Positions 1 through 35,491 of a DNA stretch of 35,491 nucleotides are shown in pieces; the first letter of the stretch is position 1, and every line of letters begins with the position of its first letter. The DNA comes from Clostridiaceae bacterium. Its GTDB lineage: Bacteria > Bacillota > Clostridia > DSM-8532. The DNA is taken from positions 1 through 35,491 of the forward strand of contig JAAYMA010000079.1 of assembly GCA_012521615.1 (NCBI GenBank), read 5' to 3'. The position numbers and the translations under genes are program-made. Under the pieces are notes generated by a model. That model was not told the origin of the DNA. It worked only from the letters and a program-made list of their open reading frames with translations, and did not search any database.

Positions 1-111
1 TAGAGTTCCCCGAGTTTCAATTCCTTATAGGTAGGATCTAAACGGTTGCGGGTACGTACCTGAACCAAGCAAAGAAAAAAGGTTTCAATTCCTTATAGGT
101 AGGATCTAAAC
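1..111 (-). CRISPR. CRISPR array, leader-proximal end (type I-B), continues off the left edge
   Basis: Two identical 30-bp repeats lie at 14-43 and 82-111. On the plus strand they begin GTTTCAATTCC and end GGATCTAAAC. They enclose one complete 38-nt spacer (44-81), and 1-13 is the cut end of the next spacer. Read on the minus strand the repeat ends in ATTGAAAC, the usual 8-nt 5' handle of type I-B crRNAs, so the array is transcribed leftwards, in the same direction as the cas operon. The leader is therefore on the right (112-251), 82-111 is the newest repeat, and 44-81 is the most recently acquired spacer. The number of further repeats cannot be seen. Repeat identity is read directly from the sequence; transcription direction is inferred from the handle and from cas gene order. 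Confidence 0.95.
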
Positions 112-251
112 CCGTAGAGCACGCATAAAAAGAGGATTTCAAAAATGCAGTTTATAATGAGTTTTATGTAGAAATTCTGCAAAGCGTTTAAAACAGCCAA
201 ATCTTTTTCCGTCGATCTCCCGGGATTTTTGCACTATCGGACATCGACGGA
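112..251 (-). promoter_or_regulatory. CRISPR leader between cas2 and the first repeat
   Basis: This 140-bp AT-rich stretch separates the end of cas2 from the first repeat and contains no plausible gene. It holds a perfect 8-bp inverted repeat, CCGTCGAT at 209-216 and ATCGACGG at 243-250, around a GC-containing centre with CCCGGG at 219-224. The arm at 243-250 sits against the cas2 stop codon. A leader is expected at this place to drive pre-crRNA transcription and to guide spacer integration. No unambiguous -35/-10 pair was found, so the promoter is unassigned. The arms are not followed by a T-run on the minus strand, so this is not a classical terminator for the cas operon. Confidence 0.7.
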
Positions 252-515
252 TTATAAAAATAGGTCTTGACCTCCTTTAATAATGCCTAAGTTTTCCCGT
301 TTAGAATATTTTGTCGTTCTGAATGTGTAAAAAAGTATTGAGTCGTAATCTTCATCTATTATTTTTCTCAGTTCTGCTTTTAATTTTATATAGTTTGCGT
401 TTGTAATCTCACCTTCAAAAACTGAATTCTGAACCCAATATAGATATTTTCTAGCTGTCTTGAGGACTTTTTGAACTCTCTTTTCACCAATATCATAAAC
501 CATTATAACAAACAT
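252..515 (-). CDS. cas2: CRISPR-associated endoribonuclease/adaptation protein Cas2
   Basis: Cas2 forms a dimer that bridges two Cas1 dimers in the spacer integration complex. The 87-residue product has the normal size and the N-terminal beta strand ending in the conserved acidic residue (MFVIMVYD, Asp8), followed by the ferredoxin-like pattern. The ATG at 515 is preceded by GAGGAG about nine bases upstream, which supports this start. It is the last gene of the cas operon, 30 bp after cas1, and runs directly into the CRISPR leader. No frameshift or missing key residue is seen. Confidence 0.96.
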   Translation of the reverse strand: MFVIMVYDIGEKRVQKVLKTARKYLYWVQNSVFEGEITNANYIKLKAELRKIIDEDYDSILFYTFRTTKYSKRENLGIIKGGQDLFL

Positions 516-545
516 TTCAATAACTCCTCGCTCTATAATATTGAA

Positions 546-1541
546 TTACCACATAGTCACAAAAGGTTCATATACCTGTTCGCCTATAAGATGTTTTTCA
601 AGTTTATAGAGTTCCATTCGGATCAATCGTCTATATGAAACTTGTCTACCAAGTCGTTTATGGTTGATGGTTCTTTTTAATCTAGTATCCATTTCCTGAA
701 TAAAAATTTTTCTTCCTTCATCCTTTAAATAAATACCGCCGGTTTTTTTATCAAAATGTTTTGCTGTCAACATTCTTTTTCCTACAAGCGTGAATATTAC
801 TCTGTCAACGAGCAGTGGTTTGAATATTTCAGCTATATCAAGGTTTAATGTAAATCTTCTATGATTAGATGTATGTAAAAATCCTATCCGAGGGTCTAAA
901 TGAGTGTTGTAAATTTCGCTTAATACAATTGTATATAATATGGAATTGCCGAAACTTATCAGAGTATTCAGATTATTCTGTGGTGGTCTTCTGGTCCTTT
1001 TATTGAAAATAAAATCATCATTTTCTAATATTAGATCAAATGCACGGTAATATATCTCTCTGACATTGCCTTCTATTGCCATCATTGCTGCTATATCCAT
1101 GCTTGAATCAAGTGCGTTGAGAAGTTCCTGAATTTTCTCAAAAATAGTACTTAACTCTGTTTTTCCTCTTGAAATATAATACTTAAGTACCTGAAGTATA
1201 TTTTTTATGCTTCCTTCAACAATTTTATATGCAATTAACTTTCTTTTTTCAGAGTCCAGATAATATTCTGCCTGTTTTAAAATCATATAACCGGAATTAT
1301 AGTGTTCTCTTGGATAAAAGGTGCCAACATAATATTCATGGTAGTTGAAGAAATGAAGGAGCACATGTTTTTGAGTAGCATATTCCATGAATTTCTTGCT
1401 TACATTGACCTCGCCGAAGATATAGATGTCATTTATATCCTCTATAGGCAGATAATTTTTTCTATCCTCTGTTTCAAAACAGACCGTATTATCTTTTCTT
1501 ATTAAATTACCATCGTTGAAGATATAAGCACTTTTTTTCAT
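546..1541 (-). CDS. cas1: CRISPR-associated endonuclease/integrase Cas1 (type I-B)
   Basis: Cas1 is the metal-dependent integrase that inserts new spacers at the leader-repeat junction. The 331-residue protein has the usual length for subtype I-B. The catalytic triad is visible as Glu157 (in AIEGN), His223 (in FLHTSNHR) and Glu238 (in LDIAEIFKP). The N-terminal part is beta-rich (about residues 1-70) and the catalytic part is helical. The ATG at 1541 has a GGTGAG ribosome binding site. It starts 12 bp after the cas4 stop and is followed 30 bp later by cas2, so cas4-cas1-cas2 form an intact adaptation unit. Confidence 0.97.
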   Translation of the reverse strand: MKKSAYIFNDGNLIRKDNTVCFETEDRKNYLPIEDINDIYIFGEVNVSKKFMEYATQKHVLLHFFNYHEYYVGTFYPREHYNSGYMILKQAEYYLDSEKRKLIAYKIVEGSIKNILQVLKYYISRGKTELSTIFEKIQELLNALDSSMDIAAMMAIEGNVREIYYRAFDLILENDDFIFNKRTRRPPQNNLNTLISFGNSILYTIVLSEIYNTHLDPRIGFLHTSNHRRFTLNLDIAEIFKPLLVDRVIFTLVGKRMLTAKHFDKKTGGIYLKDEGRKIFIQEMDTRLKRTINHKRLGRQVSYRRLIRMELYKLEKHLIGEQVYEPFVTMW

Positions 1542-1553
1542 ATCAACTCACCA

Positions 1554-2066
1554 TTAAGACCAGCATAATTCATTGTAAGCGCAGTTTTTACAGAAGGTTA
1601 TCCTTACAGGTCTGGGCGGCATTTCAGAAGTAACCACTTCTAAAATGCCTTCAAATATCTCATTTAATTTTCGTTTTCCTTCTTTATCAAGGATGATAGG
1701 GTATCTTTTCTTTTCTTCCGGAATTAGTAAAATGCCTTCTGCATTAATTCCCATCTGTTCGAGTTCGTGTAAGTAATATAGTAATTGCATTTCTGCACTT
1801 TCCAGGTATTTTGAACTTTTTTTGATTTCACCTATGACTATCTGTCCGGATTCATTTTTCAGAATATCAAGCTTCATCCCGTAAAAGTCTATTTCTTTTT
1901 TCTCCCGTGCATAGGCCTTTTCATGAAGAAAACGACCTATTTCCATATTTTCATCAGACTGGTCCGGTGTAATACCTCTGGACAGCAGCCATACTTCGCG
2001 TTTGCATATGCAATAGTACCATACGTATGTACCGGTAATTCTAAATTCATCAATATTAAAAAACAT
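1554..2066 (-). CDS. cas4: CRISPR-associated exonuclease Cas4
   Basis: Cas4 is a RecB-like Fe-S nuclease that trims prespacers and sets their PAM end and orientation. In this 170-residue protein the RecB-type nuclease residues appear in order: His48, Asp67 (in MKLDIL), Glu80-x-Lys82 (in IGEIKKSS) and Gln94. The Fe-S cluster ligands are seen as Cys19/Cys21 near the N-terminus and Cys159, Cys162 and Cys168 at the C-terminus. The ATG at 2066 is preceded by AGGTGG with seven bases spacing. It lies 26 bp after cas3 and 12 bp before cas1, in the standard I-B order. All family-defining residues are present, so it is probably active. Confidence 0.95.
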   Translation of the reverse strand: MFFNIDEFRITGTYVWYYCICKREVWLLSRGITPDQSDENMEIGRFLHEKAYAREKKEIDFYGMKLDILKNESGQIVIGEIKKSSKYLESAEMQLLYYLHELEQMGINAEGILLIPEEKKRYPIILDKEGKRKLNEIFEGILEVVTSEMPPRPVRITFCKNCAYNELCWS

Positions 2067-2092
2067 AGTTTATCCACCTGATAATCAATAAA

Positions 2093-4429
2093 CTAAAAAC
2101 AAAACATATCGAAATCTTCTTCTCTTTTAAGTCCTGTTCTTTTATTGTAATGTCGTTTTACATCGTCCTTGTATATAACAAATAAATCATTGCTTTCTGA
2201 AAATACAGGCTGATATCGCTTTGCAAACTTTAAAGGAACTGAAATCATATAATTTTTCATTTCACGTCTTATCTCTTTCAGCCTGTTTCTTCTTTCATTT
2301 ATAATTTTAAAGCTTTTTTTAAATTCTTCAAAAAGTGAAACAGCATACTCATCGTATTCAATAAATAAATCTACATAGTTTTGGTTTGCTTCAATCAGTG
2401 AAAAAGTCCCTATGCCACGTTCTTGACTAAAGTCGAGAGTTTTTAATGCTTTTATTAAATCCTTTGATTCCTGCATAGACACTTTGCCCGACAGTATTAA
2501 ACGGTAATAATTCTGGATTAGCTGCTCAAAGTCTTTTTCAGGTATTTCTAATTTATCCGACAATAATTTTTTTGTTATATCCACAATAACAGCTCCATAT
2601 ACTCTGGCAGCATAACTGTAGCCTCTATCATCAACCATATTCACAACGGTAACGTTTCCATTATCCCTGTCCCATCTTCTGTTACACCTTCCGGCACACT
2701 GAATAATTGAATCCAATGGACCAATGTCGCGAATAACTTCATCAAAATCCAAATCCACCCCTGCTTCTACGACCTGGGTAGAAACAAGGATTACCCTGTC
2801 TTTGTTTAATAAGTTTTCTAATTCTTTTAGAGTTTCTCTTCTGTGAATGGGCAGTAGGTTGGTTGAAAGATATCTGTATTCTTCTTTTGTGCCGTTTTCT
2901 GATAATATATTGTAAACTTGAAGTGATTGGGCAATGGTATTGCACACGATAAGGTATGAATTTTCAGGATGCATATTTTTTTGAAATTCATCGCAAAATT
3001 CTTCTATAGTAATTTTGTCTAATTTAGGAAGTAGTGTAGTTCTTTGAAGCTGCGAGAAATAGTAATTGTAATTTTCAAGTAGTTCTACAGTTTTTGAAAA
3101 AATTAGAGGCTTTGTTGCGGTCATTAGAATAACTTTGCAATCGTATAATTCTACTAATTTCTTAATGGCGTAATCTATTAGTTCGTAATATTTTATTGGT
3201 ATAGCCTGCACTTCATCCAATAAAACAATACTTTTTGTTATGACATGAAATTTCTTTAACATTCTGTTTCTATTACCGATAAGGGTTTGAAGAAGTTGTA
3301 CAAAGGTTGTTACTATAATTCCGCTTTCCCAGTTTTCAATGAACAATCCTGACTGATCTTTTCTATAATCTTCGGTTTCATTAATATATTCCTGATTGGT
3401 TAGATGATGATGTTTAATAAGATACATACTTTTGTTACAATTAAAATCTTCGTGTGATTGATGAAGTTCCTCGATTTTTAGATAATTCTGATCTATGATG
3501 GACGTAAAGGGCAGAGCATAGATAATTTTGTGATTATATCCTAGTAGTTCCTGTAACTTTTTAGCAGTAAAAAAACCTGTATATGTTTTTCCTGTTCCAG
3601 TAGGCGCTGTAATTGAGAAGATAGAATTATTTGAATAAGCGTTTTGCAAATTATTCAAGACGGAACTAAATATTTCATTTCTCATTTTATCTAATTTACA
3701 AGGCTCATATCGTGCAATTATTTCATTTTTGTTACAGGCTAAAACTGAAAAATTTAAATTTTTCTCATCTACCGGCTTAAGTCCAGCAGCACTGATTTTG
3801 TCGGCTGATATCAATGCTGAATAGAGTATTTGATGTATCCAATACTGGTCTTGATCTGGTTCATCTTCATATTCAAATAAAATACGGTTCAGCTTTTTAA
3901 TTACCTCTTTAACTATATCTTTCTGTGAAAGGAATTTCTTCACTTCATTTTGTAATCCTATTTTACTGTAGTCATCCAGTATTATTTTTTGATTTTTAAC
4001 CATGTCTTCAATTTGTATGTCCAGAATTTTTAATTTTTCCTGGGTCTTTCTATATGAAGATGAGCGCACGGATACATCAGGTAAGTAATCTGTACTCGAA
4101 AATTGTTTGATATCACCATGATGAGAAAGTATTACGCTAAAAGTCCAAAGAGGGAACAAGGTATTTGCCAGGTTCAGGTTTTGTATACACAGGAATGCAC
4201 CGAATATAGCTGAAAGGTAGGCATGATTAGCTTTATCCCCCCAGGATTTAATACCTTGCAGGCGATCTTCCTGAAAATAGGTTGTATATTTGCCGAAATC
4301 ATGTGCATAAGCGATAATTCTATGTACCTCTTCAAATCTGTCGTCGCCATACCTTACGCTATATTCGGCTACTTCCTGCAAATGTTTTATGAGCTCTTTT
4401 TGCGGGGTATTATGAGAGTAAAAAACCAT
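2093..4429 (-). CDS. cas3: CRISPR-associated nuclease/helicase Cas3 (HD + DExD/H)
   Basis: Cas3 unwinds and degrades target DNA recruited by Cascade. The N-terminal HD nuclease is visible at His43-Asp44 (YAHDFGK), a further His in KANHAYL and the His pair in LSHHGD near residues 102-104. The helicase has Walker A APTGTGKT (275-282), DEVQ in place of the DEAD box (405-408), MTAT (436-439) and motif VI QCAGRCNRR (577-585). Numbering uses the ATG at 4429, which has GGGAG eight bases upstream. An ATG at 4447 overlaps the cas5 stop as TAATG but lacks a close binding site, and the frame is open to an ATG at 4474. In every case it overlaps or abuts cas5, so the two are probably translationally coupled. 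HD and helicase are fused in one chain of about 778 residues. Confidence 0.94.
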   Translation of the reverse strand: MVFYSHNTPQKELIKHLQEVAEYSVRYGDDRFEEVHRIIAYAHDFGKYTTYFQEDRLQGIKSWGDKANHAYLSAIFGAFLCIQNLNLANTLFPLWTFSVILSHHGDIKQFSSTDYLPDVSVRSSSYRKTQEKLKILDIQIEDMVKNQKIILDDYSKIGLQNEVKKFLSQKDIVKEVIKKLNRILFEYEDEPDQDQYWIHQILYSALISADKISAAGLKPVDEKNLNFSVLACNKNEIIARYEPCKLDKMRNEIFSSVLNNLQNAYSNNSIFSITAPTGTGKTYTGFFTAKKLQELLGYNHKIIYALPFTSIIDQNYLKIEELHQSHEDFNCNKSMYLIKHHHLTNQEYINETEDYRKDQSGLFIENWESGIIVTTFVQLLQTLIGNRNRMLKKFHVITKSIVLLDEVQAIPIKYYELIDYAIKKLVELYDCKVILMTATKPLIFSKTVELLENYNYYFSQLQRTTLLPKLDKITIEEFCDEFQKNMHPENSYLIVCNTIAQSLQVYNILSENGTKEEYRYLSTNLLPIHRRETLKELENLLNKDRVILVSTQVVEAGVDLDFDEVIRDIGPLDSIIQCAGRCNRRWDRDNGNVTVVNMVDDRGYSYAARVYGAVIVDITKKLLSDKLEIPEKDFEQLIQNYYRLILSGKVSMQESKDLIKALKTLDFSQERGIGTFSLIEANQNYVDLFIEYDEYAVSLFEEFKKSFKIINERRNRLKEIRREMKNYMISVPLKFAKRYQPVFSESNDLFVIYKDDVKRHYNKRTGLKREEDFDMFCF

Positions 4430-4446
4430 GGTTTCAGCTCCCGTCA

Positions 4447-5169
4447 TTACATAAACACAATAAATTCTTCGCAACCTTCATAATCCACTTTCCAGCATGC
4501 AAAACCGTCTTTGAGCCGGGCAGTAATTCTTTTACAGCTATTTTCAATAAAATACGACTCTAAAGGCTTTAAGGTTCTGTTTTGACCGAAAGACCGTGGC
4601 ATTTTTTCTTTTAGAAGTGCAATCTCTTCAAGTTTTATTTTTTCGACAGCATCTGCCTTTATAACTGAAGAGATTGGAGTAAATGTTTCGGAAACATATT
4701 TTTCAAAATGAACTTCGGATACAAACTCAATATCTGCCAGGAAAAAGGCTGTCCCCAGTGTTGGAGGAAACACATATTGTGTGTTTTTTAAGCGTGTTAT
4801 TAAAACATCCATGTCCTTAAAAGTATCTCCTCCAACATATACTCTGTAAGAAACGTTTTTGCTTGATGCTATAATTTCAAAAGGAATCTGAGTGTGTTTA
4901 GTGGGTTTTGTAAACTCTGAACTCTTCTCTATTCTCAAATAGTTTAAAGTTTGAGTCATTTTATATGTAGGAGTATTTTTCCTGACAGAGATATGTAAAC
5001 TTTCATCCATATAGGTATAATAGGAATCTCTTTCATATCCTAAAATAGCAGCGATAATTCCCTGGATAGTAGTTCGAGGAGGTACGGTGTAGGATAAGGA
5101 TGAAGAGTTTGTATATGTTTTTCTAAAGTGAGCGTATTTCCCCTCTATGTCAAATATTACACCTCTCAC
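4447..5169 (-). CDS. cas5b: CRISPR-associated protein Cas5 (type I-B Cascade)
   Basis: Cas5 is a RAMP-fold Cascade subunit that holds the 5' handle of the crRNA. The 240-residue product starts with a beta strand (RGVIFDIEGKYAHF) and has the Cas5 signature segment with a Pro-Pro-Arg-Thr turn followed by a Gly-rich helix (PPRTTIQGIIAAILGY, about residues 30-45). The start codon is GTG at 5169 with AAGGATGTG upstream. It follows cas7 by 12 bp, and its TAA stop overlaps an ATG of cas3 as TAATG. Its position between cas7 and cas3 and its length fit the I-B family. Confidence 0.93.
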   Translation of the reverse strand: MRGVIFDIEGKYAHFRKTYTNSSSLSYTVPPRTTIQGIIAAILGYERDSYYTYMDESLHISVRKNTPTYKMTQTLNYLRIEKSSEFTKPTKHTQIPFEIIASSKNVSYRVYVGGDTFKDMDVLITRLKNTQYVFPPTLGTAFFLADIEFVSEVHFEKYVSETFTPISSVIKADAVEKIKLEEIALLKEKMPRSFGQNRTLKPLESYFIENSCKRITARLKDGFACWKVDYEGCEEFIVFM

Positions 5170-5181
5170 AACATCACATCC

Positions 5182-6081
5182 TTATAGTTTTGTTAATCTT
5201 ATGCCGCTGAAAATGTCTTCAATTGATTTCTTCTCGCCGTTTAATGTGATGCAGAGATCTTCATCGTGGAAATATATCACGTTATCAATATTTTGGGTTT
5301 GAGTATTTATGTAATTAACTAAATCGCTAATTTCAAGACTGAATTCATTTATGTTTCTGATATCTCTTAAATCTTCTATTCCTTCTTTTTTTGCAATTGA
5401 GAGATAGTTTCTTAAATCTTTTAATACTGTTTCAGAATCTTTTAATTCAAAACGCATATACAGTCTTGGAGTTTGACCTATCTTACTTCTTGTCGCAAGT
5501 AATGGTATGGCTTTTACCATTGCTTCATCCAATAAATCCAGATCTTCTTTTGAAAGTCCTGTCTCTTCTGCACGTTTTCCGCTAATTACACCTGAAAATG
5601 CTATAAATGAATATTGCACGCGATAATCTTTGCCTATTGCCCCTTGAACATTTTTTGCATCGCTCGCAAAATGAGACGTAATACTGCTTTCCAGCAATTT
5701 GACAGGATTAAGAGAGTAGCCCCAATTGAACTGAACGGGACCGGTTATAGAATGGTTATCGTTCTTCTTTGCGATAGTCGCTCCAAATAAGCGGATGTCT
5801 ATAAATGCCTTTTTGGCAGCGGATACAATATCATCTTTATTGCCAAGAGCTTCTATTCTATTTTCCGATGTTACAGGTGTGCCATCTATTTTTTGTACAT
5901 AGAGCTCATGACCTTTTTGCAAAAGATAATCTCTAATATATCGTTTAAGTCTTAAATCTGACACCAGATTAATATCTCTTTCATAGTCCATCCTTGGTCT
6001 GTTTTCTTCGTCCGGATCACCATTTGGGTTGCATAATCTTGCATCGTAAAGATATAAAATTGCACTGTTTTTTTTGACCAT
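5182..6081 (-). CDS. cas7b: CRISPR-associated protein Cas7 (Csh2/DevR family, type I-B backbone)
   Basis: Cas7 subunits form the helical backbone of Cascade along the crRNA spacer. This 299-residue protein carries the Csh2 N-terminal signature: a hydrophobic strand, NPNGDPDEENRPR, then a Asp/Arg-rich segment that contacts RNA (about residues 16-45). The later segment with QFNWGYSLNP, and SGV near residue 160, also fit the family. The ATG at 6081 is preceded by GGGAGG, one of the best binding sites of the operon, as expected for the subunit needed in most copies. It is separated from cas8b by only three bases and from cas5 by 12 bp. Confidence 0.95.
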   Translation of the reverse strand: MVKKNSAILYLYDARLCNPNGDPDEENRPRMDYERDINLVSDLRLKRYIRDYLLQKGHELYVQKIDGTPVTSENRIEALGNKDDIVSAAKKAFIDIRLFGATIAKKNDNHSITGPVQFNWGYSLNPVKLLESSITSHFASDAKNVQGAIGKDYRVQYSFIAFSGVISGKRAEETGLSKEDLDLLDEAMVKAIPLLATRSKIGQTPRLYMRFELKDSETVLKDLRNYLSIAKKEGIEDLRDIRNINEFSLEISDLVNYINTQTQNIDNVIYFHDEDLCITLNGEKKSIEDIFSGIRLTKL

Positions 6082-6084
6082 AAT

Positions 6085-8076
6085 TTAAACCTCCCTTTCA
6101 TCACTTACTTTTTCAGATTTTCTTTTCATTGTTTGATATCCGTAACCGGATAATAAATAGAAGAGATTTTCATCTTTGTTAAGTTTCCAGTTTTGTTTGT
6201 TTTTATCAAGCAAATATTGATGAGCACTGTAAATTCCTTCGTAATACTGCAAGATTTTTTCGTGACGCAATTTTTCAGGTATTTGATTTGATAGTTTCAT
6301 GATTCTATATTTGTCCATACCATTGAAGTTGATTTTGTTAAGAATGGGTTTGTATGTTCCTTCCTGCTGTCTTTCATACTGCCTTTTGCTCTGTTCTCGG
6401 CCAATAGCGCCAATTAAGACACCGAGCAAAAACAGCGAGGTTTGCTGCTCATCGTAGCCCATTTCTTTAATATAGGTTGAAATGTCATCCTTAAGATTTA
6501 GCATCTCAATACTCATTTTTGCACCTCCTTTCAAAGAGCCATATCTTTCTAAGAAATTTATATAAAACATGCTATCTAATACTTTGTAATCAAAAGCATT
6601 TTGTCTGTTAGTTTGCGTTTTGTTGAATGAAACATTATAGCCTTCCTTTTCTCTCCATATGACTGTTAATATTTCTGAAATATTTGAAAATACCACTTCC
6701 ATGTTTAAAGATTTTTGAGTCAGAATATTTTCATATGTGGAAAGGACATTCTGAAATTGAGCAGGTCCGCCGTCTTTCAGTTTAATGGGGTGCATAAAGT
6801 ATATGAATTTTAAGTTTGCCCTTTTGCTAAGGTTATCTACAACTGCATCAGGATAATATTTATAAAACACATCAAGTGAATCATAAAAGGCATCAGATAA
6901 AGCTTTGAAAACTGAAGGTTCAACATCCTGTATCAGTTTATGAATTTTGGTGGAAGCTTGTACTTTTCTGAAAAACATAATGTTTAAAAGGAATATATAA
7001 TTTTCTTCGTTTAAAAGACTGAGTTTTCTTTCAATCTCACTTCTGTATTTTGCAACTGTATTTAAAGCTTCCCCAGTTCCTGAGATGGGTTCTATTGTTT
7101 CAGCCATTTGTTTAATCTTCTTAGCATTGAGGTTTTCACCATATATTACGTGGGGTAATATATACGCGTCATATCCAGCGATTTTAGTTTTAAGATCATT
7201 TTCCATAAACCTAGAAGCAGCTTTAAATTTGTTGTGGCACTCTTCGCATAAAACTAAGTTTTTATCATAATTCTTTTTGATCATTTTGTGTGCGAAAATG
7301 CTAAGATTGGTTGTGTAAAACTTGGTAACAATATCAATTTTGCTTATGCAATTCTCTGTGGATCCGCAAACAGAGCATGCTAATATTCGGTCTGTAGATT
7401 TTTTAGTTTTTGTTGTTTCCTTTTTTTCTTCTGATTGGAAAGACTTCCTGACTGTTTCGAGATATTCTTCTGTTTCGGTTATAACCTGATTATTTATACA
7501 GACTGTAAATAGGCCGATTTGCTCTGTTTTTATTTCAAATTTTTTTGCTGAAAACTTTGTTATTTCATTTGAAACAAATTGTAGAAGATTTTTGTCTGCA
7601 TTTTTTGGGTTTTCCCGTATTTTTTCTTCTCTGACTTCATAAAGGTTCCATTCAAAGTTGAAAAAGCGGTCTACATTTAGTACATATCTATATCGAGCAG
7701 ATATATCTTCACCTTGGTCGAGAAAAAATGTTTTTATAACTTTCTCAGTTAAGTGTTTTAATTCATTATCTTCTAATTTTTCATATAGCGTAGGGAATAC
7801 ATGTGATACTATATTATTGCATTTATCATATGTTAAATTCCATTGTAATTGATTTGCTCCGCCTTGATGTCCAAAATACAGATATTTTTCCACTGAGTTA
7901 TCGTCCATTTCTTCAATGTCGAAAGAAATGACTTCATTTTTTAAATCAAAATTCATCTTTATAACATATCGTACTTCATTTTTTCTGGTTCTGATTGGAA
8001 CTTTTTTTATGCTTTCTTTAACTATGTCACTATCTTTAAGCAGAATTTCACCTATCTCTATCATAGCTTCCAGCAT
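6085..8076 (-). CDS. cas8b: CRISPR-associated protein Cas8b/Csh1 (large Cascade subunit)
   Basis: Cas8b is the large subunit that recognises the PAM and helps recruit Cas3. The reading frame is open from 8121, but the ATG at 8076 has AGGAAGG about six bases upstream and lies after the cas6 stop, so I use it (663 residues). Numbered from there, two CxxC pairs (Cys234/Cys237 and Cys277/Cys280) form the zinc-finger insertion typical of Csh1. The rest is poorly conserved, as usual for Cas8. The C-terminal part (about residues 525-663) is helical and may stand in for the small subunit. It lies between cas6 and cas7 in the normal I-B order. Confidence 0.93.
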   Translation of the reverse strand: MLEAMIEIGEILLKDSDIVKESIKKVPIRTRKNEVRYVIKMNFDLKNEVISFDIEEMDDNSVEKYLYFGHQGGANQLQWNLTYDKCNNIVSHVFPTLYEKLEDNELKHLTEKVIKTFFLDQGEDISARYRYVLNVDRFFNFEWNLYEVREEKIRENPKNADKNLLQFVSNEITKFSAKKFEIKTEQIGLFTVCINNQVITETEEYLETVRKSFQSEEKKETTKTKKSTDRILACSVCGSTENCISKIDIVTKFYTTNLSIFAHKMIKKNYDKNLVLCEECHNKFKAASRFMENDLKTKIAGYDAYILPHVIYGENLNAKKIKQMAETIEPISGTGEALNTVAKYRSEIERKLSLLNEENYIFLLNIMFFRKVQASTKIHKLIQDVEPSVFKALSDAFYDSLDVFYKYYPDAVVDNLSKRANLKFIYFMHPIKLKDGGPAQFQNVLSTYENILTQKSLNMEVVFSNISEILTVIWREKEGYNVSFNKTQTNRQNAFDYKVLDSMFYINFLERYGSLKGGAKMSIEMLNLKDDISTYIKEMGYDEQQTSLFLLGVLIGAIGREQSKRQYERQQEGTYKPILNKINFNGMDKYRIMKLSNQIPEKLRHEKILQYYEGIYSAHQYLLDKNKQNWKLNKDENLFYLLSGYGYQTMKRKSEKVSDEREV

Positions 8077-8093
8077 AAAATCACCTTCCTTGA

Positions 8094-8822
8094 TTAATTT
8101 AACCGAATCAGCCCAAAACACTGTGAGTTCTTGCTGCCGAGGCCTGCGTCCAATGCCATTTGCAGAAGCTCCTGAGGTCCTGTCAGCTCAAATATGCCGC
8201 TGTAGCCTTTAATGATGGTGTTTTTATAATTTATAATGTTGAGTTTCGGCTCATTTAGAGGTTTTATTTCAATGTTATCTTTAGGAGGCTCTGTTTTTGT
8301 AAAGGCAGTAAATTTTTTTCTGAGGTTTTCAGAAGTGATTCTCTGAAAGTCAGCTTCACGGGGATGAAAATAACAAGTGTATTTGCTACCGTCAGGTCTG
8401 TTGAGGGTGCTGTATGCGACAACAGGGGAGAGGGTTCTGACTTGAATACTGTTTTCTTTTACTTCCTGTTTCTCTATTTTTATGCCGCTTACTTCCACTG
8501 AGTTTGAACCAAGATTTAATTGCTTTTTGAAAAGACCGTTTGCAAAAGATTCACAAAGTTCAATAACCGGTGAAGAAATTTCTATTTTTATTTTATTGCC
8601 GAATTGTATCATTCCTTTATTAACTTTTGTCCTGCCAATCAGATTCGTTATATTGGAACAGGCGAAAAGTTTGAATTTGCGACCGGTTCCATAGCCTTTT
8701 TCATGGAGAAATTCTGCAAGCTCTTCATCCATAGTGTTGTAAATAAAACCTTGCAGAATATGGTTATATGGCAGAGGAAGAGTTATAGGTTCCTGTGAAG
8801 TAAACTCAATAATCAGATGCAC
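8094..8822 (-). CDS. cas6: CRISPR pre-crRNA processing endoribonuclease Cas6
   Basis: Cas6 cuts the pre-crRNA within each repeat, leaving the ATTGAAAC handle. The 242-residue product has the two-RAMP organisation. Candidate catalytic residues are Tyr28, His40 (in EFLHEKGYG) and Lys49/Lys51, aligning with the Tyr-His-Lys set of archaeal Cas6. The C-terminal glycine-rich loop GLGSKNSQCFG matches the family's RNA-binding loop. The start codon is GTG at 8822, preceded by AGGGGG. It is the first gene of the cas operon, and a sigma-A type promoter is readable at 8888-8916. Confidence 0.93.
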   Translation of the reverse strand: MHLIIEFTSQEPITLPLPYNHILQGFIYNTMDEELAEFLHEKGYGTGRKFKLFACSNITNLIGRTKVNKGMIQFGNKIKIEISSPVIELCESFANGLFKKQLNLGSNSVEVSGIKIEKQEVKENSIQVRTLSPVVAYSTLNRPDGSKYTCYFHPREADFQRITSENLRKKFTAFTKTEPPKDNIEIKPLNEPKLNIINYKNTIIKGYSGIFELTGPQELLQMALDAGLGSKNSQCFGLIRLN

Positions 8823-8887
8823 TTGAAGACCCCCTTAGAAATTCGCGAAAAGAACAGTGAATAGCATTAGATGTTAATTTATACAAT

Positions 8888-8916
8888 ATTATACTAAACA
8901 ATGCAGATAATAACAA
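8888..8916 (-). promoter_or_regulatory. Promoter of the cas operon
   Basis: On the minus strand TTGTTA (8911-8916) and TATAAT (8888-8893) are separated by exactly 17 bp, giving a near-consensus sigma-A promoter. Transcription would start near 8881, leaving about 58 nt before the GTG of cas6. The terminator hairpin of the preceding gene ends just upstream at 8941, so the cas operon appears to be a separate transcription unit. No operator repeat was seen around the promoter. Confidence 0.8.
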
Positions 8917-8929
8917 GTAAATGATAAAA

Positions 8930-8981
8930 AATAGTGAAATAAAACCACAGAACTTAGAATTTATTGTTGTTCTGTGGTTTT
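8930..8981 (-). terminator. Rho-independent terminator downstream of the TPM gene
   Basis: AAAACCACAGAAC (8941-8953) and its perfect complement (8969-8981) form a 13-bp stem with a 15-nt loop. On the minus strand the stem runs into a T-rich tract (TTTTATTT). It lies 30 bp after the TPM-domain gene and before the cas promoter, so it isolates the cas operon from the upstream operon. The symmetric A/T ends mean it could also stop plus-strand transcription. Confidence 0.85.
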
Positions 8982-9011
8982 GTCTGTCGCGGCAGTTGAA
9001 TACGGGCGTGA

Positions 9012-9833
9012 TTAAAACTTCCCGCTTCTGCCGCCGTGGGTGCGGCCTGACGATGACCTGTGCGTACTTGAACGTGAACTATGAGAGCCTGAACTTGAAG
9101 TGTTTTTCGGTTTTGCGCGTTTGGTAATACTTGAATACAGGTAAAGGTCCCTGCTCTGTCTGATATTAAGACTGTTTTTCCTTATGTAACTGTCAGCGGC
9201 AGGTTGAAAACGGACGCTTTTAAGCTGCGCTTTCATAATACTGGTTATTATAAAAGCAATCACTATACCAATTCCAAGAGAAATAAGTATACGGGGTGTC
9301 ATTCCTAAAGTTTTTCTGCTATCGTAAGATGACGAACCGGTTTTACTGGCTCTCGCTTCGGTCAGGAATTCATCACAAAGTATGGAGAAACGTGAAAAAG
9401 CACGTTTAAAATTTCCTTCGCTTAAGCTGGAGACTATTTCGTCGGCCATATAATCTATGACGGCATCAGGAAAAGCCGTAATTGCAAAACCATGTGTTGA
9501 AATGGCCCAGTCACGGTATTCCATGCTGATGAGAAGCAGGATACCGTCATCATTTTCACCGTAGCCATAGCCATTGTAATCGAAAAAGTCATCTGCATAT
9601 TCAGTGGCAGTCTTCCCGTCAAGAGAGTTCACCGTTACAATAATAATTTCACAACGGTGCTTTTCGCTGATACTTTCGAGCTGCATATCCAGTAATTCTT
9701 CTTCGTAGTCAGAAAGAAGGTCAGCGTTATCTACTATCAGTAAAAGTTCACGGTCGCTTCCGGCAAACACAGCCGAATATGAGGTTGTAAGGAGGATAAA
9801 GGTAAGTATTAAAATTATGGATCTTTTTTTCAT
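9012..9833 (-). CDS. Secreted, membrane-anchored TPM-domain protein (YdjH/YgcG-like)
   Basis: The frame is open from 9920, but the ATG at 9833 is preceded by AAGGAGG and opens a clear signal peptide (KKR, then a hydrophobic stretch to AVFAG near residue 25), so I use 273 residues. A TPM domain (formerly DUF477) follows, with VDNADLLSDYEEELLD, a DDGILLLISM strand and the WAISTHG segment. One membrane helix lies near residue 190-210 (RILISLGIGIVIAFIIT). The tail is Ser/Arg/Gly-rich and ends SGRTHGGRSGKF. TPM domains act outside the membrane, in some cases as phosphatases or in membrane-protein quality control. It is the last gene of a set with a YdjG-type and an SPFH protein, as in Bacillus ydjGHI; the function here is unproven. 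Confidence 0.82.
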   Translation of the reverse strand: MKKRSIILILTFILLTTSYSAVFAGSDRELLLIVDNADLLSDYEEELLDMQLESISEKHRCEIIIVTVNSLDGKTATEYADDFFDYNGYGYGENDDGILLLISMEYRDWAISTHGFAITAFPDAVIDYMADEIVSSLSEGNFKRAFSRFSILCDEFLTEARASKTGSSSYDSRKTLGMTPRILISLGIGIVIAFIITSIMKAQLKSVRFQPAADSYIRKNSLNIRQSRDLYLYSSITKRAKPKNTSSSGSHSSRSSTHRSSSGRTHGGRSGKF

Positions 9834-9847
9834 ATTCCGCCGCCTCC

Positions 9848-10948
9848 TTAAAACCTGTAGATTAATAATGTAATTAAAAATGTAATGATGCTGAAAACTG
9901 CAGTAAGACCGGCAAACCATTTCCAGTATGCAGCTTTGTCCAGAGGTAAATCACCTACAAATTTTCCTGTTTGCCCGTTCATGGCAAAAGTATACCTTTT
10001 GTTGTTCCATACGGTATTGAGTATCCAAACCGGATATAATGCATATTTTGTTATGCTGTTTCTGAGGCGTATACTAGTTTTCTCAGGTGTAACTGTTGTA
10101 TAGCCTCTTACAGTGGAGGCAAAGATTTTTTCGGTACTGTGTCTGATACGCCTGTTGGCGCGGTCAACACAATCAACTGCCTTAACATCATATTTGTCAG
10201 CCAGGTATCCGGCCAGGTATGCTGTCTGGAAATCCACCGCATCGTCGAAATTATAGGGTTCAATGGATTCCAACAAATCATCAGGAATTTTTTTGGAACC
10301 ATCCACCGGTACTCTCTCATAGCCTATGCTGCCACTTCGCATAATCAGATAATGTCTGGTCTCGGTGTAATTATAGTTGCTGTCGCTCCAATATCTTACT
10401 TTGGTTGCCCTGTAACGTATATTAGCATCTGCATCGGCATTGAACAGCCAGAAGGGTACGTAAATCCCTTTTATTTCCTCTATCCGGTTTTCATCCTTAA
10501 ATATTTTGGGGAGAAGGATTTTACCCTTTAAATGTTTCATAAGCCCTTCTTTGGCTGCTTTTTTATCCAGTTTGAAAGGGATTACATAATCCGGCCGCAA
10601 AGCTCCGGAGAGTTTCCCTGTCATTACAACCGGATTATCGCAAAAGGGGCAGCTTGTAGCGGCAGTATTTTCATCAGCCACAATTTCACCGGCGCAGGAT
10701 TTGCATATGTAAGAATTTATATGAGCTGTTTCGTCTTCATTCCATTCAGTCCCGCCCTGGGTTTCCCATACCATTTCATCGGTAAAGTCATCATTTAAAC
10801 ATTCATCCAGGGCTTTGAGTGTCTCCATTTCAAACTCGGTCTCACAGTAGGGGCATTTCATTTTCTGGATACTGCTGTCAAAATTAATGGCTCCACCGCA
10901 TGCAGGACACTTGTATTCAAGAAGTTCGGGCACAAACATCATCTCCAT
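9848..10948 (-). CDS. Double zinc-ribbon, C-terminally membrane-anchored protein (YdjG-like)
   Basis: Two N-terminal zinc ribbons are visible: CPACGG...CPYC (about residues 14-35) and CKSC...CPFC (about 82-102). A mostly beta region follows with conserved aromatic and basic residues (GIYVPFWLFNADAD). A single hydrophobic helix near the C-terminus (WFAGLTAVFSIITFLITLLI) suggests a tail-anchored protein with the ribbons in the cytoplasm. The ATG at 10948 is used; ATGs at 10942 and 10939 are alternatives, with GGAG very close upstream. It sits 27 bp after the SPFH gene and 14 bp before the TPM gene, the same three families as Bacillus YdjG, YdjH and YdjI, which act with PspA in the envelope stress response. 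No pspA is present in this window. No enzymatic motif is seen. Confidence 0.75.
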   Translation of the reverse strand: MEMMFVPELLEYKCPACGGAINFDSSIQKMKCPYCETEFEMETLKALDECLNDDFTDEMVWETQGGTEWNEDETAHINSYICKSCAGEIVADENTAATSCPFCDNPVVMTGKLSGALRPDYVIPFKLDKKAAKEGLMKHLKGKILLPKIFKDENRIEEIKGIYVPFWLFNADADANIRYRATKVRYWSDSNYNYTETRHYLIMRSGSIGYERVPVDGSKKIPDDLLESIEPYNFDDAVDFQTAYLAGYLADKYDVKAVDCVDRANRRIRHSTEKIFASTVRGYTTVTPEKTSIRLRNSITKYALYPVWILNTVWNNKRYTFAMNGQTGKFVGDLPLDKAAYWKWFAGLTAVFSIITFLITLLIYRF

Positions 10949-10975
10949 TTACTTCTGATTCATACTATATTAAAC

Positions 10976-12304
10976 TTAAATTTTGTCCTCTTCATTAAAA
11001 GCATCCCCGCACTCAGGACAGAACTTGGGTGGTTGTGAAGGATTATCAGGTATCCATCCGCATTTATCGCAGCGGTATCTGAAATTGGCGGGACCGGGCT
11101 TTCCACATTCATGACAGAATTTGCCTTTGTTGACCGTTCCGCAGGAGCAGGTCCATGTCGAAGCAGAGACCGGTCTGGGGCTGCCACAGTCGGAACAGAA
11201 TTTTCCTTTGTTTTGAGTGCCGCACTTGCACATCCATGTATTTTCCAAATTAGCCCCGCCGGAAGTCTGGATTGTGCCGGGTTGTTGAGCCTGAGCCTGT
11301 TGCTGAGCCATTGTAAAAAGGTTGTTCGCATCTATGCCGCCGGCTTTCTGAGCCAAATTCATACCAAGGAACCCCATCATGGCTCCACCTTTATTTGAGG
11401 CCGCTGCTTTCATAGCTTCAGCCTGAGCCTCGACCAGCTTGGCTGCCGCCATGCCGGGAGCCTGAAGTGCGCCCATCTCCTGGAACCTGTTTATCCTTTC
11501 CAGATCCTCTTCAGGCAGGTCCACATTGCCAATAGCGACCGACACAACTGCAATACCTCTCAGGTCCAGCCATTTTTTTGTTAAAGCCTCGTTCATTGCT
11601 TCAGCAAGTTCTTCTGTATAAAGCCCCAAATCGGTAGGTCTGATCTGTAGATTGGATATTTTGGCCAAAGCAGGTCTGAGTGCTGATATAAACTCGCTTT
11701 TGAGCTGTGCGTCTATCTGATCCCTGGTGAATTCACTTTCTATATTTCCGCATACATTGGTATAGAATAAAATAGGATTTTCAATTCTGTATGAGTAAAT
11801 TCCTGAACAGCGAAGCCTTACATCTATGTCCAGGTTATATTTGCTGTGAACCACACGGAAAGGAATGGGAGTTGGTGTACCGAATTTATTGTCGAGTATT
11901 TCCTTGGTATTAAAGTAATATACCCGTTGGTCCTTTCCGGTGTCACCACCATAGGTGAATCGTCTGAGGGCGGATTTAAAAGTGTCAATTATGCTTTCGT
12001 TGAGATTACCGGTAAAAATACTTGGTTCGGTTGAAGTATCATATATGAACTCGCCCGGTTCAGCACAGAACTCGACGATTTTTCCCTGCTCCACAATAAT
12101 CATGCACTGACCGTCTGCCACTGCAATGCCGGAACCGTTTGAAATAATATTGTCACTGCCTTTATTTGCGGAACGGCCAGTGGTGCGTTTTTGACCCTTT
12201 CTTACAAGTACATGATTTGGTAGTGCATCGCAGTAGAAAAATTCTTTCCATTGATCGGCAAGTACGCTCTGTCCTGCACCGATTGCTGCTTTAATCAGAC
12301 CCAT
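10976..12304 (-). CDS. SPFH-domain protein with three C-terminal zinc ribbons (YdjI-like)
   Basis: The 442-residue product starts with the conserved MGLIKAAIGAGQSVLADQWKE segment of YdjI-type SPFH proteins (some annotated 'virion core protein'). The SPFH/band-7 domain covers about residues 30-280 and ends in a helical Ala/Glu-rich part and a Gln/Ala-rich linker. Three tandem zinc ribbons follow (about residues 355-440): CKCGTQNKGKFCSDCG, CSCGTVNKGKFCHECG and CDKCG...FCPECG. SPFH proteins build large oligomers on membranes and organise membrane microdomains. GAAAGGAG lies just before the ATG at 12304, and a possible promoter at 12353-12381. It heads a three-gene operon with the YdjG- and TPM-type proteins. 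Confidence 0.85.
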   Translation of the reverse strand: MGLIKAAIGAGQSVLADQWKEFFYCDALPNHVLVRKGQKRTTGRSANKGSDNIISNGSGIAVADGQCMIIVEQGKIVEFCAEPGEFIYDTSTEPSIFTGNLNESIIDTFKSALRRFTYGGDTGKDQRVYYFNTKEILDNKFGTPTPIPFRVVHSKYNLDIDVRLRCSGIYSYRIENPILFYTNVCGNIESEFTRDQIDAQLKSEFISALRPALAKISNLQIRPTDLGLYTEELAEAMNEALTKKWLDLRGIAVVSVAIGNVDLPEEDLERINRFQEMGALQAPGMAAAKLVEAQAEAMKAAASNKGGAMMGFLGMNLAQKAGGIDANNLFTMAQQQAQAQQPGTIQTSGGANLENTWMCKCGTQNKGKFCSDCGSPRPVSASTWTCSCGTVNKGKFCHECGKPGPANFRYRCDKCGWIPDNPSQPPKFCPECGDAFNEEDKI

Positions 12305-12352
12305 AAGATATCTCCTTTCAATAATTCATTATTTATTTGATTTTAAAGTACC

Positions 12353-12381
12353 ATCGTATCAAATATATGTTGTCATGTTAA
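12353..12381 (-). promoter_or_regulatory. Possible promoter of the SPFH / zinc-ribbon / TPM operon
   Basis: On the minus strand TTAACA (12376-12381) and TACGAT (12353-12358) are 17 bp apart. The -35 differs from consensus at one base and the -10 at two. It lies in the 86-bp gap between the ATPase gene and the SPFH gene, so the three membrane-module genes could be transcribed separately from the ATPase or by read-through, since no terminator is visible in this gap. No sigma-W type motif (TGAAAC with CGTA) was found. Confidence 0.4.
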
Positions 12382-12390
12382 TATAAAACT

Positions 12391-13848
12391 CTATTTTTTG
12401 CTGAATGAGCCCAATATACCTCTTGCAATGCTGCGTCCCAATTCCCGTCCGATTGTTGAAACTAACGAGTTTGCCGCTTTTTCGACAAATGAGGTTTTTG
12501 GTCTTCCGGGTTTCTTTTGACTTGCTTTTTTATTCTCCTGTTCTTTTTGTTTTTTTTCCTGCTCCTGCAAGGCGCGTTTATGCAATATCTCATAAGCCGA
12601 TTCACGGTCTATTGCAGTATCATATTTAGCTCCCATGGGAGACTTATTTATTATCCCTGTTCTCGTAAGTTCGTCCAAAGTGCCCAATGAGCTTTGAGGA
12701 GGTAGTATCCAGGCTTTCTCTACCACTGACGGCCGTCCTCCGGCATCAAGGCATGATATTAACGCCTCGCCGGTGGCAAGGGTCGATATTACTTCCTCGG
12801 TCCTGAATTTGGGATTTGGTCTGAATGCGTCTGCCGCAGCCTTGATTTTCTTCTGCTCTGAAGGAGTGTAGGCTCTCAAAGCGTGCTGGATTTTGTTTCC
12901 CAATTGACCTAAAACATTTTGGGGCAAATCTGCCGGATTTTGAGTAATGAAGAATATACCAACACCTTTTGAGCGTATTAACCGTACTACCTGTTCTATT
13001 TTTTGAAGCAGAACCTTTGGAATATCCTCGAAAAGCAGGTGTGCCTCGTCGAAGAAAAAGACAATTTTCGGTTTTTCCAAATCGCCAGCTTCAGGGAGTG
13101 TTTCAAACAGTTCAGAGAGCATCCACAGTAAAAAAGTGGAATAAAGCAAAGGTGAATTAAAGAGGCGGACACTATGTAAAATATTAATATATCCACGCCC
13201 GTCCTGGGTTGTCTGTATCCAGTCCTGAATATCCAGTGCGGGTTCACCGAAAAATACCTCCCCGCCCTGATCCTCCAGCGCAATAAGTCTTCTCATTATG
13301 GCGCCGACACTTTGAGGTGAAATATGTCCGTATCTCAGGGTGAGGCTTTTGGCATTTTCGCCCACATACCTGATCATTTCCCTTAAATCTTTAAGGTCCA
13401 GCAGAAGTAAGCCCTGTTCATCTGCAATACGAAAAACAATATTTAATATACCTGATTGGGTGTCGTTCAGACCAAGCAGTCTTGAAAGAAGCAGTGGTCC
13501 CATTTCCGAAATGGTTGTCCGGACAGGGTGTCCGTATTCACCAAATAAATCCCAAAATCTTACCGGAAAAGATTTAAATTCAAATTCCTGAATGCCCAGC
13601 ATTTCCAATCTGTCTTTTATGCTGGCAGAAGCAGTCCCATTTACAGCCAGACTTGCAAGATCCCCCTTGATGTCCGCCAGGAAAACGGGTACCCCCATAT
13701 CGCTGAAGCCTTCGGCTAAAACTTTGAGGGTTACTGTTTTTCCGGTTCCGGTGGCACCGGCAATTAAACCGTGGCGGCAGGCCATTTCAGGCAGAAGAAA
13801 TATTGGATTTTCGTTTTGTGCCAGCCATATTGCATTATTGGATACCAT
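12391..13848 (-). CDS. HerA-like / DUF853 (YjgR-type) P-loop ATPase
   Basis: This is an AAA-type ATPase of the HerA/FtsK branch. Walker A is GATGTGKT at residues 31-38, Walker B is the hydrophobic strand ending [10 protein letters not shown] in the middle of the chain, and a sensor strand ends [11 protein letters not shown]. The C-terminal 80 residues are rich in Gln, Glu and Lys and end in a basic helix. The frame is open to 13914, but a perfect consensus promoter at 13886-13914 overlaps that extension, and the ATG at 13848 follows GGGGTG, so 485 residues is preferred. The cellular role of YjgR proteins is not established. It precedes the SPFH operon on the same strand by 86 bp, which hints at a joint function at the membrane. 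No NurA-like nuclease is adjacent. Confidence 0.85.
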
Positions 13849-13885
13849 CCCGATCACACCCCAATAAAAATAAACATTTATTACA

Positions 13886-13914
13886 ATTATATCCGGCTGA
13901 AAAGCAGTTGTCAA
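13886..13914 (-). promoter_or_regulatory. Consensus promoter of the DUF853 ATPase gene
   Basis: TTGACA (13909-13914) and TATAAT (13886-13891) on the minus strand are both perfect sigma-A hexamers with a 17-bp spacer. Transcription would begin near 13879, about 30 nt before the ATG at 13848. This rules out the longer reading frame starting at 13914. It is the strongest promoter match in the window. Confidence 0.9.
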
Positions 13915-14013
13915 AAAAATACATTAAACACTGAACATATCATAAACACCTATGTTTGGCCTCTTTCCAGATACTGTTTTCTAAATATTTTGATAAAAAT
14001 TATTGCGCTTATA

Positions 14014-14042
14014 TGGACTTTAACATAATAAAGTGTTAAAAT
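14014..14042 (+). promoter_or_regulatory. Probable serC promoter
   Basis: TGGACT (14014-14019) and TAAAAT (14037-14042) are separated by 17 bp on the plus strand, about 60 bp ahead of the serC ATG. Each hexamer carries some mismatch to consensus. The region 13915-14013 between the two divergent promoters is AT-rich, and no operator or riboswitch-like structure was recognised in it. Confidence 0.5.
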
Positions 14043-14105
14043 AATAACAAATTATGACTACTGAATTAATTTACAGGTAGCAATAATGAATGGAGTGGAT
14101 TATAT

Positions 14106-15188
14106 ATGGCAAGAGTGTTTAATTTTTCAGCAGGTCCTAGTACTCTTCCTGAGGAAGTGTTAAAGCAGGCAGCAGAGGAGATGCTGGATTATAAAGGTTC
14201 CGGCATGTCAGTCATGGAAATGAGCCATCGCTCCTCCTGGTACGACGAGATCCATAAAAAAGCAGCAGAAACTCTTCGTGAGATAATGAACATACCCGAC
14301 AATTATAAAGTTCTTTTCCTGCAGGGCGGAGCCCATATGCAGTTTGCCATGGTGCCGCTCAATCTGAAGAAGAATGGCAGGGCTGATTATCTTGTTGCAG
14401 GTCAATGGGGAAAGAAGGCGGCAGGTGAAGCCAGGAAATTTGTTTCTGTCAATGTAGTAGCTTCATCAGAAGACAAGACATTCAGCTATGTGCCAAAAAT
14501 TGATAAATCAATGCTTGACCCCAATGCAGACTATTTTCATATCACCACCAATAATACCGTCTATGGCACACGTCTTCGTGACAAGGATATAGTCTGTCTT
14601 GACAATGTGCCGCTGGTTGCGGACATGTCATCAAATATTCTTTCAGAAGTTTATGATGTGTCCAGGTTTGGAATTATTTATGCCGGTGCCCAGAAGAATA
14701 TGGGGCCTGCAGGTGTGACGATAGTTATTATCCGTGAAGACCTGATAAAAGAAGTTGAAGATATCCCGACAATGCTTCAGTACAAGATTCATGCCGATAA
14801 AGATTCCCTCTACAATACACCGCCATGCTACAGCATTTATATGTGCGGACTGGTCTTTGAATGGATAAAGAAAAAAGGCGGAGTTGCAGCAATTCAGAAG
14901 ATTAATGAAGAAAAGGCAAAGCTGCTGTATGACTACATAGACAGCTCGAACCTTTTCAAAGGCACAGTTGAAAAATATGACCGCTCCATAATGAACGTAA
15001 ACTTTAAGACAGGAAACGAGGAACTGGACAAAAAGTTTATCAAAGAAGCTGCAGAAAACGGTCTTGTAAATCTCAAAGGATACAGGACTGTCGGCGGAAT
15101 GAGAGCAAGTATATACAATGCAATGCCTGTTGAAGGTGTAAAAGCGCTTGTTGAATTCATGAAAGAATTTGAATCCAGGAATTCCTGA
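14106..15188 (+). CDS. serC: Phosphoserine aminotransferase
   Basis: SerC is a PLP enzyme converting 3-phosphohydroxypyruvate and glutamate to phosphoserine, the second step of serine biosynthesis. The 360 residues match the family length. The N-terminal signature NFSAGPSTLPEEVL, the HRSSWYDEIH segment and the PLP lysine Lys197 in YAGAQKNMGPAG are all present. The ATG at 14106 is preceded by GGAGTGG. A hairpin terminator follows at 15231. In many clostridia serC is followed by serA (phosphoglycerate dehydrogenase); here no serA or serB is adjacent, so the gene stands alone and the pathway must be completed elsewhere. Confidence 0.97.
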   Translation: MARVFNFSAGPSTLPEEVLKQAAEEMLDYKGSGMSVMEMSHRSSWYDEIHKKAAETLREIMNIPDNYKVLFLQGGAHMQFAMVPLNLKKNGRADYLVAGQWGKKAAGEARKFVSVNVVASSEDKTFSYVPKIDKSMLDPNADYFHITTNNTVYGTRLRDKDIVCLDNVPLVADMSSNILSEVYDVSRFGIIYAGAQKNMGPAGVTIVIIREDLIKEVEDIPTMLQYKIHADKDSLYNTPPCYSIYMCGLVFEWIKKKGGVAAIQKINEEKAKLLYDYIDSSNLFKGTVEKYDRSIMNVNFKTGNEELDKKFIKEAAENGLVNLKGYRTVGGMRASIYNAMPVEGVKALVEFMKEFESRNS

Positions 15189-15230
15189 CATCTTGATCCA
15201 GACATAAGATACGGATTATAACATAATTTG

Positions 15231-15265
15231 CTGGCAGGTAGTCATAGATTACCTGCCAGTTGTCT
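15231..15265 (+). terminator. Rho-independent terminator of serC
   Basis: CTGGCAGGTA (15231-15240) pairs perfectly with TACCTGCCAG (15250-15259) across a 9-nt loop, followed by the moderately T-rich TTGTCTGTT. It lies 43 bp after the serC stop codon. The short T-tract makes it less than ideal, but the stem is strong. Confidence 0.75.
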
Positions 15266-15323
15266 GTTAATCAAACATTTCAACTACCGGATTCCAGGGG
15301 AGAAGAAACTGACACTCGCTATT

Positions 15324-15352
15324 TCCACAACTTTACAAATAAAGGATATAAT
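15324..15352 (+). promoter_or_regulatory. Possible promoter of the radical SAM / DUF2344 / RNase G operon
   Basis: TCCACA (15324-15329) and a perfect TATAAT (15347-15352) are 17 bp apart. The -35 box matches consensus at four of six positions. It is the best candidate between the serC terminator and the gene starting at 15549, and it would give an untranslated leader of about 190 nt. Confidence 0.4.
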
Positions 15353-15548
15353 AAAAAATACACATTGCCTTTTGGTAAGTCTTAAGATATTATTTATAGT
15401 GTGTTTCGTGATGAAAGTATATCGTTTTTTAGATTATACTGGTACTTTAATTATCAATACAGCAGCATATTACAGCGGCTGCTTTTAATATTAAAATAAA
15501 ATAGTATTTAAAACAGGTATTGAATACAGGTTTAGAAAGCGGGTTGAA

Positions 15549-17411
15549 ATGAGAATAAATTTAAGTGATGATATATTGCTGAATGTTAAAAAACCAGCCA
15601 AATATACAGGTAATGAATGGAATATGGTCAGAAAAAATCCGGAAGATGTGGATGTGCGCTTTGCCTTCTGTTTCCCCGATGACTATGAGATAGGCATGTC
15701 CCATTTGGGAATGAAAATTCTGTACCATATTCTTAATAAACGTGAGGATACTTATTGTGAACGGGTTTTTGCGCCATGGACCGATATGGAGGAAAAACTC
15801 CGGAAAAATAATATTCCTCTTTTTTCACTGGAGACCTATACACCTCTTTCTGAGTTTGATATGGTGGGCTTTACCCTGCAGTATGAAATGAGCTATACCA
15901 ATATTTTGAATATGCTTGATCTGGGCGGTATTCCTGTTTTGGCAAAAGACAGGAAAGATAAAATGCCCTTCGTTCTGGCAGGGGGACCCTGTGCGGTAAA
16001 TCCTGAGCCTCTGGCAGATTTTATTGATTTCTTTGTTATAGGCGAAGGAGAAGAAGTAACCAATGAAATAATTGATGAATACAAAGTCTGGAAGAGTTCA
16101 GGGGAGAGCCGTGAGGAATTTCTGATCAGAATAGCAAAAATAGAGGGGATATATGTCCCCGGATTTTACGATGTTGACTATAACGAAGATGGTACTGTAA
16201 AAAGCATTACCCCAAACAGGGAGGGAGTACCATCCAGGGTTAAAAGACGGATAATTGAGGATCTTGATAAAGTTGACTTTCCTGAAGATATTATAGTGCC
16301 CTATGTCGGTACTGTTCACGACCGTATAATGCTGGAAATATTCCGCGGTTGTATCAGGGGCTGCAGATTCTGTCAGGCTGGTTTCATCTACCGGCCTTTA
16401 AGGGAAAGAAGTTATGAAAAATTGCTCGACATTGCAAAGAAATCTGTAGAAAAAACAGGATATGAGGAGATTTCTCTTGTTTCATTAAGCACCAGCGATT
16501 ATTCAAAACTGCCTGAACTTTGCAATAACCTTATTGAATACACCGAAGAGGAGAAGGTTAATTTGTCGTTGCCCTCCCTCAGACTGGACAATTTTTCACT
16601 GCAGCTTATGGAGAAAGCCTCGAAGGTGAGGAAAAGCGGTTTGACCTTTGCTCCGGAGGCGGGATCACAAAGGCTCAGGGATGTTATTAATAAAGGTATT
16701 ACTGAAGAAGACCTGTTCAATTCTGTAAAAATAGCTGTTGCCGGCGGCTGGAACTCGGTAAAACTTTATTTCATGATGGGGCTTCCTACAGAGACAATGG
16801 AAGATGTGGAGGCTATAGGTGAGCTTGGTATAAAGCTGCTTGATCAGTGCCGGGATATACCCAATGGAAAATCCCTTAAAATCACGCTTTCCACATCATG
16901 TTTCGTACCCAAACCATTTACTCCGTTTCAGTGGGAGCCTATGGATGAAATGGAGAAACTTATGGAAAAACAATTGCATTTAAAAAATACAATAAGAAAA
17001 CATCGCAAAATAACATATAACTATCATGACGCCAAACTGAGCATGCTTGAAGCTGTACTTGCAAGGGGCGACAGAAGGACCGGACAGGTTCTTTATACAG
17101 CATGGAAGAAGGGCTGCAAATTTGATGGCTGGGCAGAGTTTTTTGATTTCAATAAGTGGATGGAGGCTTTTGAAGAATGCGGACTTGATCCTGAATTCTA
17201 TGCCAACAGAAGACGCAGTTTCAGTGAGGTACTGCCCTGGGATCATATAAATATTGGGGTAACAAAGAGATTTTTGCAGAAAGAATGTGAAAAGGCATAT
17301 AAGGGCGAAGTTACCCGGAATTGTTCCGAAAATTGTTCTTTCTGCGGTGCTCAGGGTTATAAAACCGGTATATGTTTTAGTGAACAACGGAGTGATCAAA
17401 AAAATGGCTAA
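15549..17411 (+). CDS. B12-binding-type radical SAM protein, TIGR03960 family
   Basis: The 620-residue protein has an N-terminal B12-binding-like region (about 30-200, including DDYEIGMSHLGMKILYHILN and LAGGPCAVNPEP). The radical SAM core has its 4Fe-4S motif at Cys268, Cys272 and Cys275 (CIRGCRFC). The C-terminal end is Cys-rich (CSENCSFCGAQGYKTGIC) and could bind a second metal site. In clostridia this family is found next to a DUF2344 protein and RNase G, exactly as here; its reaction is not established, and RNA or ribosome-related modification is only a guess from context. The ATG at 15549 has a weak GCGGG site. The last eight bases overlap the next gene. Confidence 0.9.
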   Translation: MRINLSDDILLNVKKPAKYTGNEWNMVRKNPEDVDVRFAFCFPDDYEIGMSHLGMKILYHILNKREDTYCERVFAPWTDMEEKLRKNNIPLFSLETYTPLSEFDMVGFTLQYEMSYTNILNMLDLGGIPVLAKDRKDKMPFVLAGGPCAVNPEPLADFIDFFVIGEGEEVTNEIIDEYKVWKSSGESREEFLIRIAKIEGIYVPGFYDVDYNEDGTVKSITPNREGVPSRVKRRIIEDLDKVDFPEDIIVPYVGTVHDRIMLEIFRGCIRGCRFCQAGFIYRPLRERSYEKLLDIAKKSVEKTGYEEISLVSLSTSDYSKLPELCNNLIEYTEEEKVNLSLPSLRLDNFSLQLMEKASKVRKSGLTFAPEAGSQRLRDVINKGITEEDLFNSVKIAVAGGWNSVKLYFMMGLPTETMEDVEAIGELGIKLLDQCRDIPNGKSLKITLSTSCFVPKPFTPFQWEPMDEMEKLMEKQLHLKNTIRKHRKITYNYHDAKLSMLEAVLARGDRRTGQVLYTAWKKGCKFDGWAEFFDFNKWMEAFEECGLDPEFYANRRRSFSEVLPWDHINIGVTKRFLQKECEKAYKGEVTRNCSENCSFCGAQGYKTGICFSEQRSDQKNG

Positions 17412-18114
17412 AGTATTAAGATTTCGTTTTACCAGGGGTCCGCAGCTTAAATATCTGTCCCATTTGGATGTGCTCAGGGTTTTTGAAAGAGCCTTAAGAA
17501 GATCCCAGCTTCCCGTTGAATATACCCAGGGCTTCAATCCAAGGATGAGGATTGTTTTCGGGCTTCCTATGTCCACAGGTCTTACAAGTGAAGCTGAATA
17601 TGCTGATATAGTGCTTCAGAAGGATGTAACCTGTGATGATTTTGTTTCAATACTCAATGAAAATATGCCTGCCGGAATGGAGATCCTGGAAGCTGTTGAG
17701 CTTACAGGGCAGGATAATATAATGAAACAGATAGAAGCTGCTTTATACAGTATTATAATTGAAACAGACAAAAGTGAAGACGAAATTAACAGCATGATTT
17801 CTGAGATATTTTCACAGGACGAACTTAAGGTTATGAAAAGAACAAAAAGAGGGGTCCGCCCTGTTAACATAAGACCACTTATTTATAAACTGGAAGCAGT
17901 TGAGAAAGGCAATAATGTTTTTGAGTTAATTGCGTTTGTGAGTGCAGGTTTGGACAATAATTTAAGAGCAGACTTACTGATGGAAGCTATTATTGAAAAA
18001 TATGACTTTAATGTGAAAATTCTCTCCATTCATCGGAAAGCTCTTTACACGAAAGACAGCAATGGATGGAAAGACCCGTTTGAGGTATCTGATGGAGAAA
18101 GATGTAATAATTGA
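17404..18114 (+). CDS. DUF2344 / TIGR03936 radical SAM-associated protein
   Basis: The 236-residue product starts MAKVLRFRFTRGPQLKYLSHLD, the signature of DUF2344, and continues with VFERALRRSQLPVEYTQGFNPRMR and FGLPMSTGLTSEAEY. In some genomes this domain is fused to the C-terminus of the preceding radical SAM protein, so the two very likely work together. The ATG at 17404 overlaps the stop codon of that gene (ATGGCTAA) and has GGAGTGATC upstream, showing translational coupling. Its own end overlaps the RNase G gene by 23 bp. No catalytic motif is evident and the biochemical role is unknown. Confidence 0.9.
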   Translation: MAKVLRFRFTRGPQLKYLSHLDVLRVFERALRRSQLPVEYTQGFNPRMRIVFGLPMSTGLTSEAEYADIVLQKDVTCDDFVSILNENMPAGMEILEAVELTGQDNIMKQIEAALYSIIIETDKSEDEINSMISEIFSQDELKVMKRTKRGVRPVNIRPLIYKLEAVEKGNNVFELIAFVSAGLDNNLRADLLMEAIIEKYDFNVKILSIHRKALYTKDSNGWKDPFEVSDGERCNN

Positions 18115-19567
18115 TGTAGGCTCAGATGAAATAAAGCTTGCTTTACTTGAAGATGACCAGCCGGTCGAGGTATATTTTGAAAAGACTGATAATAAAAGCC
18201 TTGTAGGGAATATCTACAGGGGAAAAGTTAAACGCATCCTTAAAGGTATACAGGCTGCCTTTGTGGATATCGGTCTTGAAAAAAACGCGTTTTTGTATGT
18301 AAAAGATATTGCCCCTGTCTCTGCCGGCGGCACAGGTCAGGCTGCCGGAAAGACAGGGGATATTTCAAGGCTTCTTACCCCCGGTCAGGAAATTACTGTC
18401 CAGGTTATGAAAGATGCTGTTGAAAGTAAAGGTGCGCGGGTAACCACACGCATTTCTTTGCCCGGAAGATACTCTGCTCTTGTATTTAATTCATCAATAA
18501 CAGGTGTATCTCATAAAATAGAAGATGAGGAAGAAAGGGCACGTTTAAAGGATATCGCCCAAAAGTACAGACCTGACAATGCAGGGCTTATAATAAGGAC
18601 GGCAGCAGAAGGGATGCCCGAAGAGGTTCTGGCTGAAGATATATCAGAGCTGACAGAGTTGTATCATGACATTAAACAAAAGGAAGAAAAGGGTAATGTA
18701 CCAAGATTATTGTATAAAGAACCCGGTATTGTGGATCATGCTGTCAGAGAGTTTTTGAAAAGCGATATCCGAAGGTTTATTATAAACAGTCCTGCTGAAT
18801 TTGAAAGAATACAGTCTTATATAAATGAAAGAAGACCGGACCTTAAAAACAAGATACAGTTATATTCCAAAGAATATGATATGTTTGAGTATTATCATGT
18901 GAAAAGTGCTATAAATGAAGCACTTTCAAGAAAAGTATACCTTAAAAGCGGGGCATATCTTATATTCGACAGAACAGAGGCTCTGACCGTTATAGATGTT
19001 AATAGCGGAAAATATACCGGAAAAATAAATTTAGAAGATACAGCCCTAAAAATAAATCTTGAAGCAGCTCATAAAATAGCTCATCAGATCAGGCTCAGGA
19101 ATTTAAGCGGAATAATCATAGTGGATTTTATAGATATGCGCTTAAAAGAGCATCAGCAACGGGTAGTGGACACCCTGCGCGAACTTGTGAAGACTGATAA
19201 AACCCATACTGTGGTTGTGGGCATGACAGGTCTGGGTTTGGTTGAAATGACCAGGAAAAAAATACGCATGCCGCTGTACAAAAATTTTACAGTTGATTGT
19301 AAGGCCTGTAATGGAACCGGATACAGGCTTTCGCCCCATATGATTGTTAAAGACATCAGAAAAAGACTTGAAACCCATTTTGAAAACTCAGGTCCGGGTT
19401 GTGTTGAAATATATGTGAATCCTGAAATACAGAAGTTTTTGCTTGACAATAAAAGAAAAACTATATCGGAATTGGAAGACAGATATTCGAGCAGTATAGA
19501 TGTTTTTTCGTCGTATGAAGTTGATTATGAGAATGTACTTATTAAGAGGCAGGAAGTTGAAAAATAA
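18092..19567 (+). CDS. rng: Ribonuclease G/E family endoribonuclease
   Basis: RNase G/E cuts single-stranded RNA from the 5' monophosphate end in rRNA maturation and mRNA decay. In the 491-residue chain an S1 domain covers about residues 35-125. The two catalytic metal ligands are Asp302 (in VIDVNSG) and Asp345 (in IIVDFIDM), and the Zn-link is Cys403-x-x-Cys406 (CKACNGTG). The long C-terminal scaffold of RNase E is absent, so it is the short RNase G form. The ATG at 18092 has GAGG six bases upstream and overlaps the DUF2344 gene. In many clostridia rplU and rpmA follow rng; here they do not. Confidence 0.94.
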   Translation: MEKDVIIDVGSDEIKLALLEDDQPVEVYFEKTDNKSLVGNIYRGKVKRILKGIQAAFVDIGLEKNAFLYVKDIAPVSAGGTGQAAGKTGDISRLLTPGQEITVQVMKDAVESKGARVTTRISLPGRYSALVFNSSITGVSHKIEDEEERARLKDIAQKYRPDNAGLIIRTAAEGMPEEVLAEDISELTELYHDIKQKEEKGNVPRLLYKEPGIVDHAVREFLKSDIRRFIINSPAEFERIQSYINERRPDLKNKIQLYSKEYDMFEYYHVKSAINEALSRKVYLKSGAYLIFDRTEALTVIDVNSGKYTGKINLEDTALKINLEAAHKIAHQIRLRNLSGIIIVDFIDMRLKEHQQRVVDTLRELVKTDKTHTVVVGMTGLGLVEMTRKKIRMPLYKNFTVDCKACNGTGYRLSPHMIVKDIRKRLETHFENSGPGCVEIYVNPEIQKFLLDNKRKTISELEDRYSSSIDVFSSYEVDYENVLIKRQEVEK

Positions 19568-19630
19568 AAGGCTTAGTTTGCATAATCTTGCTTAATTTAT
19601 TAGGAATTTTGGCATTAATGTCCGGAATTA

Positions 19631-19659
19631 TTGTATTCCTTTTCTTAAAAAATTATAAT
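19631..19659 (+). promoter_or_regulatory. Promoter of the SIS / PIG-L gene pair
   Basis: TTGTAT (19631-19636) and a perfect TATAAT (19654-19659) are separated by 17 bp, about 47 bp ahead of the SIS gene. This suggests the sugar-phosphate gene is transcribed independently of rng. No clear operator palindrome was found next to it. Confidence 0.7.
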
Positions 19660-19705
19660 TAATCTGGAGTTTTCAAATCTTATTTTTGTTAAGGGAGATG
19701 TCATT

Positions 19706-20743
19706 ATGGCACAAATGTGGATTGAAATACTTGAACAACCTGAGATTCTTAAAAGAAGTCTTGAAAATAACAGTAAAAATATAAACTTCATTGTTAAATC
19801 TTTAAAAGAAAAAAACATTAACCATGTAATTATTGCCGCACGCGGAACTTCTCATCATGCGGGAATATATGCAAAATATCTTATGGAAATTAAATTAGGG
19901 ATACCCGTCAGCATTGCAGCACCATCAGTAACTACACTTTATAATAAACCTCTTAATTATGATGGTGCTTTATTTATAGGTATTTCCCAGTCAGGACGTG
20001 CGCAGGATGTTCTGGAAGTCCTGAAAGCTGCTAAAACTCAGGGAGCTCCTACTATAGCCATCACCAATTTTGATGATTCACCTTTGGCAAAAGAAGCTGA
20101 ATTTCATCTGAACTGTTCTGCAGGTGAGGAAAAAAGTGTGGCTGCAACAAAAACCTTTACAACTCAAATGCACCTTCTGGCATGGTTAGTTGCCGAATGG
20201 GCAGGAGATGAAGAATTCAAGAAAGAATTATCATCGGTTCCGGGTATATTAAAGAAAATAATTGACGATTCAGATTATATTGAACAGTTGGTTAAACGCT
20301 ACAGGTTTATGACTGAATGCTTTATACTGGGCAGGGGCGTCAATTACTCCATAGTATTGGAAGCTGCTTTGAAAATACAGGAGACAACTTATATACGTGC
20401 AAGGGCATATTCCATATCTGAATTTCATCATGGTCCCTTTGCAATGATTGAACAAAATATGCCTGTATTAGTTTTCGCACCTGAAGGTCCAACCCTTGAA
20501 AGCGCAATTGAAATGATAAATAAACTAAAGGATGCAGGGGCTGATGTTTTAGTGGTCTCAAACAATCAGGATACACAGAAACTTGGCCACTGTTACATTC
20601 CTCTCCCCGATGGAATGAGTGATTTCATCTCACCTTTTGCCAATGCAGTAATAAGTCAGATTTTTGCATGCAAGCTCTCAGTACTGAGGGGTATTAATCC
20701 GGATGCGCCAAGGGGTCTGAATAAAGTTACAATTACCCGCTGA
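19706..20743 (+). CDS. SIS-domain sugar-phosphate isomerase/deaminase (GlmS isomerase-half-like)
   Basis: The 345 residues correspond to the C-terminal isomerase half of GlmS without the glutaminase domain, as in AgaS, FrlB and archaeal GlmD proteins. The first SIS unit (about 30-165) contains GTSHHAGIYAKY, the phosphate-binding Ser-rich strand ISQSGRAQDVLE and SVAATKTFTTQ. The second (about 195-330) contains GRGVNYSIVLEAALK and EFHHGPFAMI, matching the ring-opening region of GlmS. The C-terminal RGLNKVTITR matches the GlmS tail. Lacking the ammonia-producing domain, it probably works in the catabolic direction, for example glucosamine-6-phosphate to fructose-6-phosphate and ammonia. The PIG-L deacetylase gene follows. 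AAGGGAG precedes the ATG at 19706. Substrate is inference; a deglycase on another amino-sugar phosphate is possible. Confidence 0.82.
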   Translation: MAQMWIEILEQPEILKRSLENNSKNINFIVKSLKEKNINHVIIAARGTSHHAGIYAKYLMEIKLGIPVSIAAPSVTTLYNKPLNYDGALFIGISQSGRAQDVLEVLKAAKTQGAPTIAITNFDDSPLAKEAEFHLNCSAGEEKSVAATKTFTTQMHLLAWLVAEWAGDEEFKKELSSVPGILKKIIDDSDYIEQLVKRYRFMTECFILGRGVNYSIVLEAALKIQETTYIRARAYSISEFHHGPFAMIEQNMPVLVFAPEGPTLESAIEMINKLKDAGADVLVVSNNQDTQKLGHCYIPLPDGMSDFISPFANAVISQIFACKLSVLRGINPDAPRGLNKVTITR

Positions 20744-20750
20744 CAGGAAG

Positions 20751-20780
20751 GACAGGGGTCTGACCCCTGTCTTTCTTGTC
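20751..20780 (+). terminator. Terminator after the SIS gene
   Basis: GACAGGGG (20751-20758) and CCCCTGTC (20764-20771) form a GC-rich stem with a 5-nt loop, followed by TTTCTTGTCTT. The hairpin starts eight bases after the SIS stop codon. It probably reduces read-through to the deacetylase gene, for which no separate strong promoter was seen in the remaining 70 bp. Confidence 0.7.
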
Positions 20781-20852
20781 TTGCCAGCTTCATGTTGATA
20801 TTACAGGTATCCGACAAATCCGGAAAATATATTTATCAGGGGGAAGATGTAT

Positions 20853-21704
20853 ATGCTTAAGTTTAAGAAAGAAGGTGCAGAATTATACATCCCTGACAAT
20901 GCAGATTTTGAGACTGCATTGAAAAGGACAACAGTCATGTCCATAGCAGCACACCATGATGACATTGAAATAATGTCCTGTCATGGGATTATTGAATGTT
21001 TCGGCAGGGATGACCAATGGTTCTTTGGTGTTGTGGCAACAGACGGAGCGGGAAGCCCCAGAAACGGTATTTACAAAAATTATTCCGATGAGGATATGAA
21101 GAAGATCCGCAAAAAGGAGCAGAAAAAATCTGCATACATAGGGGAGTACTCGGCCGTTTGCATGCTCAATTATAAAAGCAGTGAGATCAAAGACCCCAAC
21201 AATCAGGAGCCGGTTATGGAACTTGCGGAATTGATCAGGCTTGCTAAACCCCGGGTAATTTATACCCACAATTTTGCTGACAAGCATGACACCCATGTGG
21301 GTACTGCTGTAAAAGTAATAAAGGCAATCAGAAGCCTGCCCTGTTACATCCGTCCCGGGAAGGTGTATGGATGTGAAGTTTGGAGAGGGCTTGACTGGAT
21401 GCTGGACAGCGAAAAAATTGTTTTGGATGTATCCGGGCATGAGAATATTGGAAATGCAGTTCTGGCTGTGCACGATTCACAGATATGCGGCGGAAAACGC
21501 TATGACCTTGCAACACAGGGACGCCGTCTGGCAAATGCCACTTATGCCGAATCCCATAATGTTGATCAGATTGGAGCGGCTACTTATGCAATGGATCTTA
21601 CCCCGCTTATTGAAGATGACAGTTTGGATATTGTTGAATATGTAACAGGCTTTATTTCCAGATTCTATGATGATGTAAAAGGCAGAATAAATAAAATGCT
21701 GTAA
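20853..21704 (+). CDS. PIG-L (LmbE-like) family zinc deacetylase
   Basis: PIG-L enzymes are zinc-dependent N-deacetylases of GlcNAc-containing molecules. From the ATG at 20853 (AGGGGG nine bases upstream; the ATG at 20847 is too close) the product has 283 residues. The zinc motif AHHDD gives His34 and Asp37, and HDTH at 145-148 gives the third ligand His148. ATDGAGSPRNG and the C-terminal AVHDSQICGGKRYD segment also fit. There is no signal peptide, so it acts in the cytoplasm. Beside the SIS gene and within a few kilobases of diacetylchitobiose phosphorylase, a role in deacetylating GlcNAc or GlcNAc-6-phosphate is attractive but unproven. Detoxification or thiol (BshB-like) roles are alternatives. 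Confidence 0.85.
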   Translation: MLKFKKEGAELYIPDNADFETALKRTTVMSIAAHHDDIEIMSCHGIIECFGRDDQWFFGVVATDGAGSPRNGIYKNYSDEDMKKIRKKEQKKSAYIGEYSAVCMLNYKSSEIKDPNNQEPVMELAELIRLAKPRVIYTHNFADKHDTHVGTAVKVIKAIRSLPCYIRPGKVYGCEVWRGLDWMLDSEKIVLDVSGHENIGNAVLAVHDSQICGGKRYDLATQGRRLANATYAESHNVDQIGAATYAMDLTPLIEDDSLDIVEYVTGFISRFYDDVKGRINKML

Positions 21705-21712
21705 TAAAAAAG

Positions 21713-21737
21713 AAGGGGACGCAGGAGTCGTCCCCTT
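21713..21737. terminator. Bidirectional terminator between the deacetylase and ABC permease genes
   Basis: AAGGGGACG (21713-21721) pairs with CGTCCCCTT (21729-21737) across a 7-nt loop. On the minus strand the stem is followed by CTTTTTTATT, a good T-tract for the permease gene ending at 21757. On the plus strand it closes the deacetylase gene with a weaker tract. It lies between two convergent genes. Confidence 0.85.
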
Positions 21738-21756
21738 TGTGTATGTGTCGGATATA

Positions 21757-23673
21757 TTATTGTGCTGGAACAGGCTTTAGATGTATTCCGTACTCGCTGT
21801 CCATCCTTTCAATATCTATAATTTCGTTTTCCACCAGGTATTCAATAACATTTTGATGCTTGTCGGTAATATGAGGCTGATAGTGATTGAATTCAAAATA
21901 TAGATCATCACTCTCTTTAAACTCAAAGCTTATATTAAAAGGAAGCGATGCCTCATAAGAGCCGTCCATGCTGAATAATGGATCCATATTCTCAAGATCT
22001 TTTTTATATGCTTCAAGAATACCTTCAACATCCGGTATTTCTTTTCTCACATACCCGCCTTCCACAGGGTAGTAATTAAGTGCAACAGAGAGAATATCAT
22101 CTGCACTCTTCGAGAGTATAGGTTCATACTTTAACCTTATTTCAGGAAGAGAAATGTATTCCCTGAGCAGATTATCCAGTTCAGTATTATCCTTATAAGT
22201 TACAAGTCTCCGATAATATCTTTCTATAATATCACCGTTTTTGAGTTTGTATCTGAAATACAGGCTGCGGGTTTTGAATTCCTGATCATCCCAACTGTTC
22301 CCGTAAAGTGAGTCATTGGCCTTGAACAATTTTTCGTTTTGAATGATATACTGATGTATTTTATGAGCTTTTGCAATGGATTCTTCGCTATCGGTCACAC
22401 CAGGAAGTTTCCTCAGCTCCCTGACAAATTCCTCATCAAGCTGCATGGGATAGTCGTCATAATGATATTTGTGACTGAAAAGGTACCTGTGCTCTGCAGG
22501 GTCGTATTCTTCAGGATTTAGAGCAAGGTCCCTTCTGATTTCGTGAACGCTGTAAATATACATGATTTCTATTTCTGATACATCAGGTGCATAGCTTCCA
22601 TAGCCGAAAAAGTCGAAACCTATGCTGTAAAAAAGTATGATTAAAATTAATCCATATACCACAAAACCCTTATATGCTTTAAAAACTCTGAAGGTTTTGC
22701 GAAGCAGCATTTCACATACAAAATAGCCTATAAAACCACCTGTAAGGTAGGCGGCTATATAACCTGTAAGGTTCTGATTCAAATTAAGTATTTCTACTAT
22801 TATTGTGCCCAGTAATGCTGATGAACAGAATGTGGCACTATATTTGAAGATGGGCTTGACTATATTGAAACTTACAACATCTGTCGCAATTTCCATATGC
22901 CTTCTTTTGTAGAGCAAAAGTCCGGTCACAAGAAAGAATACACCAGCAATAAAATAAACCAGGACTGTGCCAATGCTACCTTCATTATTATAAAATCCGT
23001 TAAACAGTCCAGGTATATGATAAAGGGGGGACCACACATCAAATTTGGAAGACGTCCTGTAAAATCCGAACAGCAAATCATAAAGCACATTATTTATCAC
23101 ATTCTCCAGGAAAACTGCCAGGAAGTTGAAGATTAAATAATAGAAGACCTGGGCCGCCATGTGACCTGTAAACATGCCCGCAAATACTGCAAATGTATAA
23201 AGCAGGAAGGTAAGGACTAAATTAACCCCAAGCCACTGGAAGGCGTAAGTAAGCGGAATACCCAAATAAACTTTGGCGAGAATCATGATAGCCCCATTTA
23301 ACACAATGGGGAAAGTTACAAGTAAGAGCCCCGAAAGATAGTTGGTGATATAAAGGGTTTCCCTTTTTAAAGGCAGTGAATGAATCATGGCGGTATTACG
23401 GGGAAAATGCATGTAGGAAAAGACGGCCAATGCAGCAATAAGGCAGAAAAAGCCCGGAAGTAACATCATGATATCAGTGCTCTGAGGAAAAATACTTGCG
23501 GCAATATTAACAGGGTCATTGTCGTAAATGCTGTTTATTCTGGCAGAAACAGAATTTGTATAATCCATCATAAAAAGAAACAGCAGGAATGAAAAAGCAA
23601 AGGTAATAAGCCAGAAACGTTTTATATTATTAAGGAAAACTCCCTTATTAAAGTATGATGTTTTTGACCGCAT
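21757..23673 (-). CDS. ABC transporter permease with large C-terminal domain (Ytr-type)
   Basis: The frame is open from 23730, but GGAGGT lies eight bases before the ATG at 23673, which overlaps the end of the ATPase gene by 26 bp, so I use 638 residues. The N-terminal half is hydrophobic, with about ten predicted membrane segments from FWLITFAFSFLLFLFM to YGLILIILFYSIGF. A large acidic, Tyr-rich domain of about 270 residues then follows the last helix, probably outside the membrane. It is the membrane part of an exporter with the upstream ATPase. YtrA-regulated transporters respond to cell-wall-active compounds in Bacillus. The substrate here is unknown. Confidence 0.8.
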   Translation of the reverse strand: MRSKTSYFNKGVFLNNIKRFWLITFAFSFLLFLFMMDYTNSVSARINSIYDNDPVNIAASIFPQSTDIMMLLPGFFCLIAALAVFSYMHFPRNTAMIHSLPLKRETLYITNYLSGLLLVTFPIVLNGAIMILAKVYLGIPLTYAFQWLGVNLVLTFLLYTFAVFAGMFTGHMAAQVFYYLIFNFLAVFLENVINNVLYDLLFGFYRTSSKFDVWSPLYHIPGLFNGFYNNEGSIGTVLVYFIAGVFFLVTGLLLYKRRHMEIATDVVSFNIVKPIFKYSATFCSSALLGTIIVEILNLNQNLTGYIAAYLTGGFIGYFVCEMLLRKTFRVFKAYKGFVVYGLILIILFYSIGFDFFGYGSYAPDVSEIEIMYIYSVHEIRRDLALNPEEYDPAEHRYLFSHKYHYDDYPMQLDEEFVRELRKLPGVTDSEESIAKAHKIHQYIIQNEKLFKANDSLYGNSWDDQEFKTRSLYFRYKLKNGDIIERYYRRLVTYKDNTELDNLLREYISLPEIRLKYEPILSKSADDILSVALNYYPVEGGYVRKEIPDVEGILEAYKKDLENMDPLFSMDGSYEASLPFNISFEFKESDDLYFEFNHYQPHITDKHQNVIEYLVENEIIDIERMDSEYGIHLKPVPAQ

Positions 23674-24544
23674 AGTCCATACCTCCAAGTTCATAGATGA
23701 ATATTTCCTCCAGTGAAAGTGGCAGGGCATCTACCAGCAGAGGGTTGAGTCTGTTTACATATTCCAGTATATTTTTACGCTCGCCGCGGACAATTAAAAT
23801 CCAGACCCTTCCGCTTGACTGTCTGTTTAATATATCCAACCTGTTGATTTCTTCAGGAAGATCACCTTCAAAAGCTATCTGCAGCTTCAGGATATTGTTT
23901 TGAATTTCGGTGAGACTCCGCTCTATCAGAACTTTTCCCTCGTGCATAATTCCTACATGATCGCATACATCCTCAAGTTCTCTCAAATTGTGGGAAGAGA
24001 CAAATACCGTCATTTCCCGTTCTGCCACATCCTGCAGAAGAATTCCCCAGACTTTTCTTCGCATTACAGGATCAAGCCCGTCCACAGGTTCGTCAAGTAT
24101 CATAATATCAGGCTTAAGACATATACTCAGCCAAAAGGCTGCCTGTTTCTGCATACCCCGTGAAAATCTCATGATCCTTTTTTTAGGATCCAGGGGAAAA
24201 GCCTCTTTGAGTTTTTCAAATCTGTCTTCATCAAACTGAGGATATATGGATTTATAATATTTTTTCATGTCCAATATAGTTGCTTGAGGGAAAAAATACA
24301 AATCATCCGGAATATATGCTATCCTTGATTTTATTTCAGGATTCTCAAACACGGGCTGTTTGTCTATGGTTATTTCTCCTGTATCAGGGATGAAAATTCC
24401 TGTCATCAGCTTGATCAATGTGGTTTTTCCGGCGCCGTTGGGCCCGACAAGACCGTATACAGAGCCTTTGTTGACATTTATATCTACCCCGTTCAATGCA
24501 TAAAAACCATCAAAAGATTTTTTAATGTCTCTGATTTTTATCAT
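23648..24544 (-). CDS. ABC transporter ATP-binding protein (YtrB-like)
   Basis: The 298-residue protein has Walker A GPNGAGKT (34-41), a divergent signature FSRGMQKQ (127-134) in place of LSGGQ, Walker B ending ILDEP (149-153) and the switch histidine in VSSHN. The variant signature, the YIPDD segment and the position between a YtrA-type regulator and a large permease fit the YtrB/BcrA group of exporter ATPases. The ATG at 24544 overlaps the regulator stop as ATGA, so the two are translationally coupled. It carries an extra C-terminal region of about 80 residues after the nucleotide-binding domain. Confidence 0.9.
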   Translation of the reverse strand: MIKIRDIKKSFDGFYALNGVDINVNKGSVYGLVGPNGAGKTTLIKLMTGIFIPDTGEITIDKQPVFENPEIKSRIAYIPDDLYFFPQATILDMKKYYKSIYPQFDEDRFEKLKEAFPLDPKKRIMRFSRGMQKQAAFWLSICLKPDIMILDEPVDGLDPVMRRKVWGILLQDVAEREMTVFVSSHNLRELEDVCDHVGIMHEGKVLIERSLTEIQNNILKLQIAFEGDLPEEINRLDILNRQSSGRVWILIVRGERKNILEYVNRLNPLLVDALPLSLEEIFIYELGGMDYAVKNIIL

Positions 24545-24930
24545 GGCGTGTTCTCTCCTTTAAAGCACTCTGAGCGGATAAATTCAATAATTTCGTTTTC
24601 TTCTGCACCCAGGAAAATAAGCTCCGATATAGTATCTTTGACTACTTTATATAGTTCGCCAATACGTTCAGAATTAATATTTTCCGGCCGGGGAGCAACG
24701 AAACTTCCTTTGCCGGGAACAGTATATATAAACCCTTCGGTTTCAAGCTCCCTCATAGCTTTCTGGATAGTATTGGGGTTAATGGATGTAGATTGGGCAA
24801 GTTCCCTGATTGAAGGGAGTTTCTCGTCCTGTTTAATAGCACCGGTAATAATGAGGTGCTTGATATTATCGCGGATTTGCTCATAGATAGGTTTGGAGCT
24901 TCTGAAGTCAACAGCTATGATAGTTATCAC
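24541..24930 (-). CDS. ytrA: GntR-family repressor, YtrA subfamily
   Basis: This short (129-residue) GntR protein has the winged helix at about 15-75: SKPIYEQIRDNIKHLI, KLPSIRELAQSTSINPNTIQKAMRELETEGFI and the wing PGKGSFV. The C-terminal part is only about 50 residues, as in the YtrA subfamily, which has a dimerisation helix pair and no ligand domain. The called start is GTG at 24930, but GGGAG directly abuts it; relatives begin about where codon 4 (ATC, 24921) lies, so the true start is uncertain. It is the first gene of a repressor-ATPase-permease operon, with an operator matching the YtrA site directly upstream. Confidence 0.88.
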   Translation of the reverse strand: MITIIAVDFRSSKPIYEQIRDNIKHLIITGAIKQDEKLPSIRELAQSTSINPNTIQKAMRELETEGFIYTVPGKGSFVAPRPENINSERIGELYKVVKDTISELIFLGAEENEIIEFIRSECFKGENTP

Positions 24931-24960
24931 TCCCTTTTTAGGATTGTTAATTCAAGGCAA

Positions 24961-24999
24961 TATAATAAGTGTACTATATGAAATAGTACACTTATTATA
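24961..24999. promoter_or_regulatory. YtrA-type operator, perfect palindrome
   Basis: TATAATAAGTGTACTAT (24961-24977) is an exact inverted copy of 24983-24999, with five bases (ATGAA) between. Inside it is AGTGTA (24968-24973), 13 bases, TACACT (24987-24992), which matches the operator layout reported for Bacillus subtilis YtrA. It covers the -10 box and the transcription start of the ytrA promoter on the minus strand, so bound repressor would block RNA polymerase directly and the operon is autoregulated. Confidence 0.9.
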
Positions 25000-25022
25000 C
25001 ATTTAACAATTATGCCCGTCAA
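24994..25022 (-). promoter_or_regulatory. Promoter of the ytrA-ABC exporter operon
   Basis: On the minus strand TTGACG (25017-25022) and TATAAT (24994-24999) are 17 bp apart. The -10 hexamer lies within the right arm of the palindrome and the expected start site within its centre. The -35 is only 12 bp from the end of the upstream phosphohexomutase gene, so the two operons are tightly packed on the same strand. Confidence 0.85.
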
Positions 25023-25033
25023 TTAAAAATATG

Positions 25034-26446
25034 TTAAATTTCAAGGAATTGTTTCATCTTTTCAACAACAGCATCTGCTTCCTGCTGAGTATTCATTTCA
25101 GCCACTATACGAAGCAGGGGTTCAGTTCCCGAAAATCTTGCCACTACCCATCCGCCGTTTTTGAAATAGATCTTTAAACCATCCATATAGCTTACACGCT
25201 CAATGTCATAGTAGTAGGATGGAAGTTCTTTGTCTTCCAGAAGTTTTTTTATCAATCCCGGCTTATCATCTGCAGCAAATTTCAAATCACATTCGCTTGT
25301 ATAAAAATAACCGAATTCTTCGTTTATTTCAGCAAGAAGATCCGAGAGTGTTTTCCCTGTTTTGCTGACGAGCTCTATAAGAAGGCTTGCCGCAAATATT
25401 CCGTCCTTGCCCTTTATATGACCACGTATTGTCAGACCACCGCTGCTTTCGCCGCCTATCAGGGCATTTTTCTCTTCCATTTTCGAGCTTATATGCTTAA
25501 AACCTACAGGCACTTCATAGCATTCTTCACCAAAAGCTTCAGCTATTCTGTCCAGAAGATGAGTGGTGGCGACATTGCGTACAACTCCGCCCTTCCAGCC
25601 TTTGTATTTTAAAAGATAATAGTAGAGAAGAACCAGGATCTCATTGGGATGAATGAACCTGCCATTGCTGTCAATGATGCCGATACGATCCGCATCCCCG
25701 TCGGTTCCTATACCCAAATCATAATTATTCTCTATAACCATTCCTTTAAGCCGCTGAAGCGTATGAGAGTTAGGGGAGGGAAGACGGCCGCCAAACAAGG
25801 TATCATGCCTGTCATGTATGGTGTCAACTTCACAGCGGGCTGTTATCAGTATTGTGGAAAGGGATGTCTTGGACACTCCATACATGGGGTCAAGAAGTAT
25901 TTTCAGGTTGGCTCTTTTTATAGCCTCAACGTCTATCAGAGAAAGAATGGTATCTATATATTGATTAAACGGGTCAATTATACTGATAATGCCCTGTTGG
26001 ACACCTTTATCAAAATCAATTTGTTTTATATTGCCCGGGTCAACAGCCTTAATTTTTTCTTCAATCAGCGAGGTAACTTTTTCACTGGCATCCCTTCCGC
26101 CCGATGTGAATACTTTAATGCCGTTATAGTCTGCCGGGTTATGACTTGCTGTTACTGAAGCACCATAACTGACTTTCATCCGATTGACAGTAAACATGAC
26201 AAGGGGAGTAGGAGCAACTTTTTTTATAAAATAAACCTTTATTCCGTTGCCTGCCAATACCTCAGCCATCCACCGGGCGGCTTTGTCAGACAGAAATCTT
26301 CTGTCGTAGCCTATTACAAAACCCTTGTCATCGACTTTTTGTTCCTTCATCAATACAACCAGTGCCTGGGTAAGAAGCTGGACATTGGCTTTGGTGAAAT
26401 CTTCACCAATCAGGGCACGCCAGCCACCCGTTCCGAATTTGATCAT
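25034..26446 (-). CDS. Alpha-D-phosphohexomutase (phosphoglucomutase/phosphomannomutase family)
   Basis: The enzyme interconverts sugar 1- and 6-phosphates through a phosphoserine. All four family motifs are visible in the 470 residues: the catalytic serine Ser101 in TASHNPADYNG, the metal loop GTDGDADR (247-254), the sugar-binding loop GGESSGG (331-337) and the phosphate-binding loop RFSGTEP near the C-terminus. GGGGG precedes the ATG at 26446. It lies only 14 bp behind the GH94 phosphorylase gene, so the two form an operon in which the mutase can take the sugar-1-phosphate made by phosphorolysis. Given the phosphorylase, GlcNAc-1-phosphate is a plausible substrate. Glucose-1-phosphate is equally possible by sequence alone. 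Confidence 0.92.
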   Translation of the reverse strand: MIKFGTGGWRALIGEDFTKANVQLLTQALVVLMKEQKVDDKGFVIGYDRRFLSDKAARWMAEVLAGNGIKVYFIKKVAPTPLVMFTVNRMKVSYGASVTASHNPADYNGIKVFTSGGRDASEKVTSLIEEKIKAVDPGNIKQIDFDKGVQQGIISIIDPFNQYIDTILSLIDVEAIKRANLKILLDPMYGVSKTSLSTILITARCEVDTIHDRHDTLFGGRLPSPNSHTLQRLKGMVIENNYDLGIGTDGDADRIGIIDSNGRFIHPNEILVLLYYYLLKYKGWKGGVVRNVATTHLLDRIAEAFGEECYEVPVGFKHISSKMEEKNALIGGESSGGLTIRGHIKGKDGIFAASLLIELVSKTGKTLSDLLAEINEEFGYFYTSECDLKFAADDKPGLIKKLLEDKELPSYYYDIERVSYMDGLKIYFKNGGWVVARFSGTEPLLRIVAEMNTQQEADAVVEKMKQFLEI

Positions 26447-26460
26447 ATAATTTCCCCCTT

Positions 26461-28854
26461 TTATCCCATTATTACTTTAATTTCATTCATACTGCCTTCC
26501 GGTTGCGGAGGAATGGGACCGTCCACCAATGAACCGTTAAGATATATTTCTTTTACACCTTTTGATACTCTGTCAGGATTTTTGACTGTAATATTGTAGG
26601 TGGCACCGCGCCATCTTCTTCTTACTTCAAAACCGTCCCATTCAGATGGTATGCAGGGATCAATCACTAAACCTTTCAAAGTCACTCTTACGCCCAGCAT
26701 ATAATGTGTTGCTGCATAATAAGCCCAGCCGGCACTGCCTGTCATCCATGGATGTCTTGCCCGGCCATGAGCCTTATGGTCTCTGCCCATGATAAACTGG
26801 CAGTATGAATAGGGTTCGGCTTCCCGTATTTCAATTATATCATTTTGGTTGTATGGAAGAAGTGCATCATAGAATTTCATGGCCCTGTCGCCACGGCCCA
26901 GTTTGCATTCTGCTATCCATGCCCAGGGATTGGGATGACTGAAAATAGCACCGTTTTCTTTAATGCCCGGGTAAACCCTTGTTACAAAACCTATATCGTC
27001 ATCAGGACTGGTATAGGATGGAGCATTCAGGTGCAGACCATATTTGGAATACAGGTATTTATCCACAGCATCCATGCAGGAGAGTGCTCTTTCGCGGCTT
27101 GCGCATCCTGAAACCACCGCCCAGGTATTGGATTCCAGATGGACCTTGCCTTCTTCATCTTCTCTTGTACCAATTTTTTTACCTTTGGCCGTAATTCCTC
27201 TAATATACCATTCACCGTCCCAAAGAACTTTTTCACATGTTTCTCTTACATTTTCGGCCATTTTTATGTAGCGGTCTGTATCCTCTGTCTTTCCGAAATA
27301 TTGGGAGATTTCTATCATGGCCTGAAGGGCCCAATAGTGAAGGAATGAAACCATAGCGCTTTCCCCGCCACCCAGGTTCAGGCAGTCATTCCAGTCGGCC
27401 CGAAGTCCCTTGCAGATTCCGTTAGAACCCACTTGTTCTGCTGAAAATTCTATAACTCTTCTCATATGTTCATATACTGTAGCTTCACCGCCATCTGCAA
27501 AAGAAACAACTTCATTCAGAATTTCTGTTTCCCCGGTTTCAGCTATGTATTCCAGTATGGAATGTATAAGCCAGAGCGCATCATCTGAACAGGCATCTTC
27601 TATGCCATGGATAATTTCCTTTTCAGACGGGGTGGGCACAACTGTCGGAGATTTGAATTCATCATGAGGTCTTTCAGGGTCAAACCAGGCCGGATCAAAA
27701 AGATGCAGACCATATCCTTGACTTACCTGTCCCCGCAGAAGCTCAATTATCCGCTGACGGCATTTTTCAGGATTGGTGTGGGATACTGAAAGCACATCCT
27801 GGGCAGTGTCTCTGTATCCAAGTCCTGTACGGCCTCCAACTTCTATAAAGGAAGCAAAGCGCGACCATACCACATTGGTTTCAGCCTGATAGAGATTCCA
27901 GGTGTTCAGCATTGTGTTCATGCCCTGGTGGGGAGTTTCGCACTGGAAAGCCTCAAGTTTGTAGTTCCAGTATTCTTTAAGCTCCTGAAATGCTTCATCC
28001 ACTTTATCAGATGTTTTATATTTTTCCCGCATTGATTTAGCAGTATTTCTGTCTCCCGGTCCCAGGAGAAAATGCAAACGCACCTCTTGTCCGGGTTCTA
28101 TTTTAAGTTCTTTATGCAGAGCTCCGCAGTGGTTGTTGCCAAGTTCAGTGCTTCGGCTGAGCAGTCCCCGTTCAACGCCTATCGGGTTTGTCTCTGTCCG
28201 GTAAGGACCAATAAACTTGTCCCTTACTGCATCGAAACTGTCGGGCGTAAGATTGCATGTAATATATGTAAAAGAACCCGGATCGTAGAATAGGTCAAAT
28301 TCAATTATCCCGTCTTCATAGTGGCTTCCGCTGCAGTACAGGCTCATCTGAAAGTTTTGATTATCTATTTCCACATGATTGAATGAAAACTCCACATAGG
28401 AAAACACACTCAGGTTCCTGACTTTTGAACTGTTATTCTTTATTTTTATATCCCATAGCTCCACATCATCATTAACCGGAATGAATAAAGTCTGTTCAGC
28501 ATGTATATCCGAATAGTCGCATATAAAGCGTGAATAGGAAAGACCATGCCGGCATTGATATTTGGCATTGTCGAGACTTTTGCCCACAGGCTGCCAGGAA
28601 ATTGTCCAGTAATCACCGGTTTCATCGTCTCTTAAATAGACATAATGACCCGGCCTGTCCATTGGAACGGCATTGGGTCTGAAGCGTGTAAGCCTGCGGT
28701 GCTGTGGTGATTTATAGAAAGTGTAGCCGCCTGCATTATGGGAAATTACTGTGCAAAGGTCTTTAACACCAAGATAGTTGGTCCATGATACGGGAATATC
28801 AGGTCGCTCGATTACATATTCCCTGTTCACGTTGTCAAAATATCCGTACCTCAT
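26461..28854 (-). CDS. chbP: N,N'-diacetylchitobiose phosphorylase (GH94)
   Basis: GH94 phosphorylases split beta-linked disaccharides with inorganic phosphate. The 797-residue sequence resembles Vibrio diacetylchitobiose phosphorylase almost throughout: the start MRYGYFDNVNREYVIERPD, RFRPNAVPMDRPGHYVYL, WSRFASFIEVGGRTGLGYRDT, and the C-terminal PCIPSEWDGFEVRRRWRGATY. It is much less like clostridial cellobiose phosphorylase, which differs in these segments. The catalytic acid is in RADWNDCLN (485-493), with Asp490 aligning to the known general acid. Products would be GlcNAc-1-phosphate and GlcNAc. There is no signal peptide, so the disaccharide must be imported. AAAGGGG precedes the ATG at 28854. 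The gene is divergent from the sensor kinase and sugar transporter genes; no convincing promoter was identified in the 178-bp gap. Confidence 0.88.
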   Translation of the reverse strand: MRYGYFDNVNREYVIERPDIPVSWTNYLGVKDLCTVISHNAGGYTFYKSPQHRRLTRFRPNAVPMDRPGHYVYLRDDETGDYWTISWQPVGKSLDNAKYQCRHGLSYSRFICDYSDIHAEQTLFIPVNDDVELWDIKIKNNSSKVRNLSVFSYVEFSFNHVEIDNQNFQMSLYCSGSHYEDGIIEFDLFYDPGSFTYITCNLTPDSFDAVRDKFIGPYRTETNPIGVERGLLSRSTELGNNHCGALHKELKIEPGQEVRLHFLLGPGDRNTAKSMREKYKTSDKVDEAFQELKEYWNYKLEAFQCETPHQGMNTMLNTWNLYQAETNVVWSRFASFIEVGGRTGLGYRDTAQDVLSVSHTNPEKCRQRIIELLRGQVSQGYGLHLFDPAWFDPERPHDEFKSPTVVPTPSEKEIIHGIEDACSDDALWLIHSILEYIAETGETEILNEVVSFADGGEATVYEHMRRVIEFSAEQVGSNGICKGLRADWNDCLNLGGGESAMVSFLHYWALQAMIEISQYFGKTEDTDRYIKMAENVRETCEKVLWDGEWYIRGITAKGKKIGTREDEEGKVHLESNTWAVVSGCASRERALSCMDAVDKYLYSKYGLHLNAPSYTSPDDDIGFVTRVYPGIKENGAIFSHPNPWAWIAECKLGRGDRAMKFYDALLPYNQNDIIEIREAEPYSYCQFIMGRDHKAHGRARHPWMTGSAGWAYYAATHYMLGVRVTLKGLVIDPCIPSEWDGFEVRRRWRGATYNITVKNPDRVSKGVKEIYLNGSLVDGPIPPQPEGSMNEIKVIMG

Positions 28855-29032
28855 ATACCTTTACCCCTTTACAATAAAATGTCAGCCTATATTCATAATA
28901 TATTTATATACAAACATATAAAACATAGCAGGATTGTCATATGTTGCATTTTTTTGGTCAAAGGCAAAATAAAATCTCAAAAGTGTTTAGAATTTTCAAG
29001 AAAGTGGAATGAATACTCAAGAGGGGAGATAA

Positions 29033-30790
29033 ATGATAGGTAAGATAAAAAAAGTCATCATTAACTCCACCATAAGACAAAAGCTTACAGCTTTATTCAT
29101 TGTTTTTGTGATATATCCTGTAATTGTTGTCACTCTGTTCGGATATTTCAAGTATGCGCAGGATATAAGAAGCGAGATTATAAAGTCATTGTCTCAAAAT
29201 ATAGAAAGAGTTAATGAACTGACTAAAGAAAGATTTGGCCAGACCAGACAATTTGCAATGATGATACCATACGATGGTACATTAAATCAGCTGTTTTTAA
29301 AAAGAAAAGATGGTGAAATAACAGAAAACAATCTTTATAAGGATCTGACCAACTATCTGTACTCGAAATTCTATTCAAAGCAGGAAATAATGGCTGTTTC
29401 TTTTTTCTTTACCGACAAACCCTCGCTTGTGTATATGGTACATTCCGATGGTTCTTATCACAAATACATGAATTACATTCATCCTGTGGTAGTCAGTTTT
29501 GCAGATCAGCTCGAAGAACAGTTCGGGTATTACATTTCTGATGAGGGCGAAATTTATATAATACGCAAAATGTTCGACAGGTTCAGCTTTAAACAATACG
29601 GCACATTTGTTATTAAAATAGATAAAAATTATATGCTGAAATATTTTAAGACCGAATTTCCGGAAGAATCCAACCTCATACTTACATACAACAATAAAAT
29701 AATATTCAGGAATGGCATGCTGAATGATAAGGAACAGGAGGATCTGATTTTAAGAATAATTGCTGAAAATGAGCCCAATTCAAGTATTAAAACCAAATCC
29801 CATGAAGTATTGACAAGTTATGTGGAACTTGATGATACTTTCTCTGTTAAATACGGGGTTATTATGCCTGCCAGGTTAATGATGGACAAGTATTATAATG
29901 CACTTAAAATTTTGATTTTGCTGACCGGTCTTGTGGCCTTGTCCATGGTACTTGTTGCAATCCCGCTTTCCCGGGCCATGTGGTCGCCCATAGGTGAGCT
30001 GGTGGAGCTCATGAATGAACTTAAACAGGGGAATTTGGGCGTTCAATCCGACAGGACCAAAAATGATGAGTTCAAATTTATATTTGATACATTCAACAAG
30101 ATGTCATATGAGATAAAATACCTGTTCGATGTTGCATATAAAGAGGAACTTGCACGGAAAGAGGCTCAGCTTGCGGCTCTTCAGGCACGGATAAATCCCC
30201 ACTTTTTATACAATACTCTGGAGATTATGAATTGGAAAGCAAGGATTGCTGAAAACACAGAATTGTCAGAAATGATTGAAGCCCTTGGAGTTCTGATGGA
30301 TGCCGGAATGAACAAGGGCGGCAAAAAAGTAGGCAAGGTCAAAGATGAATTAAAACTTGTAGATGCCTACATGTTTATCATGAACAAACGGTTCGGAAGC
30401 AGGTTGAAATTTGTAAGACATATAGATGAAGAGGTTCTTGACGGAACAATACCAATGCTTCTGATACAGCCCCTTCTTGAAAATGCAGTTATACATGGTA
30501 TCGAACCTGTTGGAGAGGGTACCATTACTTTAACAGTTAAGCTGGAAAACAAAAGAAAACTGAGGATAATAGTTGAAGATGACGGGGCGGGCATACCTGA
30601 TGAAAATCTCGAAGAATTCAGAAAATTTTTCAGAGGAGAACCAAGCAATATCAAAAATTCAACGGGGATAGGGATAAAAAATGTGCACAATCGCATTCAA
30701 ATACTTTACGGCAAGGAATATGGTTTAACTGTGGAAAAAGGGGAGAAAGCAGGCACTATAGCTACTATTACAATTCCATTCATAATTTAG
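29033..30790 (+). CDS. Sensor histidine kinase, YesM/LytS type
   Basis: The 585-residue kinase has a first membrane helix at about 18-40, an extracytoplasmic sensor region of about 245 residues and a second helix at about 290-312. A HAMP linker and a His_kinase domain follow, with the phospho-acceptor His390 in ARINPHFLYNTLEIMN. The ATPase N-box LLENAVIHG and G-box VEDDGAGIPDE are present. GAGGGGAG lies just before the ATG at 29033. YesM-type kinases sense sugars or their binding proteins and pair with AraC-type response regulators; the likely partner is at 34121. It is divergent from chbP, which makes it a candidate regulator of both sides. The ligand is unknown. Confidence 0.92.
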   Translation: MIGKIKKVIINSTIRQKLTALFIVFVIYPVIVVTLFGYFKYAQDIRSEIIKSLSQNIERVNELTKERFGQTRQFAMMIPYDGTLNQLFLKRKDGEITENNLYKDLTNYLYSKFYSKQEIMAVSFFFTDKPSLVYMVHSDGSYHKYMNYIHPVVVSFADQLEEQFGYYISDEGEIYIIRKMFDRFSFKQYGTFVIKIDKNYMLKYFKTEFPEESNLILTYNNKIIFRNGMLNDKEQEDLILRIIAENEPNSSIKTKSHEVLTSYVELDDTFSVKYGVIMPARLMMDKYYNALKILILLTGLVALSMVLVAIPLSRAMWSPIGELVELMNELKQGNLGVQSDRTKNDEFKFIFDTFNKMSYEIKYLFDVAYKEELARKEAQLAALQARINPHFLYNTLEIMNWKARIAENTELSEMIEALGVLMDAGMNKGGKKVGKVKDELKLVDAYMFIMNKRFGSRLKFVRHIDEEVLDGTIPMLLIQPLLENAVIHGIEPVGEGTITLTVKLENKRKLRIIVEDDGAGIPDENLEEFRKFFRGEPSNIKNSTGIGIKNVHNRIQILYGKEYGLTVEKGEKAGTIATITIPFII

Positions 30791-30914
30791 AATAAAAATT
30801 TGTTTATTTTCAACATAGCAATTTTGTGCAAAATCTAACAAGGTACACATCTTTCTGAATTTTGCAGCGGGGGTTAAGATTAAATTGTAAAGTAAACTTA
30901 AAGGAGGATTTCCA

Positions 30915-32222
30915 ATGAGAAAATTGCTTGCCATCCTGCTTGTAATCGCAATGAGTATCTCAATCTTCTCAGCATGCAACAAGGCAAAAACTGTTGACGA
31001 TTCTCCAACACCAGACATTTCCACCCCGCAGCAAGAGACAGAACCTGAAAAAGAAACAGTAGTGCTTAGAACAGTCAGCATGTTCGGTGGAACTGATCCT
31101 TCTGCCGCAGATTACCAGCAATTAATATCCAATTTCATGAAAGAGAATCCTCATATTTTGATTACCGACGAATCAGCTACAGCTGATGAGACATGGAAAG
31201 CTCGTGTAACAACTGACTTTTCATCAGGAAACGATCCGGATGTAGTATTTTATTTTACAGGTGCAGATGCAGTACAGCTGATTGAAACAGGTAAAGTAGT
31301 ATCAATCGAAGAAATCAGAGAAGAGTATCCGGACTATGCAAGCAATATTACAGATGCTGCTATGAGCTTTATGAAAGAATTTGACGGAAAACACTATGCA
31401 GTGCCCATCAGAGGTTTCTATGAAGGATTATTCTGTAATACCGACCTTTTTGAAAAATACGGTCTTGACCTGCCAACGGATTGGGAAAAACTGGAGGCAG
31501 CCGTTAAGAAGTTCAGCGCTGAAGGAATAGTTCCTATTGCAGCAAGCTTCTCTGACGTACCACATTACTGGATTGAACATTTCATCCTTGCAGTAGGCGG
31601 ATATGAAGATCATAAGATCAATCCGAAAGATACATATCCTGAAAGCTGGGCTGAAGGACTCAAATTATTCAAGACTTTTAAAGACATGGGCGCATTCCCT
31701 GTAGACGTAAATGCTACCAAAAATGATATCACAACAAATATGTTCTACGACAAACAGGCAGCTATGATACTTGATGGGTCATGGATAGTAGGCGGTATCA
31801 AGGATCCTGATACAACAACAGTTCTTCCTGTTCCATGTGCACCCGGCGGCAAGAAAGATCCTTCTGACATAATAGGCGGCTTCTCATCGGGCTTCTATAT
31901 CTCCAAAAAAGCCTGGGACGATCCGGCAAGACGCGATGCTGCAGTTAAGTTTGTACAGTACATGACATCAAATGAAGCCATAGCGATGTTTGCTAAAGTA
32001 GCCGGTGCCCCTGCTGCAGATGTTCCTACACCTGAAGGTCTGACAGCTGTTATGGAAGCCGGAATCAAGATGGGTGGCCAGGCCAAGAATATCGATATGC
32101 CTATAGACTCACGCCTGAGCAAAGAAGCATGGACATATCTGGTATCTATGATAGGTTCCATTGCAGACGGTCAGGTAACTCCTGAAGAAGTACTTCAAGA
32201 GGTTGTTAACAAGAATAAATAA
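30915..32222 (+). CDS. Sugar ABC transporter substrate-binding lipoprotein
   Basis: This is the extracellular binding protein of a CUT1-type sugar importer. The 435-residue precursor has a lipoprotein signal (MRKLLAILL, hydrophobic core, lipobox IFSAC with Cys21), a Pro/Glu/Thr-rich linker to about residue 45, then the family 1 solute-binding fold. Segments such as SGNDPDVVFYFTGADAVQLIETG, GLFCNTDLFEKYGLDLPTDWEKLE and AAMILDGSWIVGGI fit the family. AAAGGAGG precedes the ATG at 30915. A strong hairpin lies between it and the permease genes. Next to chbP, chito-oligosaccharides are the likely cargo, but this is inferred from context. Confidence 0.92.
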   Translation: MRKLLAILLVIAMSISIFSACNKAKTVDDSPTPDISTPQQETEPEKETVVLRTVSMFGGTDPSAADYQQLISNFMKENPHILITDESATADETWKARVTTDFSSGNDPDVVFYFTGADAVQLIETGKVVSIEEIREEYPDYASNITDAAMSFMKEFDGKHYAVPIRGFYEGLFCNTDLFEKYGLDLPTDWEKLEAAVKKFSAEGIVPIAASFSDVPHYWIEHFILAVGGYEDHKINPKDTYPESWAEGLKLFKTFKDMGAFPVDVNATKNDITTNMFYDKQAAMILDGSWIVGGIKDPDTTTVLPVPCAPGGKKDPSDIIGGFSSGFYISKKAWDDPARRDAAVKFVQYMTSNEAIAMFAKVAGAPAADVPTPEGLTAVMEAGIKMGGQAKNIDMPIDSRLSKEAWTYLVSMIGSIADGQVTPEEVLQEVVNKNK

Positions 32223-32266
32223 TCAATCTATTCATTTTTACTTCGAGGAAGCAGATTTATACATGA

Positions 32267-32306
32267 GTTATATAGGCACGGGCAGAACTATCCGTGCCTA
32301 TATAAC
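32267..32306 (+). terminator. Intercistronic stem-loop between binding-protein and permease genes
   Basis: A perfect 15-bp inverted repeat (32267-32281 and 32292-32306, arm GTTATATAGGCACGG) surrounds a 10-nt loop. It is not followed by a T-run, so it probably acts as a partial terminator or as a 3' stabilising hairpin for the binding-protein mRNA. Such structures give the binding protein higher expression than the membrane components in many sugar ABC operons. The ATG of the permease gene is 18 bases further, with GGGGG upstream. Confidence 0.7.
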
Positions 32307-32323
32307 AATTGGGGGTCATATAA

Positions 32324-33202
32324 ATGCTTTATAAAGATAAACGTCCGCTCATAGTTTTTATAGTACCGTCACTGATTATATTGGGCATATTTCTTTATTA
32401 TCCGTTCATACAAAATATAATTAACAGCTTTTATGAAATAAGCGGTCTAGCCGCACTTGGCGGTGGTAAATATATCGGGATCGAAAATTATAAAAGAATG
32501 TTTGCAGATCCGGGTATTCATCAATCCTTGAAAAATACGCTGTACATGATGTTTTTTGCGGTGTTTTTTCAGGTAGGAATCGCCCTTGTTTTAGCTCTTA
32601 TGGTGGATTCCATCACAAGGGGTGCCCAATTTTTCAGGACAGTATTCTTTTTCCCTGTTGTAATTTCAGCTACAGCTATAGGTTTGATGTTCAATCTGTT
32701 CTATTCATATAACGGGGGTTTATTTAATCAGATACTTCTTAAACTGGGACTGGAACGGGTACTTTGGCTTTCGGATGAATTGGCCATTTATATGGTATCC
32801 CTGCCGGTCATCTGGCAGTATGTCGGGTTCTATTTTGTTATTATACTTACCGGGTTGAACGGAATTCCCCAGGATATATTTGAATACGCTTTACTGGATG
32901 GTGTAACCGGTGTTAAAAAAACATGGTATATTTCATTGCCTCTTATTTGGGATGTTATAAAGGTGTGTTTAATACTGGCAATAACCGGATCACTCAAAGT
33001 GTTTGACCTTCCGTGGGTGGTTGCTCCAAATGGTGCACCGAAAGGCCTTACACATTTCCTTGGAACTTACATGTATTTCAAGACATTCATTTCCCAGAGC
33101 GTGGGATATGGTGCAGCAATATCAGTACTGATAGTTGTTTTGGGGCTTGTTGTTTCCTTTACTGTAAATAAGGTTTTTAAACGTGATACTATCGTATATT
33201 AA
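32324..33202 (+). CDS. Sugar ABC transporter permease, MalF-like
   Basis: The 292-residue protein has about six membrane helices, starting at PLIVFIVPSLIILGIFLYY. It has the cytoplasmic coupling motif EYALLDGVTGVKKTWYISLP near residue 187, the site where an ATPase docks. It belongs to the CUT1 importer group. AATTGGGGG lies before the ATG at 32324. It follows the binding-protein gene after a stem-loop and is followed 16 bp later by the second permease gene. No ATP-binding subunit is encoded in this window, so a shared MsmX-type ATPase elsewhere in the genome is expected. Confidence 0.93.
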   Translation: MLYKDKRPLIVFIVPSLIILGIFLYYPFIQNIINSFYEISGLAALGGGKYIGIENYKRMFADPGIHQSLKNTLYMMFFAVFFQVGIALVLALMVDSITRGAQFFRTVFFFPVVISATAIGLMFNLFYSYNGGLFNQILLKLGLERVLWLSDELAIYMVSLPVIWQYVGFYFVIILTGLNGIPQDIFEYALLDGVTGVKKTWYISLPLIWDVIKVCLILAITGSLKVFDLPWVVAPNGAPKGLTHFLGTYMYFKTFISQSVGYGAAISVLIVVLGLVVSFTVNKVFKRDTIVY

Positions 33203-33218
33203 TAATGTGGGAGGACAT

Positions 33219-34091
33219 ATGAATAAGTCATCGATAGCATTTGAAAAGCAGATTCGTAAAACCAGATTTACAACGGTAATTTCAAAAATTATAATATATT
33301 TTGTGTTGTGTATATGGGCCTTTACCACTGTATATACACTCTTTTGGGTCGTAAACAATTCTTTTAAGGATAAAACCGTTATTCTTACAGATTCATTCTC
33401 ACTGGCCGTAAAACCCATACTTGATAACTATGAGACTGCTTTTAATAAGCTCAATATAGGAAGGGCCTATCTTAACAGCTTCATTATTTCTGGTTCCACA
33501 GTTGTTTTGGTGATGGTGTTTTCAGGGCTCACAGCCTATGCTATGACACGTTACACATTCAGGCTCAAAAACACACTTTATCTTATGTTTGCCGGAAGCT
33601 TGCTGTTTCCTGCTTTCTCCACAATAGTACCCATTTTCAGAATGGTGCTCCAATTAAATCTTGTATCCCATCCGCTGGGGGTTATCATACCTCAGACAGC
33701 AAGCAATCTGTCTTTTGCTATAATAGTTCTGATGGGGTTTATGAGTAACCTTCCCCTTGAACTTGAGGAAGCTGCTTTTATGGAAGGCTGCAATGTATTT
33801 GATATATTCTTCAGGATAATATTGCCCATTTCGAAGCCTGCGTTTGCAACTGTTGCCATTTTTACATTCCTTTGGTCATATAATGATTTGTTCATGCAGA
33901 TGGTAATTTTAAGGAAACGGGAAACCTATCCCATATGCACATTGTTGAATGAAATCAGTTCACAGTTTGGTACAGATTTTGGACTTATGGCATCAGCTGT
34001 AACAATAGTTGTTCTGCCGGTCTTAATAGTATATCTGTTCTTGCAGAAAAATATCGTTAAAGGGCTGACAGCAGGTGCAATAAAAGGTTAG
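33219..34091 (+). CDS. Sugar ABC transporter permease, MalG-like
   Basis: The frame is open from 33183, but GGGAGG lies just before the ATG at 33219, giving 290 residues. There are about six membrane helices, starting near IIYFVLCIWAFTTVYTLFWV. The coupling motif EEAAFMEGCNVFDIFFRIILPISKP lies near residue 200. It is the partner of the MalF-like permease in a CUT1 importer. It ends about 30 bp before the response-regulator gene, so the operon continues into regulation. Confidence 0.93.
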   Translation: MNKSSIAFEKQIRKTRFTTVISKIIIYFVLCIWAFTTVYTLFWVVNNSFKDKTVILTDSFSLAVKPILDNYETAFNKLNIGRAYLNSFIISGSTVVLVMVFSGLTAYAMTRYTFRLKNTLYLMFAGSLLFPAFSTIVPIFRMVLQLNLVSHPLGVIIPQTASNLSFAIIVLMGFMSNLPLELEEAAFMEGCNVFDIFFRIILPISKPAFATVAIFTFLWSYNDLFMQMVILRKRETYPICTLLNEISSQFGTDFGLMASAVTIVVLPVLIVYLFLQKNIVKGLTAGAIKG

Positions 34092-34120
34092 AATTCAGAA
34101 ATTTAAAGGGGGAATGAAAA

Positions 34121-34867
34121 ATCTATTTCAAAGTAATATTATTGGATGATGAGGAAGCCATCATTGAAGGTCTTAAGGCCACTGTGCCCTGGGAGCGGTT
34201 TAAATGTAAAGTGGTTGGTACAGCCACAAACGGAAAAGACGGTCTTGAATTAATACATAAACATAAACCCGATATTGTGCTGACAGATATAAAGATGCCC
34301 TATTTAAATGGTCTGGAGATGCTGAAGGAGATAATCGGGGAATATCCCAACATGAAGGTAATTGTACTTTCAGGTTACCGTGACTTTTCTTATGCCCAGT
34401 CAGCAATAAGATTAGGGGTACTCAGGTATTTGCTTAAGCCTTCCAAGATGAGTGAAATATATGAAGCATTGAACGCTGCAATGCTGAAACTTTCAGGCGT
34501 GCCCCAGGACCCGAACCAGGATATTCAGGAGGAGGAAGAGGAAACCGAAGGCAACTTCATTGTTTCAAGGGCCATTAAATATATACATGAGCACTACTCC
34601 GAAAAACTCACCCTGCAGCAGCTTGCAGATTACCTTTATGTGAGCACATGGCATCTTTGCCGGGTATTGAAAAAATCCACCAATATGAATTTTGTTGATA
34701 TACTCAACAACATAAGAATAGAATATGCAAAGAAATTCCTTAAAGAAACAAATCTGAAGGTGTATGAGATATCCCATAGGGTAGGGTATAGTGATATTGC
34801 CTATTTTTCCAAAGTTTTCAGATCGGTAACCGGAATGTCACCCAAGCAATTCAGAGAGAGAGCTTAG
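34121..34867 (+). CDS. Response regulator with AraC-type DNA-binding domain (YesN-like); anomalous start
   Basis: A receiver domain (about 1-120) is followed by an AraC-type double helix-turn-helix (about 150-248: AIKYIHEHYSEKLTLQQLADYLYVS through GYSDIAYFSKVFRSVTGMSP). With the start used here, the acidic pair is Asp9/Asp10, the phospho-acceptor is Asp56 in LTDIKMP and the conserved lysine is Lys106 in LLKP. No ATG is in frame. The TTG at 34142 would remove the first beta strand (YFKVILL). An in-frame ATC at 34121 lies eight bases after AAAGGGGG. An ATG at 34114 is one base out of frame and would be joined if the A5 run at 34117-34121 were A4. It probably pairs with the sensor kinase at 29033. 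Confidence 0.85.
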   Translation: MYFKVILLDDEEAIIEGLKATVPWERFKCKVVGTATNGKDGLELIHKHKPDIVLTDIKMPYLNGLEMLKEIIGEYPNMKVIVLSGYRDFSYAQSAIRLGVLRYLLKPSKMSEIYEALNAAMLKLSGVPQDPNQDIQEEEEETEGNFIVSRAIKYIHEHYSEKLTLQQLADYLYVSTWHLCRVLKKSTNMNFVDILNNIRIEYAKKFLKETNLKVYEISHRVGYSDIAYFSKVFRSVTGMSPKQFRERA

Positions 34868-34870
34868 TAC

Positions 34871-35317
34871 TTATTGCATCACTTCCTTTTTATTAATGTA
34901 CTCTTCAAGCTGTTTTATATTTTCCTGCTGCATATTTACGGATTTTTGAATAAGCTCCAGACTTGTAGTATCTATCTCGTCAGTTTCAAAAAGAGAGAGT
35001 TTTTCAACAAAGAACTTCTCAGCATCAAGACAGATACGTGCATTTTCAAGATCGGTCAGATCCTTTTTTCTGTCATGGTTATAACGCATATCGTCTATGG
35101 TGCCTATCAGTCCCATATCAAACTTTGGCTCACCGCCAAGCTCAATGATTCTGTCTGACATAACCATCATTTGAGCAAAATGGGATTCCTGAACTTTCTT
35201 AAGGATTCCTTTAAGTTCATGGTCTTCTAAATCCTTAATCAATCGACCGTAAGATTCAATCATTTCTTCCTGATTTAAAATTAACTGATTTAAACTGTCA
35301 ATTGTTCTTTCGTACAT
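34871..35317 (-). CDS. Small helical protein, DUF2383-like (ferritin-like fold)
   Basis: The frame is open from 35410, but AAGGGG lies eight bases before the ATG at 35317, giving 148 residues. The sequence is almost wholly helical and charged. TIDSLNQLILNQEEMIESYGRLIKDLEDHELKGILKKVQESHFAQMMVMSDRIIELGGEP resembles the DUF2383 four-helix family of the ferritin superfamily. An E-x-x-H pair (ESH region, about residue 46-50) is visible, but a full di-iron site is not. It has no signal peptide. Its stop codon is three bases from the convergent response-regulator stop, with no terminator between. The function is unknown. Confidence 0.6.
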   Translation of the reverse strand: MYERTIDSLNQLILNQEEMIESYGRLIKDLEDHELKGILKKVQESHFAQMMVMSDRIIELGGEPKFDMGLIGTIDDMRYNHDRKKDLTDLENARICLDAEKFFVEKLSLFETDEIDTTSLELIQKSVNMQQENIKQLEEYINKKEVMQ

Positions 35318-35404
35318 ACTAAAACCCCTTAAATTAAATAATTCATATTCTGAGTTTTCCGCTGAACATGTTGTTTTATACACCCTTTTCAAAATCAGAT
35401 ACCA

Positions 35405-35434
35405 TTGCATTAATATACAATAAAAATGTATAAT
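35405..35434 (+). promoter_or_regulatory. Possible promoter for a gene at the right edge
   Basis: TTGCAT (35405-35410) and a perfect TATAAT (35429-35434) are 18 bp apart on the plus strand, about 33 bp ahead of a TTG at 35467. It points away from the DUF2383-like gene, and the 150-bp region would then hold divergent promoters. No clear minus-strand promoter was found for the DUF2383-like gene. Confidence 0.5.
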
Positions 35435-35466
35435 AGTATTAAAATCATTTATAGCGAGCTGATAGT

Positions 35467-35491
35467 TTGAAAGTAATAGGTGTTGTTGCCA
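35467..35491 (+). CDS. Start of a possible gene cut by the window edge
   Basis: A TTG at 35467 opens a frame reading M-K-V-I-G-V-V-A before the window ends. This strand-like start is common in nucleotide- or flavin-binding proteins, for example NADPH-dependent FMN reductases, but eight residues cannot identify a family. The upstream binding site is weak (GAG). The promoter at 35405-35434 supports the presence of a gene here. Confidence 0.3.

Follow-up and report, generated by a model that had tools for sequence, protein, structure and literature searches.

How is the output of a transporter operon set when the first gene of that operon encodes its own putative repressor, and which elements of the DNA determine how much repressor is made? 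This question is raised by a 35,491-nucleotide stretch of the genome of a Clostridiaceae bacterium (hereafter the window), in which a long palindrome overlies the promoter of a short GntR-type gene. An initial annotation of the locus had predicted an operator for autoregulation of an ABC exporter. That finding is correct and ordinary; the less ordinary part is the adjacent, conserved and probable AUH start codon of the regulator, on which the annotation was silent.

The palindrome occupies positions 24961-24999, where two 17-nt arms (24961-24977 and 24983-24999) are 100% complementary across 5 nt, reading TATAATAAGTGTACTAT-TTCAT-ATAGTACACTTATTATA on the minus strand (24999-24961). It had been called a perfect 39-bp palindrome within a wider interval, 24961-25022, that comprised both palindrome and promoter; the perfection is that of the arms, the 5-nt centre being asymmetric. 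Such a structure is far beyond chance. Under a simple base-composition model about 3e-5 pairs of 17-bp arms with a gap of 0-5 are expected in the window, and the longest arm among 60 dinucleotide shuffles of the window was 13, against the 17 observed. The pattern AGTGTA-N11..15-TACACT has a single match in the window (24968-24992, spacing N13) and none in 100 shuffles. As had been noted, this core has the same form as the published sequence AGTGTA-13bp-TACACT bound by B. subtilis YtrA (PMC8060467, citing Salzberg 2011).

On the minus strand the elements follow one another in the order -35 box, 17 bp, -10 box (which is also the first part of the palindrome), leader, Shine-Dalgarno sequence, GntR regulator, ABC ATPase and large permease. 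The -35 box TTGACG (25022-25017) and the -10 box TATAAT (24999-24994), the latter forming the outer end of one arm, match 11 of 12 consensus bases at a spacing of 17. Since the promoter scan overall returned 7 promoter-like sites where 5.5 were expected, the call depends on score, place and conservation: all 12 homologues with sequence that far upstream have TTGACA or TTGACG, followed 17 or 18 bp on by a -10-like hexamer. From this geometry transcription would begin at about 24987, 7 nt past the -10 box and within the putative operator, in agreement with the earlier view that the arms cover both the -10 box and the start site. The same position of the start makes unlikely the RNA hairpin that had been suggested for the 5' end of the transcript, because most of one arm would then remain untranscribed. 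Indeed, that the palindrome acts as an RNA element of any kind, be it such a hairpin or a terminator or attenuator behind the upstream phosphoglucomutase-like gene, is extremely unlikely. Read-through RNA across it does fold strongly (-36.1 kcal/mol, z -4.96), and changes on both arms would preserve an RNA stem as well as a DNA site, but the full stem is present in read-through RNA only, whereas RNA from the predicted start, which misses most of one arm, folds like its shuffles (z -0.74). Furthermore, GTACTA/TAGTAC is fixed in its letters across homologues, beyond what pairing alone would require, and the palindrome is kept even though the phosphoglucomutase-like gene is matched upstream in only one of the 13 other loci (L022; the flank of L031 is only 19 nt long). 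The terminator scan gave 0 terminators at the palindrome, and with the upstream gene not kept across loci a terminator of that gene was rejected.

If the palindrome is a DNA site, its most immediate candidate ligand is the product of the gene that follows. Counted from its probable ATC start codon this product has 126 aa (24541-24921, minus strand; the ORF finder begins it at 24930), and it matches PF00392, the N-terminal GntR winged helix, with E 2.8e-16. Among solved structures, sequence comparison places Lmo2241 (4ham) and further short GntR proteins nearest to it. A structural model (mean pLDDT 85.8, 6 sequences) predicts a winged helix followed by two helices, at residues 84-103 and 108-119 of 126, and its Foldseek matches are 4ham, 3by6, YtrASa (6sbs) and a C. 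glutamicum factor (2ek5). A C-terminal domain cut down to two helices and about 50 aa is the layout described for the YtrA subfamily (PMC4494728). The features by which that subfamily is recognised are found together here, namely a GntR winged helix, a two-helix C-terminal domain, an ABC transporter operon, and at the gene's own promoter a long palindrome with distant GT/AC half-sites.

The remainder of the operon likely encodes an ABC exporter, as the initial annotation had assumed. An ATPase assigned by family search (23648-24544, minus strand), with its own Shine-Dalgarno sequence and ATG, overlaps the stop codon of the regulator and is followed by an ABC-2-like permease of 638 aa with a C-terminal DUF6449-like domain (21757-23673, minus strand). 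The permease start called by the ORF finder, 23730, was corrected, being probably 19 codons too early: a stop codon lies within 23673-23730 in 7 of 10 homologues. By itself the permease matches Pfam weakly (DUF6449, 0.0015, below the Pfam cut-off); among the members compared, at E <= 1, DUF6449 is matched in 9 of 11 (best 1.4e-7) and ABC2_membrane_5 in 5 of 11 (best 1.7e-4). Its structural model is middling (pLDDT 66.2), with a weak best fold match to NosY of NosDFY (E 0.009) and a lower one to PmtCD (E 0.5). Matches to both ATPase and permease lie downstream of the regulator in all 13 other loci, the permease being only partly seen in L024, L026 and L031 and the ATPase match being in pieces in L034.

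Conservation of the palindrome was followed among the close homologues of the regulator (E <= 1e-22), here termed orthologues since the operon is kept with them; of 33 genomes in the order 14 have one, and these fall into two genera. The promoter comparison comprises 13 of these 14, L031 being left out with its contig end too near the gene, and L034 was masked to the left of GTACTA. In every one of the 13 the palindrome lies over the promoter, with GTACTA-N7-TAGTAC invariant and the 7-bp centre variable. The extended arms that had been emphasised are exact over 17 bp in the window itself, but the part that is invariant among homologues is GTACTA-N7-TAGTAC, and the outermost three pairs, at the -10 box, are only partly kept. 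Over 16 named pairs, 94.4% of cells pair, against 14.6-50.0% when slid by 1 to 3 columns, a count in which 6 of 198 cells are G-T, accepted by the pairing tool but not formed by DNA. The position immediately before GTGTA (columns 11/35) is A-T in 7 loci, G-C in 4 and mixed in 1, one further locus giving no data, and the G-C cases occur in both genera (L030; L027, L028, L032). The observed values were reached by 3 of 500 column shuffles for cells changed on both sides and by 2 of 500 for the covariation score; the covariation stems mainly from one position, and the count of 3 pairs with both-side changes was attained in 60 of the 500. Among homologues at large, 77 of 118 rows have [GCT]TGTAnTA-N6..8-TAnTACA[n] within 170 nt upstream, so that the operator belongs to a widespread type. 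We rely on this sequence-specific count because a general scan for palindromes (at least 10 of 12 pairs within 150 nt), which gave 51 in 79 relatives against 48 in 395 mononucleotide shuffles, evidently includes some terminators further upstream.

Taken together, the position, form and conservation of the palindrome indicate that it very probably serves the adjacent YtrA-type repressor as its operator, as first proposed. As a kind, it is already known and of the ordinary YtrA-subfamily type. With regard to the suggested conservation of the operator between Bacillus and clostridia, the form is the same, and clostridial YtrA-subfamily operators have already been described as a group, 53 clostridial factors having been analysed by Suvorova 2015 (PMC4494728). 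Those operators, as there described, are likewise long palindromes, mostly with one site and one ABC operon, and for the operator as a kind we see no difference. The likeness to B. subtilis YtrA (ytrGABCDEF, ywoBCD) is one of operator form and subfamily, taken from the published description (PMC8060467): there, too, a GntR-family repressor lies in an ABC transporter operon and acts at AGTGTA-13bp-TACACT, but ytrGABCDEF has more genes than the one ATPase and one ABC-2-like permease found here, where, in addition, the genome has but one N13 site and the regulator a probable AUH start codon. Other members of the subfamily likewise act on their own operon, according to the accounts of ClnR of C. 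difficile (PMC6117091), PmtR of S. aureus (PMC5080381) and YtrASa of S. acidocaldarius (PMC6746942), and for PmtR and YtrASa the site lies over, or overlaps with, the start of transcription (PMC5080381, PMC6746942), as predicted here. Cell-wall antibiotics may be one option as inducers. By analogy peptides may be another, given that ClnR, which also acts on other genes, responds to LL-37 (PMC6117091) and PmtR to phenol-soluble modulins (PMC5080381). In this context the operator makes explicit the expected target of a pump regulator.

Whether the same regulator acts elsewhere, or other regulators act at this site, was approached through the whole genome, a search for other copies of the site having been proposed as a way to define the regulon. 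AGTGTA-N11..15-TACACT occurs in three places, against 0 for the reversed-pattern control: in the window (N13, the only such spacing), on contig C27, 19 bp ahead of a further short GntR gene (N12), and on C80, inside a coding sequence (N11). With up to 3 mismatches, AGTGTANTA-N7-TANTACACT was found at 12 places in the genome versus 16 for its reversed control, the window site alone having fewer than 3, and further N7-type targets in this genome are, on these counts, unsupported. The genome holds 8 GntR matches, four of them in short frames, and all four short GntR genes have an upstream palindrome (arms of 17, 11, 17 and 10 bp). In principle, the C27 regulator, with AAGTGTATTAGTCATATAATACACTT as its own palindrome, could bind the window site in addition to, or instead of, the adjacent regulator, the two palindromes sharing AGTGTA...TACACT half-sites. 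We consider this unlikely: the spacing is N12 rather than N13 and one inner base differs per half-site, each of the four short paralogues has an adjacent palindrome of its own, and the window-type site stays beside its own regulator in all 13 promoters with sequence. Half-sites differ between paralogues (AGTGTA, ACTGTA, ATTGTA), and a correlation of bases with residues within the YtrA subfamily has been described by Suvorova 2015 (PMC4494728). A separate paralogue of the same family, of DLK/ELK type (L010, L040-L045, L048, L143, L147, L152-L158, L161), starts at ATG and is accompanied by very long perfect palindromes with arms of 17-23 bp, for example TTGTACTATTGTATTAAGCGCTTAATACAATAGTACAA, in which the two arms change in concert from locus to locus (TACTA/TAGTA vs TATTA/TAATA).

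A possible second determinant of repressor supply lies 40 bp downstream of the palindrome, at the start codon of the regulator. Alignment with homologues places the probable start at ATC (24921-24919), a codon of the non-canonical AUH class, and not at the GTG chosen by the ORF finder, which begins with the last G of the Shine-Dalgarno sequence AAGGGAG (24936-24930). At the fourth codon upstream of a conserved Asp (24909-24907), all 14 close homologues (L021-L034), from two genera, have ATC (9), ATA (4) or ATT (1). The same aligned place is ATG, GTG or TTG (60, 9 and 7) in 76 of 79 further relatives, 76 of which came from the class search and 3 from another search, and in the remaining 3 such a codon lies one step upstream. 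Excluded from this count are 25 of 118 rows, which scored under 88 bits and for the most part represent other paralogue types; among them are the CTG-start candidates L037 and L038. The latter belong to another YtrA-type paralogue, seen in three genomes of the genus (L037, L038, L141), with an apparent CTG start in the place of the ATG or TTG of relatives; the CTG of L141 is immediately preceded by a TTG.

As ATC, ATA and ATT are also isoleucine codons, their occurrence alone would be compatible with an internal position, but the alignment opposes this, and so do five loci (L023, L028, L029, L030, L032) in which no in-frame ATG, GTG or TTG lies between the upstream stop codon and the ATH place. 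In these five the next such codon comes only at residue 38-68, within the DNA-binding domain, so that a non-canonical start is forced there unless a frameshift intervenes. A start at the GTG (24930), with ATC as an ordinary internal codon, is the ORF finder's own call, and an in-frame GTG is present in 5 of the 14 homologues; yet this GTG belongs to the Shine-Dalgarno sequence and is GGG in the other 9, the residue encoded immediately ahead of ATH is free to vary (Thr, Pro, Lys, Ile, Asn, Phe, Ala), and the start codons of relatives align with the ATC place. Moreover, a similar false in-frame GTG is found in the Shine-Dalgarno sequence of infC in 27 of 29 loci, though it is absent in the window's own genome. 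We therefore regard the GTG start as very unlikely and the case as an example of how a GTG within a Shine-Dalgarno sequence can lead an ORF finder to the wrong start. On this comparison the regulator probably starts at an AUH codon, here ATC, in all 14 close homologues. That operator and AUH start hold jointly, as an autorepressed operon with a non-canonical regulator start, appears highly likely from the sequence.

The 14 ATH homologues form one clade (SH-aLRT 100, no bootstrap) in a quick tree built from 124 columns, with 45 of 90 inner branches unresolved. The tree calls for a single step from NTG to ATH, a minimum of 4 exchanges among ATC, ATA and ATT, and no return to NTG. A Shine-Dalgarno sequence stands at normal spacing before the ATH codon and was scored in 13 of the 14 loci, L031 being cut by the contig end. 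A stronger Shine-Dalgarno as simple compensation for the weak codon is not supported, the medians being -16.0 kcal/mol (n=13) against -15.3 in NTG-started relatives (n=76), with p = 0.056.

A known AUH-start gene provides a control. Under autocontrol by IF3, infC begins with ATT in E. coli and with ATC in Streptomyces (PMC5472188), and in S. aureus its start is AUA (PMC13009471). Among 32 genomes of the family it was located in 29, and in all 29 loci it has GGAGGTG-N6 or N7 followed by ATT (18), ATA (8) or ATC (3), thus varying among the same three codons and showing the same spacing as the regulator (GGGAGTG-N6-ATC). Likewise, ccpN has a conserved AUA start in S. aureus and B. subtilis, and its AUH site gave about 10-30% of the AUG yield as measured in S. 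aureus (PMC13009471). Thus ccpN and infC provide precedents for a transcriptional repressor, and for IF3, begun at AUH behind a Shine-Dalgarno sequence (PMC13009471), the difference being that here a putative YtrA-type autorepressor from another lineage would head an export operon. Streptomyces sigR is likewise described as heading a regulatory operon from a weak start, there IF3-restricted, with a second gene following that has its own ribosome-binding site (PMC5472188), but its codon is GTC rather than ATH and the pair consists of sigma and anti-sigma factor rather than repressor and pump. A literature search on AUH starts and on YtrA/GntR start codons, which covered few subscription papers, returned no YtrA-type gene with such a start, and the YtrA section of Suvorova et al. 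2015 (PMC4494728) does not deal with regulator start codons. A conserved AUH start would add a regulator to the few genes described as being kept on weak start codons (infC, sigR, ccpN, cvfC1).

How, then, might operator and start codon be functionally coupled? By analogy with YtrA, PmtR and ClnR, a regulator dimer would bind the two GTACTA/TAGTAC half-sites, covering -10 box and start site alike, and would block transcription of the operon until a signal releases it. A second brake could operate in translation, where the AUH start, as in infC, would yield little repressor per transcript, while the ATPase behind it would be translated from its own Shine-Dalgarno sequence and ATG; both the low yield and a sensitivity to IF3 are suggested by infC, sigR and ccpN. 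One would then expect repressor molecules to be few, the site to be single and tight, and the pump to be induced at a low threshold. A stronger reading, that the two genera have kept an IF3-restricted AUH start since their common ancestor, such that repressor supply and pump threshold depend on the fidelity of initiation as well as on the operator, we put forward tentatively, at somewhat less than an even chance. The arrangement suggests that a translational bias, low for the repressor and high for the transporter, may be a design of such operons.

Elsewhere in the window, a second long inverted repeat (32267-32306), with 15-bp arms and a 10-nt loop, follows a solute-binding-protein-like gene and is possibly a terminator. 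A run of minus-strand genes at 546-8822 resembles, by eye, type I CRISPR-associated genes.
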